Positions 1-58,208 of a stretch of DNA of 58,208 bases are shown here, in pieces. Every line of letters starts with the position of its first letter. The stretch's first letter is position 1. Made by a program: the position numbers and the translations under genes. The DNA lies in assembly GCA_903922605.1 (NCBI GenBank), contig CAIXUG010000017.1:1-58208 (forward strand). The letters are read 5' to 3'. The DNA comes from an uncultured Verrucomicrobiota bacterium. GTDB lineage: Bacteria > Verrucomicrobiota > Verrucomicrobiia > Limisphaerales > UBA9464. The notes beneath the pieces are model-generated. The model worked only from the letters and a program-made list of their open reading frames with translations. It was not told the DNA's origin and did no database searches.

Positions 1-693
1 ATAGCGGAGATCCTCGCCGTGCTCGGCGTGGCAGTCGGTGCAGTGGCTCAGGGTGTTGGTGCCGTTCCAGGAGGAAACCAGCGTGGCCGTGAACCAGACG
101 TTCGAGCCGTTCACCGCATCACCGCCGCCTAGTTCGGGCGAAACCAGCGTGGTGGGCGTGAGGCGGGGGAACAGGAGCTGGCCGGAGGCGTTGGCAAAAT
201 TGATCTCCAAGACCCGGTAACCGAGGCTGATGCCATCGCTGTTATCGAGTCGGAAGCGGAACTGGTTGGACTGGCCGGGGGTGAAGGTCGCGCTGGGGAC
301 GGTCACGGCAACCAGTTCGAGCGCGCCACCGATGCCGTTCAGCCAGGCGGCCGAGCCCTGGGGCACGGTATGGCTGCGGTCGAGCGGGAGCCAGGCCCCG
401 CCGTTGATGCTGAGGCTGGCCTCGTTGGTGGCGGTGACATGGTGCAGCTTGAGCCAGAGGGTGGTGGAGTTGGTCGGTGGGATCACGGTCGCCGTGCGAA
501 TCGTGCCGCCTTGGCCCAGCACCTCCAGCGCGTAGGTCGGCCGCAGCGGTGCCAGCGGGGCCGGGGCAGGGGCGGGAGCCGGTGGTGGGGGAGCGGAGCG
601 GCTTACGCCTTTGCTGGTCTGCGCTAAACTGGCCAGTGGGGCAATTAGCAGGAGCAAACAAAGAAGGCGAAGTACTCCTGAGTCAGATTTCAT
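1..693 (-). CDS. Exported protein with a CxxCH haem-binding motif (C-terminus missing)
   Basis: The frame is open from an ATG at 693 to the window edge, so at least 231 residues are coded and the C-terminus lies outside. Residues 1-24 form a signal peptide (hydrophobic run LLCLLLLIAPLASLAQ). A Pro/Ala-rich linker follows at about 33-48, then a beta-rich region with no recognised family. Near the cut edge is HCTDCHAEH, which contains a CxxCH c-type haem attachment motif, so a cytochrome c-like domain may begin there. A periplasmic or surface-exposed electron-transfer or carbohydrate-related role is plausible but unproven. It is divergent from the Hsp70 gene. Confidence 0.6.
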   Translation of the reverse strand, partial: MKSDSGVLRLLCLLLLIAPLASLAQTSKGVSRSAPPPPAPAPAPAPLAPLRPTYALEVLGQGGTIRTATVIPPTNSTTLWLKLHHVTATNEASLSINGGAWLPLDRSHTVPQGSAAWLNGIGGALELVAVTVPSATFTPGQSNQFRFRLDNSDGISLGYRVLEINFANASGQLLFPRLTPTTLVSPELGGGDAVNGSNVWFTATLVSSWNGTNTLSHCTDCHAEHGEDLRY

Positions 694-1014
694 GGTTTTG
701 GGTTTTCGGCACCAAACGGGGCAGCTTGATGAGCGATTTAGGGTTACGGTTGAGATAACTGATTCGGGCAGCTATAGCGCTTCGTTCAGACTTTATTGAA
801 TGCGATGCGATATTTCGTAAGGGATTATCCTAGCAGTTGGCAATAAAGTTTGTATGCGCCATAGGACGTATTCGGTTGGCGGGTAAAGAAAAGTCTGTTG
901 GTACGAAGTCTGAGGTGCGAAATTGGTGGATAAACCCTCAATGGACAATCAGGCGAAACCCGGTGGGAGCCAGTCTTGCCGGGCTCAGCGCCATCCCGCA
1001 CCTTGCGGGCGCTC
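694..1014. other. Divergent intergenic region (321 bp)
   Basis: This gap separates the haem-motif gene (minus) from the Hsp70 gene (plus) and must hold promoters for both. I see no convincing -35/-10 pair, no strong ribosome binding site before 1015, and no conserved RNA fold. A short hairpin (CCCGCACCTTGCGGG) lies just before the Hsp70 start and could mask its initiation region. Confidence 0.4.
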
Positions 1015-3072
1015 ATGAGCAAGATCGTCGGCATAGACCTTGGCACCACCAATTCGCTCGTCGCCATTGTGGATAGCGGCATTCCCTACGTCATCGCGGA
1101 CGCAGACGGACACCGGCTTACCCCCTCGGTCGTGCTGGTGCCGGCGGCCGGGGCTGAAGCGGTGGTCGGGAACGTGGCGAACCGCATGCGGGCGCTCCGG
1201 CCGACGGAAACGGTCTATTCCGTGAAACGCTTCATGGGCCGGCGGGGCAGCGATATCCCTCGGGAGGACATGCTGGTCACTTATCCGGTGAAGGGGCAGG
1301 GGACCGGACCGGTGACCATCGAACTGCATGGCCGCGAATGGACACCCGAGGAAATCTCCGCCGAAATTCTCAAGAAGCTGAAGCGCGACGCGGAAGCGAC
1401 CCTGGGCGAAGCGGTGACCCGGGCGGTCATCACCGTGCCGGCCTATTTCAACGACGCGCAGCGCAATGCCACCATTCGCGCGGGTGAACTGGCCGGCCTG
1501 AAAGTGGAGCGCATCGTCAACGAGCCGACGGCGGCGGCGCTGGCCTACGGTTTGGACAAGCTCAAGGAGCGCTCGAAGGTGGCGGTGTACGACCTCGGTG
1601 GCGGCACCTTCGATCTTTCGATTCTCGAGCTGAACGACGGCGTGTTTCAGGTGCTGAGCACCAATGGCAACACCCGCCTGGGCGGAGATGACCTGGACAA
1701 ACGCGTTACGGACTTCCTGGTGAAGAAGATCAAGGAGGCGGGAGGACCGGACCTTGCCAGCGGGGAGCGGGGAGCGGGGAGCGCGGAGTCACTGGGCCTG
1801 CTGGCACGCATTCGCGAAGTGGCGGAGCAGGCCAAGATCCGGTTGAGCTCCGAAACTGAAACGGACATCTCGCTGCCCTTTTTAACGGCCTCATTCTCCT
1901 TCAGCTACCGGCTCACGCGCGAAGAACTGGAGCGGCTGACCCGGGACATCATCGAGCGCACTCGAGGGCATTGCCTGCGCTCGCTGGCGGACGCGAAACT
2001 GGAGGCCAAGGCGCTCGACCAGGTCATTCTCGTGGGCGGACAGACCCGCATGCCGCTCGTGCGGCAGCTCGTGGCGGAATGGTTTGGCTGCGCCGAATTC
2101 GCCGAGACCCGTGGTGAACTCCGGCTGGGCGAGGACTATCACGCCGCCAAGGGGCCGCAGCTCAACACCGGGCAAAATCCGGACGAGGCCGTGGCCCTGG
2201 GGGCGGCCATCCAGGCGGAAATCCTGTCCGGCGGCTTCAAGCACCTGCTGCTGCTGGATGTGACGCCGCTGTCGCTGGGCATCGAGACCTTCGGCGGACT
2301 GATGAACGTGATCATCCCGCGCAACAGCACGATCCCCATGAAGGCCGGCGAGCTGTTCACCACGGCGGTGGACCAGCAGCCGAACATGCTCATCCACGTC
2401 CTGCAGGGCGAACGCGAGCGGGCGCGGGACAACTGGAGCCTTGGCCGGTTCACCCTCGAATTTGAGCGGGCGCCGAAAGGGGTGCCACGGGTTGGTGTGC
2501 AATTCGAGATCGATGCGAACGGCATCCTCCATGTGCTCGCACGGGATGTGAAGACCGGCCACCAACAGGTCGTGCAGATGAAATCCGCCGTGGATGTGGC
2601 GGACGAGGACGTGCAGAAGATGGTCGAGGAATCGCTGGAAAATGCCTTCGACGACCTTCGCGCCCGGCAATGGATCGAGGCCAAACTGCGGGCGGGCGAG
2701 ACCCTGACCGCCACCCGCAAGACCATGGCGGAATACGATGCGGAGCTGGATGCGGAGTACCGCCAACAGATTCACGTCGCGCTCGAAGAGGTCGAGGCCG
2801 TGCTTTCGCTGGAAAATCCAAAGACGAAGACGGGCGACCCGGCGAAGCTCAAGGCGGCGACTGCGCACTTGGACGAGGTCACCCAGCCGCTGGCTGAACA
2901 CGCCATGGACCAGGTGATGGAGGCGATGCTGCGCAAGAAAGGCCTGCTGCCTCCCCAAGCGGAACCTCCGCAGCCGCCGCCAGCTCCTGAGCCACCTCAG
3001 CCTCCGGCACCGGCACCCAAACCGCCTGAGGAACCGCCGCAACCTCCCGCATCGGGTAGTGTATCCGTCTGA
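1015..3072 (+). CDS. Hsp70/DnaK-family chaperone
   Basis: ATP-dependent cytoplasmic chaperone of 685 residues. The start at 1015 gives the classic N-terminus MSKIVGIDLGTTNS; an in-frame ATG 39 bases upstream would add a non-conserved leader. The nucleotide-binding domain shows phosphate 1 (GIDLGTTNS, residues 6-14), phosphate 2 (DLGGGTFDLS, about 193-202) and the adenosine motif (LVGGQTRMP, about 340). The substrate-binding domain with its LLLDVTPLSLGIET linker follows at about 415. The last 40 residues are a Pro/Ala/Glu-rich tail instead of the usual acidic EEVD-type end. A low-complexity insertion at about 248-258 comes from a 7-bp tandem repeat. No dnaJ or grpE is adjacent, so this may be a second, specialised DnaK paralogue. 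Confidence 0.93.
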   Translation: MSKIVGIDLGTTNSLVAIVDSGIPYVIADADGHRLTPSVVLVPAAGAEAVVGNVANRMRALRPTETVYSVKRFMGRRGSDIPREDMLVTYPVKGQGTGPVTIELHGREWTPEEISAEILKKLKRDAEATLGEAVTRAVITVPAYFNDAQRNATIRAGELAGLKVERIVNEPTAAALAYGLDKLKERSKVAVYDLGGGTFDLSILELNDGVFQVLSTNGNTRLGGDDLDKRVTDFLVKKIKEAGGPDLASGERGAGSAESLGLLARIREVAEQAKIRLSSETETDISLPFLTASFSFSYRLTREELERLTRDIIERTRGHCLRSLADAKLEAKALDQVILVGGQTRMPLVRQLVAEWFGCAEFAETRGELRLGEDYHAAKGPQLNTGQNPDEAVALGAAIQAEILSGGFKHLLLLDVTPLSLGIETFGGLMNVIIPRNSTIPMKAGELFTTAVDQQPNMLIHVLQGERERARDNWSLGRFTLEFERAPKGVPRVGVQFEIDANGILHVLARDVKTGHQQVVQMKSAVDVADEDVQKMVEESLENAFDDLRARQWIEAKLRAGETLTATRKTMAEYDAELDAEYRQQIHVALEEVEAVLSLENPKTKTGDPAKLKAATAHLDEVTQPLAEHAMDQVMEAMLRKKGLLPPQAEPPQPPPAPEPPQPPAPAPKPPEEPPQPPASGSVSV
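1759..1788 (+). repeat. Heptamer tandem array inside the Hsp70 gene
   Basis: Three perfect copies of AGCGGGG are followed by AGCGCGG, an exact 7-bp period. The array codes the low-complexity stretch SGERGAGSAES, at a place where DnaK proteins normally have only a short loop before the helix matching RIREVAEQAKIRLSS. It is the only coding member of the heptamer arrays found in this window. Confidence 0.75.
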
Positions 3073-3128
3073 AACAGCGAGCGGCCGTGCGGGTAGGGAA
3101 GACGTGCCGGGCGGAGCACCACGAGTAG

Positions 3129-3239
3129 GTCGGGCCGCTGGCCCGACACCGTACGACGGGCTGCCAGCCCGTCGAGAACGGTACGGGCCTTTTTCGGCGG
3201 GCTGGCAGCCCGCCGTACCTGTCAGGCTGGCAGCCTGAC
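3129..3239. repeat. Cluster of four 19-bp REP-like palindromes
   Basis: Four 19-bp hairpins lie at 3129-3147, 3155-3173, 3196-3214 and 3221-3239, for example GACGGGCTGCCAGCCCGTC. They share a GGCTGGCAGCC-type core, but their outer stem bases differ and stay complementary within each copy. Linkers contain GTAC. The cluster lies between the convergent Hsp70 and infC genes. This is the layout of REP/BIME clusters; I see no RAYT transposase in the window. Confidence 0.85.
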
Positions 3240-3298
3240 CTGCTAAACTGTCAAAACCGCCCGAGGAATCCCGTAACCGCCGCAGGCCGCCTAAAAGC

Positions 3299-3331
3299 AA
3301 ACGGCCGCGTCGGTGAGGACGCGGCCGGTTT
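3299..3331 (-). terminator. Terminator of infC
   Basis: A 13-bp GC-rich stem (GGCCGCGTC pairing with GACGCGGCC, extended by AAA/TTT, one bulge) has a 6-nt loop. On the minus strand it is followed by a T-rich run (GCTTTTAGG). It lies 15 bases past the infC stop at 3346, so it probably ends infC transcription. Confidence 0.7.
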
Positions 3332-3345
3332 GGTATTTGTCCCGC

Positions 3346-4101
3346 TTACGCGCCGGCTGGCGGTTCGGTGGGCGGGAGCGCAATCCGGGACAGGGCATCA
3401 TTGGCGAAGCCGGCCGGCGGCTGCTCCGCAGCGTTGGTAATGATGCGCGCCGGCGCGGCAGCGGCGGCACGAACCGCCTCGACCTGGGGCGGCACGTCGT
3501 CCGCGTGCAGCTTCGAAGGCAGCTCGCCGACCTCTTTCGGGTTTTTGGCGCGCTTCTGCTTCGGCAGCGGGCTGACCATCACGTTGATGGATTTGCCGAT
3601 CAGCTTCGGCGGGAAGTCCGGGTTGCCCCAGGGCGCAAGGTCCTTGAGGAACTTGTCCACGACGGCGCGGCCGATCTCGGTGTGAGCCATCTCGCGGCCC
3701 CGGAAACGGAGCGCCACCTTGACCTTCATGTCCTCGCAGAGGAAGCCGACGGCATGGTCGAGCTTGATGCCGAGATCATGGGGGTCGATGCGCGGCGTCA
3801 GCTGCACCTCTTTGACGAGGTTGGCATGCTGGTGCTTCTTCGACTCGTTCTCCTTCTTCGCCATCTCGTACTTGAACTTGCCGAAGTCCACGATCCGGCA
3901 GACCGGAGGGATGGCCGTGGCGGCAATTTCGACGAGGTCAAGACCCTGGGACAGGGCCAGCTTGATGGCGGCTCCCAGCTCCATGATCCCGACCTGCTGG
4001 GCATCCGGACCGATGACCCGCACCTCACGGGCACGGATCTTCCCGTTGATGCGATACTGCGGTTGCGGGGGATTGAAGCGGGACGGAAACGGGCGGCTCA
4101 A
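3346..4101 (-). CDS. infC: Translation initiation factor IF-3 with C-terminal extension
   Basis: IF-3 binds the 30S subunit and checks start codon and initiator tRNA choice. The N-domain (INGKIRAREVRVIG through FGKFKYEMAKKE, about 18-85) and C-domain (KEVQLTPRIDPHDLG through about 178) are both complete. A Pro/Ala-rich extension of about 70 residues makes the protein 251 residues long against the usual 170-180. The only suitable start is TTG at 4101, backed by a strong Shine-Dalgarno 5 bases away. IF-3 genes often use rare start codons so that IF-3 represses its own translation (AUU in E. coli), and TTG may play that part here. The usual partners rpmI and rplT are not downstream. Confidence 0.95.
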   Translation of the reverse strand: MSRPFPSRFNPPQPQYRINGKIRAREVRVIGPDAQQVGIMELGAAIKLALSQGLDLVEIAATAIPPVCRIVDFGKFKYEMAKKENESKKHQHANLVKEVQLTPRIDPHDLGIKLDHAVGFLCEDMKVKVALRFRGREMAHTEIGRAVVDKFLKDLAPWGNPDFPPKLIGKSINVMVSPLPKQKRAKNPKEVGELPSKLHADDVPPQVEAVRAAAAAPARIITNAAEQPPAGFANDALSRIALPPTEPPAGA

Positions 4102-4105
4102 GCGA

Positions 4106-4113
4106 CCCTCTCC
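4106..4113 (-). promoter_or_regulatory. Shine-Dalgarno deciding the TTG start of infC
   Basis: GGAGAGGG on the minus strand ends 4-5 bases before TTG at 4101. No in-frame ATG or GTG lies nearby; the ATG at about 4128 is in another frame and runs into TGA at the start site. A strong ribosome binding site beside a weak start codon fits IF-3 autoregulation. Confidence 0.7.
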
Positions 4114-4187
4114 GGTTGAAGTTTGAACATGATTGGCGTGAAAACCATTGCTGTCTCAGACAGATACGAGACGATATAGGGAATCTG

Positions 4188-4982
4188 ATGAGCTTCCGGC
4201 AAGCCAAAACTGCCAAGACTGGCATACGATTTTCGGGTGAGCTGGGGAGATTCGCCCTCTTGGCCCTCCTGGTGTTCATGGCCGGATCGCTCTGGGCCGG
4301 CGAAACAAACGCGCCCTGTGCCCGGGCCGAGGCCGAATTTCTGGCCGCGCGCGCCCAATTGGCAGCCGCGCCGGAGAACGGGACCAACGCCTGGCGTCTG
4401 GGTCGGACGGCTTTCATTTGGGCGGATTGCGCCACCAACGATCAGCAACGGGCCGCGATTGCCGAGGAGGCGATCCGGGTCTGCCGGGCGGCGGTGGCAC
4501 GCGAGCCGAAATCGGCGGCCCATCATTATTACCTGGCCCAAAACCTCGGGCAGCTGGCCCAGACCAAATCCCTGGGGGCGCTCAAGCTCGTCCGCGAGAT
4601 GGAAAAGGTGTGGCTCCAGGCGCAGGCGTTGGATGAACGGCTGGATTTTGCCGGGCCCGACCGGAGTCTGGGGCTGCTTTATCTGGAGTCTCCGGGCTGG
4701 CCCACGAGCATCGGCAACAATGCCAAGGCGCGCGCGCATCTGGAGCACGCGATCCAGTTGGAGCCGGATTATCCCGACAACCGCCTCTCTCTGGCCGAGG
4801 CGTTGGCCAAGTGGCACAAGAAAGGTGAACTCGGCACCCAGATGAGCGCCCTGACCGAGCTTTGGCCACGCGCCAAAGCCCGCTTTACCGGCCGGGAATG
4901 GGAAGCGTCTTGGCAGGATTGGGAAACCCGGCTCGCCGCGCTGAAACTCAAGGCGAAGCAGCCGGCGAGCAGTAATCAGTGA
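4188..4982 (+). CDS. Exported TPR-like protein
   Basis: Protein of 264 residues. The ATG at 4188 was chosen over one at 4116 because it places a signal peptide (FALLALLVFMAGSLWAGE) near the N-terminus. The mature part is alpha-helical with TPR-like helices (AIRVCRAAVAREPKSAAHH, and AKARAHLEHAIQLEPDYPD) resembling the TatT-type helical proteins tied to TRAP transporters. No transporter gene is nearby, so its partner is unknown. It is divergent from infC. The last codons and the TGA stop lie inside a heptamer array, so the natural C-terminus was probably altered by that repeat. Confidence 0.75.
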   Translation: MSFRQAKTAKTGIRFSGELGRFALLALLVFMAGSLWAGETNAPCARAEAEFLAARAQLAAAPENGTNAWRLGRTAFIWADCATNDQQRAAIAEEAIRVCRAAVAREPKSAAHHYYLAQNLGQLAQTKSLGALKLVREMEKVWLQAQALDERLDFAGPDRSLGLLYLESPGWPTSIGNNAKARAHLEHAIQLEPDYPDNRLSLAEALAKWHKKGELGTQMSALTELWPRAKARFTGREWEASWQDWETRLAALKLKAKQPASSNQ

Positions 4983-5050
4983 ATCAGCAATCGGTGAACG
5001 GAGCGCTGCGCCGGCTTCTGATCACTGACCCACTGATCACTGATTTACTG
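4970..5050. repeat. Inverted pair of 7/8-bp tandem arrays
   Basis: The left arm (4970-5003) repeats a CAGTRAT-type unit about four times. The right arm (5016-5050), read on the minus strand, repeats CAGTGAT-type units four times. The arms are head-to-head around a short GC-rich centre and can fold into a long imperfect stem. The array contains the stop codon of the TPR gene and abuts the stop of hemQ, so it may act as a bidirectional terminator. Confidence 0.8.
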
Positions 5051-5869
5051 TTACAGCCCCAAATGGGCCCAGAGATCCGCCGGCTGTAGGCGGAGGTTCA
5101 CGAAGAACTGGCCAAAATCGCCGAAACGCGCGGTGACCTCGTCAAAGCGCATCTCGTACACGATCTCCTTCACGGCATCGAGGTTGTGCGCGAGCAGGGT
5201 CACGCCCCACTCGTGCGAGTCGAGGCCGGTCGAGCCGGTGATGAGCTGGGAAATGCGTCCGGCGTATTTGCGGCCGGTCTTGGCGTGGCTGCCCATGAGT
5301 TTTTTCCGTGTGTCGAAATCGAGGGAATACCAGTTGTCCCCGCCGTCGCGCTTCTTGCTCATGGGGTAGAAGGCCATGATCTCCCAGTCATCCAGTTCCG
5401 GGTGGAGGCGGTAGTGAAGATATTCGTCGTTGCGCTTCTTCGCGGCGGCGAACGCCTCATCGAATTCGGGCGTGCCGGGCGCGAGTTTCTTCTCGCCGTG
5501 CTGGAGCATACGCTTCAGGTCGTCGTCGGTCGTCACGTATTCGGGCAGTTCGGTGACACTCAGGTAGCTGAAGACCGGAATGAGCGTGCCGGCCGGGAAG
5601 GCCTGCTCAATGGCGCGCTGCTGCGTGCTGAGCTGCTGCAACTCGGCGGCGAAGAGCATGAACACGAAATCGGCCTTTCCGCCGACGTTCACGAAGGTCA
5701 TCACGCGCGGGGCTGCGGGCCCGGGATTCGCCGCGCAGACAGCTTCGAGGCGGGCAAGGGCGGCGGCGGCTTCGCCGGTCGGCAGCGCATTCCAGCGCAC
5801 CCGGTCCAGGCGGTAGAACAGGTGGCCGACGTGAATGCCTTTGGAGAGCGGTGCGGATGGCAGTGACAT
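5051..5869 (-). CDS. hemQ: HemQ, coproheme decarboxylase (chlorite dismutase family)
   Basis: Oxidatively decarboxylates coproheme to protohaem in the coproporphyrin-dependent haem pathway; cytoplasmic. The 272 residues carry the family hallmarks: WYSLDFDTRKKLMGSHAKTG with the proximal haem His, RKYAGRISQLITGSTGLDS, and EWGVTLLAHNLDAVKEIVYE followed by FDEVTARFG. The start MSLPSAPLSKG at 5869 is preferred; a start 105 bases upstream would overlap the previous gene. The functional chlorite dismutases carry a distal Arg that is not evident here, which favours HemQ. No other haem gene is adjacent. It is 8 bases behind an AT-rich gene of unknown function. Confidence 0.88.
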   Translation of the reverse strand: MSLPSAPLSKGIHVGHLFYRLDRVRWNALPTGEAAAALARLEAVCAANPGPAAPRVMTFVNVGGKADFVFMLFAAELQQLSTQQRAIEQAFPAGTLIPVFSYLSVTELPEYVTTDDDLKRMLQHGEKKLAPGTPEFDEAFAAAKKRNDEYLHYRLHPELDDWEIMAFYPMSKKRDGGDNWYSLDFDTRKKLMGSHAKTGRKYAGRISQLITGSTGLDSHEWGVTLLAHNLDAVKEIVYEMRFDEVTARFGDFGQFFVNLRLQPADLWAHLGL

Positions 5870-5877
5870 AAATTTGA

Positions 5878-6384
5878 TCAACAAACACGGTTGCAGACAC
5901 CGTTTTCTAGCAAGTCTAAATGTATTTGGACTTTCTCGTGCCGGTATCTCGCAAAAGGATCTTTCTGGTCCCAATCGCTGGGCATGCTTGATTTAAGACC
6001 ACACTTGTTAAGCTGGTCATTTTGAAAATTGGTGATGACTGCTGCTCTGCAAATATCCGCTAAAAAACTTTTCACGGAATCAAAAGTAGGTGGCTCAGCA
6101 CCTTGTCCTTGCCCAATCAACAGATCAATAATCACAGTTCTGGGCACAATGTGCTCATGAGTCACCGGATTAGCACTCCCTTGACCCGGATTCCACTCCT
6201 CCCATTCTTGTCGGGCTTCGGGTGACCAAAGTTTGCAGCCTTCAAATTTGCCGTCGAGTTCACTCCATTTCCATAGCGCAAAATTAATTGCTCCTCTTTT
6301 GATTCTTGGGTGCAACTCCATTCGCAGCAGAGCGGCGACGTCTCGCGCAATCGAGTCAGAGGTCAATTCAGGATGTCGTTCCAT
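5878..6384 (-). CDS. Hypothetical protein with HEHIVPR motif
   Basis: Protein of 168 residues with no signal peptide or membrane segment. A His-rich motif VTHEHIVPRTVI at about 94-105, preceded by a Trp-rich stretch (LWKWSELDG, LWSPEARQEWEEW), looks like the first half of an HNH-type metal site, but I cannot see the remaining residues of an HNH fold. Base composition is clearly more AT-rich than its neighbours, which suggests recent gain. It is inserted tightly between the receiver-like gene (9 bases upstream) and hemQ (8 bases downstream). A nuclease or defence role is only a guess. Confidence 0.6.
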   Translation of the reverse strand: MERHPELTSDSIARDVAALLRMELHPRIKRGAINFALWKWSELDGKFEGCKLWSPEARQEWEEWNPGQGSANPVTHEHIVPRTVIIDLLIGQGQGAEPPTFDSVKSFLADICRAAVITNFQNDQLNKCGLKSSMPSDWDQKDPFARYRHEKVQIHLDLLENGVCNRVC

Positions 6385-6393
6385 GCGATTTCT

Positions 6394-6768
6394 TCATTCC
6401 ACCGCCAGCGCGTATTCCAGCAGTTGCGGCAGTTGCTCGAGAACGGCGGAGTCGGCGGCGACGAGTTTCGCCCCGGCCTTGGTCGCGGCCTCCTGCAATT
6501 TTTTGTTCTTCAGGGCGGTGTAGCCGATGATGGGCACATGCGACACCGCCGGATCCCGCTTCAGCTCGCTGATGACGCTGCAAAAGTCGCCGTGACGCAG
6601 GCCCAGTTCGGCGATGAGCACCATGGGGCGTTCCTTGCGAACCTGATCGCTGACACTCGCGGCCAGATTGATGGTCTGCACGCGATAGCCGAGATCGGTC
6701 AGCCGGTTGGCCAGCTGGCTGCCGGGCAGGAGTTTTTCATAAAACACGATGGCAAGCGGTTGCGTCAC
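6394..6768 (-). CDS. Receiver-like (CheY-fold) domain protein lacking the phospho-acceptor Asp
   Basis: Protein of 124 residues from a GTG start at 6768. The pattern of strands and helices (LAIVFYEKL, VLIAELGLRHGD, VPIIGYTAL, AGAKLVAADS) matches a response regulator receiver. The residue expected to be the phospho-accepting Asp is Glu (LIAEL), and the N-terminal acidic pair is missing (FYEK). It is therefore probably a phosphorylation-independent pseudo-receiver, used for protein contacts. No output domain is attached. It heads a tight minus-strand run with the HEHIVPR protein and hemQ. Confidence 0.65.
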   Translation of the reverse strand: MTQPLAIVFYEKLLPGSQLANRLTDLGYRVQTINLAASVSDQVRKERPMVLIAELGLRHGDFCSVISELKRDPAVSHVPIIGYTALKNKKLQEAATKAGAKLVAADSAVLEQLPQLLEYALAVE

Positions 6769-6916
6769 TGCCCGGTAGGTTGCGAAGACAGGGGCGGCAA
6801 CGCAAAAGAGTTTTGGCCGGATGTGCCCGCCCCGAAGAGAAGTATTGCAAAGTCCCCACCAATGGTCACCCCGGACTCCCTTTCATTCAATCGGCTCACC
6901 CCGCCCATTCCGCGGC

Positions 6917-6940
6917 TTTGAGCTTTGAATTTTGAGCTTC
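6917..6940. repeat. Short heptamer array upstream of hisA
   Basis: Three consecutive 7-bp units of the form TTTGAGC, TTTGAAT, TTTGAGC are followed by a partial copy. This matches the 7-bp period of the other arrays but is one-sided: no inverted partner is visible in the surrounding 200 bases. It lies about 50 bases before the hisA start. Confidence 0.65.
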
Positions 6941-6991
6941 GTCCGCCGTTCTCTCCTTTTGCGCGGGCCGGCGGCGCACTAGCTTCGTGGC

Positions 6992-7801
6992 GTGTTCCGA
7001 CCGTGCATCGACCTCCGCGAGGGCAAAGTGACCCAGATCGTGGGCGGCACCCTGACTGACAGTGGGGCGGGGGTGAAAACCAACTTCGTCTCCGAAAAGC
7101 CACCGGGCTGGTTCGCCGAACTCTATCGCGGCGACCAGCTTACCGGCGGCCACGTCATCCAGCTCGGTGCGGGCAATGCCGAGGCGGCCAGGGCCGCATT
7201 GGCGGCCTGGCCGGGCGGGTTGCAGCTCGGCGGCGGAGTCACGACGGAGAATGCCCGCACCTGGCTGGAGGCGGGTGCGGCCCAGGTCATCGTCACATCG
7301 TGGGTGTTTTCCGGCGGCCGGCTGGATTGGGATCGCCTGCGTGAGCTGGTGGCGCTGGTCGGACGTGAGCGGCTGGTGCTCGACCTGAGCTGCCGCAAGC
7401 GGGGCGACGATTACTTTGTGGTGACCGACCGCTGGCAGAAATTCACCGACCTGACGCTCAGCCCGGCCACCTTTGCGATGCTGGCGGAACATTGCGCCGA
7501 GTTCCTCGTCCACGCCGTGGATGTCGAGGGCCTGTGCCGGGGTGTTGATGGGGAACTGGTTGCCAAGCTGGCCGACTGGTCACCCTTGCCAACGACATAC
7601 GCCGGCGGCGCGAAATCGCTCGAAGACCTGGAACTGGTGGAACGACTCGGTCGTGGACGGATCGACCTCACCATCGGCAGTGCGCTGGATATTTTCGGCG
7701 GCTCGGGCGTGCGTTATGCCGATTGCGTGGCGTTTAACCGGCAGCGTGCGTCCAGTTCAAATGGGGCGCGGACGGTCACGTCCGCCAGTCCCGGAGTTTG
7801 A
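6992..7801 (+). CDS. hisA: ProFAR isomerase, eukaryotic-type HisA
   Basis: Isomerises ProFAR to PRFAR in histidine biosynthesis, as a cytoplasmic TIM barrel. The GTG start at 6992 gives FRPCIDLREGKVTQIVGG with the first catalytic Asp; the second is in LVHAVDVEGLCRGVD. The inserts KTNFVSEKPPGWFAELYRGD and WQKFTDLTLSP are typical of the plant and fungal HIS6 group rather than ordinary bacterial HisA. The conserved protein should end near YADCVAFNRQ. The last 17 or so residues and the stop are read from a palindromic element starting at 7763, so the C-terminus has been rewritten. No other his gene is adjacent. Confidence 0.88.
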   Translation: MFRPCIDLREGKVTQIVGGTLTDSGAGVKTNFVSEKPPGWFAELYRGDQLTGGHVIQLGAGNAEAARAALAAWPGGLQLGGGVTTENARTWLEAGAAQVIVTSWVFSGGRLDWDRLRELVALVGRERLVLDLSCRKRGDDYFVVTDRWQKFTDLTLSPATFAMLAEHCAEFLVHAVDVEGLCRGVDGELVAKLADWSPLPTTYAGGAKSLEDLELVERLGRGRIDLTIGSALDIFGGSGVRYADCVAFNRQRASSSNGARTVTSASPGV

Positions 7802-7890
7802 GCTGCAACATCGGGAGGCGTAAGTCCCATTTCGTGATGTAGTCCGGTACGACGACGAAGTTGCCTGGCGGACGTGACCGTCCGCGCCCC
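7763..7890. repeat. Palindromic element with 26-bp perfect terminal inverted repeats
   Basis: The arms 7763-7788 and 7865-7890 are perfect inverse complements (the left begins GGGGCGCGGACGG). They enclose 76 bases without a coding frame. The total of 128 bp resembles a MITE or a large REP. It sits between convergent hisA and LysR genes, supplies the end and stop of hisA, and ends 6 bases before the LysR stop. It may also act as a terminator. Confidence 0.85.
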
Positions 7891-7896
7891 TTTCAG

Positions 7897-8790
7897 TTAT
7901 GGGCTCGTCCTTACCGGCGACGGCGGAAAACTTTCGCGGAAGGCCCGCACCACCGGCGATTCATCGGCCCGCCGCCAGGCCAGCACCGTCTGCACCAGCG
8001 GCAGGCCGGGCGGCAGTTCCCGGAACACCAGCCCGGGGCGCTTCACCTCGGCGAGCGTGGCCGTGGTGGGCGCGATGCCAAAGCCGGCCGAGATGAGCCA
8101 CATCTTGGTCTGGATGTCGTTGGCGTATTGCAATGGCCGTGGCTTCGCCCCGGCCTTGGCGCACGCGGAGAAGAACGGGTCGTAGTAGCCGTGCTGCACG
8201 CTGGGGTGCATGAGCACCAGGGATTCATCGTGAAAGTCGGACCATTCGATCTTTCCCTTTTTGGCAAACCGGTGGCCCGCCGGCATGGCCAGCGCCTGCA
8301 CTGTTTCCTCGATGAACTGGTACTCCAGCTCGGCGAAGCCCACCGGCGGACGCAGCAGGCCCAGATCCAGCTCGCCCTCGTGCAGCCGGCGCAGCTGCTC
8401 GGTGCTCACCAGGTCGAAGAGTGACAGCTGCACGCCGGGGAAGCGCTGTTGAAAACCACGAAGTATGTCCGCCAGCCAGGCGTTGGCCGAGGGCGCGATC
8501 AGGCCGATGCGCAGGGTGCCGACCAGGCCCTGTTCGGCCCGCTTCGCCCGCTGCTCCGCCTGGGTGGCGGCCACCAGCACCGCCCGGGCCTCGGTGAGAA
8601 ACACGCGTCCGGCATGGGTGAGCTTCACGGAGCGGGTGGTACGTTCGAGCAGTTGCACGCCCAGCTCGCCCTCGAGAGATTTGATCTGCGCGCTGAGGGG
8701 GGGCTGGGCCAGGCGCAGGCGTTCGGCCGCGCGCCGGAAATTCAGCTCCTCGGCGACCGCGACGAAGTAACGAAGGTGACGCAGTTCCAT
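7897..8790 (-). CDS. LysR-family transcriptional regulator
   Basis: Protein of 297 residues. The N-terminal winged helix-turn-helix is clear (MELRHLRYFVAVAEELNFRR, AAERLRLAQPPLSAQIKSLE, LGVQLLERTTR). The effector domain spans about 90-295 (LRIGLIAPSANAW). It belongs to the group whose best-known members (BenM, CatM) bind ATAC-N7-GTAT. Exactly such a site lies 5 bases upstream of its start, between it and the divergent RND efflux operon. It therefore probably autoregulates and controls the pump in response to an effector, perhaps an aromatic compound; the effector is a guess. Confidence 0.9.
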   Translation of the reverse strand: MELRHLRYFVAVAEELNFRRAAERLRLAQPPLSAQIKSLEGELGVQLLERTTRSVKLTHAGRVFLTEARAVLVAATQAEQRAKRAEQGLVGTLRIGLIAPSANAWLADILRGFQQRFPGVQLSLFDLVSTEQLRRLHEGELDLGLLRPPVGFAELEYQFIEETVQALAMPAGHRFAKKGKIEWSDFHDESLVLMHPSVQHGYYDPFFSACAKAGAKPRPLQYANDIQTKMWLISAGFGIAPTTATLAEVKRPGLVFRELPPGLPLVQTVLAWRRADESPVVRAFRESFPPSPVRTSP

Positions 8791-8795
8791 GACAG

Positions 8796-8814
8796 TGATA
8801 CTCTACGCGTATCA
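8796..8814. promoter_or_regulatory. Predicted LysR operator (TGATAC-N7-GTATCA)
   Basis: A perfect 6-bp inverted repeat with a 7-bp spacer contains the ATAC-N7-GTAT core and T-N11-A pattern of LysR-type recognition sites. It lies 5 bp before the regulator's start codon and about 150 bp before the efflux pump start, the usual divergent arrangement. Confidence 0.7.
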
Positions 8815-8960
8815 ATCAACGAGCAAACTTGTATTGGCCGAACCGGCAGATTTACCCGAAAGCTGCCCGCGTGAATTGGACTGGTCAGTCAACAATCCCG
8901 CTTCACCCTTTGGGCAGGGCGGGGTATCTCGAAGCTGTCCTGCTCTGATTTTCTTCTGCC

Positions 8961-11900
8961 ATGTGGATTGTCCGCTTAGCCCTCCGTCGTCCGTACACCT
9001 TTGTGGTGGCGGCGCTTGTCCTGCTGCTGCTCACGCCGTTTGTGCTCCTGCGCACGCCCACGGACATCTTTCCCTCGATCAACATTCCGGTGATCTCGGT
9101 CGTCTGGCAGTATGCCGGCCTGAGCGCCCAGGAGATTGAGCAGCGCATCCTGTACATCCACGAGCGCTCGCTCAGCGCGACGGTCAACGACATCGAGCAC
9201 ATCGAATCCAACGCCTACAACGGCGTCGGCATCATCAAGGTGTACCTGCAGCCCGGCGCGAGCGTGGATGGCGGAGTCGCGCAGGTGACGGCGGTGGCAC
9301 AGACGATTTTGCGGCAGATGCCACCCGGCCAGACCCCGCCGCTCATCCTCCGCTACAACGCCAGCACCGTGCCCATCATCCAGTACGGCCTGAGCAGCAA
9401 GACGATGTCGGAGCAGGAGCTGTACGACCTCAGCCAGAATGCGGTCCGCGTTTCGCTTTCGACGGTGCAGGGGGCAAGTATTCCATGGCCCTACGGCGGC
9501 AAGACGCGCCTGATCAACGTGGACCTTGATCTGGCGGCGCTGAAGGCCAAAAACCTCAAGCCGAACGACGTGGTGGACGCCGTCAGCTCGCAGAATCTGA
9601 TTTTTCCCGCCGGCTTCGCGAAGATCGGCGCGAGCGAATATGACATCGAGGTCAACACCAGCCCCAAGGTGCTGGAGGAGTTGAACGACCTGCCCATCAA
9701 GGTCGCGAATGGGGCCACCATCTACGTCCGGGATGTCGCGCACGTGCGTGACGGCTATCTGCCTCAGCAAAATGTGGTCCGGCAGGACGGTCTGCGGGGC
9801 GTGCTGGTAACGATCCTCAAGAGCGGTTCGGCCTCCACCCTCGAGGTGGTCTCGCGCATCAAGGCCGCCATGCCGGACGTCATGAAGGGTCTGCCTCCCG
9901 AGATGGACGTGAAGGAGTTTGCCGACCAGTCGCTGTTCGTGCGGGCGGCCATCGGCGGCGTCATCAAGGAAGGCGTGATCGCCGCCGCCCTCACGGCGCT
10001 GATGATCATGCTTTTCCTCGGCTCCTGGCGCAGCACGCTCATCATCGCCCTGTCGATTCCCCTCAGCGTGCTGGCCTCGCTCGCCACGCTCAGCGCGCTC
10101 GGCGAGACCATCAACCTGATGACGCTGGGCGGGCTCGCGCTCGCGGTCGGCATCCTGGTGGACGACGCGACGGTGGAGATCGAAAACGTCCATCGCCAGA
10201 TGGCCACCGGGAAGCCGCTGAAGCAGGCGATCCTGGATGGCGCGCAGGAAATTGCGGTGCCGGCCTTTGTCTCGACGCTCTGCATCTGCATCGTGTTCGT
10301 GCCGATGTTCTTCCTCACGGGTGTCGCGCGTTACCTCTTCGTGCCGCTGGCCGAGGCGGTGGTGTTCGCGATGCTCGCGAGCTACATCCTCTCGCGGACG
10401 CTGATCCCGACGCTGGTCTGGTACTTCTACCGCAACGTGCCGCAGCATGAGCGGCAGCACCACAGTGAGGACGACGCCTGGTCCACGGGCGGCACCATGA
10501 TCCGCCGCCGTGAGACGCGGCTGCTCCCACGCTTGATGGCGCCGTTTGTGCGGCTGCAAGCCGCGTTTGAGCGCTTCTTTGCGAAATTCCGGGCCGGCTA
10601 CGCCGCGCTTTTGGATTCCATCCTGCATCACCGGAAGGCATTTGCCGTGGTCTTTCTCGGCTTCTGCGCCATGTCATGGTTCCTGCTGCCGCAGCTTGGT
10701 GAGGACTTCTTCCCGACGGTGGATGCCGGTCAGATCCGCTTCCACCTGAGGGCCCGGGGGGGCACCCGCGTGGAGGAGACGGCCCGTCTCACCGACGAGG
10801 TGGAAAAGATCGTGCGCGAGGAAATTCCGACCGAGGAACTCGCCGGCATTCTCGACAACATCGGCATCCCGACCTCCGGCATCAGCCTCAGCTACAGCAA
10901 CAGCGGCGTCATCGGTTCCGGGGACGCGGATGTGCTCATTTCGCTGAAACCTGAGCATACGCCACTGAAGCACACGATCCGGCGTCTGCGCACGCGGCTG
11001 AACCATGAGTTTCCGGGCATCATGTTCTACTTCCTGCCGGCCGACATTGTCAGCCAGACCCTGAACTTCGGCCTGCCGGCACCGTTCAACGTCCAGATTG
11101 TCGGTCGCGACCAGGCGAAGAACCGCGAGGTTGCCGCCCGGCTCGCGGAACGCATCCGGCAGATTCCCGGCGCGGTGGATGTGCGCGTGCAACAGCCGGC
11201 GGACCAGCCCAAGTTCAAGGTGGAGGTGGATCGCACGCGCGCCGGCGAACTCGGCCTGACCGAAAAGGACGTCGCGAACAGCGTGCTGCTCAGTCTCAGC
11301 GGCAGCGGCCAGGTGACCCCATCTTACTGGCTGAACCCGCGCTACGGCATCAGCTACCTGGTCTCGGTCAAGGTGCCGGAGCGGGAGATGAATTCACTAG
11401 AATCCATCAACAGCATCCCGCTCACCGGAGACAGCCGGGGCGATGGCAATTCCCAGGTCCTGGCCAATGTCGCCTCCATCACCCGGAGCGCCGCCGCACC
11501 CATTATCACCCACTACAACGTCCAGCCAGTGATTGACGTCTTCGGCGGCGTGAGTGGCCGCGATCTCGGCGGTGTGCTGCGTGATTTGCAGCCGTTGCTG
11601 GAGCAGACGAAAAAGGAGCTTCCGCACGGCAGCTTCCTCGTGGTGCGCGGCCAGGCGGAGACCATGCAGTCCAGTTTCTTCGGGCTCGGCGTCGGGCTCG
11701 CGGGCGCCATGGTACTCGTCTATCTGCTGCTCGTGGTGAATTTTCAGAGCTGGCTGGATGCCTTCATCATCATCACCGCGCTGCCGGGCGCGCTGGCCGG
11801 CGTCTTGTGGGCGCTCTACCTCACCCAGACCACACTGAGCGTGCCGGCGCTGATGGGGGCGATCATGTGTCTCGGTGTCGGCACCGCGAACGCCGTGCTG

Positions 11901-12236
11901 GTGGTCAGCTTTGGCCGGCAGCGGCTCAGCGAGGGACACGCCCCGCTCGCCGCCGCACTGGAATCGGGGGTTGGCCGCCTGCGCCCGGTGATCATGACGG
12001 CGCTGGCCATGGTCATCGGCATGCTGCCGATGTCGCTGGGCCTGGGCGAAGGCGGCGAGCAGAACGCACCGCTCGGGCGTGCCGTCATCGGCGGCCTCGT
12101 GCTGGCCACGGTTGCCACGCTCTTTTTCGTGCCGGTGGTTTTCAGCCTGGCTCATCGCCGGACAGTTCCGGGCACCCAACCCGATGGGGTGGGGACCGAG
12201 GATCTGTCCGATTCCACCGCCGCCCTGCCGGCCTGA
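8961..12236 (+). CDS. RND efflux pump permease (AcrB/HAE1-type)
   Basis: Proton-driven inner membrane pump of 1091 residues, the usual length. It has TM1 at the N-terminus (RPYTFVVAALVLLLLTPFVLL), a large periplasmic loop, TM2-6 at about 330-490, a second periplasmic loop, and TM8-12 at about 905-1075. The proton-relay Asp pair is present (VDDATVEIENVHR, D401 and D402). The Lys that matches AcrB K940 is replaced by Ala (VGTANAVLVVSF, about residue 976), as in some RND branches, so proton coupling may differ in detail. It is the first gene of an operon with the fusion protein and outer membrane channel, and is probably controlled by the divergent LysR protein. Substrate unknown. Confidence 0.93.
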   Translation: MWIVRLALRRPYTFVVAALVLLLLTPFVLLRTPTDIFPSINIPVISVVWQYAGLSAQEIEQRILYIHERSLSATVNDIEHIESNAYNGVGIIKVYLQPGASVDGGVAQVTAVAQTILRQMPPGQTPPLILRYNASTVPIIQYGLSSKTMSEQELYDLSQNAVRVSLSTVQGASIPWPYGGKTRLINVDLDLAALKAKNLKPNDVVDAVSSQNLIFPAGFAKIGASEYDIEVNTSPKVLEELNDLPIKVANGATIYVRDVAHVRDGYLPQQNVVRQDGLRGVLVTILKSGSASTLEVVSRIKAAMPDVMKGLPPEMDVKEFADQSLFVRAAIGGVIKEGVIAAALTALMIMLFLGSWRSTLIIALSIPLSVLASLATLSALGETINLMTLGGLALAVGILVDDATVEIENVHRQMATGKPLKQAILDGAQEIAVPAFVSTLCICIVFVPMFFLTGVARYLFVPLAEAVVFAMLASYILSRTLIPTLVWYFYRNVPQHERQHHSEDDAWSTGGTMIRRRETRLLPRLMAPFVRLQAAFERFFAKFRAGYAALLDSILHHRKAFAVVFLGFCAMSWFLLPQLGEDFFPTVDAGQIRFHLRARGGTRVEETARLTDEVEKIVREEIPTEELAGILDNIGIPTSGISLSYSNSGVIGSGDADVLISLKPEHTPLKHTIRRLRTRLNHEFPGIMFYFLPADIVSQTLNFGLPAPFNVQIVGRDQAKNREVAARLAERIRQIPGAVDVRVQQPADQPKFKVEVDRTRAGELGLTEKDVANSVLLSLSGSGQVTPSYWLNPRYGISYLVSVKVPEREMNSLESINSIPLTGDSRGDGNSQVLANVASITRSAAAPIITHYNVQPVIDVFGGVSGRDLGGVLRDLQPLLEQTKKELPHGSFLVVRGQAETMQSSFFGLGVGLAGAMVLVYLLLVVNFQSWLDAFIIITALPGALAGVLWALYLTQTTLSVPALMGAIMCLGVGTANAVLVVSFGRQRLSEGHAPLAAALESGVGRLRPVIMTALAMVIGMLPMSLGLGEGGEQNAPLGRAVIGGLVLATVATLFFVPVVFSLAHRRTVPGTQPDGVGTEDLSDSTAALPA

Positions 12237-12261
12237 ACCAGACTCGCTTTTTAATCCGCTG

Positions 12262-13482
12262 ATGAACACGCTCGACCGCAGTAATCCGCTCGTCATGGAA
12301 CCTCCCACCCCGCCGCTGAACGGTTCGGCCTCCCCCCGGGCGGAAGCCCCGCGTCCGCGCCTGGGCTTTTATGCCTTGGTGCTGGCGGTGCTCGTCGTGC
12401 TGGCCTTTGTCGCCGGACTGATCCCGCGTTGGCGGGACCGTCGCGATCTAAACGAGCTGACGCACCAACTGGCCACGCCGACCGTCCTCACCGTGTCGCC
12501 CAAGCCGGGTACGCCGGAGGCGTTGCTGGCGCTGCCGGCGGAAGTGCGCCCGTTGGTCGAGGCCCCGATCTATGCGCGCGCCGGCGGCTACGTGAAGCAC
12601 TGGTACACCGACATCGGGGCCACCGTGACCAACGGTCAGTTGCTCGCCGAGATTGATTCCCCCGAACTGAACCAGGAGCTGGCCAAGTCCCGCGCCGACC
12701 GCGCCTTTTCCGAGGCGGCTTTGGTGCTGGCGAAGTCCACCGCCGCCCGGTGGCAGGAACTCGTCAAGACGGCCTCCGTGTCCGATCAGGATGCCGCCGA
12801 AAAGCAGGCCGACCTGGCGACGAAGACGGCGGCGGTCGAATCGGCGCGCGCCGAGGTGCATCGTTTGGAAGAGATGCAGTCGTTCGAGCGGGTGCTATCA
12901 CCGTTCGACGGTACCGTTACCGCCCGCAACCTTGACGTTGGCCAGCTGATTGTGATTGGGGCCGGCCGTGAATTGTTCCACGTGGCACAGACCCAGACCC
13001 TCCGGGTGTTCAGCCATGTCCCGCAGATTCTGTCGCGGGAAATCAGTGCGGGCACGACCGCGGAACTGACGTTCACGGAAATGCCCGGGCACATCTTCAC
13101 CGCCAAGGTGGTCCGCACTGCCGGCGCGCTGGACCCCGGTTCACGCACATTGTTGGCCGAACTGGAAGTGGACAACTCGCGCGGCGAGATCTTTGCCGGC
13201 TCGTTTGCCCAGGTGCGCTTTCCGTCCACGGGCGGACAAGGGAAACTTACGCTGCCGTCCAACACGCTCCTGTTCCGGCCTGAAGGCGCCTTCGTCGGGG
13301 TGGTGGGGGCGGACAGCAAGGTGGAATTGCGCCGCGTGAAACTGGGGCGCGAGTTTGCCACCTCCGTTGAGATCGTGGACGGCGTCACCTCGGCGGATCG
13401 CATCGTGCTGAATCCTCCCGACTCGCTGATTTCGGGCACGCAGGTGCAGGTGGTCACGCCTGCGACCAAGGAGGCCCGATGA
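12262..13482 (+). CDS. RND periplasmic adaptor (membrane fusion protein)
   Basis: Protein of 406 residues that bridges pump and outer membrane channel. The ATG at 12262, 25 bases after the permease stop, is preferred over an in-frame start inside the permease gene. A TM anchor at about 34-56 (FYALVLAVLVVLAFVAGLIP) is followed by a biotinyl-lipoyl half (EAPIYARAGGYVKHWYTDIG, with LLAEIDSPELNQEL), an alpha-hairpin, the second lipoyl half (RVLSPFDGTVTARNLDVGQL) and beta-barrel and membrane-proximal parts. It overlaps the next gene by four bases (ATGA), which implies translational coupling. Confidence 0.9.
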   Translation: MNTLDRSNPLVMEPPTPPLNGSASPRAEAPRPRLGFYALVLAVLVVLAFVAGLIPRWRDRRDLNELTHQLATPTVLTVSPKPGTPEALLALPAEVRPLVEAPIYARAGGYVKHWYTDIGATVTNGQLLAEIDSPELNQELAKSRADRAFSEAALVLAKSTAARWQELVKTASVSDQDAAEKQADLATKTAAVESARAEVHRLEEMQSFERVLSPFDGTVTARNLDVGQLIVIGAGRELFHVAQTQTLRVFSHVPQILSREISAGTTAELTFTEMPGHIFTAKVVRTAGALDPGSRTLLAELEVDNSRGEIFAGSFAQVRFPSTGGQGKLTLPSNTLLFRPEGAFVGVVGADSKVELRRVKLGREFATSVEIVDGVTSADRIVLNPPDSLISGTQVQVVTPATKEAR

Positions 13483-14942
13483 AGGCGGCGTATCTTTTCG
13501 TGCTGACCAGTGCAGTTGCCACGGTTGCCTTGGCGGCTGTTGGTCCGGATTACAAACGACCGGCACCATTGCCCATCGGGGAAGTACCTGGCGCTTACGC
13601 GGGCAGCACCAATGTCTGGCAGCCGGCCGAGCCGCAGGCCCACCGGCCCCGTGGGGATTGGTGGCAGCTGTTTGGCGATACGGAACTGAACCGTCTCGAA
13701 ACAGACGGTGCGGCGGCGAATCAGGATCTGACCGCCGCCGTGGCCCGCTTCAATCAGGCGCGGGCGGTGCTCAATGTGGCCAAAGCGGGCTATTTTCCCC
13801 ATCTGTCCGCAGATCCATCCTACAGCCGCACCCGCGATTCGGCCAACCGCCCGCTGAATGGTCGCCCGGCGCTGGCAAGCGAAACCTATAACACCTTTAC
13901 AGTCCCGCTGGATCTGACGTGGGAATTGGACCTGTGGGGGCGGGTTCGCCGACAGGTGGAATCTACCCGCTCCCAGCTGGAAGCCGGAGCCGCCGACCTC
14001 GAAGCGGTGCGACTTGAAATGCACGCGGAAATTGCCGCCGACTACTTCACCCTGCGGGCGCAGGAGGATGAACTGGCGCTGCTGCAATCCACCGCTGTCG
14101 CCCAGTCCAAGGCGTTGGAACTGACCCGGAATCGTCGGGCCGGAGGCATCGCCACCGATCTTGATGTCGCGCAGGCCGAGACGCAGTTGCGGACGACCGA
14201 GGCGCAGATTCCTGCCGTCGATTTGGAACGCACCAAGTCCCTCCATGCCTTGGCGACGCTCACGGGACGTCCGGCGGGAACGATGACCATCGCGTCGCGC
14301 ACCAATGCCGAGCCTTCGGCCACCGGTCTGGAATGGGAGGCCGGTTTGCCCAGCGAACTCTTGCAACGCCGGCCCGATATCGCCGCCGCCGAACGGCGCA
14401 TGGCCGCCGCCAATGCCGACATCGGCGTGGCAAAGGCCGCTTTTTATCCCAGCTTCCAGTTCTCGGCGAATGCCGGGTTCCAGAGCATCGGCGCGAGTTC
14501 GTTGTTTGACTGGCCCAGCCGCCTTTGGGCCATTGGTCCTTCCATGTCGCTGCCGCTGTTTGAAGGGGGCCGGAATCGCGCCGGTCTGGCGCGGGCCCGC
14601 GCGGTGTGGGATGAGACCGTCGCCCACTACCGGCAGACCGTGCTGACCGCCTTCCAGGAAGTGGAGGATCAGCTGGCCGCGCGCCGTCTCCTGGCCGCGC
14701 AGGCTACCGCTGAGACCTCGGCCATGACTGCCGCACGCCGTGCCTTGGAAATCGCCTCGAACCGTTACAAGGGTGGCTTGGTGACCTACCTCGAAGTCGC
14801 CACGGCCCAGCAGAATGCGCTGGACCGGGAACGCGAGGTCGCCCGTTTGCGGGGCGAACAGCAGGTCGCTGCCGTGGCCTTGGTGAAGGCTTTGGGCGGT
14901 GGCTGGGAAGCCCAATCGGTCCTGGCGGCGACGAAACCTTAA
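13479..14942 (+). CDS. Outer membrane efflux channel (NodT/TolC-type)
   Basis: Protein of 487 residues forming the trimeric outer membrane exit duct of the RND system. It has two copies of the OEP domain, with typical motifs VGPDYKRPAP near the start, WWQLFGDTELNRL, and LPSELLQRRPDIAAAERRMAAANADIG in the middle. Most NodT-type proteins carry a lipobox Cys just before VGPDY; here the sequence is ATVALAAVGPDYKRP, so the protein probably has an ordinary signal peptide and no lipid anchor. Its stop codon overlaps the convergent mqnA stop in the tetramer TTAA. Confidence 0.9.
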   Translation: MKAAYLFVLTSAVATVALAAVGPDYKRPAPLPIGEVPGAYAGSTNVWQPAEPQAHRPRGDWWQLFGDTELNRLETDGAAANQDLTAAVARFNQARAVLNVAKAGYFPHLSADPSYSRTRDSANRPLNGRPALASETYNTFTVPLDLTWELDLWGRVRRQVESTRSQLEAGAADLEAVRLEMHAEIAADYFTLRAQEDELALLQSTAVAQSKALELTRNRRAGGIATDLDVAQAETQLRTTEAQIPAVDLERTKSLHALATLTGRPAGTMTIASRTNAEPSATGLEWEAGLPSELLQRRPDIAAAERRMAAANADIGVAKAAFYPSFQFSANAGFQSIGASSLFDWPSRLWAIGPSMSLPLFEGGRNRAGLARARAVWDETVAHYRQTVLTAFQEVEDQLAARRLLAAQATAETSAMTAARRALEIASNRYKGGLVTYLEVATAQQNALDREREVARLRGEQQVAAVALVKALGGGWEAQSVLAATKP

Positions 14943-15697
14943 ACGTAACGAGGGAGAAAAACCGGGCGACCCGTATGCGTTTGCAGCAGCTCCGCGAAGC
15001 GGGCGACTCCGGCCTTTTCGCGATTTCCCAACTCGTAGCGGATATTGCCCCCCAAGTAGGCGCTTCGGAATTCCAGGTCGTATTCGGTACGCTCCCGGAT
15101 GATCTGCCGCAGCGTGGCGAGCCCGGCAGACTTCGCGGCCAGCAATCGCGCGCGCAGTTCCGGCGGTGCGCCACGGCGCAATGCCCATACGGCATAAACG
15201 AAGGGCAGGCCCGTCAGTTCACGCCAAGCTTCGCCCAGATCCCAAAGCGCGTGCGGATGCGGTGCCCGGCGAAATTCAATGGCCGGATTGCCGATCAGCA
15301 GCAGATTGTTGAATCGGGTTGCGGCGACGTAATCGGGCAGGGGAAGGAATTCGGGCTGCAGCCCGCGTTCGGCCAGGAGCACCCGCAGGAGGTTCACGCT
15401 GGTGCAGGAAGCCGGGTCAAGGTGGACCGTCCCAATTTGTTCCAGTGGTTCGCGATGGGCCAGAAAGACACTGGCCACCGGCCCATCGGAAGCGATGGCA
15501 GCGCCGTCCAACACGTCGTAGCCGTCCCGCAGCAGCACTTCGGTGACACTGACCAGCGCGGCATCGAGCCGTCCGGCGTGCAGCTCCGCCGCCAATTGCG
15601 ACGGTGGCAGAAAAGTGCAGTCCCGCTCCAAGCCGCAGGTGAGCGGCACGGCATTGAGATAAGGTACGGAGCCGATGCGAAGCGTGGGCGACGACAC
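14939..15697 (-). CDS. mqnA: Chorismate dehydratase MqnA (futalosine menaquinone pathway)
   Basis: Removes water from chorismate to give 3-[(1-carboxyvinyl)oxy]benzoate, the first step of futalosine-dependent menaquinone synthesis. The 252 residues from GTG at 15697 begin VSSPTLRIGSVPYLNAVPL, the family N-terminus. ALVSVTEVLL, the SVFLAHREP strand and LGEAWRELTGLPFVYAVW also match the periplasmic-binding-like fold of MqnA. The open frame runs 54 bases further upstream but there it reads through a REP-like hairpin, so the GTG start is preferred. No other mqn gene is next to it. Confidence 0.88.
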   Translation of the reverse strand: MSSPTLRIGSVPYLNAVPLTCGLERDCTFLPPSQLAAELHAGRLDAALVSVTEVLLRDGYDVLDGAAIASDGPVASVFLAHREPLEQIGTVHLDPASCTSVNLLRVLLAERGLQPEFLPLPDYVAATRFNNLLLIGNPAIEFRRAPHPHALWDLGEAWRELTGLPFVYAVWALRRGAPPELRARLLAAKSAGLATLRQIIRERTEYDLEFRSAYLGGNIRYELGNREKAGVARFAELLQTHTGRPVFLPRYV

Positions 15698-15702
15698 CCT
15701 GA

Positions 15703-15721
15703 CAGCCTGACGGGCAGGCTG
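15703..15721. repeat. Single REP-like hairpin upstream of mqnA
   Basis: CAGCCTG-N5-CAGGCTG is a 19-bp hairpin of the same size and CAGGCTG core as the cluster at 3129-3239. It lies 6 bases upstream of the mqnA GTG start, where it could affect translation. A half copy (CAGCCTGACGGG) occurs at 40757-40768 in the leader of the glycosyltransferase gene. Confidence 0.6.
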
Positions 15722-15795
15722 GATTCCGGCAAATCTTTGGAACCGGACCAAATTTATCTCTTTTCCCTTAGGCGACGGCGGCGTAGTGAACAGCG

Positions 15796-18700
15796 ATGAT
15801 GATTTCCACCATGAGAACGGCCATATGGCTATTCCTCATGCTTTTGTGGGGAGCATCTTCTTCCTTAGGGGCGCAATCGCCTCGTCCACTGGTCACCAGT
15901 CTGTCACAGGCGCGTGCCCTGACCGTTGCCGAAGTGCTGAGTAACACGGTCCCCTGCGTGGTTGAGGGCACGGTGATGCTCGTGGACGCGCCGTGGCGGA
16001 ACTGGTTCATCCATGATGGCGCGGTGGGCATGTACTTCATGGGGGATTATGCAGCGGGGACGCGTCTGCCACCGCTCCGGCCGGGACAGCGCATCAGGCT
16101 CTACGGAACAATCGGGCCCGGAGGTTTTTCTCCTATCATACAGACGACCAATGTGGAGGTGCTGGAAGAGGGCAGCTGGCCTGAAGCGCATGCGCCCAAT
16201 CTGGACCGGCTGCTGGCCGGGCAGGAGGACAGCCAGTGGATCGAGCTTCGCGGTGTCGTGGAGATGGTGGGCCGCGATGACGGACACAATGTTCTCCAGT
16301 TGCTGGGGCCCTACGGTTCGCTGGAGGCCTATTTTCCGGCGAGGCTGGCCACGCCATTGCCCAAAAGCTGGGTCGGCGCGCAAGTGCGGGTTCATGCCAT
16401 CGGGATCACCAAGTACAACGAACGTTCCCAGTTGGTCGGCGTTTCCCTCGCCATCCCGCGCCTGGAGGATGTGACGATCGATGCGGCGGCGGAAAGCGAT
16501 CCGTTTGCGCTGCCGGTGCGTCCCTTCGACAAGCTGCTGACGTTTGATCCGGGGGCTTCGCCAAACCGCCGGGTGCATGTGCAGGGCGTCGTGACGCTGC
16601 AGCAACGCAGCGGCCGTTTTTATCTGCAGGAGGACGGACGGGGCATGGAGGTCACGCCGGCAGATCCGGTAAAGCTGGTGGTGGGCACCCGGGTTTCGGC
16701 CGTGGGTTTTGTCCGGGCCAGCGATCCGTTTCCGGTATTGGAGTATGCCGAGGTCAGGGTGATCGGCCCGGGGAAAATCCCGTCGCCGCTGCGGCTGGAG
16801 ACGCAAAATATCGAGTATTTTCGCGAACCCATCCTCGTGGAATTGGAGGCGGAGCTTCGGGGCAGCCAACGCCGGAATGGTGAGGAGATTGGCATTTTTT
16901 TGGCCACCAACCGTTTGCCGTTTGAGGTGGTGTTGGAATCGGCCCCCGATGATCTGCCGGTGCTGAACGCCTTTCGACCCTATAGCCGGCTCCGCTTGCG
17001 TGGCGTATTCGATGCCAACACGGCCACCACCCGCTCGGTCTCACGTTTTAAGCTGCTGCTGCGCGATTCCAACGATCTCACCCTGGTCAAAAACGGGACC
17101 TGGTGGGATTCCTCGCATGCGCTCTCATTGGCGGGCGGTCTTGCGGTTTTGATCGTCGGTGCGGTGTTCTGGAATGGCCAGTTGCGACGGACCGTCGCGC
17201 GGCAGACCCACATCCTGCGAACCCAGCTGGAGAAGGAACACGCCTTGGAACTGCGGTACCGGGATCTGCTCGAAAATGCCGTGGACCTGATTTTTGTGAT
17301 CGATCTCGACGGTCATGTGCTTCAAGTCAACGCCTCGGCGCTGCGGAGCTTCGGCCTTTCCCGCCAGGAAATGCTCCGGAGCAACGTCATGCAGTTCGTG
17401 GCACCGCATCATCGCGAGTATGTCGCCCAGCGTTTTGCGAGCATCAAGGCCACGGGGCGGGTCGAGTTTGCCTCGCTCGTTATCGATGTCGTCACGCCCC
17501 GGGGCGATCATGTGTCCATCGAGGTGGCTTCGCGGCTCGTGCAGCGCCCCGATGAAGCGCCGGAGCTGGAGATTGTGGGCCGGGACATTACCGCCCGCCG
17601 GCACGCGGAGGGGCAGCGCGATCTGCAGCGGTCCGTGCTGGAGCTCATCGCCCGGGGTACGCCGCTCCAATCGGTTCTGGATAACCTGGTGCTCCAGATC
17701 GAGCGGCAATGTCCGGGGATGCGCTGTTCGATTCTGCGGTTGGACGTGGATGGGGTCACGCTGCGTCACGCGTCCGCACCGTCACTGCCCGAAGCCTATG
17801 TCACCCGGGTGGACGGGTTGCGTGCCGCCGATGGGATGGGCTCCTGCGGGACCGCGGTGGCACGGCGACAGGCGGTCATTGTCTCCGATATTCAGCGGGA
17901 TCCGCTGTGGAACCGGGAGTACGGCGAGCTGGCCAAACAGCACGACCTCAGCGCCTGCTGGTCGTTTCCGATCTTCTCATCCGCGCAGCAGGTTCTGGGG
18001 GCGATGGCCTGTTACTATGCGCAGCCCCGCTCACCTCAGCCTGAGGAATTACGGCTGGTCGAGACGGCCTGCTCCCTGGTGAGCGTCGCGCTGGAACGGC
18101 ACCGGGCGGACCTGGCGATGCGGACCAGCGAGGAGCGGCTGCGGGCGTGCATCGACCAGACGCCGAACGTGGCGGTGCAATGGTATGACGAAAAGGGGCG
18201 GGTGGTCTTCTGGAACCAGGCCTCGGAAACGCTTTTCGGCTGGTCGTCCGAGGAGGCCGTGGGCAAGACGCTCGACCAGCTGATCCACACACCGGAGGCG
18301 GCCGTCGATTTTGCCCGGCTCATCACGCGGCTCAAGACCAAGGGCGGCCAATACGGACCCGCCGAATCGGTGTTCCAGCATCGCAACGGGCAGATTGGCA
18401 CCTGTGTTTACACGCTGTTTCCGCTGCCGTCGCTGGATGGCCCCGCGTTGTTCGTATGCATGGACGTGGATGTCACGGCCATCAAGCAGGCCGAGGCGGC
18501 GCTGCGGGAAAGCGAGAAGCGCTACCGGTCGGTCGTCTCGGCGCTGTCGGAAGGTGTCATGCTGGTTGCCGCCGATGGCTTCCCCGTGACGGTCAACGAC
18601 AGCGCGCTGAGGATCCTCGGCCTCCGCCGGGAGGAGATGATGGGCCGCAACCTGAAGAACAGCAGCTGGCAGGTCATCCATGAGGATGGTTCCCGCTTCG

Positions 18701-20454
18701 CCCCCGAAGATTTCCCGATCTCCGTCGCGCTCCGCACCAACCTGCCGGTGCGGGATGTGATTCAGGGGGTGCGGCGTCCCGACGGGGAGCTGGTCTGGGT
18801 GTGTGTCAATGCCACCCCGGTCGAAGTGGTCACGGGCGACCGGATTGGCCGGGTGGTGGTCTCCTTCGCCGATGTCACCGTCCGCCGGCAGGCCCAGGAG
18901 GAACTGGTGCGCGCCAAGGAAGCCGCAGAAGCCGCGAGCCGGGCGAAAACCGACTTCCTGGCCATGATCAGCCACGAGATCCGGACCCCGCTGAATGGTG
19001 TGATCGGCTTCACCTACCTGCTGCTGGATGGCTCCCTGCCGCCGGAACAGAACCGCTTTGTCGAGACGATCAAACAGTCGGCGGAGGCGCTCCTGGCGAT
19101 CATCAACGACATCCTCGACTTCTCCAAGATTGAGGCCGGCAAACTCCAGCTGGTGACCGAGCATTTCTCCGTGGGCGACACGGTGGCCGCCGTGGCCGAA
19201 CTGCTTTCACCCCGGGCGGAGGAGCGGCGACTGGAACTCGCCCTCGAAATCAGCCCCCAACTGCCGGCGACGATGGAGGGGGATTCCTCCCGCGTCCGGC
19301 AGGTGCTGATGAACCTGGTGGGCAATGCGCTGAAGTTCACCGATGACGGCCATGTGCTGGTGGAGGCGGGCATTGTCGACGGGATGGTGCGTCTGACCGT
19401 CACTGACACCGGGCTGGGGATTCCCGCCGACAAACATGACCTGCTGTTCAAGCGCTTTTCCCAGGTTGAAACCGCCTCCACCCGTCGCCACGGCGGTACC
19501 GGCCTGGGCCTGGCGATCTCCCGGCAGCTGGTCGAGCTGATGGGCGGAGAGATCGGCTTCGAAAGTGAACCGGGGCAGGGGTCGAAATTCTGGTTCACGT
19601 TGCCATTGGGGGCGAGCGTTCCGGCTTCGGGGCCGGCGCCACAGCTCAAAGGAGTTCGGGCGCTGATCCTCAATGCGGGGGAGATCAACCAGCGGGTGCT
19701 GATCCGGCAGATGGCCGTCTGGGGTTGCCACGCCCGGGCCGTTACGACCGACGCGCTGATGGCGGAACTGACTTCCGCCGCCGCCAACGGTCGGCCTTGG
19801 GACGTGGTGGTGGCGGACGTCGCGGAGCCCAGCGCGCTCCTGGCGCGCCTGCTGCGCATGGTGCGCGCCGGTGCTTCGTGGCCGGTCCCCGCCGTGATCA
19901 TCCTGCACCACCGTTCGACTCCGGCCGCGTTCTTTCAGGATTCCTGTGATGCCACGTTGGTGAAGCCGGTGGCCATCCCGGGGACATTGCTTTCCACGAT
20001 CCAGGCGGCGTTGGCCGCCCGCCGCCGTCAGACGGAAGCCAAAACGGAAGCCAAGCGAGAAGAGCGCGCCTCGGCCCCGCCACAGCTGCTGCTGGTGGAG
20101 GATGACGGCACCAGCACGCTTTTCACCACCCGGCTTTTGCAACACGCCGGCTGTGAGGTCACGGTGGTCGGCAGTGATGAGGAGGCGGTGACGCGTGTGC
20201 GTCAGCAGGCGTTTCAGCTCATCCTGCTGGATTGCCGGATGCCCGGGCTGGATCCGGTTGCCGTGACTGCCGCGCTGCAGAAAGCCTCTGTCGCGGGATC
20301 GGCCAGCCGGATTATCGGGCTGCTCTCCGATGGCACTGAAGCAGAGCGCAAGGCCTTGCTGGTGGCCGGCTTGGACGATTGCCTGGAAAAGCCGTTACGG
20401 GGTGCCGCCCTGCACGATTTGCTCCGACGCTGGCTGCCGGGCGTGGCGGCCTAG
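15796..20454 (+). CDS. Hybrid sensor histidine kinase with three PAS, one GAF and two receiver domains
   Basis: Membrane signalling protein of 1552 residues. In order: signal peptide 1-26; periplasmic beta-rich OB-like region about 40-430; TM 441-460; PAS about 486-605; GAF about 607-770; PAS about 780-905; PAS about 908-1030; HisKA with phospho-His in AMISHEIRTPLNG (H1060); HATPase_c with NLVGNALKF (about 1173) and GTGLGLAI; a degenerate receiver about 1285-1400 that lacks the N-terminal acidic pair but keeps DVVVADVAEP; and a complete receiver about 1431-1550 with D1479 (LILLDCRMPG). It is convergent with a receiver-HPt protein, sharing the CTAG stop overlap, which makes that protein its likely phosphorelay partner. 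No DNA-binding output regulator is adjacent. Confidence 0.92.
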   Translation: MMISTMRTAIWLFLMLLWGASSSLGAQSPRPLVTSLSQARALTVAEVLSNTVPCVVEGTVMLVDAPWRNWFIHDGAVGMYFMGDYAAGTRLPPLRPGQRIRLYGTIGPGGFSPIIQTTNVEVLEEGSWPEAHAPNLDRLLAGQEDSQWIELRGVVEMVGRDDGHNVLQLLGPYGSLEAYFPARLATPLPKSWVGAQVRVHAIGITKYNERSQLVGVSLAIPRLEDVTIDAAAESDPFALPVRPFDKLLTFDPGASPNRRVHVQGVVTLQQRSGRFYLQEDGRGMEVTPADPVKLVVGTRVSAVGFVRASDPFPVLEYAEVRVIGPGKIPSPLRLETQNIEYFREPILVELEAELRGSQRRNGEEIGIFLATNRLPFEVVLESAPDDLPVLNAFRPYSRLRLRGVFDANTATTRSVSRFKLLLRDSNDLTLVKNGTWWDSSHALSLAGGLAVLIVGAVFWNGQLRRTVARQTHILRTQLEKEHALELRYRDLLENAVDLIFVIDLDGHVLQVNASALRSFGLSRQEMLRSNVMQFVAPHHREYVAQRFASIKATGRVEFASLVIDVVTPRGDHVSIEVASRLVQRPDEAPELEIVGRDITARRHAEGQRDLQRSVLELIARGTPLQSVLDNLVLQIERQCPGMRCSILRLDVDGVTLRHASAPSLPEAYVTRVDGLRAADGMGSCGTAVARRQAVIVSDIQRDPLWNREYGELAKQHDLSACWSFPIFSSAQQVLGAMACYYAQPRSPQPEELRLVETACSLVSVALERHRADLAMRTSEERLRACIDQTPNVAVQWYDEKGRVVFWNQASETLFGWSSEEAVGKTLDQLIHTPEAAVDFARLITRLKTKGGQYGPAESVFQHRNGQIGTCVYTLFPLPSLDGPALFVCMDVDVTAIKQAEAALRESEKRYRSVVSALSEGVMLVAADGFPVTVNDSALRILGLRREEMMGRNLKNSSWQVIHEDGSRFAPEDFPISVALRTNLPVRDVIQGVRRPDGELVWVCVNATPVEVVTGDRIGRVVVSFADVTVRRQAQEELVRAKEAAEAASRAKTDFLAMISHEIRTPLNGVIGFTYLLLDGSLPPEQNRFVETIKQSAEALLAIINDILDFSKIEAGKLQLVTEHFSVGDTVAAVAELLSPRAEERRLELALEISPQLPATMEGDSSRVRQVLMNLVGNALKFTDDGHVLVEAGIVDGMVRLTVTDTGLGIPADKHDLLFKRFSQVETASTRRHGGTGLGLAISRQLVELMGGEIGFESEPGQGSKFWFTLPLGASVPASGPAPQLKGVRALILNAGEINQRVLIRQMAVWGCHARAVTTDALMAELTSAAANGRPWDVVVADVAEPSALLARLLRMVRAGASWPVPAVIILHHRSTPAAFFQDSCDATLVKPVAIPGTLLSTIQAALAARRRQTEAKTEAKREERASAPPQLLLVEDDGTSTLFTTRLLQHAGCEVTVVGSDEEAVTRVRQQAFQLILLDCRMPGLDPVAVTAALQKASVAGSASRIIGLLSDGTEAERKALLVAGLDDCLEKPLRGAALHDLLRRWLPGVAA

Positions 20455-21188
20455 GTTTTGGTGCAGCGCGCGCGAACTTCCTCCTGCACGACCAGAACTT
20501 CGCTGGCCAGGTTCTCCAGAATTTCCTTGGCGAGGCTGGTGTCACGGACTTTGGCGGCATCCTCCAGTTTCTTCGCCGTGCTGACCACTGTCGGCGCGTG
20601 GAAGAGGCCGAGGCTGCCCTTGAGCGAATGCGCCTCGCGTTGCAGCCGGTGCCAGTCGCCTGCGGCCAGTGCGGCACGCAGGTCGCTCACCGATGTGTTG
20701 GTCGATTCGACCATCATCGGTGCCAGCTTGTAGAGGATCTCTGCGTCCACACCTTCCCACGGGCCGAGCAGGGGCTTGGCTGCAGCGGCGTTGGCCGATG
20801 CTGGGGCAGCGGATGGCGTGCTGGGAGTTGTGGCCCGGCGAATGGCGTCGGTCAGGATGTCCCGCCGCACTGGCTTGGTCAGGTAATCGTCCATCCCGGC
20901 GGCCAGGCAGGCATCGCGGTCGCCCTTAACGGAATGGGCCGTCAGCGCGATGATCGGGGTTCGCCGGCCGGTGCCGATCTCGCGCTCCCGAAGGTGCGTA
21001 CAGGCGGCCAGGCCGTCCATGTCGGGCATCCACAGATCCATGAGGATCAGGTCACAGGGCTGGGCGCTGTGCTTCTCCAGCACTTCACGGCCGTTGTGCG
21101 CCAGCACGACGGTATGGCCCAGCTGGGTCAGGATGTGTTTGACCAGCTCACGATTGATCGCGTTGTCCTCGGCGACAAGTATGCGCAT
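20451..21188 (-). CDS. Receiver-HPt phosphorelay protein
   Basis: Protein of 245 residues. The receiver at 1-118 has acidic residues E7/D8, phospho-acceptor D51 (LILMDLWMPDMDG), T83 and K105. An Ala/Pro linker leads to an HPt domain at about 145-240 with phospho-His H187 in REAHSLKGSLGLF. The start MRILVAEDNAINREL at 21188 is certain from the conserved receiver N-terminus. It has no DNA-binding domain, so it relays phosphate rather than acting on DNA. It probably takes phosphate from, or returns it to, the convergent hybrid kinase. Confidence 0.9.
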   Translation of the reverse strand: MRILVAEDNAINRELVKHILTQLGHTVVLAHNGREVLEKHSAQPCDLILMDLWMPDMDGLAACTHLREREIGTGRRTPIIALTAHSVKGDRDACLAAGMDDYLTKPVRRDILTDAIRRATTPSTPSAAPASANAAAAKPLLGPWEGVDAEILYKLAPMMVESTNTSVSDLRAALAAGDWHRLQREAHSLKGSLGLFHAPTVVSTAKKLEDAAKVRDTSLAKEILENLASEVLVVQEEVRARCTKT

Positions 21189-21477
21189 GAGATTGTTACC
21201 GCGATGAGGCTGGCTGGCCGTCACTTTGACAAGCAGGAAGGCCGGAGAATTGGCGTGGCCGCATCCCGTCTCGCCGGCGCATGGGTCGCTTCGGAATTGT
21301 GGCTGAGGGTGTGTTGGCGCAGCATGGGAAAAAAGGCGGGATGCAGTGTGCCGTCGCCCCAAACACCTTGGCGGATAAACCTCCCCAATTCGGGCTTTTC
21401 CGCCTGCGACGGCAACTGCATCCAACACCCTGTCTATCGGCAGGCGCCGGCAAGGCTTGAGCAGCGGTCGCAGCTTG

Positions 21478-23013
21478 TCACCGCCGCCAGGCCAACCAGC
21501 GGGCGAACAGGGATTTTACCAACGGCGTCAGGCGGGTGCGATTGTAGGCGTCGCCGCATTGGCGGATGGCTTCCGCCTGGGTCGGGTATGGGTGGATCAC
21601 GCTGGCGAGCCGTCCCAGCCCGACCCCGGCAGCCATCGCCACGCTCACCTCGCTGATCAGATCGCCGGCATTCCTGGTCACGAAAGTTGCCCCCACGATG
21701 CGGTCACTGCCGGCGGCGACCAGAATCTTCACAAACCCTTCCGTGTCGCCCTCGGTCCGGGCGCGGTCTACGTCCTTCAGCTCGCGCACGAATTTGCTTA
21801 CCGCCACACCCTGGGCGACGGCTTCGTGTTCGGTGAGGCCGACGGTGGCCACTTCAGGGTCGGTGTAAGTCGCGCGTGGGATGGTCAGGGCGCTGACCTT
21901 TTTGCGACCCATAAAAAGCGCATTCTGAATCACCGTGCGGGCGGCAAAGTCGGCGGCGTGCGTGAACTTGTGACGGGAGCAGATATCTCCGGCCGCAAAG
22001 ATGCTCGAATGGGTGGTACGCAGATGGTCATCCACCTGCACTCCTGTAACGCGATCAAAGGCAACCCCAACGGTCTCCAGGCCAAGGCCGTCTACGTTGG
22101 GACGGCGGCCCGTGGCCACCAGAACGGCGTCGGCGAAGACTGTCCGCATGTCCGCCGTGCGTTCCTTGCTGCTGCTGGACCAGTGAACCGCTTTGCTGCC
22201 GTCGTTCTGAAGGTCGACGGCGATGACCTTGGTATCGCAGAGGATCTCCACGCCATCACGGGCCAAGGCCGCCTGCACGAGGGCGGCGGCATTGGCATCC
22301 TCCTTGTCTAGCAGGGATGGCTTGTTGTGCAGGAGTGTAACTTTGGCGCCGAGACGGGCGAATGCCTGGGCCAGCTCGCAGCCGATGGGGCCGCCACCCA
22401 GGATGACCAGCCGGTGTGGCAGTTCCTGCAGTGACCACACGGTCTCATTGGTGAGGAAGCCGGCTTCCCGCAGGCCAGGAATTTCGGGGATCAGCGCCCG
22501 CGCTCCGGTCGCGATGACGGCATTGCGGAAGCGCAGCTTTGCGCCGGCCACTTCGACGGTATCGTTCCCGGTAAACTTTCCGTCGCCGAGAAAAACATCC
22601 ACGCCGAGGTCGCGGAACCGGGCGGCCGAATCGTGGTGGCTGATGCCAGCCCGCAGGGAACGGACCCGTTCCATGACCGCTCCAAAATCCACCGTCACCC
22701 CGCCGGGGGCATGGATGCCAAAACGTGCTGCCGCACGGATGTCGGCGGCGGCCCGGCCGGCGCGGAGGAGCGTCTTGCTCGGGACACAGCCGTAGTTGAG
22801 ACAGTCGCCGCCCAGCAGATGCCGCTCGACCAGGGCAACCTTGGCCCCGAGGCCGGCAGCCCCGGCGGCAGTGACCAGGCCGGCCGTGCCGCCGCCGATG
22901 ACCACAAGGTTGTAACGCGGAGCCGGGGCCGGATTTTTCCAATCCGGCGGATGGACCTGCCTCAGCAGTTCCACGTCGTGCGGGTCATCGGGCAACAGCG
23001 GGAAAGCGTTCAT
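21478..23013 (-). CDS. FAD-dependent pyridine nucleotide-disulphide oxidoreductase (mercuric reductase-like)
   Basis: Flavoenzyme of 511 residues. FAD-binding GGGTAGLVTAAGAAGLG and the redox-active disulphide GGDCLNYGCVPSKTLLRA are present, as are the NAD(P)H-binding motif LVILGGGPIGCELAQAF, the second FAD motif SSIFAAGDICS and a dimerisation domain to the end. It lacks the N-terminal HMA domain and the C-terminal Cys pair of true mercuric reductases, so mercury reduction is unlikely. The start at 23013 overlaps the TVP38 gene by four bases. In other bacteria these two families occur as one fused protein, which points to a membrane-associated redox role. Confidence 0.88.
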   Translation of the reverse strand: MNAFPLLPDDPHDVELLRQVHPPDWKNPAPAPRYNLVVIGGGTAGLVTAAGAAGLGAKVALVERHLLGGDCLNYGCVPSKTLLRAGRAAADIRAAARFGIHAPGGVTVDFGAVMERVRSLRAGISHHDSAARFRDLGVDVFLGDGKFTGNDTVEVAGAKLRFRNAVIATGARALIPEIPGLREAGFLTNETVWSLQELPHRLVILGGGPIGCELAQAFARLGAKVTLLHNKPSLLDKEDANAAALVQAALARDGVEILCDTKVIAVDLQNDGSKAVHWSSSSKERTADMRTVFADAVLVATGRRPNVDGLGLETVGVAFDRVTGVQVDDHLRTTHSSIFAAGDICSRHKFTHAADFAARTVIQNALFMGRKKVSALTIPRATYTDPEVATVGLTEHEAVAQGVAVSKFVRELKDVDRARTEGDTEGFVKILVAAGSDRIVGATFVTRNAGDLISEVSVAMAAGVGLGRLASVIHPYPTQAEAIRQCGDAYNRTRLTPLVKSLFARWLAWRR

Positions 23014-23759
23014 GATTTTCCCGGAGCGGGGCCGAGGTGTTCGCCCAAAGCGCGTTTGGCGACGCGAGCCACATACACCGTGACCGCCACGGTGGCGAGC
23101 AGGCCGACGCCGTAGAGCGCCCATTCGGCCGGGGTGCGCTCGTGCTTGCCTTCGGCCTGTTTCGCCGCGTCACCCGCCAGCGCCCCGAGCCAGACGTAGA
23201 GCAGCGTGCCGGGCATCATACCCAACCACGAAGCGATCGTGTAATCGCGGAATTTCACGTGCGTCAGCCCCAGGGCGTAGTTAAGCAGGCTGAACGGGAA
23301 GAGCGGCGAAAGCCGCAGCAGGGCGATGATCTTCCAGCCTTCCCGGCCAACGGCGGCGTCGATGGCGGCAAACTTCGGATAGCCGGCCACCTTGGTGACA
23401 ATCCAGCCACGCGCGGCAAAGCGCCCGATCAGGAAGCTCGCCATCGCGCCGAGGGTGGAGGCGAGCGAAACCAGCACGAATCCAAGCGGCACCCCGAACA
23501 GCGCCCCAGCGCCCAGCGTCAGCGGCGTGCCGGGCAGGAACAGCACGCACGCGAGCACGTAGGCCACTACAAAGACGGTCGCCCCCCACGGACCGAGCGA
23601 ACGGAACCAGTCCATCATCACGGGAAGGCGCTGGAGCAATTGGAAATGCCGAACGGCCCAAGCGCCAGTGGCAAACGCGCCTGCCGCGATGGCGAAGCGT
23701 AGCCAGCTTTTTCCCGCATGGTGGGCAGGCACACGAAAATTTGACGGTTCGTCGGGCAT
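23010..23759 (-). CDS. TVP38/TMEM64 family membrane protein
   Basis: Integral inner membrane protein of 249 residues of the VTT/DedA-like superfamily. TM segments lie at about 20-38, 55-80 (GATVFVVAYVLACVLFLPGTPLTLGAG), 85-108, 150-175 and 205-235. The family core FLPGTPLTLGAGALFG, SFLIGRFAARGW and LLRLSPLFPFSLLNYALGLT is complete. It is translationally coupled (ATGA) to the FAD oxidoreductase and follows the DUF547 gene by 23 bases. Confidence 0.88.
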   Translation of the reverse strand: MPDEPSNFRVPAHHAGKSWLRFAIAAGAFATGAWAVRHFQLLQRLPVMMDWFRSLGPWGATVFVVAYVLACVLFLPGTPLTLGAGALFGVPLGFVLVSLASTLGAMASFLIGRFAARGWIVTKVAGYPKFAAIDAAVGREGWKIIALLRLSPLFPFSLLNYALGLTHVKFRDYTIASWLGMMPGTLLYVWLGALAGDAAKQAEGKHERTPAEWALYGVGLLATVAVTVYVARVAKRALGEHLGPAPGKS

Positions 23760-23782
23760 CGGGTGGGGCTGAGGTTGCGGGC

Positions 23783-24529
23783 TTACTTTCCGTTCAGCGC
23801 CCAGTCGTATTCGGTGTACTTCACCTTGAGGCCGCCCGCCCGGATTCGCTTGGCCTCAGCTTCGGGAAAGAAAGGGGCGACGAATTCCTCAACCGACTTG
23901 CCGTCCTTGGTGAAATCGCCGTGGAACCAGTCGAAGATGGGCGAGAGCCAAAGTACCTGCCGGTCCGCATCCACCCGGTTCTTGGCCGTCTGCGCGAAGA
24001 ACTTCCGGGCCTGTTCCGTGAGCTGGGTGTCCAATTTCTCAGCAGTAAACGGCTCGGAGCGGAGCGGGGGACAGCTCTTCGCGGCGCACACGAGCGCAAA
24101 GTGAATGCGCGGCTCAGAATAGCGGGCGCGCAGCAGGCCGTGCTCGACCTCATCCAGCGTGGTCACGCGGCCCCAGAGCCGTACGACCGGCTGTTTCCAC
24201 GGACTGCTCAACACGCCGCCAATGTCCTTGATGCTTTTCGTCGGGTAGTGATCGACGATGAGCTGGAGCGTGGCGGCGTTATAGAGATTCACCAGAAAGG
24301 CGATCTGCAGTGGCTGGGTCCAAGCCTTGAACTCGTCCTCCTTCACGGCGGCGACGCCATCCAGGTAAGCCCGCAAGTCATCCGGCGCGGATTTGAGCGC
24401 GGCGTAGTCCACCGCACCATCCACGACGTGCGCCGACAGCACTTTCGCCAGCCGGGTGTGCGTGTGGTCAAAAGCTGCTGCTCGCAGCATCACCGCGGCA
24501 AAGAGGAGAAGGGCAAGGAATGGTCGCAC
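23783..24529 (-). CDS. DUF547 exported protein
   Basis: Protein of 248 residues from GTG at 24529, which gives a signal peptide (VRPFLALLLFAAVMLRAAA). An in-frame ATG at 24643 would overlap the upstream HAD gene and bury the signal, so I reject it. The DUF547 core is clear: WTQPLQIAFLVNLYNAATLQ, then IHFALVCAAKSCPPLRSEPF and LWLSPIFDWFHGDF. The Cys-containing AAKSCPPL motif is invariant in the family, and the function is not established. DUF547, TVP38 and mercuric reductase-like genes are neighbours in several phyla, sometimes near arsenosugar genes; none of those is present here. Confidence 0.82.
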   Translation of the reverse strand: MRPFLALLLFAAVMLRAAAFDHTHTRLAKVLSAHVVDGAVDYAALKSAPDDLRAYLDGVAAVKEDEFKAWTQPLQIAFLVNLYNAATLQLIVDHYPTKSIKDIGGVLSSPWKQPVVRLWGRVTTLDEVEHGLLRARYSEPRIHFALVCAAKSCPPLRSEPFTAEKLDTQLTEQARKFFAQTAKNRVDADRQVLWLSPIFDWFHGDFTKDGKSVEEFVAPFFPEAEAKRIRAGGLKVKYTEYDWALNGK

Positions 24530-24587
24530 GGCAGGCGCAAGCTGCGCTTCCTGGCCTTCCACGGCAAGCGGTCCGAAGAGGTGGCCG

Positions 24588-25178
24588 TCAGCGCGGGCCG
24601 CGCGTGAAGTGGCGGATATCGACCGCGTCCATGCCGGCGGCACGGATGGCGTCCATGCCGAGGTCGGTATCCTCGTAGGCGCGGCAGAATTGCGGGGACA
24701 CGCCGAGCCGGCGCGCCGCTTCGAGAAAGATGTCCGGCGCGGGCTTCTGGTTCACCACATCCTCGTTGGTCACGATGGCGCCAAACCAGTCCACAATGTG
24801 CAGGTGGGTCAGCACCTTGGTGATGGCTGTGCGCGAGCCGCCACTGGCCACCGCCATCGGCAGCTTACCGCGGTGTTCGCGCGCGATGGCGACGACTTCC
24901 TCCACGGGGCCGATATGCTCGAAGTAGCGGAAGTAGGCCTCTTCCTTCTCCTTGGCAAAGGCCAGCGGATCAATGTCGCTGCGCCCCTGTTCGGTCGCAA
25001 TCATCCGCACGATGTCGCGGGTCGGCACTCCGCCGAGCGAATAGAAGCGGTCTTCCGGAAAATGGATGCCGTGGCGGGCGGTGACTTCCTGCCACGCCTT
25101 CCAGTGCTGGGGCATGGTGTCGGCGAGGGTGCCATCACAGTCGAAGATCAGGGCGCGCGGAAATGTTTCGTTGGGCAT
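24588..25178 (-). CDS. HAD-superfamily phosphatase (beta-phosphoglucomutase-like)
   Basis: Cytoplasmic phosphatase or phosphomutase of 196 residues. Motif I is FDCDGTLADTM with the nucleophile Asp, motif II is AVASGGSRT, the motif III Lys lies in VNQKPAPDIFLEAARRLG, and motif IV is YEDTDLGMDA. The small helical cap places it with the YqaB/PGMB group that acts on sugar phosphates. The start MPNETFPRALIFD at 25178 is preferred to a longer frame. It is the first gene of the run leading to DUF547 and TVP38, with a 58-base gap. Confidence 0.85.
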   Translation of the reverse strand: MPNETFPRALIFDCDGTLADTMPQHWKAWQEVTARHGIHFPEDRFYSLGGVPTRDIVRMIATEQGRSDIDPLAFAKEKEEAYFRYFEHIGPVEEVVAIAREHRGKLPMAVASGGSRTAITKVLTHLHIVDWFGAIVTNEDVVNQKPAPDIFLEAARRLGVSPQFCRAYEDTDLGMDAIRAAGMDAVDIRHFTRGPR

Positions 25179-25288
25179 GATGTGTCTCAAAGGCGGCACG
25201 GACACGGAGTTCCGAACCACCCGCGCGTGAGTTTCAACAACCCAGCCGTTCACGGCCAGAGGATTTGCCGGGCACTTCACCGGTCAGC

Positions 25289-26734
25289 TTATGGTTTCAG
25301 CGGGTGCAGACGAAGGAGGGCGACCGCGGGCGATTTCAAACCCAGCCGGAGCGGAGTGTCGCTGACGGCATTGGTCGTGGTGCTGACGAGGCTGAAGTCA
25401 TGACTGGCGTCCACCAACCAAGTCTCCACGCAGGTCGGTCCGGACCAGGGCAGGTGCGTCGGCACTACTTCGAAATCGGAAGAGGATCGGTCCAGGCTGC
25501 TGATCAGGATCGAAGCTTCGGAGCCGGCGGTATCCAGCCCGGCGACCAGGCCCAGCTGTCCCGCCACAGCGCCGTGCACGGCCACGCGGCGGGGAGTATC
25601 GAGCAGGCCATGAAAGGCGAGCAGGCCATAATAATTCTTCTGCGGCACGCCGTGTTCGTTGAACAGGCCGAAGCCGCCCGCCTCGCCGTGGAAGAGGTTG
25701 CACACATCCACCGGCGCGTCCTGCAGCTCCAGCAGCGCCGTCACGATGAAGGCAGCGCCCGCCGAGCCTGCCATCGTCTCGTAAGCGGCCTGCCGGTCCG
25801 CCGGCAGGCTGTTCCGGCCGAGCCCCTTCCAATTGTTGCCCGGGAGGTAGTTCCATTCGTTCAGATGACTTTCCGTTTTGGAGAAGCCGTACGCATCAAG
25901 CAGTTGCCGGATCGCCCCGGCGCGCCGGACGAGTTCCGATGGATCGGCCGTGTAGCAATGCCAGGAAAAGAAGTCGAGCGGCAGCGACTCGCGGCGGCAG
26001 AGCGCAAGAAAGTTGGTGACGAAGGCCGTAGGCCGGAACTCGCCGTTCACAAACTGCCCGCTCGCGCCGACGGCCGGTCCGCCCACTTTCAAATCGGGAT
26101 AGCTCGCCCGAATGCGGGTCACGGCGGTGTGATAGAGGCGGAAATAGTCATCATCGGTACCGCTCCACATGGCGGGGCGGTTCTCCGGCTCGTTCCAGAT
26201 TTCCCAGTGGCGGATGCCGAGCCGTGTGCCGTTGGCCCAGCCCTCGTTGCAGTGCCGGATGATGCCAAGACAGACGTTCGCCCATTTTTCCTGATCGGCC
26301 GGCGGATGCACAAAACGCTTCCGAGCCGTGTGCTCAATGCTCTCGCCGAGTCGGTAGATGATCTGTGCGCCGGTCTGCCTCGTGGCGGCAAGGTATTCGT
26401 CAGTCGCGGCAAAGTCGTAGTTGGACGCGAGCTGGGGATTGGCCCGAAAATCGGGAAAGACGGCGTGGATGTCTACCACGTCGGGGTTGGGCCAGTGGCA
26501 GTCGTGCAGCCGGATTTGTGGCACGCCCAGCGAACGGAGCGGTGCGGTAAGATCGATCAGGCCGCCTGCGACCATAGGCCCCTTGTTGATCCCATGCAGG
26601 GCGCGTACCGCTCCCAGGCCGCTGGAAAAATCCACCTGTAGCGGGGTCACTGGTTCGGCGGCGGCAGCCCCCAGAAAACTCATCAGCAATCCCGCGATGC
26701 AGACAAAGATTCGGAAGATGTGGGAGATCGTCAT
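25289..26734 (-). CDS. Secreted GH39-like glycoside hydrolase
   Basis: Protein of 481 residues with a signal peptide (FVCIAGLLMSFLGAAAAEP). A TIM barrel resembles family 39 (beta-xylosidase/iduronidase): the acid/base Glu is in HWEIWNEPENRP, the probable nucleophile Glu in ESHLNEWNYLPG, and a C-terminal beta-sandwich begins near residue 390. The ATG at 26734 is chosen over TTG one codon earlier. It probably hydrolyses plant or microbial polysaccharide side chains in the periplasm or outside the cell. Substrate cannot be read from the sequence. It stands alone, without a SusD or transporter partner. Confidence 0.8.
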   Translation of the reverse strand: MTISHIFRIFVCIAGLLMSFLGAAAAEPVTPLQVDFSSGLGAVRALHGINKGPMVAGGLIDLTAPLRSLGVPQIRLHDCHWPNPDVVDIHAVFPDFRANPQLASNYDFAATDEYLAATRQTGAQIIYRLGESIEHTARKRFVHPPADQEKWANVCLGIIRHCNEGWANGTRLGIRHWEIWNEPENRPAMWSGTDDDYFRLYHTAVTRIRASYPDLKVGGPAVGASGQFVNGEFRPTAFVTNFLALCRRESLPLDFFSWHCYTADPSELVRRAGAIRQLLDAYGFSKTESHLNEWNYLPGNNWKGLGRNSLPADRQAAYETMAGSAGAAFIVTALLELQDAPVDVCNLFHGEAGGFGLFNEHGVPQKNYYGLLAFHGLLDTPRRVAVHGAVAGQLGLVAGLDTAGSEASILISSLDRSSSDFEVVPTHLPWSGPTCVETWLVDASHDFSLVSTTTNAVSDTPLRLGLKSPAVALLRLHPLKP

Positions 26735-26768
26735 CAACCTGAACGGTAGCCGCGGAAGCCCAAGAAGG

Positions 26769-27134
26769 TTAGCGCTTCACTTCTGTCACGAGTGCCAGCT
26801 TCCCGGTCTGGTCGAACTGAAGCTGACGGTAGATGTGCGTGACTTTGCCGCCGACGGTGGTGCCGGCACCCGTGGAGACGTTGCCGCTCGACGAGCCGAG
26901 CCCGAAGCTGAAGGAAGGCTCGCTGGAAGTGCCGGCCTCCCATTCGGCGATCACCGAGTGGTCGCCCAGCTCGGTCTTGCTGGTCGGCGGCCCCATCTGG
27001 CGCACTGCGTCGTCAAAGGTGTACTGGCCGACGCGGGCGCGGAGCTGGGCCAATGTGGGGAGGTCGGAATTCTCCGTGCGACAGCCGAGGGCGGTCAGGA
27101 CGAGCAGCAGGGCAAACAGGCATGAGCGACTCAT
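26769..27134 (-). CDS. Small lipoprotein of unknown function
   Basis: Protein of 121 residues with a lipoprotein signal: MSRSCLFALLLVLTALGC, lipobox LTALGC, Cys at 18. The mature part begins with a SmpA/BamE-like helix (LRARVGQYTFDDAVRQMGPP) followed by antiparallel strands (VIAEWEAGTS and VTHIYRQLQFDQTGKL), an arrangement also seen in BamE/OmlA proteins, but I do not claim membership. It lies 34 bases upstream of the GH39-like gene. Confidence 0.65.
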   Translation of the reverse strand: MSRSCLFALLLVLTALGCRTENSDLPTLAQLRARVGQYTFDDAVRQMGPPTSKTELGDHSVIAEWEAGTSSEPSFSFGLGSSSGNVSTGAGTTVGGKVTHIYRQLQFDQTGKLALVTEVKR

Positions 27135-27376
27135 GGCGGCAGGTTACGCCAGATCGCCGGGAAGGAAAGCGCCGACCGCAGCCGGGGATTATGTTTGCGT
27201 ATGTAATCATATTGTTATGGATAACGTGGGGTGCCGGGAAATAATCCCGTCGGATCTGAAACCTTTCCCGATCTGCCGGGTCATTTTCAGCGAATTGAGG
27301 AACGAATTGAATGCGAAGCCAGCCGATGCGTCGGAATGCGCGTCGGTTGTAATCTGAAAAACAAAGAAAGGTCTGT

Positions 27377-27637
27377 ATGCCGGTCATCTCCAAGTTTTAC
27401 GGGATCATCATCCGCATCCTGCATGCGCGGAATCTGGAAGCCCACATCGTCGCCAACTACGGCGAGCATGAGCTCGTGGTCCGCCTCTGGCCGCTGCGGG
27501 TCGTGCAGGGCAATGCGCCCCAGCGGGTGCGCGACCTCGTGCTCGAATGGGCGACCCAGCACCAGCAGGAACTGCTCTCCGCCTGGCACTATTGTGTGGA
27601 CGGCCGTGCGCCGCGTCAGATCGCCCCGCTGGAATGA
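27377..27637 (+). CDS. DUF4160-type protein
   Basis: Protein of 86 residues. The pattern MPVISKFYGIIIRI, AHIVANYGEHELVVRL and ALVLEWATQHQQELLSAW follows the DUF4160 family, small proteins often paired with DUF2442 in accessory gene clusters. No DUF2442 partner follows. A Shine-Dalgarno (AAAGG) lies 6 bases before the start. The 240 bases upstream are AT-richer than the region around them. Function unknown. Confidence 0.7.
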   Translation: MPVISKFYGIIIRILHARNLEAHIVANYGEHELVVRLWPLRVVQGNAPQRVRDLVLEWATQHQQELLSAWHYCVDGRAPRQIAPLE

Positions 27638-27698
27638 GCGGTGCGCCTCACAGAATGTGATTGGCTTTGTCGTCCCGACACGTTCCTTTACTTCCGCT

Positions 27699-27944
27699 AT
27701 GAACAAATTTCTCGCAGTCATTCTCGCCGTGGGCTTTTCCGCCTCGGCCCTGGCCCAGACCGTGGCCGACAAACCGGTTGCCCCGGTCGCGGGTGAATCC
27801 GCCAAGCCGGCCAAGGCGCTGACCAAGAAACAGGTGCGCAAGGCGCATCGGAAGGCCAAGAAGCAGACCAAAAAGGCCAAAAAGGTGGCAACAAAGAAGA
27901 CCTCGCACGTGGCCAAATCGGCGACGGCACCCGTCGCCCAATAA
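27699..27944 (+). CDS. Small exported Lys/Ala-rich peptide
   Basis: Protein of 81 residues: a signal peptide (MNKFLAVILAVGFSASALAQ) and a mature part of about 61 residues rich in Lys and Ala (KKQVRKAHRKAKKQTKKAKK), hence strongly basic. A charged polymer-binding or stress role is possible, but nothing specific can be said. The in-frame extension upstream to 27231 is rejected because it runs across the DUF4160 gene. A clear terminator follows at 27968. Confidence 0.65.
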   Translation: MNKFLAVILAVGFSASALAQTVADKPVAPVAGESAKPAKALTKKQVRKAHRKAKKQTKKAKKVATKKTSHVAKSATAPVAQ

Positions 27945-27967
27945 AATTGCCTGGCAGTCTTTTGCAG

Positions 27968-27997
27968 GGGCTGCTGGATCTCTCCGGCAGCCCTTTT
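27968..27997 (+). terminator. Rho-independent terminator
   Basis: GGGCTGC pairs with GCAGCCC, with a further GGA/TCC inner pairing, and TTTT follows. It lies 23 bases after the stop of the Lys-rich peptide. It also shows that the long open frame running into lysA from 27947 is not its true N-terminus. Confidence 0.8.
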
Positions 27998-28081
27998 GCC
28001 TTTCCGACCGGCATCGGGGCAGTCTGTCCCGTCGCCTCCACGCTTGCGGCGGCTTCCACCGATGTGGCACAACCCGCCCCC

Positions 28082-29377
28082 GTGCATTCATTTCGTTACG
28101 CCGATCGTGAGCTGGTTTGTGAAGGGTTTCCGCTGAGCACCCTGGCCAAAAAATTTGGCACACCGCTCTACGTCTATTCGCAGGCCACGCTTTCCGACCA
28201 CTTCACCAAGCTCGACCAGGCACTGGCGCCGTTGCCCCACCTGGTCTGCTATGCGATGAAGTCGAACTCGAACCTCGCCGTCATCCGCACGCTCGCCAAC
28301 CTGGGCAGCGGCTTTGACACCGTGAGCGCCGGCGAGATCCAGCGCGTGATTGCGGCCGGCGGCGACCCGCGCCGGTGCGTCTTTGCGGGCGTGGGCAAGA
28401 CGGAGGAGGAAATCGCCTTCGCGCTGAAGCAGGACATCTACAGCTTCAACGTCGAGTCCGAGGCCGAGCTGAAGCGCATCAGCAAGGTGGCGCTCAAGCT
28501 GAAGAAGATCGCCCCGGTGGCCGTGCGCGTGAACCCGAATGTGGACGCCGGCACGCACGCCAAGATCACCACCGGCACCTACGCGAACAAGTTCGGCATC
28601 GCCTTCGAGGAGATCGAGGGCGTCTATGCCCGCGCCGCCAAGCTGTCCAACCTCCGCCTGCGCGGCCTGCAGATGCACATCGGCTCACAGCTCACCGACG
28701 TGACGCCCTTCCGCAAGGCCGTGGAGAAGGTCGTGCCACAGGTGACCAAGCTGAACGCGAAGCACGGCTTCGACTTTTTCAGCATCGGTGGCGGCATCGG
28801 CATCGTTTACAAAGATGCGCTCGCCAGCGGCGACGCGAAGTGGTGGCGCACGCCTGAGGGCCGCAAGGTGCTCACCCCGCAGACCTATGCGGACACGCTC
28901 GTGCCGCTGCTGAAGCCGCTCGGCCTGAAGGTGCTGCTCGAACCCGGTCGCTTCATCACCGGCAACGCGGGGGCACTGGTCACGCGTGTCGAATTCATCA
29001 AGCGCACCGGCAAGAAGAATTTCGTCATCGTGGATGCCGCGATGAACGACCTCATTCGGCCCGCCTTCTACGACAGCTACCACGAGATCGTGCCGCTCGC
29101 GAAAAAGGGCGGTGCACTGGTGTCGTCCGACGTGGTCGGCCCCATCTGCGAATCGGGCGACTATTTTGCCAAGGACCGTCCGCTGCCCAAGGTGGGCGAG
29201 GGCGACTACCTGGCGCTGCTCAGCGCCGGCGCCTACGGCTCGGTGATGAGCAGCACCTACAACAGCCGTCCGTTGGTTGCCGAGGTCTTGGTCAACGGCA
29301 AGCAGGTGTCCGTGGTGCGGCAGCGCCAGGCCGTCGCCGACATCTGGCGGGACGAAAAGCTTGCTGCCTGGCAGTAA
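28082..29377 (+). CDS. lysA: Diaminopimelate decarboxylase
   Basis: PLP enzyme of 431 residues that converts meso-diaminopimelate to lysine. The PLP Lys is in VCYAMKSNSNLAVI, the Gly-rich loop in FFSIGGGIGIVY, the phosphate-binding EPGR in VLLEPGRFITG, and the substrate CESGD in VGPICESGDYFAKD. The GTG at 28082 gives VHSFRYADRELVCEGFPL, matching the family start; GTG at 28064 is also possible. The frame is open 135 bases further upstream, but that part crosses a terminator. It stands alone, without dap genes. Confidence 0.92.
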   Translation: MHSFRYADRELVCEGFPLSTLAKKFGTPLYVYSQATLSDHFTKLDQALAPLPHLVCYAMKSNSNLAVIRTLANLGSGFDTVSAGEIQRVIAAGGDPRRCVFAGVGKTEEEIAFALKQDIYSFNVESEAELKRISKVALKLKKIAPVAVRVNPNVDAGTHAKITTGTYANKFGIAFEEIEGVYARAAKLSNLRLRGLQMHIGSQLTDVTPFRKAVEKVVPQVTKLNAKHGFDFFSIGGGIGIVYKDALASGDAKWWRTPEGRKVLTPQTYADTLVPLLKPLGLKVLLEPGRFITGNAGALVTRVEFIKRTGKKNFVIVDAAMNDLIRPAFYDSYHEIVPLAKKGGALVSSDVVGPICESGDYFAKDRPLPKVGEGDYLALLSAGAYGSVMSSTYNSRPLVAEVLVNGKQVSVVRQRQAVADIWRDEKLAAWQ

Positions 29378-29705
29378 GCGGTCGATCGCCGGTGGTTTGG
29401 TCTCTGGGTCAAGCGGGCGGCAATGTAGGGGGCCGTTCCCCCTCACCCCGGCCCTCTCCCACCGGGAGAGGGAGAATCGTCGCCCGTCTTCTGGCGAAGC
29501 TGTACGCTGGAGTTGCCGGATGCGTTCACAAGCGATCGATAGCGCCCGTTTGCTATCCCCTCTCCCGGCGGGAGAGGGTTAGGGTGAGGGGGGACGGCCA
29601 CCTTACTTCGTTCATATCCTGAATGCCCAGGACTCATCTGCTCATGCCCCCAATGCTGTAGGCGTTCGTGCCTGACTATGCCACCGTGGCCGCTAGTCTC
29701 GCCCC
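29378..29705. other. Intergenic region of 328 bp between lysA and the secreted hydrolase
   Basis: Its main content is the inverted-pair element at 29431-29599. The remaining 100 bases before 29706 must contain the promoter of the hydrolase gene, but I cannot pick out a convincing pair of promoter boxes. Confidence 0.5.
29431..29599. repeat. Inverted pair of 42-nt CCCTCACCC/CCCTCTCCC hairpins
   Basis: The left copy (29431-29472) and right copy (29558-29599) are near-perfect inverted repeats of each other. Each also contains its own hairpin (CCCTCTCCC facing GGGAGAGGG). The 85 bases between carry no coding frame. The CCCTCACCC...CCCTCTCCC motif is a widespread bacterial intergenic repeat; here two copies bracket a short spacer like the ends of a MITE. 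Confidence 0.8.
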
Positions 29706-31313
29706 ATGAAGCTTCTCCGTCTCGTGCCGTTGCTGGCGCTGTTCTGGTTCCGTGCCCAGGCGCTGGAGCGCTGGTTCTACGTCGCCGACAACCTGCTGGT
29801 GGACGAGCGGGTGGCCAAACTGGACGCCCTCATGCACCGCGCCGGCAAAGCCGGCTACACCCACATGCTGCTCGCGGATTCGAAGTTCAGTCGGCTCGCC
29901 TCGTTGGACGACCATTATTTCCGCAACGTTGCGCGCGTAAAACAGGCGGCCGCGGATGCCGGCATCGAGATCGTCCCGGCGCTGTTCTCCGTGGGCTATT
30001 CCAACGACCTCCTGTGGAGCGATCCCAATCTCGCCGAAGGCCCGCCGGTGAAAGACGCGCCGTTTGTCGTCTATGGCGACGTGGCGCGGTTCGAATCTGA
30101 TGCGCCGCCGGTGCTCAAGGGCGGCGACATGGCCGACCTGAAGCGCTGGGATTGGAAGGACGACACCGTCGTGGCCGACAACGGCGCCGCCCGCATCACC
30201 GATCCCAAGGGGGCGAACGCCCGGATTTCGCAGAAGCTCAGGCTCGTCCCGTTCCGCCAGTATCATCTCACGGTGCGCGTGAAGACCGACCACTTCGCCG
30301 GCACGCCGGAGGTCAAGGTGCTCGGGTTGCAGGGCCACTCCCTGAACTACGACTACCTCAAGACCGAGCCGACGCAGGACTGGCGTACCCATCACGTAGT
30401 CTTCAACTCGCTCAGCAACTCCGTGGTGAACCTTTATCTCGGCGCTTGGGGCGCGACGACCGGCTCCCTCTGGTGGGAAGACGCCACGCTGGAGGAGGTC
30501 GGGCTCGTGAACCTAATTCGCCGGCCGGGGGCTCCGTTCATAGTGAAAGATGAGCAGGGCAGGGAACTCGTTGAGGGCAACGACTTCGAGCCGGTCAGTG
30601 ATCCCCTGATGGGTACGAAACCGTATGCCGGCTGCTACGACATCTACCACGAATCGCCGGTCATCCACCTGAAGAATGCAGTGCCTGAAGGCGCCCGACT
30701 CCGTGTCTCGTATCAGCATGTGGCGAGCATCTACGACGGCCAGGTGATGATGGACATTGCCGAGCCAAAGGCGCTGGAGTTGCTTCGCGACCAGGCCCGC
30801 CGCGTCCACGCGCTCTTTCACGCCAAGGGCTACATGATGAGCCACGACGAGATCCGCGTGCTCGGCTGGAGCGAGGCGTTCCGGAAGCGCGGGCTGACGC
30901 CGGGCCAGCTGCTGGCGGAAAATGTGCGCGAATGCGCGAAGATCCTGCGCGAGGTGAATCCCGGCGGCCGTATCTACACGTGGAGCGACATGTTCGACCC
31001 CTTCCACAACGCGGTGAAAGGGCCGTACTATCTGGTGAACGGCCCGCTGACGGATTCCTGGGCCGGGCTGGACAAGGATATCATCATCATGCAGTGGAAC
31101 GACGGCCACCGGGCCGAATCGCTAAAATTCTTCGCCGACCGGGGCAACCGGCAGATTCTGGCGGGCTACTACGACGACACTCCGGCGCAGATGCAGCGAT
31201 GGCTGGATTCCGCGAAAGGGGTGCCCGGCGTGATTGGTGCGATGTATACGACCTGGCAGGCCCGCTACGACGACCTGGAAAAGGTGGCGGCGATCATCCC
31301 ACCCGGGCCTTAA
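29706..31313 (+). CDS. Secreted TIM-barrel glycoside hydrolase-like protein
   Basis: Protein of 535 residues with a signal peptide (LRLVPLLALFWFRAQALE). The N-terminal part (RWFYVADNLLVDERVAKLDALM) starts a barrel, a jelly-roll domain of about 140 residues is inserted at about 135-275, and the barrel resumes at about 335. SHDEIRVLGWSEAFRKRG carries an Asp-Glu pair like the catalytic pair of GH20 hexosaminidases, and IYTWSDMFDPFHN and YTTWQARYDD resemble barrel-end Trp motifs. I see a remote GH20-like fold and would not assign a substrate. A 27-bp perfect hairpin begins 5 bases past its stop. Confidence 0.6.
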   Translation: MKLLRLVPLLALFWFRAQALERWFYVADNLLVDERVAKLDALMHRAGKAGYTHMLLADSKFSRLASLDDHYFRNVARVKQAAADAGIEIVPALFSVGYSNDLLWSDPNLAEGPPVKDAPFVVYGDVARFESDAPPVLKGGDMADLKRWDWKDDTVVADNGAARITDPKGANARISQKLRLVPFRQYHLTVRVKTDHFAGTPEVKVLGLQGHSLNYDYLKTEPTQDWRTHHVVFNSLSNSVVNLYLGAWGATTGSLWWEDATLEEVGLVNLIRRPGAPFIVKDEQGRELVEGNDFEPVSDPLMGTKPYAGCYDIYHESPVIHLKNAVPEGARLRVSYQHVASIYDGQVMMDIAEPKALELLRDQARRVHALFHAKGYMMSHDEIRVLGWSEAFRKRGLTPGQLLAENVRECAKILREVNPGGRIYTWSDMFDPFHNAVKGPYYLVNGPLTDSWAGLDKDIIIMQWNDGHRAESLKFFADRGNRQILAGYYDDTPAQMQRWLDSAKGVPGVIGAMYTTWQARYDDLEKVAAIIPPGP

Positions 31314-31317
31314 TACT

Positions 31318-31390
31318 TGCGTAGCAGCCGACGTGAGGAGGCTCTGACCAGCAGCATAAAATGGAGCCTCCTCACGTCGGCTGCTACGCA
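31318..31390. repeat. Palindromic element with 27-bp perfect inverted repeats
   Basis: The arms 31318-31344 and 31364-31390 are perfect inverse complements (left arm starts TGCGTAGCAGCCGACG) around a 19-base loop. It would form a very stable hairpin straight after the hydrolase stop and probably terminates transcription. Its design matches the element at 7763-7890, but the sequence is different and the loop shorter. Confidence 0.85.
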
Positions 31391-31522
31391 GTTGGAAGAG
31401 GCTTCTGCACACCAAGTGAAACTCTCCCTTGTGGGAGCGACTTGCCATGATCAGTTGCCGGACAAACGGGCGAGTATGGTGCTGCAAAATCTGCCGGATA
31501 ACTCATACTGCTTCAAAACCGC

Positions 31523-31912
31523 ATGATCCAATCCGGCATTCTCAATCCGCAGCTGCTCGCCCTGCTGGCGCGCGTGCGCCACACGAACATGCTCGTCATT
31601 TCCGACTCCATGTTCCCGCATTGGCCGGGACTGGTGGAGGTGGATCTCTCGCTGGTCTATGGCGTGCCGACGGTGCCGCAGGTCATCGCCGCCGTGCTGG
31701 CCAACTGGAAGTGTGGTCATGCCTGGATGGCCGCGGAATTCCAGGCGCACAACCCGGCGGCCGTTCAGAGCGAGTTTCTGGCCGCCTTCGGGACGGTTTC
31801 GCCCACGTTTGAGCCGCATCTGCTGCTCAAGGAACGTGTGCCGCGCGCGCTCGGGATTATCCGGACCGGTGAAGCACGGATCTATACGAACGTGGTGCTG
31901 GAGTCAGCTTGA
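31523..31912 (+). CDS. RbsD/FucU family sugar mutarotase
   Basis: Protein of 129 residues. LLALLARVRHTNMLVISDSMFP has the conserved catalytic His and Asp of D-ribose pyranase/L-fucose mutarotase, followed by the YGVPTVPQVIAAVL helix and the C-terminal IIRTGEARIYTNVVLESA strand. It interconverts anomers or ring forms of a monosaccharide; which sugar is not clear. There is no ribose or fucose transporter or kinase near it. It follows the secreted hydrolase, so a role in handling released sugars is possible. Confidence 0.85.
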   Translation: MIQSGILNPQLLALLARVRHTNMLVISDSMFPHWPGLVEVDLSLVYGVPTVPQVIAAVLANWKCGHAWMAAEFQAHNPAAVQSEFLAAFGTVSPTFEPHLLLKERVPRALGIIRTGEARIYTNVVLESA

Positions 31913-32077
31913 GCCTTGCGGGTCAGCTGTTAATTGACGGGCTTTTTTTTTGAGATCCCGTCCGCGATCCGTGCACCGTGGCGGCTTGCCTGGTTTCACC
32001 TGAAAAGGCTCCCGATGCGCCAAATCACGATGAATTCCTGTCCGGTTCTGATCTGACCGGGTGCTACGGTGGCAAGT

Positions 32078-33595
32078 ATGATTACCGATGGGGAACTGCT
32101 GCGTGAGTATGCCGAGGAAGACTCGGAACCGGCTTTCACCACACTGGTGGCGCGTCACGCGGGTCTGGTGTATTCGGCGGCGCTGCGGCAGTTGAACGGC
32201 GATGAGCATCTGGCCCGGGATGTGGCGCAAAGCGTGTTCACCGATCTTGCACGCAAGGCGGGGACCCTGGCGCGGCGCGAATCGCTGACGAGCTGGCTGT
32301 ATTCCGGCACGCATTTCGCGGCGGCCAAGGCCGTGCGGCGCGAACGGCGACGTCATACCCATGAACAGGAGGCCCATGCCATGCAGGAAATGCTCCAGGA
32401 CGCACGACCCGATGCCGATTGGGAGAAACTCCGTCCGGCGCTGGATCAGGCGATGCACGAATTGAAGGAGGCGGACCGCGTGGTAATCCTGATGCGGTAT
32501 TTCGAGAACCATTCCTTTGCGGACATCGGGCAAAAACTCGGGCTGAGCGAGGACGCGGCGCGCAAACGCACGGATCGCACCCTGGAAAGGCTGCGCGGGC
32601 TGCTCGCCCACCGTGGCCTCAGCACGGGTGCGGCATTGGGCACGGTGCTTTCGGCCCACGCGGTGGAAATGGCGCCGGCGGGACTCGCGGCGCCCCTCGC
32701 CAGCGCGTCGCTGGCGGGGGCCGCGACCGGCACAAGCACCGTCCTGGGCATGTTAAAAATTATGGGCCTCTCAAAATTGCAGGCGGGAATCATCGGCGCC
32801 ATCGCGGCGGCCTGTGTGCTGGTTCCCCTGGTGATGGAACATCGGGCGCAGACGGTGATTCAGCGGAGGGATGATGCCCTTCGGGAAAAGGACGACCAGA
32901 TCGCCAGTCTTAGCGCGGAAAATCACCGCCTGGCCGAACGGCTCAAGGCGGCCGGCACCCCTATGACCCTGGGCCAGGACCAGTTTAATGAACTACTCAA
33001 ATTGCGCGGGGAAATCGCGCCGTTGCGGGAGCGGTTGCAGGAACTGGCGCCGGGCCGCGGCCAAGGACCGGCTGCCGGGGCCCTGACGTTGGCCGACCGG
33101 CAGAAGCTCTGGCAGGGCCGGCGGACCCACTTCAAGGCGTGGGTGGAGGGAAATCCGGGGGAAAGGATTCCGGAAATGAAATATCTGGCGGACGATGAAT
33201 TGCTCGATTCGCTGGGGAACAGCACGCTTGCCACGCAACAGGACTACGAAAGATCCATGTCCACAGTCCGGGCCAATGCGCAGATGCGGGTCATGTCCAA
33301 GCTGCAGGATGCCTGGCACGCCTATGCCAAGGCCAAGGCTGGGGAAACGCCCGGCAGCCTCGCCGGCCTGATCCCTTATCTGAAAGAGCCGATCGATGAC
33401 GATATCCTGCAGAACTATGAGTTTGTGCCGGTGGGTAGCCTCGCGGCCTGCCCGTCAGAAATGGCTGGTTGGGTCATAACGACCAAGGCGCCCCTCAGGG
33501 AAAAGTACGACATGCGCCAGTTCTTCGGTTTCGACCAGAGCCGCGCCAATGGCCCGAATGTCAGCAACCTGTGGAGCACTGCACAAAAACCGTAG
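32078..33595 (+). CDS. ECF sigma factor with TM segment and C-terminal extracytoplasmic domain
   Basis: Protein of 505 residues, against about 180 for a simple ECF sigma. Region 2 is at about 15-85 (FTTLVARHAGLVYSAALRQL) and region 4 at about 130-185 (ADRVVILMRYFENHSFADIG). A conserved Ala-rich hinge (SAHAVEMAPAGLAAPL) leads to a TM at about 233-253 and then a coiled coil (LREKDDQIASLSAENHRLAE). The C-terminal domain would be periplasmic. No anti-sigma gene is adjacent, so the tether probably regulates the sigma itself. ATG at 32078 is preferred to GTG at 32069. The next gene repeats the tether and C-terminal domain without the sigma. Confidence 0.88.
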   Translation: MITDGELLREYAEEDSEPAFTTLVARHAGLVYSAALRQLNGDEHLARDVAQSVFTDLARKAGTLARRESLTSWLYSGTHFAAAKAVRRERRRHTHEQEAHAMQEMLQDARPDADWEKLRPALDQAMHELKEADRVVILMRYFENHSFADIGQKLGLSEDAARKRTDRTLERLRGLLAHRGLSTGAALGTVLSAHAVEMAPAGLAAPLASASLAGAATGTSTVLGMLKIMGLSKLQAGIIGAIAAACVLVPLVMEHRAQTVIQRRDDALREKDDQIASLSAENHRLAERLKAAGTPMTLGQDQFNELLKLRGEIAPLRERLQELAPGRGQGPAAGALTLADRQKLWQGRRTHFKAWVEGNPGERIPEMKYLADDELLDSLGNSTLATQQDYERSMSTVRANAQMRVMSKLQDAWHAYAKAKAGETPGSLAGLIPYLKEPIDDDILQNYEFVPVGSLAACPSEMAGWVITTKAPLREKYDMRQFFGFDQSRANGPNVSNLWSTAQKP

Positions 33596-33608
33596 GCAAA
33601 AAGGCAAG

Positions 33609-34358
33609 ATGAACCGGAACACGCTCAAGGTCAGCCTGGTGGGACTCCTGCTGATGGCCAGTTTGCTGGCCTGCTTGGCGATCCGTCGGGCGAGCCGTGA
33701 AAAATTGGGGGCAAGGGACGCCCAACTGGCGGCCCAAGCGCAGCGGATCGACGCGTTACGAGCGGACAATGCGCGGCTGGCCAAAATATCCCGTGCGCCC
33801 GACGCTGCCACCACGGCAACCCCGGATGAACTGCTAAGACTGCGTGCGGAGGTGCAATTGCTGAAGCAACAGGTGGCCACCGCCGAACAGCAGGCGAGAG
33901 CGGCAAGTCAGGCCGCGGCGACCAAGGCCAAGGAACCCGTGCAACATCCGGATGAGTATTGGACGCAGTTGCGGGCCCGGGCCGAGGGCAGCCTGTCCGA
34001 CGCGATAAGACTGGTCCCGGCCCTGATGGAATATGCGAGGAATCATGGAGGGCAATTCCCGGCCAGTCTTGACCAGGCGGGCCAGTATTTCCCCCAAGGC
34101 TTGGATCCGGACGCCGCGAGGAAGTTTGAGATCGTCTACACCGGCACCATGGACGCGGTAAAAGATGCCCCTGGCGCGGAAGTTCCTTTGGTCCGGCAAC
34201 GCCAGGCCTGGCTGGGGCCGGACGGAACCAAGCTGGAGCGGGTCTATGGTTTTGTGGGTGGGATGTGCCAGACCATCGAATCCGACGACAACTTCCAGAG
34301 CTGGGAGGCAGAGCATCTCATAAACGCGACGGGTGCGGCGAAGAGCAACCCGCAATGA
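33609..34358 (+). CDS. Membrane-anchored coiled-coil companion of the tethered sigma factor
   Basis: Protein of 249 residues, 13 bases after the sigma gene. It has one TM near the N-terminus (LKVSLVGLLLMASLLACLAI), a coiled coil (ARDAQLAAQAQRIDALRADN), and a LLRLRAEVQLLKQQV heptad like the LLKLRGEIAPLRERL of the sigma. Its C-terminal part (MEYARNHGGQFPASLDQAGQ) resembles the HAYAKAKAGETPGSLAGLIP region of the sigma. It looks like a free copy of the sigma's extracytoplasmic half. A role in sensing or in titrating the sigma's tether is inference. Confidence 0.7.
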   Translation: MNRNTLKVSLVGLLLMASLLACLAIRRASREKLGARDAQLAAQAQRIDALRADNARLAKISRAPDAATTATPDELLRLRAEVQLLKQQVATAEQQARAASQAAATKAKEPVQHPDEYWTQLRARAEGSLSDAIRLVPALMEYARNHGGQFPASLDQAGQYFPQGLDPDAARKFEIVYTGTMDAVKDAPGAEVPLVRQRQAWLGPDGTKLERVYGFVGGMCQTIESDDNFQSWEAEHLINATGAAKSNPQ

Positions 34359-34372
34359 GAAAAGACGGACTT

Positions 34373-34426
34373 CCCAGCCCCAAAGCGGTGGGCTGGGTGA
34401 GACTGGCCCGACGCTTTTGCAAAAGC
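34373..34426. repeat. Palindrome cluster between convergent operons
   Basis: CCCAGCCC at 34373-34380 pairs with GGGCTGGG at 34390-34397. A perfect 14-bp palindrome GCTTTTGCAAAAGC follows at 34413-34426, and a GCGCC/GGCGC hairpin lies further on. The cluster fills the gap between the sigma companion gene (plus) and lpxA (minus) and may act as a bidirectional terminator. Confidence 0.55.
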
Positions 34427-34467
34427 CCTGGCGAGTGGAACACTGCGCCGCCCTCGAGGCGCGCTGC

Positions 34468-35235
34468 CTACTTCGAAATGCCGCGCTCGCTCGCCCGGAT
34501 GAACGCGACCAAGTGATCCAAGTCGGGTGACTTCGTCAGCTCGGATTCGATCTTCGTGAGGGCATTCGAGATGGTTAGCCCCTCGCGGAAGAGAATCTTG
34601 TAGGCGTGCGTGAGCGATTTCACTACCTCGGGAGCAAAGCCGTTGCGCTCAAGACCGACCTTGTTGATGAAGCGGGTCTCGGCCGGGTTGCCGTCCCCCA
34701 TCATGAAGGGCGGGATGTCCTGCACGACCTTGGCGCAACCGCCGATCATTGCGTACTTGCCGATGCGGCAGAACTGATGCACGGCGGCTAGCCCGCCGAT
34801 GATCGCGTGATCCTCGACGGTGACATGCCCCGCGAGCGTCGCCACGTTGGACATGATGATGTGGCTGCCGAGTTGCACGTCGTGTGCCAGATGGACGTAA
34901 GCGAGAAAATGGTTGTGCGAACCCACCCGCGTGACGCCGCCGTCGCTGGTGGCGCTGTGAACCGTGACGTATTCGCGGAGGACGTTGCGATCGCCGATCT
35001 CCACGCGAGTGACGCCGCCTTTCCACTTCAGGTCCTGCGTCTTGAGACCAAGGCAGGCGAACGGGAAAACCTCGTTGTCGGCACCGAGGGTGGTGTGTCC
35101 GTCGATGACCACGTGAGAATGCAACTTGCAACGATCGCCGAGGCGGACGTGTTCGCCGATGACGCAGTAGGGCCCGATGTGGCAGTCGGTGCCGATTTGG
35201 GCGCCCGCATGAATAATGGCAGTGGGATGAATCAT
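34468..35235 (-). CDS. lpxA: UDP-N-acetylglucosamine acyltransferase
   Basis: Transfers a 3-hydroxyacyl chain from ACP to UDP-GlcNAc, the first step of lipid A synthesis. The 255 residues from MIHPTAIIHAGAQIG form a left-handed beta-helix of hexapeptide repeats. The catalytic His is in AYVHLAHDVQLGSH, VHQFCRIGKYAMIGG is the family signature, and a C-terminal helical domain ends the protein. The start at 35235 is certain from MIHPTA. It lies downstream of lpxC-fabZ, but a four-helix-bundle gene with flanking repeats has been placed between them. Confidence 0.95.
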   Translation of the reverse strand: MIHPTAIIHAGAQIGTDCHIGPYCVIGEHVRLGDRCKLHSHVVIDGHTTLGADNEVFPFACLGLKTQDLKWKGGVTRVEIGDRNVLREYVTVHSATSDGGVTRVGSHNHFLAYVHLAHDVQLGSHIIMSNVATLAGHVTVEDHAIIGGLAAVHQFCRIGKYAMIGGCAKVVQDIPPFMMGDGNPAETRFINKVGLERNGFAPEVVKSLTHAYKILFREGLTISNALTKIESELTKSPDLDHLVAFIRASERGISK

Positions 35236-35236
35236 C

Positions 35237-35657
35237 GGGAACAGCGAACTAGGAACGGCGAACAGCGCGCGTGGTTGAATTTCGGGCCGTCTTCTTCGAG
35301 GCAAGCATAATGGCTGTGAGCTGGCTGGCTTCCTGGTGTACACGGACGCGTTCAGTGTCACCGGATAAACCCAGCTCGCCTAGGATTTCCAGCCAGTAGC
35401 CGGATTCGTCAGCCTCTTCTTCGACGATTGAAAGCTTGTTAATAAAATCGGCGAGCGACTTGCCGCGACGGGCGGAACGGTAGTTGGCGCCGACTGAACC
35501 CGCTGCCCGTCCGAGCTGGCCACGGACAATCTGGAATTCGGCTTTTCCGGGCAACCGCGCGCAGAACTTCAGCACATCCACCGCAAACCGTTTGGTCCGA
35601 TCCTGCAAATCGTTCATGACTCCATTGTGTCGCGCTGTTCCCTGTTCGCTGTTCGCC
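35237..35657. mobile_element. Four-helix-bundle gene bracketed by inverted heptamer arrays
   Basis: The left arm 35237-35271 has four 7-bp units of the GAACAGC type. The right arm 35631-35657, read on the minus strand, has three such units. Both arms end inward in GAACAGCGCG, so they are terminal inverted repeats around the gene at 35249-35617. The left arm supplies the gene's TAG stop. The unit sits between fabZ and lpxA as if inserted. Calling it mobile is inference; no transposase is present and I could not define a target duplication. Confidence 0.55.
35249..35617 (-). CDS. Four-helix-bundle protein (S23/intervening-sequence type)
   Basis: Protein of 122 residues of the four-helix-bundle family first known from ORFs inside 23S rRNA intervening sequences. 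The core is textbook: DLQDRTKRFAVDVLKF, IVRGQLGRAAGSVGANYRSA, RRGKSLADFINKLSIVEEEA, DESGYWLEILGELG. The family forms pentamers with a basic surface thought to bind nucleic acid. The last residues (TTRAVRRS) and stop come from the flanking heptamer array. It interrupts the lpxC-fabZ/lpxA cluster with short gaps on both sides (44 and 13 bases). Confidence 0.88.
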   Translation of the reverse strand: MNDLQDRTKRFAVDVLKFCARLPGKAEFQIVRGQLGRAAGSVGANYRSARRGKSLADFINKLSIVEEEADESGYWLEILGELGLSGDTERVRVHQEASQLTAIMLASKKTARNSTTRAVRRS

Positions 35658-35661
35658 GTTT

Positions 35662-37056
35662 TTACCGTTCAAAGAACATGCAGGTCACGACCGCCTCGCT
35701 CACAACCTCGTCGTTGACGAGGCACGTTCCCTTGGCGCGGCCGATCTTCCCGCGGGACTTGGTCAGCTCGACCTCGATGATGAGCGTATCGCCCGGGGTG
35801 ACGGGTTTGCGCCATTTCACATCCTCGGCGGACATGAAGTAGGCCAGTTTCCCCGCATTCTCGGCCTGCCGCATCATCAGGATGCCGGCGACCTGGGCGA
35901 TGGCCTCCAGTTGCAGGACCCCGGGCATGATCGGGTGGCCGGGGAAATGGCCGGCGAAGTACGGTTCGCCGATGGTGACCTGCTTCAGCGCGGTGATCTT
36001 GTTGCCCTCGATCTTGAGCACGCGGTCCACCATCAGGAACGGGGGCCGGTGCGGCAGGAGCTTCATCACCTCGTTGATGTCGAGCGAGGCGCCGTCCTTG
36101 ACGGCAGGTTCGGCAGCGGCGGTGGACACAGGTTTCGGAGCGGGCTTGGAGGATTTGGAACTGGGAGCTTCAGGCTGCTGGGTGGTGGCCGGTGGCGGGG
36201 CGAACGTCTGTGCCTGCTCCAGGGGACGGCGCATTTGGGCGAGAATGGCCTTGGCCAGCTCGGTGTTCGCGTGGTGGCTCGGCTTCACCGCGACGACATG
36301 GCCGTGGATGGGGCGGCCCACCAGCGAGAGGTCACCGACGATGTCGAGCATCTTGTGCCGGACAAACTCCTCCGGGTAGCGGAGCGGCTCATTGGTCAGG
36401 ACAGCATCCTCGCGGATCACGATCGCGTTTTCCAGGCTGCCACCCTTGATCAGCCCGTTGCGGATCAGGAACTCGATCTCCTCGTAGAAGCAGAAAGTGC
36501 GCGCGTGGCTGAGCTCCTTCTCCCACGTCTCCGGCGTCACCTCCGTGGAATAGAACTGGGTAAAGCGGCCACCTTTATCGGAGCTGGTGCAGGTGATCTT
36601 GAAGCCGTTGTACGGAAAAATGGCCAGCTGCGTCTCCCCGATGGTCAGCTCGATCGGCGTGGTGATCTTGTAAGGCTCGATGGGATCGGTCTGGACCGTG
36701 ATGCCGGCTTCGCGGACCAACTGGGCGAAGTCCCGCGAACTGCCATCGGCAATGGGCGGCTCATTGGAGTCGATCTCAATGATGGCATTGGTCACCCCGG
36801 CCCCGGCAAAGGCGGCCAGCACATGCTCCACCGTGTGGATTTTGACCGGCCCCTTGCTCAGGGTGGTCGAACGCTGGGTATCGGTGACGAATTCGGCCCG
36901 GGCCTCGAGCTCCGGCTTGCCGTCCAGATCAATGCGCCGGAAGCGCAGCCCGGTGTTGGGCGGCGCGGGCAGGAAATTCATGCTCACCTTGTTTCCCGAA
37001 TGCAGGCCGATGCCGGCAAAGGAAACAGGCTGGCGGAGAGTTTGTTGCTGCGACAC
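35662..37056 (-). CDS. Bifunctional LpxC-FabZ fusion
   Basis: The N-terminal half (to about residue 280) is UDP-3-O-acyl-GlcNAc deacetylase: FAGIGLHSGNKVSMNF, zinc His in IHTVEHVLAAFAGAG, zinc His and Asp in RHKMLDIVGDLSLVG, and the general His in KPSHHANTELAK. After a Pro/Ala/Ser linker, the C-terminal half (about 315-464) is 3-hydroxyacyl-ACP dehydratase, with active-site His and Glu in GHFPGHPIMPGVLQLEAIAQ. The fusion is known from Bacteroidetes and related phyla. GTG at 37056 (VSQQQTLRQPVSF) fits LpxC N-termini; the frame also has TTG at 37092. It links lipid A and fatty-acid supply in one chain. Confidence 0.93.
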   Translation of the reverse strand: MSQQQTLRQPVSFAGIGLHSGNKVSMNFLPAPPNTGLRFRRIDLDGKPELEARAEFVTDTQRSTTLSKGPVKIHTVEHVLAAFAGAGVTNAIIEIDSNEPPIADGSSRDFAQLVREAGITVQTDPIEPYKITTPIELTIGETQLAIFPYNGFKITCTSSDKGGRFTQFYSTEVTPETWEKELSHARTFCFYEEIEFLIRNGLIKGGSLENAIVIREDAVLTNEPLRYPEEFVRHKMLDIVGDLSLVGRPIHGHVVAVKPSHHANTELAKAILAQMRRPLEQAQTFAPPPATTQQPEAPSSKSSKPAPKPVSTAAAEPAVKDGASLDINEVMKLLPHRPPFLMVDRVLKIEGNKITALKQVTIGEPYFAGHFPGHPIMPGVLQLEAIAQVAGILMMRQAENAGKLAYFMSAEDVKWRKPVTPGDTLIIEVELTKSRGKIGRAKGTCLVNDEVVSEAVVTCMFFER

Positions 37057-37154
37057 CGGAGCGTTGTAGCGGACGGACAAAGGGGTAGGCAATGGCTGCG
37101 TTTGCCGGATCGGATGCAGGCGAAACCTTATTGCCGGAACAGAGTTACACTCCC

Positions 37155-37667
37155 ATGCAGCCGTCGATCCCTAACTGGTGTGTCGTGGAGGGTGATCTCC
37201 TTCAGCAACCGGTCGAGGCTATCGTCAACGCCTGGAACCGGAATATCATCCCGTGGTGGCTGTTGCTGCCTCAGGGCGTTTCGGGGGCCATCAAGCGGGC
37301 GGCTGGCACGGGGCCTTTCCGCGAAGTGGCTCGGCATGGGCCAATGCCGTTGGGAAAAGCGGTCCTGACGGGGGCTGGTCGGCTTCCGTTCCGTGGAATT
37401 ATCCACGTGGCCGGCATCAATATGCTGTGGAGGGCTTCTGCCTATTCGATTCGTGAATCCGTAAAAAACGCCCTCCGGATGGCGGGAATGGCCGGCTTCA
37501 GATCGGTGGCATTTCCGCTGTTGGGAACCGGTTCGGGCGGATTCTCCCACGAAAAGGCAAAGGCCCTGATGCTGGAGGAGTTTGCGAAAAGCCAGTTTCC
37601 GGGCTCGATCCGGCTGGTCGAATTCAACCCGCAGGCAGCGGCAGCAGCCGCCACTGGCCCGGCTTGA
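37155..37667 (+). CDS. Macrodomain protein
   Basis: Macrodomain of about 170 residues that should bind ADP-ribose or remove it from targets. WCVVEGDLLQQPVEAIVNAWN is the N-terminal strand and the Asn loop; VSGAIKRAAG, PFRGIIHVAGINM and VAFPLLGTGSGGFSHEKA give the phosphate-binding loops. An in-frame ATG at 37092 would add 21 residues read from the lpxC leader on the other strand, so the ATG at 37155 is preferred. Its 3' end overlaps the convergent pseudouridine synthase gene by 44 bases. The substrate is not indicated. Confidence 0.85.
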   Translation: MQPSIPNWCVVEGDLLQQPVEAIVNAWNRNIIPWWLLLPQGVSGAIKRAAGTGPFREVARHGPMPLGKAVLTGAGRLPFRGIIHVAGINMLWRASAYSIRESVKNALRMAGMAGFRSVAFPLLGTGSGGFSHEKAKALMLEEFAKSQFPGSIRLVEFNPQAAAAAATGPA

Positions 37668-38325
37668 GATCGCCGATGGTGTACTCGCCGAAATGGCTCC
37701 GGTGCAGCCGGGTCACATTCAGCCCTTGGCTGCCGAACATGCGCTTCACCTGATGGTAGCGGCCTTCCACCAGCTCCAGCCGGGCTTCGTGCGGGCCCAC
37801 AATCTCCAGTTTTGCCGGCAGGCAGGGTTTCACGTCGTCCTCCAGCAGCAACGTGCCGGCGGCAAAGATTTCGATGAGTTCCGGCCGCAGTTCGCCATCC
37901 AGCGTGACCTCATAAACCTTGGGCACCTTGTGATGCGGGGATGTCCAGCGCTGCACCAGCGTGCCCTGGTCGGTGATGAGCAGCACGCCGGTCGTGTCCT
38001 TGTCGAGCCGGCCGACGGTGGTGGCCGGTGGATTCCGCCGGACCCAGCGCGGCGGCAGAATGTCGAACACGATCGGGCCCTCGCGTGCGTCATGGGTGCA
38101 GATGTAACCGGTGGGCTTGTTCAGCACGACCAGCAGCCCGTCAGGGCACTCCAGGGGCAGGTGATCCACCAATACCGAGGCCAGCGGAGCCTTGTCGGCG
38201 GGGTCTTTGGCTTTCTCGCCATTCACGAGGACGCGCCCGCCGCGCACCCAGCCACGGGCCTCACTGCGGCTGCAATAGCCGAGGTTGGCGAGAATCTGAT
38301 CGAGACGACGAACCGGTTTGCTCAC
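37624..38325 (-). CDS. RsuA/RluE-family pseudouridine synthase
   Basis: Protein of 233 residues that isomerises uridine in rRNA. An N-terminal S4 domain (RLDQILANLGYCSRSEARGW) is followed by the catalytic domain with its Asp in TVGRLDKDTTGVLLITDQG. The motifs LLVVLNKPTGYICTHDA, YEVTLDGEL and EGRYHQVKRMFGSQGLNV are all present. GTG at 38325 (VSKPVRRLDQ) is preferred to a TTG 36 bases upstream. Which rRNA position it modifies cannot be told. Confidence 0.9.
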   Translation of the reverse strand: MSKPVRRLDQILANLGYCSRSEARGWVRGGRVLVNGEKAKDPADKAPLASVLVDHLPLECPDGLLVVLNKPTGYICTHDAREGPIVFDILPPRWVRRNPPATTVGRLDKDTTGVLLITDQGTLVQRWTSPHHKVPKVYEVTLDGELRPELIEIFAAGTLLLEDDVKPCLPAKLEIVGPHEARLELVEGRYHQVKRMFGSQGLNVTRLHRSHFGEYTIGDLKPGQWRLLPLPAG

Positions 38326-38382
38326 TGCCGTGAGCCTTTCCGTGAATGGCCGGGGCGGCAATGCAAACCGCCAATAGACGCG

Positions 38383-38826
38383 TCAGACGCCGATGTCCTC
38401 GTTCCAGAGTTGCGGCTTATTGCGGATGAAATCGACCATCAGTTTCACGCAGGTCGGGTCATCCACCACCGTCACCTCCACGCCGTTGAGGCGCAGGAGC
38501 CATTCCGCGCCCTGAAAGGTGCGGTTTTCACCAATGATCACGCGGGGAATCTTGTAGAGCAGGATCGCCCCGGTACACATGGGGCAGGGGGAGAGCGTCG
38601 TGTAGATCGTGCATTCGCGGTAGACCGAGGCGGATTGCCGGCCCGCGTTTTCCAGCGCGTCCATCTCGCCATGGAGCACCGTGCTGCCGCGCTGCACGCG
38701 GCGATTATGGCCGCGGCCGATGATTTTGCCCCTATGGACGATCACGGAGCCGATGGGGATGCCGCCTTCGTCGAGACCGAGCTGGGCTTCGGCCACCGCT
38801 GCCTTCAGAAACCGGTCGCTTGCCAT
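38383..38826 (-). CDS. Cytosine deaminase, yeast FCY1-like
   Basis: Zinc deaminase of 147 residues. The zinc site is HGEMDALENAG (His and catalytic Glu) and LSPCPMCTGAILL (two Cys). The overall sequence and the end (RNKPQLWNEDIGV) track yeast cytosine deaminase, which ends with a similar RPQDWFEDIG stretch, much better than tRNA deaminase TadA. VPIGS-type GGIPIGSVIV and GRGHNRRVQRGS also match. It probably salvages pyrimidines by converting cytosine to uracil. No codB-type permease is beside it. Confidence 0.85.
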   Translation of the reverse strand: MASDRFLKAAVAEAQLGLDEGGIPIGSVIVHRGKIIGRGHNRRVQRGSTVLHGEMDALENAGRQSASVYRECTIYTTLSPCPMCTGAILLYKIPRVIIGENRTFQGAEWLLRLNGVEVTVVDDPTCVKLMVDFIRNKPQLWNEDIGV

Positions 38827-38950
38827 GGGTTAAGCATGCTTGCGACGACCTGCATTTGCCAAGCCTGAGGAGCCGCGGCCGATGGATTTTCGGAACACGG
38901 AGAACCGCGATCCAACAACCGCCCCCCGCCGCCGCGTGGAAATGGCCCGG

Positions 38951-39478
38951 TTACTTCAGACGGGCCTTGCGCTTCACGGCATCAATGATCAGGCGGTCGT
39001 CGTCGCCGGAGTCGCGAACCAGGGTGAGAAACTTGGGCAGGGTTGTTCGCATTTCGCGCACGAAGGGGCGGTCGCCGCCGCAGCCGTACATGAGATCAGC
39101 GGGCATCTCGCCACGCAGTTTCAGCCGCGCCTTGGCGATGAGACGGGGCAGCCAGGCGATGCCATCCGCCTTGTCGGTCTTGGCCGGCAGATCCGCCATG
39201 GAGGCGACGTGGCCGGTGGGCTTTCCGCCGAGCACGTTCAGGAAGTAGTCGCGCCGGATGGCGGTGATCTCGACCACGGTGTCGAAGTTGGGCTCACCGT
39301 AGCGAGGGTAGTCGTCCACGAAGTCGAAGAGCTCCTGCGCCGTGCAGCCGATGCCGGCGAGAAACGCCGTGTCGGACTCGTCGAACATCGTCTTGGGCGT
39401 GCGGCGACCAGCCTTCCAGGCGGCCGTGCCGCGATCGTAAACTTCCCGGAATTGCTGGCGCCATGCATCGTCATTCAT
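38951..39478 (-). CDS. DUF5069 protein
   Basis: Protein of 175 residues from MNDDAWRQQFREV at 39478. The C-terminal segment ADGIAWLPRLIAKARLKLRGEMPADL, then GDRPFVREMRTT and DDDRLIIDAV, is the signature of DUF5069, common in Verrucomicrobia. The N-terminal half (FREVYDRGTAAWKAGRRT) is an extra region found only in part of the family. No signal peptide or TM. Function unknown. Confidence 0.75.
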   Translation of the reverse strand: MNDDAWRQQFREVYDRGTAAWKAGRRTPKTMFDESDTAFLAGIGCTAQELFDFVDDYPRYGEPNFDTVVEITAIRRDYFLNVLGGKPTGHVASMADLPAKTDKADGIAWLPRLIAKARLKLRGEMPADLMYGCGGDRPFVREMRTTLPKFLTLVRDSGDDDRLIIDAVKRKARLK

Positions 39479-39549
39479 CACACGAAACATAGTCGATGGG
39501 GGGCATGGTCGCCAATGCGAGCTTGATCTGAAAAAATGAACGCCGGCAC

Positions 39550-40743
39550 CTAACCGAGGCGCGTGAGCTTGCCATCGCGACCGACGCGATAGGTGACGCC
39601 ACGCCAGACAACGGTGTTGCCGAAGAACGCGGCGAACCAGATCGCGACGTTGAGGATATCCTTCAGGGGCGTGAAAATGACCACCCAGTAAGCGTCCCAT
39701 CCTCGGTTCCACCACCATGGAGAAGAATTCTTTGGCACCAGTTTCCAATGGAGCGGCCGAGCCAGAACAATTCTCAAGTTGAGCGCGAAGAAGGGCAATA
39801 TGACGAGAATTGCCGAAAGCTCATGAAAGATGCTTCGGGCGATCATTGCCACCAACGCAGACCCGCACCACAGCGTCTGATTGCTCAGGATGCTCGCTGC
39901 GAACGGTCCCGGCTGGCAGACCCGGATGGTCCGCGCCCAGCGCAATTGGTGCGCCCAAACCTGTCGCCAGCCCATCGGCGGGTCCCAGCATTCGACAACA
40001 ACCGGGCACAGTTCGATGCGGTAGCCCCGCTTCGCGATGCGGTTGCCGAGCTGATAATCGTCGGCCAAATAATCCACCAGCGCGTGAAAGCCGCCGATTT
40101 CCATGAGCCTGGCGGTCGGAAGGGCCATCGCCGCGCCGAGGGCAAAATCCTGCGGCTGGAGTGTGCGCGATTGAAGCACCTGGCTCCAGAAATCGACATT
40201 GATTGCCACCGCCTCCCAGTGCATGGCCGCCGTGCTCAGATACGCGAGTCGGTAGAAGCAATTCACCAGCCCAATTTGGGGATCACGCAACGGAGCGACG
40301 ACGTTCGTAAGCAGATCGGCTGGCACCTGCACGTCGGCATCGCTGATGACGACGAACTCGTGCGCCACGAGCGATTCGAGGTGCGCGAGTTTCGAGACCT
40401 TGGCATTGGCCCCGAGGAGTGTGGTGACGATTTCGAGCCGCACGTCGGTCTGCGGAAATTCCCGCTGCAACGAACGCACGACCTCGCAGACGGGGTCGGC
40501 GGCGTTCTGCACGGCGAAGAGAATCTGCACCGGGCCCGCATAGTCCTGCCTGAACCAGCTCCGCAGGCAATGGTGCGTATGCTCATCGCACCCCTTGAGC
40601 GATTTGAGCAGGGTCACGCCCGGCGCGAATGACCGGTCGGTCACGCGCCGGTGCAGCGGGAAGCGCATCGCCGCGACAAACTGCCACACGCCAGTAACGG
40701 CGCTGATCAGGGCGAGGATTCCGAAAATCCAACAAAGCAACAC
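39550..40743 (-). CDS. Family 2/21 glycosyltransferase (ceramide glucosyltransferase/HpnI-like)
   Basis: Membrane glycosyltransferase of 397 residues from GTG at 40743 (a TTG lies 36 bases upstream). It has an N-terminal TM (CWIFGILALISAVTGVWQF), GT-A domain motifs PGVTLLKSLKGCDEH, VISDADVQVP (metal-binding DxD-type) and DDYQLGNRIAKRGY, and QLRWARTIR, the (Q/R)xxRW signature of processive or lipid-acting family 21 enzymes. Two or three TMs follow at about 270-320 and 345-380. It probably glycosylates a lipid on the inner membrane. No hopanoid genes are nearby, so the lipid is unknown. Confidence 0.87.
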   Translation of the reverse strand: MLLCWIFGILALISAVTGVWQFVAAMRFPLHRRVTDRSFAPGVTLLKSLKGCDEHTHHCLRSWFRQDYAGPVQILFAVQNAADPVCEVVRSLQREFPQTDVRLEIVTTLLGANAKVSKLAHLESLVAHEFVVISDADVQVPADLLTNVVAPLRDPQIGLVNCFYRLAYLSTAAMHWEAVAINVDFWSQVLQSRTLQPQDFALGAAMALPTARLMEIGGFHALVDYLADDYQLGNRIAKRGYRIELCPVVVECWDPPMGWRQVWAHQLRWARTIRVCQPGPFAASILSNQTLWCGSALVAMIARSIFHELSAILVILPFFALNLRIVLARPLHWKLVPKNSSPWWWNRGWDAYWVVIFTPLKDILNVAIWFAAFFGNTVVWRGVTYRVGRDGKLTRLG

Positions 40744-40784
40744 GCGCAAGTTGTGGCAGCCTGACGGGACGGGAAGCAAGGCCG

Positions 40785-40920
<136 letters not shown>

Positions 40921-40985
40921 CGCCGAGCGCCCCGCGCCCAACTGCCATCTTCCATCCGGCGGGCGAATCGGGCCACTCTGCGCGC

Positions 40986-41621
40986 ATGTCGCAACCACTA
41001 CCGCTGCGGATCGGAGTCCTTGGTTCGGGCAAAGGCTCGAACTTTGTCGCCATCGACGATGCCATCGCTGCCGGGCAGGTACCGGCGCAGGTCGTCCTCG
41101 TCGCCAGCGATGTCTCGGAGGCGGGCATTCTCACGCACGCGGCCGGGCGTGGGCTGCCGAACCGATTCATTGCGCCGGGGCCGTTTCGCACCAAACTCGA
41201 TGAGGCCGCCGAGGCCGCTTACATCGGCGCGCTGCGGGAGGCGCAGGTGGACCTCGTCGTGCTGGCCGGCTTCATGCGCATCCTCAAGGGCGAGTTTTTG
41301 CGGGCGTTTGAGGGGCGCGTGGTGAACATCCATCCGTCGCTCCTGCCGTCGTTTCCCGGGTTGGCCGCGTGGAAACAGGCGCTCGACTACGGCGTGAAGG
41401 TGACGGGCTGCACCGTGCATTACGTGGACCAAGGCATCGATACCGGTGCGATCATCGGGCAGCGGGCCGTGCCGGTGCTGGATGGCGACACGGCGCTGAC
41501 GCTGCATGAGCGCATCCAACAGGCGGAACGTGAGCTGTATCCCGCCGCCATCGCCGCGATCGCCCGGGGTGAAGTGAAGGTGAAGGGACGGCTGACGGCC
41601 GGGTTTGCGGGCGGAGCGTGA
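40986..41621 (+). CDS. purN: Phosphoribosylglycinamide formyltransferase
   Basis: Transfers formyl from 10-formyl-THF to GAR in purine synthesis. The 211 residues show [31 protein letters not shown], the catalytic [12 protein letters not shown] (Asn, His) and the Asp in [16 protein letters not shown] at 40986 fits the family start. It has no purine gene neighbours. The TGA stop lies at the edge of an 8-bp tandem array. Confidence 0.93.
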
Positions 41622-41716
41622 GCGAGTGAGCCAGTAAGTGAGAAAGTGAGAGGGGGAGCGAGCGTCCGGTGGCTAAGCATCCCACTGACCCACTGGCTTA
41701 CTGGCTCACTGGCTCC
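41618..41716. repeat. Inverted pair of 8-bp tandem arrays
   Basis: The left arm (41618-41657) repeats GTGAGCCA-type units with an exact 8-bp period about five times. The right arm (41682-41716), read on the minus strand, repeats the same unit about four times. A 14-bp block (41625-41638 and 41697-41710) is perfectly inverse. It contains or touches the stop codons of purN on one side and of the pyrE-like remnant on the other. Confidence 0.8.
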
Positions 41717-41931
41717 CCCGCCGCACACAGCGGACAGGCGGCGGGTTCCCACAACGGGTTGGCCTGCTGAGCCAGGGCTACCAACGGGATGCCCCAGCCC
41801 TCGGCGAGCCGGGCGGCGGAATCACCCAGAACGATCAGGGAAGCGAGGGCGACCGGGAAGGCCCCGATGGCCTGCAGGACCACTCCATTCTCAGACTTCA
41901 GGCAAACACTCCCCCTGCTTGCATCCGCCTT
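41698..41931 (-). pseudogene. C-terminal remnant of an orotate phosphoribosyltransferase
   Basis: The frame is open only from 41931 and has no proper start or PRPP loop. The readable 50 or so residues (GDSAARLAEGWGIPLVAL, then LWEPAACPLCAAGEPV) resemble the end of verrucomicrobial OPRT proteins, which close with a Trp-x-Pro...CPLC-x-x-G-x-P motif. Upstream sequence turns AT-rich and has no relation to the enzyme. The final codons and TAA stop come from the adjacent 8-bp array. It is therefore probably a truncated pyrE copy. The homology is recalled from family pattern and needs a search. Confidence 0.5.
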
Positions 41932-41974
41932 TTATCGAGAATCGTTATCTTGCTGAATCTGAAGGGGAAACAGG

Positions 41975-42002
41975 TTGACGCTTAGAATTGAAACGTTAAT
42001 AA
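41975..42002 (+). promoter_or_regulatory. Predicted sigma-70 promoter
   Basis: TTGACG (41975-41980) and TAATAA (41997-42002) are separated by 16 bp in an AT-rich stretch, about 50 bp before the zinc-ribbon gene at 42055. It is the clearest housekeeping-type promoter in the window. Confidence 0.6.
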
Positions 42003-42054
42003 TTTGGCTAACAGTTGATAGGGAATATTACTAGGAACTTATCTCCCGCCAACA

Positions 42055-42258
42055 ATGTCCTGGACTAAAAAAAGTTGCGTGCATTGCCATTCCTTGGTGG
42101 CTCGCGATTCGTCGCTTTGCCCGGCCTGTGACCGCTGGCTGGATGACACGGGCCTTTGGAGTACGTTGCGGCAGGAGGTGGCCAAACTTCGGGGTCCTCT
42201 GATCGCCCTGGGCTTGCTCTCTGGCCTCTTAATGTGGGCATTTTACCACTTGCGATGA
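42055..42258 (+). CDS. Small zinc-ribbon membrane protein
   Basis: Protein of 67 residues. Two Cys pairs (CVHC at 8-11 and CPAC near 22-25) form a probable zinc ribbon at the N-terminus. A TM at about 46-64 (PLIALGLLSGLLMWAFYHL) anchors the C-terminus. Its stop overlaps the next start by four bases (ATGA), so the two are translated together. No function is known. Confidence 0.65.
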   Translation: MSWTKKSCVHCHSLVARDSSLCPACDRWLDDTGLWSTLRQEVAKLRGPLIALGLLSGLLMWAFYHLR

Positions 42259-42524
42259 CCGCAGAGGCCCAAAAAGTACCGGTGCCTTGCCGGTTCAAAC
42301 CTGACGAGCTCGTACGGCTGATGTCGGGGGGACCGGTGATGACGGTGCATCACACGATCGGTCAGGTGCAGGAGCCCCCCATCATTGTGACGGTGGATCA
42401 ATCGCTTCGACTGCGGGGTTTTTCCGACGGTGATCTCGTCTGCATCTGGTACGAAGGGCTGGAACTCAAAGTGGAGCCCTTCAGCGCCGAACTGCTCGAA
42501 GCGGTGACCATCCCGCTGGCCTGA
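42255..42524 (+). CDS. DUF2158 (YodC-like) protein
   Basis: Protein of 89 residues. FKPDELVRLMSGGPVMTVHH and DLVCIWYEGLELKVEPFSAELL match the DUF2158/YodC pattern (GDxVxLxSGGPxMTV followed by CxWF). These are small SH3-like beta-barrel proteins without a known role. The start at 42255 is fixed by the ATGA overlap with the zinc-ribbon gene. The shared transcript ends at the terminator at 42560. Confidence 0.75.
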   Translation: MTAEAQKVPVPCRFKPDELVRLMSGGPVMTVHHTIGQVQEPPIIVTVDQSLRLRGFSDGDLVCIWYEGLELKVEPFSAELLEAVTIPLA

Positions 42525-42559
42525 GCGGCCTGCATGAGTTTCGATTGAACTCAAAGAAA

Positions 42560-42585
42560 AAGGCCGGAGGACAGCCTCCGGCCTT
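42560..42585. terminator. Bidirectional terminator
   Basis: A perfect 11-bp stem (AAGGCCGGAGG) with a 4-base loop. On the minus strand it is followed by TTTTCTTTG, a good U-tract for the gene at 42611-42817. On the plus strand it lies 35 bases after the DUF2158 stop, with a weaker T-rich tail. Confidence 0.85.
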
Positions 42586-42610
42586 GCTTCGTTTGAAAGG
42601 CGTTGGCGGA

Positions 42611-42817
42611 TCAGCGTTGGGCCAGCATGGTGCCGGTGGCCGGCATCGGGCGACCGGCTTCCTGGCGCTGCTCAATCATGCGGCCAAAGGGTTCGTGCGC
42701 GACCACCGCCACCGTGGCGATCACGGCGAGCATGCCCACCAGCCAGGTTAAGCGGCGCAGCGTCTCGCGCAGTTCCATCACCGGCAGTTCCGTCTTCGTG
42801 TTGAGCGTGTCGTTCAT
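42611..42817 (-). CDS. Small single-TM protein
   Basis: Protein of 68 residues. A polar N-terminus (ELRETLRRLTW) is followed by one TM at about 25-42 (WLVGMLAVIATVAVVAHEPF) and a short polar tail. No known family. It is supported by its clean start, TM and the dedicated terminator just beyond its stop. Confidence 0.5.
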   Translation of the reverse strand: MNDTLNTKTELPVMELRETLRRLTWLVGMLAVIATVAVVAHEPFGRMIEQRQEAGRPMPATGTMLAQR

Positions 42818-42909
42818 TGCGGTGATAAAATGCCCAGAATCACACCTGAAGGTGCAATCCAGCCAGAGCTAGGGGACGGCCTGAGAAGCGCCGGAAATTG
42901 AGAAGGAAT

Positions 42910-42987
42910 GGAGTAGGGGGCAGGGCTCGGCTGGTGCCGCCAAAATAAGCGAAAACTCCTTTAGAAGCGATGTTTTCTGCGCCCCCT
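42910..42987 (+). other. Possible structured leader of the DEAD-box helicase gene
   Basis: GGGGGC (from 42916) can pair with GCCCCC (to 42986), while GGAGT at 42910-42914 can pair with ACTCC at 42955-42959 inside that loop, giving a pseudoknot-like arrangement. It lies 120-200 bases before the helicase start. DEAD-box helicase mRNAs often have folded leaders; here that is inference from base pairing only. Confidence 0.3.
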
Positions 42988-43107
42988 AAGCCAACAGTGA
43001 GGTTGGTGAATGCCGGTGCTGACAGAAGGTGCAGGACAGGGAGATGACCCCGGCAAAATGCGTTTGGGGCGTGCTATCGCGCCGTTTCTGGCTACCCTTG
43101 CGGCTCA

Positions 43108-44388
43108 ATGTCATTTCGTAATCTGGGTCTCGACGCCAAAATTTTGCAGGCCGTGCAGGAAGCCGGCTACACCGAGCCCACCCCCATTCAGACCGCCGCC
43201 ATCCCGCCCATCATTGCCGGGCTGGACCTCATTGGCATCGCCCAGACGGGCACCGGCAAGACGGCGGCATTTACGCTGCCCATCCTGACGAAACTCGCCG
43301 CCAATCTGGCCGCCGGAGGACGCCGGGGCACCCGGGTGCTGGTCATCGCGCCGACGCGGGAACTGGTCGTTCAGATCGAGGAAAACGTGCGCGCCTATGC
43401 CAAGCATCTGCCACTGACGATGGCCACCGTCTTTGGCGGCGTGGGCGAGCAGCCGCAAATCCGTGCGCTCCGTGCCTCGACCGATGTGGTCATCGCTTGC
43501 CCGGGCCGGTTGCTGGACCTCATGGACCGGAATTACGCGGATTTCTCCGGGCTGCAGTTCCTGGTGCTGGATGAGGCGGACCGGATGCTCGACATGGGCT
43601 TCCTGCCGTCGATCCGGCAGGTCGTCCGCCGGCTGCCGAAGCAGCGGCAGACATTGCTCTTTTCCGCGACGCTTTCGTCGGAGATCGAGTCGCTGACGCA
43701 TGAGTTTCAACGCAATCCGAAGACGATCCAGATCGGCCGTCGCTCGAACCCCGCCGAGACCGTCACCCAGCTGGTCTATGAGGTGCCCAAGCACCTGAAA
43801 CCGGCGCTGCTGCATCATCTGCTGCGCGATCCGCAGATGGACATGGTGCTCGTCTTCTCGCGCATGAAGCACGGGGCCGACCGCATCGCGCGGCAGCTCG
43901 AGCAAAAGGGTATCCGCACGGCGACGCTGCATTCCAACCGCTCGCAGAACCAGCGGCTGAAGGCGCTGAAGGATTTTAAATCGGGCGCGGTGCGCGTGTT
44001 GGTCGCGACGGATATTGCCGCACGCGGCATCGACGTGGACGGCATTTCGCACGTGGTGAATTACGATTTCCCGATGCACGCGGAGGATTATGTCCACCGG
44101 ATCGGGCGCACCGGTCGGGCGCACGCGGTGGGCGATGCCATCAGCTTTGTGACGCCGGAGGACCAGGGTGAATTGCGCTCGTTGGAGCGCTTCATCGGGC
44201 GCGGGATCGTTCGCAAACGGGCGGAAGGCTTCGATTATTCCGCATCGGCTCCGGCCGGTGGCGGAGGCGAGAGTGACCGTCGGCCGCAGCAGCAGGGGCG
44301 GGGGCAAGGGCAGGGGCGTCCGCAGCAGCGCGGTGGGGGTTCTAGCCAGCCGCAGCAACGTTCCGGACCGCCGCGTCAGCGGTGGTAG
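43108..44388 (+). CDS. DEAD-box RNA helicase (RhlE-like)
   Basis: ATP-dependent RNA helicase of 426 residues. The Q motif (GYTEPTPIQTAAIP), motif I AQTGTGKT, Ia PTRELV, II DEAD, III SAT and VI HRIGRTGRA are all present. The core ends at about 370 and a Gly/Gln/Arg-rich tail follows (RPQQQGRGQGQGRPQQRGGG), typical of RhlE proteins that act in ribosome assembly or RNA decay. A 290-base leader with possible structure precedes it. Confidence 0.92.
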   Translation: MSFRNLGLDAKILQAVQEAGYTEPTPIQTAAIPPIIAGLDLIGIAQTGTGKTAAFTLPILTKLAANLAAGGRRGTRVLVIAPTRELVVQIEENVRAYAKHLPLTMATVFGGVGEQPQIRALRASTDVVIACPGRLLDLMDRNYADFSGLQFLVLDEADRMLDMGFLPSIRQVVRRLPKQRQTLLFSATLSSEIESLTHEFQRNPKTIQIGRRSNPAETVTQLVYEVPKHLKPALLHHLLRDPQMDMVLVFSRMKHGADRIARQLEQKGIRTATLHSNRSQNQRLKALKDFKSGAVRVLVATDIAARGIDVDGISHVVNYDFPMHAEDYVHRIGRTGRAHAVGDAISFVTPEDQGELRSLERFIGRGIVRKRAEGFDYSASAPAGGGGESDRRPQQQGRGQGQGRPQQRGGGSSQPQQRSGPPRQRW

Positions 44389-44578
44389 CACCGGGTTCGG
44401 TTTCGCTGCATGAAGCGCCAGTCGGGACGGCCTGCGGGCTTGGTTCCGGCCAAGACTATTTGCTTGGCGTATTTTCCGGCGCACTGACTACCCTTTCCCA
44501 AGGCACGGTTGGCGCAACCCAAAGGCAACCGGGTCATTTCCTCTTTCTGAACTGAAACTCAAATTTTTGAACTGATTT

Positions 44579-45274
44579 ATGGCCAACATTCATCTCATCG
44601 GCGGCGAAAAAGGCGGCGTCGGCAAATCTGTCGTCGCCCGGGTCGTCGCCCAGTACCTGATTGACCACAACATCCCGCTCCTTGGTTTTGACACGGACCG
44701 CTCGCACGGCGCGCTGATGCGCTTCTACGGGCAGTTCGCCTCGCCCATCGTGGTGGACAGCTACGAAAGCCTCGACTCCATCGTGGAGACGGCGGCGGCG
44801 AACCCCGAGAAGCGCGTGCTGGTCGATCTCGCCGCGCAGACTCATGAGGCGCTGGTGAAATGGATGGATGAATCGGGCGTGCTCGAGGCGGCCGCCGAAC
44901 TCGGCATCACGCTCTGCTACTGGCACGTCATGGATTCCGGCAAGGATTCCGTGGACCTGCTGAAGAAGCTCTTCGACCGCTTCGGTGCCCGCCTGAACTA
45001 CGTCATCGTGCTGAACCAGCTGCGCGGGGACAGCTTTCCCCTCTTCACGGAGTCCGAAGAGAAGGACCGCGCCCTGGCCTTGAACGCAAAGATCATCACC
45101 CTGAAAAAGCTGCACGAGCCGGTGATCGCCAAGATCGATGCGGGCAGCACCAACTTCTGGGCCGCCAAGCACAAGAGCGATTCCGAGACCAAGGGCCTCG
45201 GTCTGTTGGAGCGTCAGCGCGTCAAGATGTGGCTCAATGCCGCCTACGAGCAGATCGATACGGTCGGGATCTGA
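44579..45274 (+). CDS. ParA/MinD-like P-loop ATPase (MobD-like)
   Basis: Protein of 231 residues. The deviant Walker A GGEKGGVGKSVVA at the N-terminus and the Asp in LLGFDTDRSHG belong to the ParA/MinD/SIMIBI class; LVDLAAQTHEALVKWM is the switch region. It lacks a ParB or MinC partner nearby and any membrane-targeting helix at the end. Similar orphan proteins are annotated as mobilisation protein MobD. A role in positioning a cell structure is possible but not shown. Confidence 0.8.
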   Translation: MANIHLIGGEKGGVGKSVVARVVAQYLIDHNIPLLGFDTDRSHGALMRFYGQFASPIVVDSYESLDSIVETAAANPEKRVLVDLAAQTHEALVKWMDESGVLEAAAELGITLCYWHVMDSGKDSVDLLKKLFDRFGARLNYVIVLNQLRGDSFPLFTESEEKDRALALNAKIITLKKLHEPVIAKIDAGSTNFWAAKHKSDSETKGLGLLERQRVKMWLNAAYEQIDTVGI

Positions 45275-45396
45275 GCGCGGACAAATCGGGCCTTCGACAG
45301 TGCTAACGGCGCACGGCGGTGACCGCTCTTCGGGGCGGCATCGTCTGAAAACCGCTCGCGAGGCGGGAACGGCTTTGTCAGCCTTCCCGCACACGC

Positions 45397-47745
45397 ATGA
45401 ACACGACGAGCCGGCGCGACTTTCTCAGGCTGACGGCCGCAGGCACAGTGGGCCTGGTGGCCTCCCCGTCTCAGGTTGCAGCGGCTACGGAAGGGAGCGT
45501 CTATCCGGGCATTCCACCGCATAAACCGTTGGTGGTGTCCGGCATGCACGGCTATCCGGCTCGTCACAGCATAGCTGCGGGGCAAACCTTCGCGTTTCAC
45601 CTGTCGAGTGATCAGGCTTACCGCGTGGGTTTCTACCGGCTGGGGCTGGCCATCGATGACCCGGCGGGTGATACCCTCATGCATGACGCCGGCGAATTTC
45701 CGGCCCGGATTCAGCCGATTCACCTCGGATCGTATGTCCACATTCCGAAGCGGCTCACCGGCTCACCTCGGGCGCTAAGCCTGGAATGCTGGGTGCGGCC
45801 TTGGTCGGTGACCAGCTTGGCCGGACTCATTACCCAGGAGGACAAGGAAAGCGATGAGGGTTTCGCACTCGGCATCGGCAAGGATGGGTATGTCGGATTT
45901 TTCCTCGGAAACGGTGTCGGGCCGGACGAGGTGGAGATCCACCGCACCGCGCCCGGCACGCTGAAGCGCGGCGAATGGCACCACCTGGTGGCCACCTGGG
46001 ATGCGCAGACCAAGCGCATCTGGGTGAACGGGGTGGAGGCGGGCAGTTGGCCTTTTGCGGGGCCGTTCCGGGTGGGAAAGCATCCGCTCCGGCTCGGTGC
46101 AATGGGACAGCGCAGTGAGACGCTGCGTTTTCTCGACGGGGACCTGGCTATGGCCGTGATCTACGATCACGCGCTGGAGCCAGGGACCATCCGGCAGCGT
46201 CATGCCGAACAGGGGCTTCGGCCCGCAGCGGGAGGAGGAGTGCTGGGTTGTTGGGCATTTGCCGAGGAACGTGGCGAACGGGTGGCCGATGTGTCGGGGC
46301 ACGCCCGGCAAGGCCGCATCATCAATCACGCGACGTGGATGATCGGTGGCCCCGCCATGAATCCGGCGGTGCCACGCTTTGGCGATTACGATCCGGAGCG
46401 GGATGCCCACCACGGCCACGGACTGCGGTTCGCTTCCGATGATCTTTACGACTGTCGCTGGGAACAGACCTTGCGCTGGAAAGTACCGGTGGACGCGAAG
46501 CCTGGCATCTACGTCGCACGCGTCAGTTACGAGCGACAGGGGAAGCCACAGCTTTACGACCTCACCTTCCTTGTTCGGCGGGCCGCCCGGCGAAAGCCCG
46601 CCCCCATGCTTGTGATGTGCTCGACGAACACCTGGCGGGCCTACAACGGCGCGCCGTTTGGTGTCTGGCCGGAGTCACAGCACGCGGTGATCGGCACCGG
46701 TGGCCTGCCCAACGCTGCCGGCGATCCGCCCGCCTACTGCCTCTACCGCGGGCACGCGGCCGGGCAGGGGACGTATCAGGTCGGCTTGCAGATGCCTTGG
46801 CCGGTAGCCGGGCCTTACGTGCTGTATGGCGGGCCCACCCGTTACAGCCACCTGATGCGAGGTGAACGGTTTGCCCAGAACTGGCTGGCCCGCGAAGGCT
46901 ACCGCTTTGACGTGGCGGCGGATGACGATCTGCACCGCGAGCCGGCCATGTTGCGAGAATACCAGGTGGTGGTGCTGAACGGCCACAGCGAGTATTGGTC
47001 GCTGCCGATGCTGCAGGGACTGGGGGATTTTCTCCGGGGTGGAGGCAATCTGGTGGTGCTCTCCGGCAACTCGCTCTTCTGGCGGGTCAGTTTCGATGCG
47101 GATTGCGGGGTGATGGAATGCCGCAAGGTGGACGCACCCGGCCACCAACTGGAATCCGATCACCGCGGCGAATGCTGGCACAGCCACGATGGCCAGCGCG
47201 GCGGCCTGTTGCGGGATTGCGGGCATCCGGGTTGGCACTACACCGGGCTGGAAACGCTCGGTTGGAACAACCAGGCGAACCCAAAAAATTTCGGGCCTTA
47301 CTTGGCGACGGGCACGGATCATTTTCTGTTCCACCAGCCGGAAGAAACGGGGCTGAAATCCGGTGACGCTTTCGGCATGGCGTCGGATGGAACCACCTTG
47401 GCCAACGGCCACGAGTTCGACATCCGCCTGTCCATCTTGGCCGCCATGCAGGAGGAGGCCAACCCGACGGGCGGTTCCGTGCCGGCCGACCCCGCCGGAA
47501 TGACAAGGCTGGCCAATGGTGTCGTGCCATGGAAAGAAGGTGGGGCGGCGTTCGACTACTTCTTCCGGCCCATCCGGCCCAAGACCGATCAGGGCGGCGA
47601 AATGATCTGGTGGGAGCGCCCGGATGGTGGCCGGGTCTTCAATGCCGGCAGCATCGGTTCCGGTTGGGCCCTGCACGCGGACACGCGGTTTCAGGCGCTG
47701 GTGCGCAATGTTTTGCACCATTTTGGCATCCCGCGTCCGCAGTAG
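45397..47745 (+). CDS. Tat-exported N,N-dimethylformamidase large subunit-like protein with LamG domain
   Basis: Protein of 782 residues. A Tat signal (SRRDFLRLTAAGTVG) starts it. A LamG/concanavalin-like domain lies at about 105-300 (ALSLECWVRPWSV ... GEWHHLVATWDAQTKRIWVN). The C-terminal half (PMLVMCSTNTWRAYNG, YVLYGGPTRYSHLMRG, VVLNGHSEYWSLPM, GGNLVVLSGNSLFWRV) is the DmfA2-type domain, whose enzyme holds iron through Tyr and Glu ligands and hydrolyses dimethylformamide. No small alpha subunit is adjacent, and export by Tat is unlike the cytoplasmic enzyme, so the substrate is probably another amide. Confidence 0.82.
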   Translation: MNTTSRRDFLRLTAAGTVGLVASPSQVAAATEGSVYPGIPPHKPLVVSGMHGYPARHSIAAGQTFAFHLSSDQAYRVGFYRLGLAIDDPAGDTLMHDAGEFPARIQPIHLGSYVHIPKRLTGSPRALSLECWVRPWSVTSLAGLITQEDKESDEGFALGIGKDGYVGFFLGNGVGPDEVEIHRTAPGTLKRGEWHHLVATWDAQTKRIWVNGVEAGSWPFAGPFRVGKHPLRLGAMGQRSETLRFLDGDLAMAVIYDHALEPGTIRQRHAEQGLRPAAGGGVLGCWAFAEERGERVADVSGHARQGRIINHATWMIGGPAMNPAVPRFGDYDPERDAHHGHGLRFASDDLYDCRWEQTLRWKVPVDAKPGIYVARVSYERQGKPQLYDLTFLVRRAARRKPAPMLVMCSTNTWRAYNGAPFGVWPESQHAVIGTGGLPNAAGDPPAYCLYRGHAAGQGTYQVGLQMPWPVAGPYVLYGGPTRYSHLMRGERFAQNWLAREGYRFDVAADDDLHREPAMLREYQVVVLNGHSEYWSLPMLQGLGDFLRGGGNLVVLSGNSLFWRVSFDADCGVMECRKVDAPGHQLESDHRGECWHSHDGQRGGLLRDCGHPGWHYTGLETLGWNNQANPKNFGPYLATGTDHFLFHQPEETGLKSGDAFGMASDGTTLANGHEFDIRLSILAAMQEEANPTGGSVPADPAGMTRLANGVVPWKEGGAAFDYFFRPIRPKTDQGGEMIWWERPDGGRVFNAGSIGSGWALHADTRFQALVRNVLHHFGIPRPQ

Positions 47746-47818
47746 AACCCCGTTCGGACGCTTTCGTTGCCCGTTTGTATCAATTACAACTGCGAATTTT
47801 TTATTGTCCCCGCCGGAC

Positions 47819-47835
47819 TTGGCATTGCATTGGCT
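47819..47835 (+). promoter_or_regulatory. Sigma-54-like promoter
   Basis: TTGGCATTGCATTGGCT has GG and GC doublets at the -24/-12 spacing and matches the TTGGCA-N-TTGCW pattern except at two or three positions. It faces a 70-90 base gene-free stretch that ends in a strong hairpin at 47892-47925. It may also be read as part of a sigma-70 box because TATAAG follows. Confidence 0.4.
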
Positions 47836-47844
47836 ATAAGCGCC

Positions 47845-47930
47845 ATGGGTACCCGGCCGGATGGCTGGGTTTAGGTTAGGGTCGTTTGGGTGAAACGCCG
47901 CCGGTCGCAAGATTGGCGGCGTTTCTATTT
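47845..47930 (+). ncRNA. Candidate small RNA
   Basis: The stretch between the sigma-54-like site and the end of the terminator hairpin has no coding frame. It contains the GGGTACCC palindrome near its start and a terminator-like stem at its end. A transcript of about 85 bases would result. Only promoter-terminator architecture supports it; I recognise no known RNA family. Confidence 0.3.
47892..47925. terminator. Bidirectional terminator between convergent genes
   Basis: GAAACGCCGCC pairs with GGCGGCGTTTC (11-bp perfect stem, 12-base loop). The plus strand is followed by TATTTTAG. It serves the DMFase-like gene or the candidate small RNA on the plus strand and, from the other side, the phytanoyl-CoA dioxygenase gene whose stop is at 47930. 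Confidence 0.75.
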
Positions 47931-48628
47931 TAGCCCGGATCATTCGCCCAGCGCAGCGCACCCGGCAGGGGCTCGGCGGCATATTCCAGATGGAGCACCC
48001 GGCGGTGGGCCGGGTGGGTGGCCGCGGATGAGGCGTGCAGCAGCAACGGACGCATGACCAAGGCGCCACCCCTTGAGATTGTGCAGACAACCTCGGCGGC
48101 TTCTGAACGGCAGCGGGTGATGGCCTCCTGGTCGAGACGGCCATGACGGTGTGAACCGGGAAGCACCCGTAGCGGGCCATTCTCCGCCCAGCAGTCATCG
48201 AGATGCAGTCGGACGGTCACCATCCGCGCCAATATCGCTGCAGGAGGATGCACATGGGGCACCTCGTCCTTGACCGACCAACCGGTGAAATCTTCTGTGT
48301 CTACGCGCTCCCGTACCGCGATGGCCAGATCCTGATGCCAAGGAACCTTCCAGTTCGCATCGGGTGTCTTGTCGAAGAATAGCGCGCGGACTCGAAACGC
48401 ACCGTCGCCCAGCAGGGTGGCCACCAACGGGATCACGGCAGAGCTGCTGGCGATCACCGCCACCGTCGGAGATTCCTGCAGCAGGTTCCGGATGCCGGCA
48501 TGGCGTCCAGATGATTGGGACGCTTCCAGTGCGGCATGGGCGACGAGCAGGGTATCCACCTCCGCGGCGGTGAGGACATCCGGCACGACGGCGAAGCCGC
48601 TTTGCTCAAAGGTAGTCCGATCGATCAT
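47930..48628 (-). CDS. Phytanoyl-CoA dioxygenase (PhyH) family protein
   Basis: Fe(II)/2-oxoglutarate oxygenase of 232 residues. The iron triad is in VPWHQDLAIAV (His-x-Asp) and LLLHASSAA (distal His), and the 2OG-binding Arg in HRRVLHLEYA. VRLHLDDCWAENGPLRVLPGSHRHG is the family core. The substrate is unknown. Its start overlaps the PQQ-propeller gene stop by four bases (ATGA), so the two are co-translated. Confidence 0.88.
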   Translation of the reverse strand: MIDRTTFEQSGFAVVPDVLTAAEVDTLLVAHAALEASQSSGRHAGIRNLLQESPTVAVIASSSAVIPLVATLLGDGAFRVRALFFDKTPDANWKVPWHQDLAIAVRERVDTEDFTGWSVKDEVPHVHPPAAILARMVTVRLHLDDCWAENGPLRVLPGSHRHGRLDQEAITRCRSEAAEVVCTISRGGALVMRPLLLHASSAATHPAHRRVLHLEYAAEPLPGALRWANDPG

Positions 48629-49974
48629 TTCTTGCCAATGGCCACGAGCTTTTCCCGGGTACGGTAGAGCAGCATCCCATCGCTGATGGCCGGTGTGGAC
48701 ATGACGGTCTCCTCCATCTTGTTTTTGGCGAGGATGGAAAATTCTCCAGTCGTGGGGACGACATAAACATTGCCCAGTTCGCTGGCGAAGTAGAGATGCC
48801 GTCCATCTGACACGGGCGAAGATGTGAAGCCTTCGCCGTTTTTGGAAAGCCGCTCGCTGTAGCGGATTTCGCCTGTCTTGGTGTCAAAGCAGGTCAGGAT
48901 GCCGAGGTCCAGGCAGCCATAGAGCGAACCGCCCACCGCCAGCGGCGTCTGCATGTAATCGCCCTGCCGAGCATAGGCCCAGGCAATGGCGGCATTGGTC
49001 GAACCGGCGTCGGCGGGCGTGATGTCGCCACTCGCCTCAGGGCGGATGGCGCGCATCGGGCGGACCTTGCCGTGCGCGCTGGTGAGGAAGATCAAGCCAT
49101 CCGCGAAAATCGGGGTGGGCACCGGGATGTCGCCGCCCCCGTCGAGCCGCCACAATTCCTTGCCGGTTGCGAAGTCGTACCCGCCGGAGTGATGCCAGCC
49201 GTTCACAACCACCTGTGTTCGTCCGGCAGCGGTGACGACAGCGGGCGTGCCCCACGTCGGCACATCCTTCCGGCGCGTGCGCCAAAGTTCATGCCCATCC
49301 GTCAGGTCGAAGGTCGCGAGGAATGAGCCCTTTTGCACATCGCAGAGCACCACCACCTTGCCGTCGTGGATGATTGGGGAACTGGCGAATCCCCATTGCG
49401 CGCTGGGGACATCGAAGTAGCCGGCATCCATCGGGCCGAGGTCTTTCTTCCAGACCAGTTTGCCCGCCATGTCGAAGCAGAAGAGCCCTTCTGAGCCGAA
49501 AATGGCGACAATGTGCTGCCCATCGGTCGCGGGCGTGGAGTTGCAGTGGCTCGACTTGGTGTGGCGCTTCACCTTGGGGACACCTTCGTAGCCGAGGGTG
49601 TTCCAGACGATCTTGCCCGTGGCCTTGTCCAAGGCCAGCAGGCGCCACTGGTGGGCCTCATCTTCGTTGACTGAGTCGATGTCACCGTCGAGGCCTACCT
49701 TGAGGCCCGATTTGCCCGGCTTGACGGCGGTGGCCACGAACACGCGGTCGCCCCAGACAATGGGTGAGGAATGCGCTAGGCCAGGAATCGGCGTCTGCCA
49801 GCGTATATTTTCGCCCGTCGTGACATTCCAGGTCGTGGGCAGCGCTGCGGAATCATCTAGGCCACTGGCCGACGGACCACGGTACTGGGGCCAGTTTGAG
49901 GCGGCATGGGCCGCCGCCGCCGTGGCGAACCCGATGAGCGAAACGAGGGCGAGGCGAAGCAGGGTCCGTTGCAT
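48625..49974 (-). CDS. Exported PQQ-like beta-propeller protein
   Basis: Protein of 449 residues with a signal peptide (LLRLALVSLIGFATAAAAHA). NWPQYRGPSASGL is the usual opening of verrucomicrobial and planctomycete BamB-like propellers, followed by repeated blade motifs such as WRLLALDKATGKIVW, LFCFDMAGKLVW and FATGKELWRLDG. The ATG at 49974 is preferred over an upstream one at 49995. It is probably periplasmic. Translational coupling to the PhyH gene suggests a joint, unknown task. Confidence 0.82.
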   Translation of the reverse strand: MQRTLLRLALVSLIGFATAAAAHAASNWPQYRGPSASGLDDSAALPTTWNVTTGENIRWQTPIPGLAHSSPIVWGDRVFVATAVKPGKSGLKVGLDGDIDSVNEDEAHQWRLLALDKATGKIVWNTLGYEGVPKVKRHTKSSHCNSTPATDGQHIVAIFGSEGLFCFDMAGKLVWKKDLGPMDAGYFDVPSAQWGFASSPIIHDGKVVVLCDVQKGSFLATFDLTDGHELWRTRRKDVPTWGTPAVVTAAGRTQVVVNGWHHSGGYDFATGKELWRLDGGGDIPVPTPIFADGLIFLTSAHGKVRPMRAIRPEASGDITPADAGSTNAAIAWAYARQGDYMQTPLAVGGSLYGCLDLGILTCFDTKTGEIRYSERLSKNGEGFTSSPVSDGRHLYFASELGNVYVVPTTGEFSILAKNKMEETVMSTPAISDGMLLYRTREKLVAIGKK

Positions 49975-50037
49975 GGCGGGCGAACGTTCCGCCAAATCCG
50001 CGGCCGATTCAATCCGTCGTTGGGCGATGCCAGTGGC

Positions 50038-51723
50038 CTACGGCGTGGGTGCCGACTTGGACAGCGGTGCCATCAGGTTGCGGTTCATGGTGAGCGCCAT
50101 GCGGCTGTTATTGATGTAGCCTGTCCGGAAGGACTGGAAGCTCGCCAACTCTTCCGGTGTGAGAAACGCGCTTCCGCGCGCGGCGACGTTCGCATAAATC
50201 TCATCCAGCAGCTTGAGGTTTCGCTCGGCCTCGGGCTCGGAGGCGATATTGGCGAAATTGAGTATGGGCAGGACCTGGAAATCTGGCGGCAGACCGTCAT
50301 TCTTCAAGGTGGTGGCGATTGCATCCTGCATGGCCTGCCGGAATTGCTGGACCTTTCCCTGCTTGGACGGCTCTTCACCCGTCAGGGAGGCCGCAAACTG
50401 GGCAGAGGTCAGTGTGGTGGCCAGGTTTTGGGTGTAATCCTTGTACTGGCCCGCCGCCTCATCGCCCAGCAGGGCTTGGACTTTCTCCAGCAAGGCCGCG
50501 TCGGCCGCCGCAAAGATCTGCTCCGTTTCCGTCGGAGATTTGCCGTCATGCAGGGCCTGCGTGATGAGGTCGATGTTGTCCATAACGGTGTCGGCGAGCA
50601 GGTCGTTGAATTTGCCAGTCATCTCGGGTTTCAACGCCAAGCGTCTGGTTAAGTCGCCATAGAGCGCCGCCATGCCCAGCTTTTGCGTTTCGCGCATGGC
50701 CTTCCGTGAGGCGGGATCGGAGGTGATTTTGTTCAGTGCGCTCTTTTCGCCGGCAGCCTTGTTTTCCCGGATCAGCGAGCCGACCTGGCCGCGCAGCTGC
50801 ATCACCTCGGCGGGATTTTTCCGGGCCTTGGCTACGTCTTCCGCCAGCAGGGCCAGCCGGTTCGTGGCCTGGTCGCGCTCGCGCTGCAACCGCTGCGTCT
50901 GTTCCACCAGTGAGGCCTTCTGCTGCTCCAGTGCCTGATTGCGGCTGCGCAGGAGGGAATTCTGCGTTGCCTCATAAATTCCCACGCCGATGGCGGCAAC
51001 GAGCGTGGCAGTGAGAAGATACTTTTGGAGTGTGGTCATGGCGATGGTCTTGGCAGTGGTGAGAAGAATGGGCGCGGCGGCGGCGGTACCGACAAACGCG
51101 GCGGTGGAAATGGTGGCGGCCAGGCTGGCGGGTGCGGCCTGCACGGCATTGGCCGAGAGGATCAGGCCAAGTCCGCCGGCACCCACCGCTACGCCCCGTT
51201 CGGCCAGGAATTCGCGCAGGCGTTCCAAAGCCCGGCTGACACGCTTTTGTGCCGCATCATCCGAGGTGCCGAGAGTATGGCCGACCTCACGCAGGGATTT
51301 GTTGCCGAAAAACCGGAGCAGGATGGCGGTGCGGTCGGTCTCCTCGAGCGCCTGCATGGCCTCGTCGAGCAGCGGTTCGATCTGCTCCCAGTCGGCAGCG
51401 GTGGCGTCAATGGCATTCATCTGGGTGGCGATCTGTTCGCGCAACTGGCGACGGGCCTCGTGCCGGACCACATCGATGGCCTCACGGCGGGTGACCTGGT
51501 ACAGCCAGGCAGGAATGACGGTTCCGGGTGCGAATTCGGCCGCGTGTCGGGCGAGCTTGAGAAAGGCGGATTGGGCGACTTCCTCGGCCAGTTGGGGCGA
51601 GCCGACCTGGCGGAGCGCGGCGGAATACACGAGATCGACATGCCGTCGGACGAGCTCGGCAAAAGCATCCTCGGCCTCGTGTCCGGTATAGCGGGCGAGC
51701 AGTTCCAAGTCGGTTTCGCTCAT
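50038..51723 (-). CDS. Second membrane-tethered ECF sigma factor
   Basis: Protein of 561 residues. Region 2 spans about 15-85 (AFAELVRRHVDLVYSAALRQ) and region 4 about 120-178 (TDRTAILLRFFGNKSLREVG). The Ala-rich hinge (LSANAVQAAPASLAATIS) is the same as in the sigma at 32078, then come a TM at 233-251 (YLLTATLVAAIGVGIYEA), a coiled coil and a helical C-terminal domain of about 250 residues. The C-terminal domain is unlike that of the first sigma, so the two probably sense different cues. The start MSETDLELLARY at 51723 is clear. No anti-sigma gene is adjacent. Confidence 0.88.
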   Translation of the reverse strand: MSETDLELLARYTGHEAEDAFAELVRRHVDLVYSAALRQVGSPQLAEEVAQSAFLKLARHAAEFAPGTVIPAWLYQVTRREAIDVVRHEARRQLREQIATQMNAIDATAADWEQIEPLLDEAMQALEETDRTAILLRFFGNKSLREVGHTLGTSDDAAQKRVSRALERLREFLAERGVAVGAGGLGLILSANAVQAAPASLAATISTAAFVGTAAAAPILLTTAKTIAMTTLQKYLLTATLVAAIGVGIYEATQNSLLRSRNQALEQQKASLVEQTQRLQRERDQATNRLALLAEDVAKARKNPAEVMQLRGQVGSLIRENKAAGEKSALNKITSDPASRKAMRETQKLGMAALYGDLTRRLALKPEMTGKFNDLLADTVMDNIDLITQALHDGKSPTETEQIFAAADAALLEKVQALLGDEAAGQYKDYTQNLATTLTSAQFAASLTGEEPSKQGKVQQFRQAMQDAIATTLKNDGLPPDFQVLPILNFANIASEPEAERNLKLLDEIYANVAARGSAFLTPEELASFQSFRTGYINNSRMALTMNRNLMAPLSKSAPTP

Positions 51724-51955
51724 GTTCAGAGAGGTGACGTCACTGCCCGGGAAAATCCGACACGATTTCTGACGGAATCGGAAGTGTGATGGGAAAGTGC
51801 GTCTGCGGTAGGAGCCTATCTTCCGAATGGCGGCCTCGTCGGATCGTCGCGAAGAGGCGCTCAGTCCGCTCAAAATCCTGAGTCGCTTCCCTCTCAAGGC
51901 GTCGGCCTGCGCAATGGCCAGGCAAACGCAAATTGGTGTGCGAACAGGTAAGCCG

Positions 51956-53632
51956 TTACTTTTTAGGCGGCGTTTTCCGCTGTTCGCGGTCCTGGATAAA
52001 AATGGAGACCAGCAGCCAGAACCCACCGGCGGCGGCTCCGAGAAAACAGAGCATGGCCAGTCCCGGATAACCGAACATCTGAAAATCGGTCTTGGTCTGG
52101 GTCAGGGTCGAAGCCCCGATGATGAGGGCGGCCAGGACGATGCCGGACGTGATCCGGTTCGCGATCTTCTGCAGGCTTCCCATGACGTCTTGCGCGTCCA
52201 GCGCCCGTACCTTGATTTCCAGCTCGTCGTTGCCAACCCGGTCCATGACACGATTGATGCGGGAAGGCAGACCGCCCACGAAATCTTTCATCTCCAGGAG
52301 GGAGCCGAGAATGCTGCTGGGCGTGGCCTGCTTGCGCATGCGTCGGGTCATCAGTTCGCTGACGTGACGCCGGATGGCGGCATTGGGATCGAATTTCGGA
52401 TCCAGGATTCTTCCGACCTCGTCCAGCTGGAGCAAAGTCTTGCCCAGCAGTGTCAGCTCACTCGGAACATACAGACCCGTGTCGGCCGCATTTTGCGTCA
52501 CCTCCAGAAGCGACTTGCCGATATTCAGATTCTCCAAGCCCTGATCCCGCCGCAGGGCGATGAACTGACTCAGGCGGCGCCGGAATTCCGGGCCGTTAAA
52601 CTCTTCGCCCGTCTTGCTGATGCCGATGACGATTTCCGCCGCCTGATCGCCATTGCCCTCGCTGATGGCGAGCAACAGCTTGAGCAGGTGATTCTGCATG
52701 GCCGGCGTGGTGTGACCCACCATGCCGAGATCGAGCAACGCGACGTGGCCGGCCTGTGTGATGAAGACATTCCCGGGGTGGGGATCGGCGTGAAACAGGC
52801 CATCCACCAACACCTGCTTGAGGTAGGCCTTGAACAGTTCCTCGGCGAGGGGCGCGCCCTTCAGTTCCAGCCGCTCCAGCGGGCCGAGCGAGGTGATCTT
52901 TCGTCCCTGCACCTGTTCCATGGTCAGAACCCGTCGGGAACAGTAATCGGGAATAGGCTGGGGGACGTCGATGAGCTCGAATTCCTGGAGGCTCTTTCCC
53001 AGCATGATCAGGTTTTGGGCCTCGCGCTCGTAATTCAGCTCCTGCTGGATGGAGATGCGGAACTCTTCGAGAATGTCGAGGAAGTGGTGGCGTCGGCCCA
53101 CCTCCGTGTGATTGTCCAAAAACTCGGCGATCTCGGTCAGCACCTCAAAATCTTCGGTGATCTGCTTCGTGATATGGGGCCGCTGCACCTTGACCACCAC
53201 GGGTCGGCCATTCCGCAAGGCCGCCAGGTGGACCTGTCCCAGTGAAGCCGCAGCGACCGGCTTTTCATCGAACCGGGAAAAGGCCTTGGAGATTCTCACT
53301 CCCAGTTCATTCGCCACAATTTCTTCGACCTCGTGGAAGGGGAACGGTTTGACGTTGTCCTGCAACCGGGCCAATGCCCGCAGGTAGGGCTCGGGCAGAA
53401 GATCGGGCCGGCTCGAAAGGATCTGGGCCAGTTTGACGTACGTTGGGCCCATCGCTTCGAGATCGTCCGCCAGATGTTCCGGCGTGGCCGCCGCCGGGTC
53501 CGACGTCTCCAGATGTTTGGGATCGATGCCTTCATCGATTCCCATCTGCTTGACGAGATCGGATCGGCCATATTTCCAAAGCAGCCGGGCAATTTCCTGA
53601 TAGCGGTGGAGATGGGTGGAGGAGAATTTCAT
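51956..53632 (-). CDS. UbiB/ABC1-family atypical kinase
   Basis: Protein of 558 residues with two TM helices at its C-terminus (about 500-540), membrane-bound as usual for the family. The Ala-rich loop is PVAAASLGQVHLAAL, the ATP Lys is in VVVKVQRPHI, and the catalytic and metal motifs are FHADPHPGNVF and VALLDLGMVG. The family's KxGQ gate reads GPTYVKLAQILSSRPDLLP, with Ala in place of Gly. It supports quinone lipid synthesis or transport in other bacteria. With MqnA in this window, the likely quinone is menaquinone. Confidence 0.88.
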   Translation of the reverse strand: MKFSSTHLHRYQEIARLLWKYGRSDLVKQMGIDEGIDPKHLETSDPAAATPEHLADDLEAMGPTYVKLAQILSSRPDLLPEPYLRALARLQDNVKPFPFHEVEEIVANELGVRISKAFSRFDEKPVAAASLGQVHLAALRNGRPVVVKVQRPHITKQITEDFEVLTEIAEFLDNHTEVGRRHHFLDILEEFRISIQQELNYEREAQNLIMLGKSLQEFELIDVPQPIPDYCSRRVLTMEQVQGRKITSLGPLERLELKGAPLAEELFKAYLKQVLVDGLFHADPHPGNVFITQAGHVALLDLGMVGHTTPAMQNHLLKLLLAISEGNGDQAAEIVIGISKTGEEFNGPEFRRRLSQFIALRRDQGLENLNIGKSLLEVTQNAADTGLYVPSELTLLGKTLLQLDEVGRILDPKFDPNAAIRRHVSELMTRRMRKQATPSSILGSLLEMKDFVGGLPSRINRVMDRVGNDELEIKVRALDAQDVMGSLQKIANRITSGIVLAALIIGASTLTQTKTDFQMFGYPGLAMLCFLGAAAGGFWLLVSIFIQDREQRKTPPKK

Positions 53633-53807
53633 GTTCGTGAGCCCGATGGCAGTCTGGTCACGGATTTCGGCCAGTAAGCCATGTGACCATGGTCCTCAAG
53701 GTGGAGACTACCAAGGTCAATCTCCCTCAGCAGATCGTAGGCCATGCCACGCGCATGGGCCTTTTACCGGTGAAAACCGGAGATAAGGTTCCCTCGGCTT
53801 CCAGGCG

Positions 53808-55544
53808 CTAAGGTGGCAGCAGCCCGGCAGCGCTGAACTGCTTTTGGACCACTCCGGTGCGGTGTGGGAAGTAATCGTCGAGCAGCCGCCTCACTTCCGG
53901 CCGCCAGTGCTCTTCGCGGGTGTAAACCTCGTAGGGGCCCATCTTGAAGGGATGGACATCGTGCCGGTAGTAGCCCCAACGGGCCGCTTCGGCTGGGATG
54001 GCGGGATCGAGAACCTCGGCCAAATGGCGATAGCGCACGGCGGCTTCGGTCGGGGCCAGCACGCCCGAACCGGTAAGGTGCTGTCGGGCACGTTCGGCGA
54101 AAGCCCGGCGGAACTCCGCGTTCCCCCGCAGTTTCTGGAAGAGCCGGGTGGGACTTTCGTCGTCATCGTCGGTGAGGTGGTTGTCGTCGATTCCTTCCAG
54201 GGTGCGTTCCCCGTCCCAGACCAGGAATAGGTAACGCCCAGACGGATTCCGACGGCGTACGGCATACCAATTGGAGCCCCGGTCCCAGTCGCCATTGGCT
54301 CCGTAGAGGTTCAGGATCATGTAATCTATGAAGGCGGGCAGATCCAGCAACTCGCCGATGGCGGCATAGCTGGAGTCGGATTCAAGGCCGGCATTGGCCA
54401 GGGCGAACAGGCGCTTCCACGCCAGGTCATCCCCACTCAGAATTTTGTCTGCATTGCGGGCGTCATAATCGTGTTCGGTGCCGCCCAAGTGCGCGGCGGC
54501 GAAATGTTCGTCCGGCCGCTCGCACAGGTCATAGATGCCCCAGTAGAGACCGTTCAGGTAGAGGTGGACTAAGCGGTCACGGGCCGCCGGATGCCCCATG
54601 GCGCTATAGGTGGCGCGCATCCACGGATCGCGCAGATAGTCGGCGCGCCGCCGTTCCAGGCTGCTCGGGTGCAACCAGGTATTGTTGTTCCCGCCCCGCA
54701 GGATGAGCGTGTCGAACTTGGCCGGCCCGTCGCCGAAGATGGGCTGCTTCAATTGTCCGGGACCGTAGCGTTTGCGAAAGACCAGCCGCAGGGAATGCTT
54801 GGGCGATTCCTCGGGGCGGCGGCTCCAGCCGCCTTGAATCCGCACGCCACAGCCGAGATGGAATCCCGCAGTTCCGTCCACCGGCAGGAATTCCAGGGAG
54901 GCGGCGCGTTCCCATTCCTCGCCGCTCTCCTGCGAGTGCGAATACACGCCACGTTCCGAGCCGAAGAGATCGATTGGGGCCAGCACCACCGAGAGCGTTG
55001 GCAGGGCACGCAACGCCTCGGCCAGTTCGGCTTGCCGACTCGGTGAGGAACTGACCGCCGGGCTGAGCGCATAGCTGGCGGGGACGGCCTGGGCGAGGTT
55101 CGTGCCCCAGCTCATCGGAAAACCGCTGCCGGTCTGCCGGGCGACTTCGCGGGGAAAGATGTACGACCGGGTTTCCACCTCCGACGCATCTTTGCCCTCC
55201 GCCAACGCCACCACGCGCAGGGTGGTCGTGTTGGTCAGCCGCAAGGGTGCGGTGTAAAACGTGCCGTTGCTGATGCCGGGCTGGCTGCCATCGGTTGTGA
55301 AGCGGAGCCGCGCATCACTGGCCTTGCACGACAAGGTCAGGGTGAAGGGCTCAAAGTAGAGTCCGCGTTGATGGTCGAAGCGGGGCGGCAGCAGCGCTTC
55401 GGCAGACGCACTGCGAATCCAACCCGACAGTCCGAGCAACACAAGGCCCGTGAGGGATGAAATTTTCAGGCCGAGCCGATGCAGACAGATTGTCGCCAGC
55501 GGACGAGGAAGCTTTACCGTTTCGAGCCTAACGCACTCTGTCAC
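53808..55544 (-). CDS. Exported CotH-family protein
   Basis: Protein of 578 residues from a GTG at 55544; the start is uncertain. A hydrophobic signal or anchor at about 28-48 (ISSLTGLVLLGLSGWIRSAS) is followed by a chitobiase-type beta-sandwich (ARLRFTTDGSQPG) and the CotH domain from about 165 (SFPMSWGTNLAQ and RDRLVHLYLNGLYWGIYDLC; YLFLVWDGERTLEG). CotH proteins are atypical protein kinases of spore coats and surfaces. The phosphorylated partner here is unknown. Confidence 0.82.
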   Translation of the reverse strand: MTECVRLETVKLPRPLATICLHRLGLKISSLTGLVLLGLSGWIRSASAEALLPPRFDHQRGLYFEPFTLTLSCKASDARLRFTTDGSQPGISNGTFYTAPLRLTNTTTLRVVALAEGKDASEVETRSYIFPREVARQTGSGFPMSWGTNLAQAVPASYALSPAVSSSPSRQAELAEALRALPTLSVVLAPIDLFGSERGVYSHSQESGEEWERAASLEFLPVDGTAGFHLGCGVRIQGGWSRRPEESPKHSLRLVFRKRYGPGQLKQPIFGDGPAKFDTLILRGGNNNTWLHPSSLERRRADYLRDPWMRATYSAMGHPAARDRLVHLYLNGLYWGIYDLCERPDEHFAAAHLGGTEHDYDARNADKILSGDDLAWKRLFALANAGLESDSSYAAIGELLDLPAFIDYMILNLYGANGDWDRGSNWYAVRRRNPSGRYLFLVWDGERTLEGIDDNHLTDDDDESPTRLFQKLRGNAEFRRAFAERARQHLTGSGVLAPTEAAVRYRHLAEVLDPAIPAEAARWGYYRHDVHPFKMGPYEVYTREEHWRPEVRRLLDDYFPHRTGVVQKQFSAAGLLPP

Positions 55545-55646
55545 AAGGCCATTCTAACCTTGTCGGACAGGCGAACAAGCCCTTCTGCATGAGCAGAGCG
55601 CCCATGAGATTCGGCGACGTGGTTGGCTTGCCCGTTCAAAGGCCGG

Positions 55647-56000
55647 TTACCGCCAGCCACCGCGAACCCACACATGGCGGCCGCCCCGATTGACATAACG
55701 GTGCGGAACCCATCTCGCGCCCGGATGCGGGGGTCTGTCCCAATGGCCGCGCTCCCAGCGCCAGTCCCGGCCGCCCCACACCCAAGTGCCGCCGATCCAG
55801 ACAAAGGTGGGGTCGGGTGAGACGACAACGGATTCCTCGATCGGTGGGGGCGGCGGGGCGGTGACCACCACTTCGCTTTCCACGGGTGCCGGAGCGGTCC
55901 GGTACACGACGCGCTCGCGGGTCACGCAACCTCCGATGAGAAGGGCGACGCCGAGGAGGGCGGTCGAGACACCGCGCTGTAGTCCTTGATGAGAATTCAT
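55647..56000 (-). CDS. YXWGXW repeat lipoprotein
   Basis: Protein of 117 residues. A lipoprotein signal (LLGVALLIGGC, Cys about 25) is followed by a Pro/Val-rich stretch and a Trp-rich C-terminus (FVWIGGTWVWGGRDWRWERG), the YXWGXW repeat. A Shine-Dalgarno (AAGGAA) lies 9 bases upstream. These proteins are widely exported in Gram-negative bacteria, and their function is not established. Confidence 0.82.
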   Translation of the reverse strand: MNSHQGLQRGVSTALLGVALLIGGCVTRERVVYRTAPAPVESEVVVTAPPPPPIEESVVVSPDPTFVWIGGTWVWGGRDWRWERGHWDRPPHPGARWVPHRYVNRGGRHVWVRGGWR

Positions 56001-56285
56001 GACTGGTTGTTCCTTCGTCTGGCCGCCTTCGTATGGGAGGCGGCGTTCAATTGATACGCCTGAAAGATGTGGGCAACACCGGTCTTGGGAAATGGGGTGA
56101 TACCCGCAGGTCGGTGCTGCCGGCAGGCCCCCAACCCTTCCACTTCACGGTTCCTTTACCCGAAACCAGAGACGTCCGGTGGTGGTTTTGCATTCAACCT
56201 CAGGCACCATCCCTGATGCGTGCTTGGATTCCCAAGTCCGTCCGATAATCCGGCCGGCAGGACGTTCGAGAAAGCCACACCGGCT

Positions 56286-57851
56286 TCAGGCGGATTGGGG
56301 TGGCAGCTCGATGCTCCACAGCTTCGCCCCGTCGCGGTTGAAGTGCGTGACCGTGGCCGCCTTGGTTTTACCATCGATACGGACGGTCCCAAAGAACTGC
56401 TCGACCGTGTGCGGCCCGGCGGCCGGCGACCCGGGAGGACGGGAGTTCCACCGCGCTTCGGGGCCGAAGCTCTTATCGAGGGGGTTGGGACCAAAAGTGC
56501 CGGCGTGCAGCGGCCCGCTGACGAATTCCCAGAACGGGTCGAATTCGGTGAACTTCGCCTTCGCCGGGTCGTAATAATGCGAGGCGGCATAATGCACGTC
56601 GGCGGTGAGCCAGATCGTGTTGCGGATGCCCTTGGCCTTCATGAAGCGGAGCAGGTCGGCCACCTCCAGCTCGCGGCCGAGCGGCACCCCGTCGTCGCCG
56701 TTGGCAAAGGCTTCCCAGTCTTTCGTGCCATCGGGAACCAGCAGCGCGAGCGGCATGTCGGTGCAGATGATCTTCCAGGTGGACTTGCTGGCGAGCAGGG
56801 CCTCCTTGAGCCAGGCGAGCTGGGTGTTGCCCATGAAGGCGGCGTCCGGCGTGAGCGTGGGCTGGAGGTTGGGATTGTTCGCCCCGCGATAGCTGCGGAG
56901 ATCGAGGAAGAACACCTCACACAGCGGCCCGCGCGGGACGGTGCGGTAGATGATGCTCTCCGTGCTCGGCCGCACCGGCTGGTAGTCGAAGAACGCCTGC
57001 CGGGCCCGCGACGCGAGCACGTTGACGTCCTTTTCCCGGTAGCGCGGGTCTTCAAGGAGCTTCTGGCCGGGATACCAGTTGTTGCGGACCTCGTGGTCGT
57101 CCCACTGGGCGAACACAGGCACGATGGCGTTGAAGGCGCGGACGTGAAGGTCGTTCAGGTTGTAGCGGTGGGCCTGCCGAAACTCGGTGAGCGTCTCCGC
57201 CACCTTGGCCTTCTCGTCACTGACGAGGTTTTTCCAGACCGTGCCGTCGGCAAACCGGAAGCCGGGCCCGATGGGGTTGTCCGCGTAGATGGTGTCGCCG
57301 CTGTGGATGAAAAAGTCCGGACGCACCTCGCGAATCGCCGCGTAGGTCTTCATGCCGTTGTGGTCGGGATTGGTGCCAAACCCCTGGCCGCAGGTGTCGC
57401 CGCTCCACGCGAAGAACACGTCGCGACCGTCACGCGGCGCGGTGACGAGCTGGCCGGTGGCGGATTCGCCCGCGCCTTTGCCGGCGACATCCTCGAAGCG
57501 CACACGGTAGAAGATGCGTTCACCGGCCGGCAGGTCGCTCAGCAACAGTTTCGCCGTGAAATCCGCCTCTGGCCCGGTCAGTGGGCCGGAGAGGCGCTGC
57601 GGATTGGCGAAGGATTCCGTGGTGCTCCACTCCACGAGCATCCGCGCGGGGCGGTCGGTCCGACTCCAGATCACGGCGGATTCCGCCGTCACGTCGCCGC
57701 TCATGACCCCGTGAGTGACAGAGGGACGTCCGCCCACGATCAGTCCGGGTGCATTGCCCTGCGCCCGGACCAGAGCCGGGGCCGCCAGAGCGGCGGCACT
57801 GGCCCGCAGGAGCTGCGAGGTGAATTCACGACGGGAAAGGGACGGGCTCAC
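56286..57851 (-). CDS. PhoD-family alkaline phosphatase/phosphodiesterase
   Basis: Metallophosphoesterase of 521 residues. A Tat signal (SRREFTSQLLRASAAALAAP) follows the GTG at 57851; an upstream ATG at 57980 would hide it. The core shows THGVMSGDVTAESAVIWSRT, the dimetal residues in WSGDTCGQG and IHSGDTIYADNPIG, and WDDHEVRNNWYPGQ. It is exported, calcium- or iron-dependent in the family, and releases phosphate from esters. It does not sit next to a pho regulator. Confidence 0.9.
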   Translation of the reverse strand: MSPSLSRREFTSQLLRASAAALAAPALVRAQGNAPGLIVGGRPSVTHGVMSGDVTAESAVIWSRTDRPARMLVEWSTTESFANPQRLSGPLTGPEADFTAKLLLSDLPAGERIFYRVRFEDVAGKGAGESATGQLVTAPRDGRDVFFAWSGDTCGQGFGTNPDHNGMKTYAAIREVRPDFFIHSGDTIYADNPIGPGFRFADGTVWKNLVSDEKAKVAETLTEFRQAHRYNLNDLHVRAFNAIVPVFAQWDDHEVRNNWYPGQKLLEDPRYREKDVNVLASRARQAFFDYQPVRPSTESIIYRTVPRGPLCEVFFLDLRSYRGANNPNLQPTLTPDAAFMGNTQLAWLKEALLASKSTWKIICTDMPLALLVPDGTKDWEAFANGDDGVPLGRELEVADLLRFMKAKGIRNTIWLTADVHYAASHYYDPAKAKFTEFDPFWEFVSGPLHAGTFGPNPLDKSFGPEARWNSRPPGSPAAGPHTVEQFFGTVRIDGKTKAATVTHFNRDGAKLWSIELPPQSA

Positions 57852-58078
57852 GTGGGCAGCGTGCGCCCGATTAGGCCCGGTTACAAGCCTACGGCCCGGT
57901 TGCAACCGTGACGAAGGCTCACTTTTCCGCGGAGGATAATCGTGGTCCGGCTGAAAGACGCATGATACTACGTGACTCACTCTGCGCAGACCAGTGACGG
58001 TGCCGAAGTCCTGGTGGGATGCGCCAGTGAGATGTGGGAAAGTGAATGAATATCCTTTGTGAATGCTGCTAGAGCATT
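57852..58078. other. Intergenic region before the transposase fragment
   Basis: No gene or clear promoter is seen in these 227 bases. The sequence turns AT-rich near 58030-58080, where the end of the insertion sequence is expected. TAGAGCATTTTA lies just outside the transposase stop, but I cannot define a terminal repeat because the other end is out of the window. Confidence 0.35.
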
Positions 58079-58208
58079 TTAAATAATGTTGTAGCCACAG
58101 GAGGCGAACCAGTTGAGGGCGTCCCGGGCGGTGATGGTCTGGAGGGCGGCGGCGATGGCGGCGAGGAGGGTTTCACGGGTGCGGGCCTCCGCCCCACGGA
58201 GGAAGGTC
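58079..58208 (-). CDS. IS630-type transposase, C-terminal end only
   Basis: The last 42 codons of a frame that continues past the window edge, ending with TAA at 58079-58081. The sequence includes LLAAIAAALQTITARDALNW then FASCGYNII, matching the closing ITxxDAxxWFxxCGY motif of IS630-family transposases. The catalytic DDE residues would be outside. It is the only insertion sequence in the window. Such elements insert at TA dinucleotides. Confidence 0.75.
   Translation of the reverse strand, partial: TFLRGAEARTRETLLAAIAAALQTITARDALNWFASCGYNII

Follow-up and report, generated by a model that had tools for sequence, protein, structure and literature searches.

Inverted tandem heptamer arrays around a four-helix-bundle gene between lpxC-fabZ and lpxA suggest a widespread class of element

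The junction between two lpx genes in an uncultured Verrucomicrobiota bacterium is filled by a four-helix-bundle (4HB) gene enclosed by two mirrored arrays of 7-bp units, and the recurrence of this arrangement suggests that the element belongs to a widespread class in which a 4HB gene is framed by inverted tandem heptamer arrays. We read it as a relative, living in mRNA operons, of the intervening sequences (IVS) of 23S rRNA, with arms that pair in the transcript, and give this reading a probability of about 0.5. The reading builds on the architecture, the matched arms, the turnover of their unit, the presence and absence of the element at a precise junction and the protein-coding constraint on its gene. 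Throughout, the window is the whole stretch of 58,208 nucleotides that was analysed.

In the minus-strand transcript the right array (35631..35661, GAACAGC-type, CGCGCTGTTCCCTGTTCGCTGTTCGCCGTTT) is the 5' arm and the left array (35237..35269, GAACAGC-type heptamers, GGGAACAGCGAACTAGGAACGGCGAACAGCGCG) the 3' arm. Both arms end inward in GAACAGCGCG; direct reading confirmed the mirrored GAACAGC arms that had been proposed from the sequence alone. The 4HB gene (35249..35617, minus strand, 122 aa, PF05635 / TIGR02436) is the sole ORF of at least 80 aa inside the arms, and its TAG (35249-35251) is supplied by the left arm, as had also been proposed. Upstream lies a gene that we take to be an lpxC-fabZ fusion (35662..37092, minus strand), whose TAA at 35662-35664 adjoins the right array; downstream lies a gene that is presumably lpxA (34468..35235, minus strand), whose ATG at 35235 is abutted by the left array. 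Both neighbours' names are those of the sequence-only reading. With the lpxC-fabZ stop codon at 35662-35664 and the first base of lpxA at 35235, the unit occupies the entire junction; it splits the two genes, as claimed, by filling the whole gap between stop and start. The pattern GAACAGNGAACAGNGAACAG, with at most one mismatch, has 20 matches, some overlapping, in the 5.3-Mb genome to which the window belongs and its reversed control has 0, so these arrays are not due to chance.

The 4HB protein scored 50.2 bits against PF05635 (cut-off 33.8) and 73.6 bits against TIGR02436 (cut-off 24), which supports the S23-type identity first assigned to the gene by eye. One solved structure, 2rld, was matched by the 4HB profile, and a PHROGs search in the same analysis gave no match. 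Between the window gene and its homologue at the lpx site of another genome (L075), dN was 0.17 and dS 2.08, and the evidence from the remaining close 4HB pairs pointed in the same direction; the gene is under purifying selection.

A search for the FabZ domain covered 58 genomes including the window's own, of which 57 matched, and the lpx junction was read in the 30 that were fetched (the own genome and 29 relatives). A 4HB element of 426-463 nt was present in the own genome (G000), G003 and G036, while 27 of the 29 relatives had none. The element-free junctions measured 3-47 nt in 25 of these 27; the other two, G011 (141 nt) and G016 (315 nt), were longer, with no 4HB element. The closest relative, G004 (FabZ 100% and LpxA 94% identical), has an empty junction of 17 nt, matched in length and form by those of G001, G002 and G005, whereas G003 is occupied though more distant (FabZ 92%, LpxA 84% identical). 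By parsimony, absence would be the older state in the genus, and either G000 and G003 would have gained the element separately or one of them gained it and the region was exchanged. In the one comparison made by eye, G000 against G004, about 17 nt appeared replaced and no target-site duplication was seen. The proposed insertion between lpxC-fabZ and lpxA is thus borne out by the relatives' junctions, and the pattern that would have told against the sequence-only reading, relatives that always carry the gene at this site without repeats, did not appear.

We rejected the view of the window as a single odd case, the same architecture being found in loci of the same order, across phyla and in a census of single genomes. 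PF05635 matches occurred in 39 of the 58 own and same-order genomes, among the matches listed. The same-order set comprised 64 fetched loci among the matches listed, 8 of them from the own genome; L007 and L008 (the same genes as L102 and L074) and L052 (at a contig end) were left out, and a period-7 array had to reach at least 11 of 14 matches. Such arrays stood upstream of the gene in 41 loci, downstream in 42 and on both sides in 34, and other periods, 14 excepted, reached at most 8, 6 and 5 loci in the same positions. Stretches far from the gene held period-7 arrays in 14/420 cases.

The cross-phylum set was the best 80 of at least 587 pattern matches, a choice biased toward the clade of the window's protein, and by record title it spans at least eight phyla (titles name Verrucomicrobia, Bacteroidetes, Ignavibacteria, Calditrichia, Chloroflexi, Planctomycetes and relatives, Proteobacteria, Acidobacteria, Armatimonadetes and a Nostoc). 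Tests were made on 77 of these loci, three with short flanks being dropped. Inverted-complementary flanks were found in 69/77, against 12/77 when partners were swapped and 12/77 in direct orientation; a period-7 array stood on at least one side in 70/77 and on both sides in 48, with the next best period on either side, 14 aside, in 14 loci. Far stretches held such an array in 60/1275 cases. At L111, L127 and L159 the measures used detected no array and no inverted flanks.

The census took in seven genomes (8/8 copies in G058, 8/8 in G059, 5/5 in G068, 10/11 in G069, 6/8 in G065, 2/2 in G062 and 1/1 in G061), and it shares 7 of its 40 loci with the best 80 of the cross-phylum set. Either the array or the inverted flanks were detected at 36/40 loci, inverted flanks at 33/40, against 3/120 with swapped partners; the misses were L299, a weak family match, and L306, L310 and L313. 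By eye, the 4HB arms of L294, L305 and L311, from two Bacteroidota genomes, have a period of 8, not 7. Because inverted 7-bp arrays flank 4HB genes with strong enrichment in all three sets, the absence of enrichment that would have told against the sequence-only reading did not occur.

The sequence of the heptamer varies between loci and the mirror symmetry stays. Units were readable in 118 loci, 108 of them comparable on both sides, after leaving out loci without an array of 11/14, L107, L154 and L173 (taken as copies of L101, L080 and L079) and L074, the window itself. The upstream unit agreed with the reverse-complemented downstream unit at six or more of seven positions in 86/108 loci; in direct orientation 4 of 108 agreed, and agreement between different loci was 9.1%. 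Read inward, units are C-poor (C 11%, G 30%), with G exceeding C in 94 and C exceeding G in 7 of the 118. Strict grouping of insertion sites, again without the three copies, gave 19 shared operon sites holding 55 loci, among them the lpx site (L074, L075, L076, L104, L105, L123) and a site that we take, from its sequences, to be livG|livF, shared by five Verrucomicrobia loci and one Ignavibacteria locus (L119). A looser grouping, which wrongly placed two further ABC-transporter loci (L118, L165) at livG|livF and separated the lpx loci from one another, was replaced. At shared operon sites the units differ in 22/43 pairs, therefore both arms change in concert. The arms are thus inverted 7-bp arrays, as first described, but share no single conserved sequence, the unit differing between most loci; a GAACAGC-specific element was rejected on the same ground.

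The own genome has eight PF05635 genes, of which the window copy alone has GAACAGC arms. The remaining seven carry different units in their arms, mostly heptamers as judged by eye, the exceptions being L002 (8-periodic), L004 (6-periodic) and L006 (weak). In nine places of this genome GAACAGC arms form an inverted pair with no gene between them, the distance being about 40-130 nt and the order always GAACAGC-first (some arms by eye); single GAACAGC arrays stand in five places (L010, L014, L017, L023, L028), and all these copies share one unit. The window itself holds a second, gene-less inverted pair (40785..40920, arms 83 nt apart) whose unit, GGAGACA, is the arm unit of another 4HB gene of the own genome (L001, G000:C14). 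Single period-7 arrays stand at 1754-1790 (GGGGAGC) and 6913-6936 (GCTTTGA) of the window, with no PF05635 match nearby. As gene-less pairs and single arrays exist, the arrays need no gene in cis; and because units vary and gene-less pairs exist, the class is defined by its architecture and not by a terminal sequence.

Two gene-less sites could be followed among congeners. The L013 unit is absent in 4/7 of them, which have a 9-nt junction instead; in G004 it has decayed, and G002 and G003 show no clear copy. At the L009 site, where the own genome has a GAACAGC pair and no 4HB gene, seven congeners show a mixed pair (G004), single ACTGATC tandem arrays (G002, G003), longer-unit inverted pairs (G001, G006), an empty site (G007) and an unreadable one (G005). 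The mixed pair of G004 (L354) joins a GAATTTC-type left arm to a GAACAGC-type right arm and is perhaps an intermediate of unit replacement; the matching of arms is therefore not absolute. Gene-less inverted pairs with units of about 8-12 nt, e.g. CGCAGAGG, were seen at L357, L358 and L186 (12384-12580), and pairs of other units also occur in G055, which has no PF05635 match, and in G001/G006. The pairs with 8-12-nt units are possibly a separate repeat class.

No strict period-7 array was found in the 702 kb taken from 15 same-order genomes without a PF05635 match (arbitrary stretches, sampled from the 19 genomes without one among the matches listed); 1.2 Mb from 17 genomes with 4HB genes held 129, and 13 of these 17 genomes had at least one. 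This contrast is only partly controlled for phylogeny, because the negatives are all of the same order and the positives are more diverse. One Nostoc holds 107 of the 129, leaving 22 in 800 kb; within the order alone, 9 arrays in 400 kb compare with none in the 702 kb. Other periods are also higher in the 4HB genomes, mostly through Nostoc (12 arrays of period 6, 21 of period 8 and 19 of period 9). In this Nostoc linckia (L324-L343) the 107 strict arrays lie in 400 kb that include one 4HB element, against 8 PF05635 genes in 9 Mb, and they are reminiscent of the cyanobacterial STRR repeats. Among its 63 neighbouring array pairs 15 are inverted and 12 direct, against 4 and 4 for random partners; the first arm is G-rich in 15/15 of the inverted pairs and the second C-rich in 14. 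Units of solitary arrays matched known arm units at 7/7 positions in 3/8 cases in the own genome, window included (4% when shuffled), and in 9/107 in Nostoc (6% when shuffled), both weak signals, as is the result of a looser array scan, in which inverted pairs numbered 1 against 0 in 458 kb and 302 kb.

Folding of the minus-strand RNA of the element, the check proposed at the outset, is predicted to close the arms (-170.9 kcal/mol, z -3.0, 1/100 shuffles as good). In 123/139 elements the predicted RNA joins 14 nt or more of the 5' flank to the 3' flank by pairing; swapped 3' flanks reach this length fairly frequently too (84/139), and the own duplex is the stronger one in 115/139. These predictions do not distinguish action in RNA from action in DNA, where inverted repeats pair just as well. 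Neighbours were called mechanically as the longest nearby ORF, and in raw strand counts without a background rate the upstream neighbour shares the strand of the 4HB gene in 98/123 loci, the downstream one in 95/121, and both are co-directional with it in 79/126. The own genome has a gene for RNase III. It gave no match to the reverse transcriptase family RVT_1 (PF00078) at 95.8% completeness, and copying by a resident reverse transcriptase is thus unsupported in this host.

On the reading that we favour, the arms would pair in the polycistronic transcript, where tandem units tolerate slips of register, and the duplex would be cut, most likely by RNase III by analogy with the 23S rRNA IVS. The cut would free the 4HB message and leave both host ORFs intact, such that operon junctions may be a tolerated site for an mRNA version of the rRNA IVS. 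The 4HB protein would bind the arms as nucleic acid. Complementarity of the arms is probably kept by hairpin-templated copying of one arm off the other in DNA (template switching) together with slippage, or by selection for pairing; in this host a resident reverse transcriptase is an unlikely means of spread. Of the original proposal of an mRNA-operon relative of the IVS, the family, the arrays, the insertion and the enrichment stand as observations, and the pairing of the arms as an RNA prediction.

The main rival, which we consider unlikely, is a mobile element acting at the DNA level, whose arms are (single-stranded) DNA ends for the 4HB protein and a recombinase of the host or supplied in trans, with the gene-less pairs as non-autonomous, MITE-like derivatives and RNA pairing incidental. 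The precise presence and absence at the lpx and L013 junctions, the end polarity that gene-less pairs of the own genome and Nostoc share with 4HB arms, and an own genome without an RVT_1 match all fit such an element, but the element carries no transposase, the 4HB gene being its only ORF of at least 80 aa, its terminal sequences vary between copies, unlike known TIRs, and the lpx comparison by eye showed about 17 nt replaced with no target-site duplication. The arrays might instead generate themselves at operon junctions through slippage and hairpin-templated copying, the 4HB gene being a passenger inside or tolerating them. Array turnover without a 4HB gene at the L009 junction among congeners speaks for this second rival, as does the excess of arrays over PF05635 genes in Nostoc (107 in 400 kb, 8 in 9 Mb). 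We nevertheless hold it to be improbable, given the counts of strict arrays (none in the 702 kb from genomes lacking 4HB genes, 129 in the 1.2 Mb from genomes having them), and given that heptamer similarity rises with 4HB protein identity (Mantel r 0.34, 0/2000 permutations), a correlation that joint inheritance could yield and can explain in part.

More doubtful still is a regulatory module in which binding of the 4HB protein to its own mRNA arms would control translation of the downstream gene. Here the 3' arm adjoins the start codon of that gene and strong purifying selection acts on the protein, as would be expected of it, but its sporadic presence (the own genome and 2/29 relatives at lpx) and the many different host operons argue otherwise.

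A broader claim can be attached to the IVS-like reading: PF05635 elements may form a class over many phyla, known solely by architecture (inverted heptamer arrays of an arbitrary, co-evolving unit, a tiny gene and targeting of operon stop/start junctions), with the rRNA IVS as its ribosomal branch and its decay products as a main source of the excess of heptanucleotide repeats in bacterial genomes, for which an explanation has long been lacking. Taken jointly, we put this tentatively, at somewhat less than even odds. If true, it would assign a genomic role to a protein family that is large but functionally blank, the IVS would become one special case of an element frequent in mRNA operons, and two old questions could be put to the test, namely the function of the S23/IVS protein and the abundance of heptanucleotide repeats.

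A literature search that left most subscription journals outside found no report that links heptamer arrays to 4HB genes outside rRNA. Like MITEs and REP/RAYT, these elements are dispersed, small and intergenic, with inverted repeats and gene-less copies; unlike them, they have no end sequence common to all copies and no transposase inside, and their ends are tandem heptamers of variable unit. We know of no mobile element whose ends keep period and mirror symmetry but not sequence. The arms also resemble heptanucleotide SSRs, STRR and TAACTGA repeats, which are 7-nt tandem repeats of intergenic DNA and often lie shortly before a start codon. In the accessible part of one report, heptanucleotides are given as the commonest class of long simple repeat in most genomes of a 2007 survey (Mrazek 2007, via PMC4679880) and the TAACTGA repeats of Beggiatoaceae are described as heptamers almost entirely in direct repeats (PMC4679880); the terms 'S23', '23S' and 'four helix' are absent from that text. 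PF05635 is stated to be related to Avd, the four-helix bundle of diversity-generating retroelements, in the part of PMC10053308 at hand; unlike the case of Avd, the window element has no room for a reverse transcriptase and its genome no RVT_1 match. According to the available part of PMC11270868, insertions within the 16S and 23S rRNA genes of CPR bacteria contain the IVP domain.

The nearest known system is the 23S rRNA IVS, which shares with the window element a PF05635 protein, a length of about 0.4 kb and inverted termini that fold the whole element; by the predicted fold, complementary termini close the window element as a stem, the mark of an IVS. As far as the accessible part of its report goes, the Coxiella IVS has terminal inverted repeats, a 28-bp stem and excision by RNase III in vitro, and 2-3 tandem heptamers, reported on the 5' side only, precede its S23p ORF at the RNase III cleavage site, with no mention there of such elements beyond rRNA (PMC4990558); tandem heptamers are thus common to both. 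Its authors hold that the IVS RNA matters more than S23p, which they think is decaying (PMC4990558, same part), whereas the 4HB genes here are under purifying selection. Unlike an IVS, the window element sits between lpxC-fabZ and lpxA and not in 23S rRNA, and elements of its type occur in several copies per genome, at different operons and with a unit that differs by copy.
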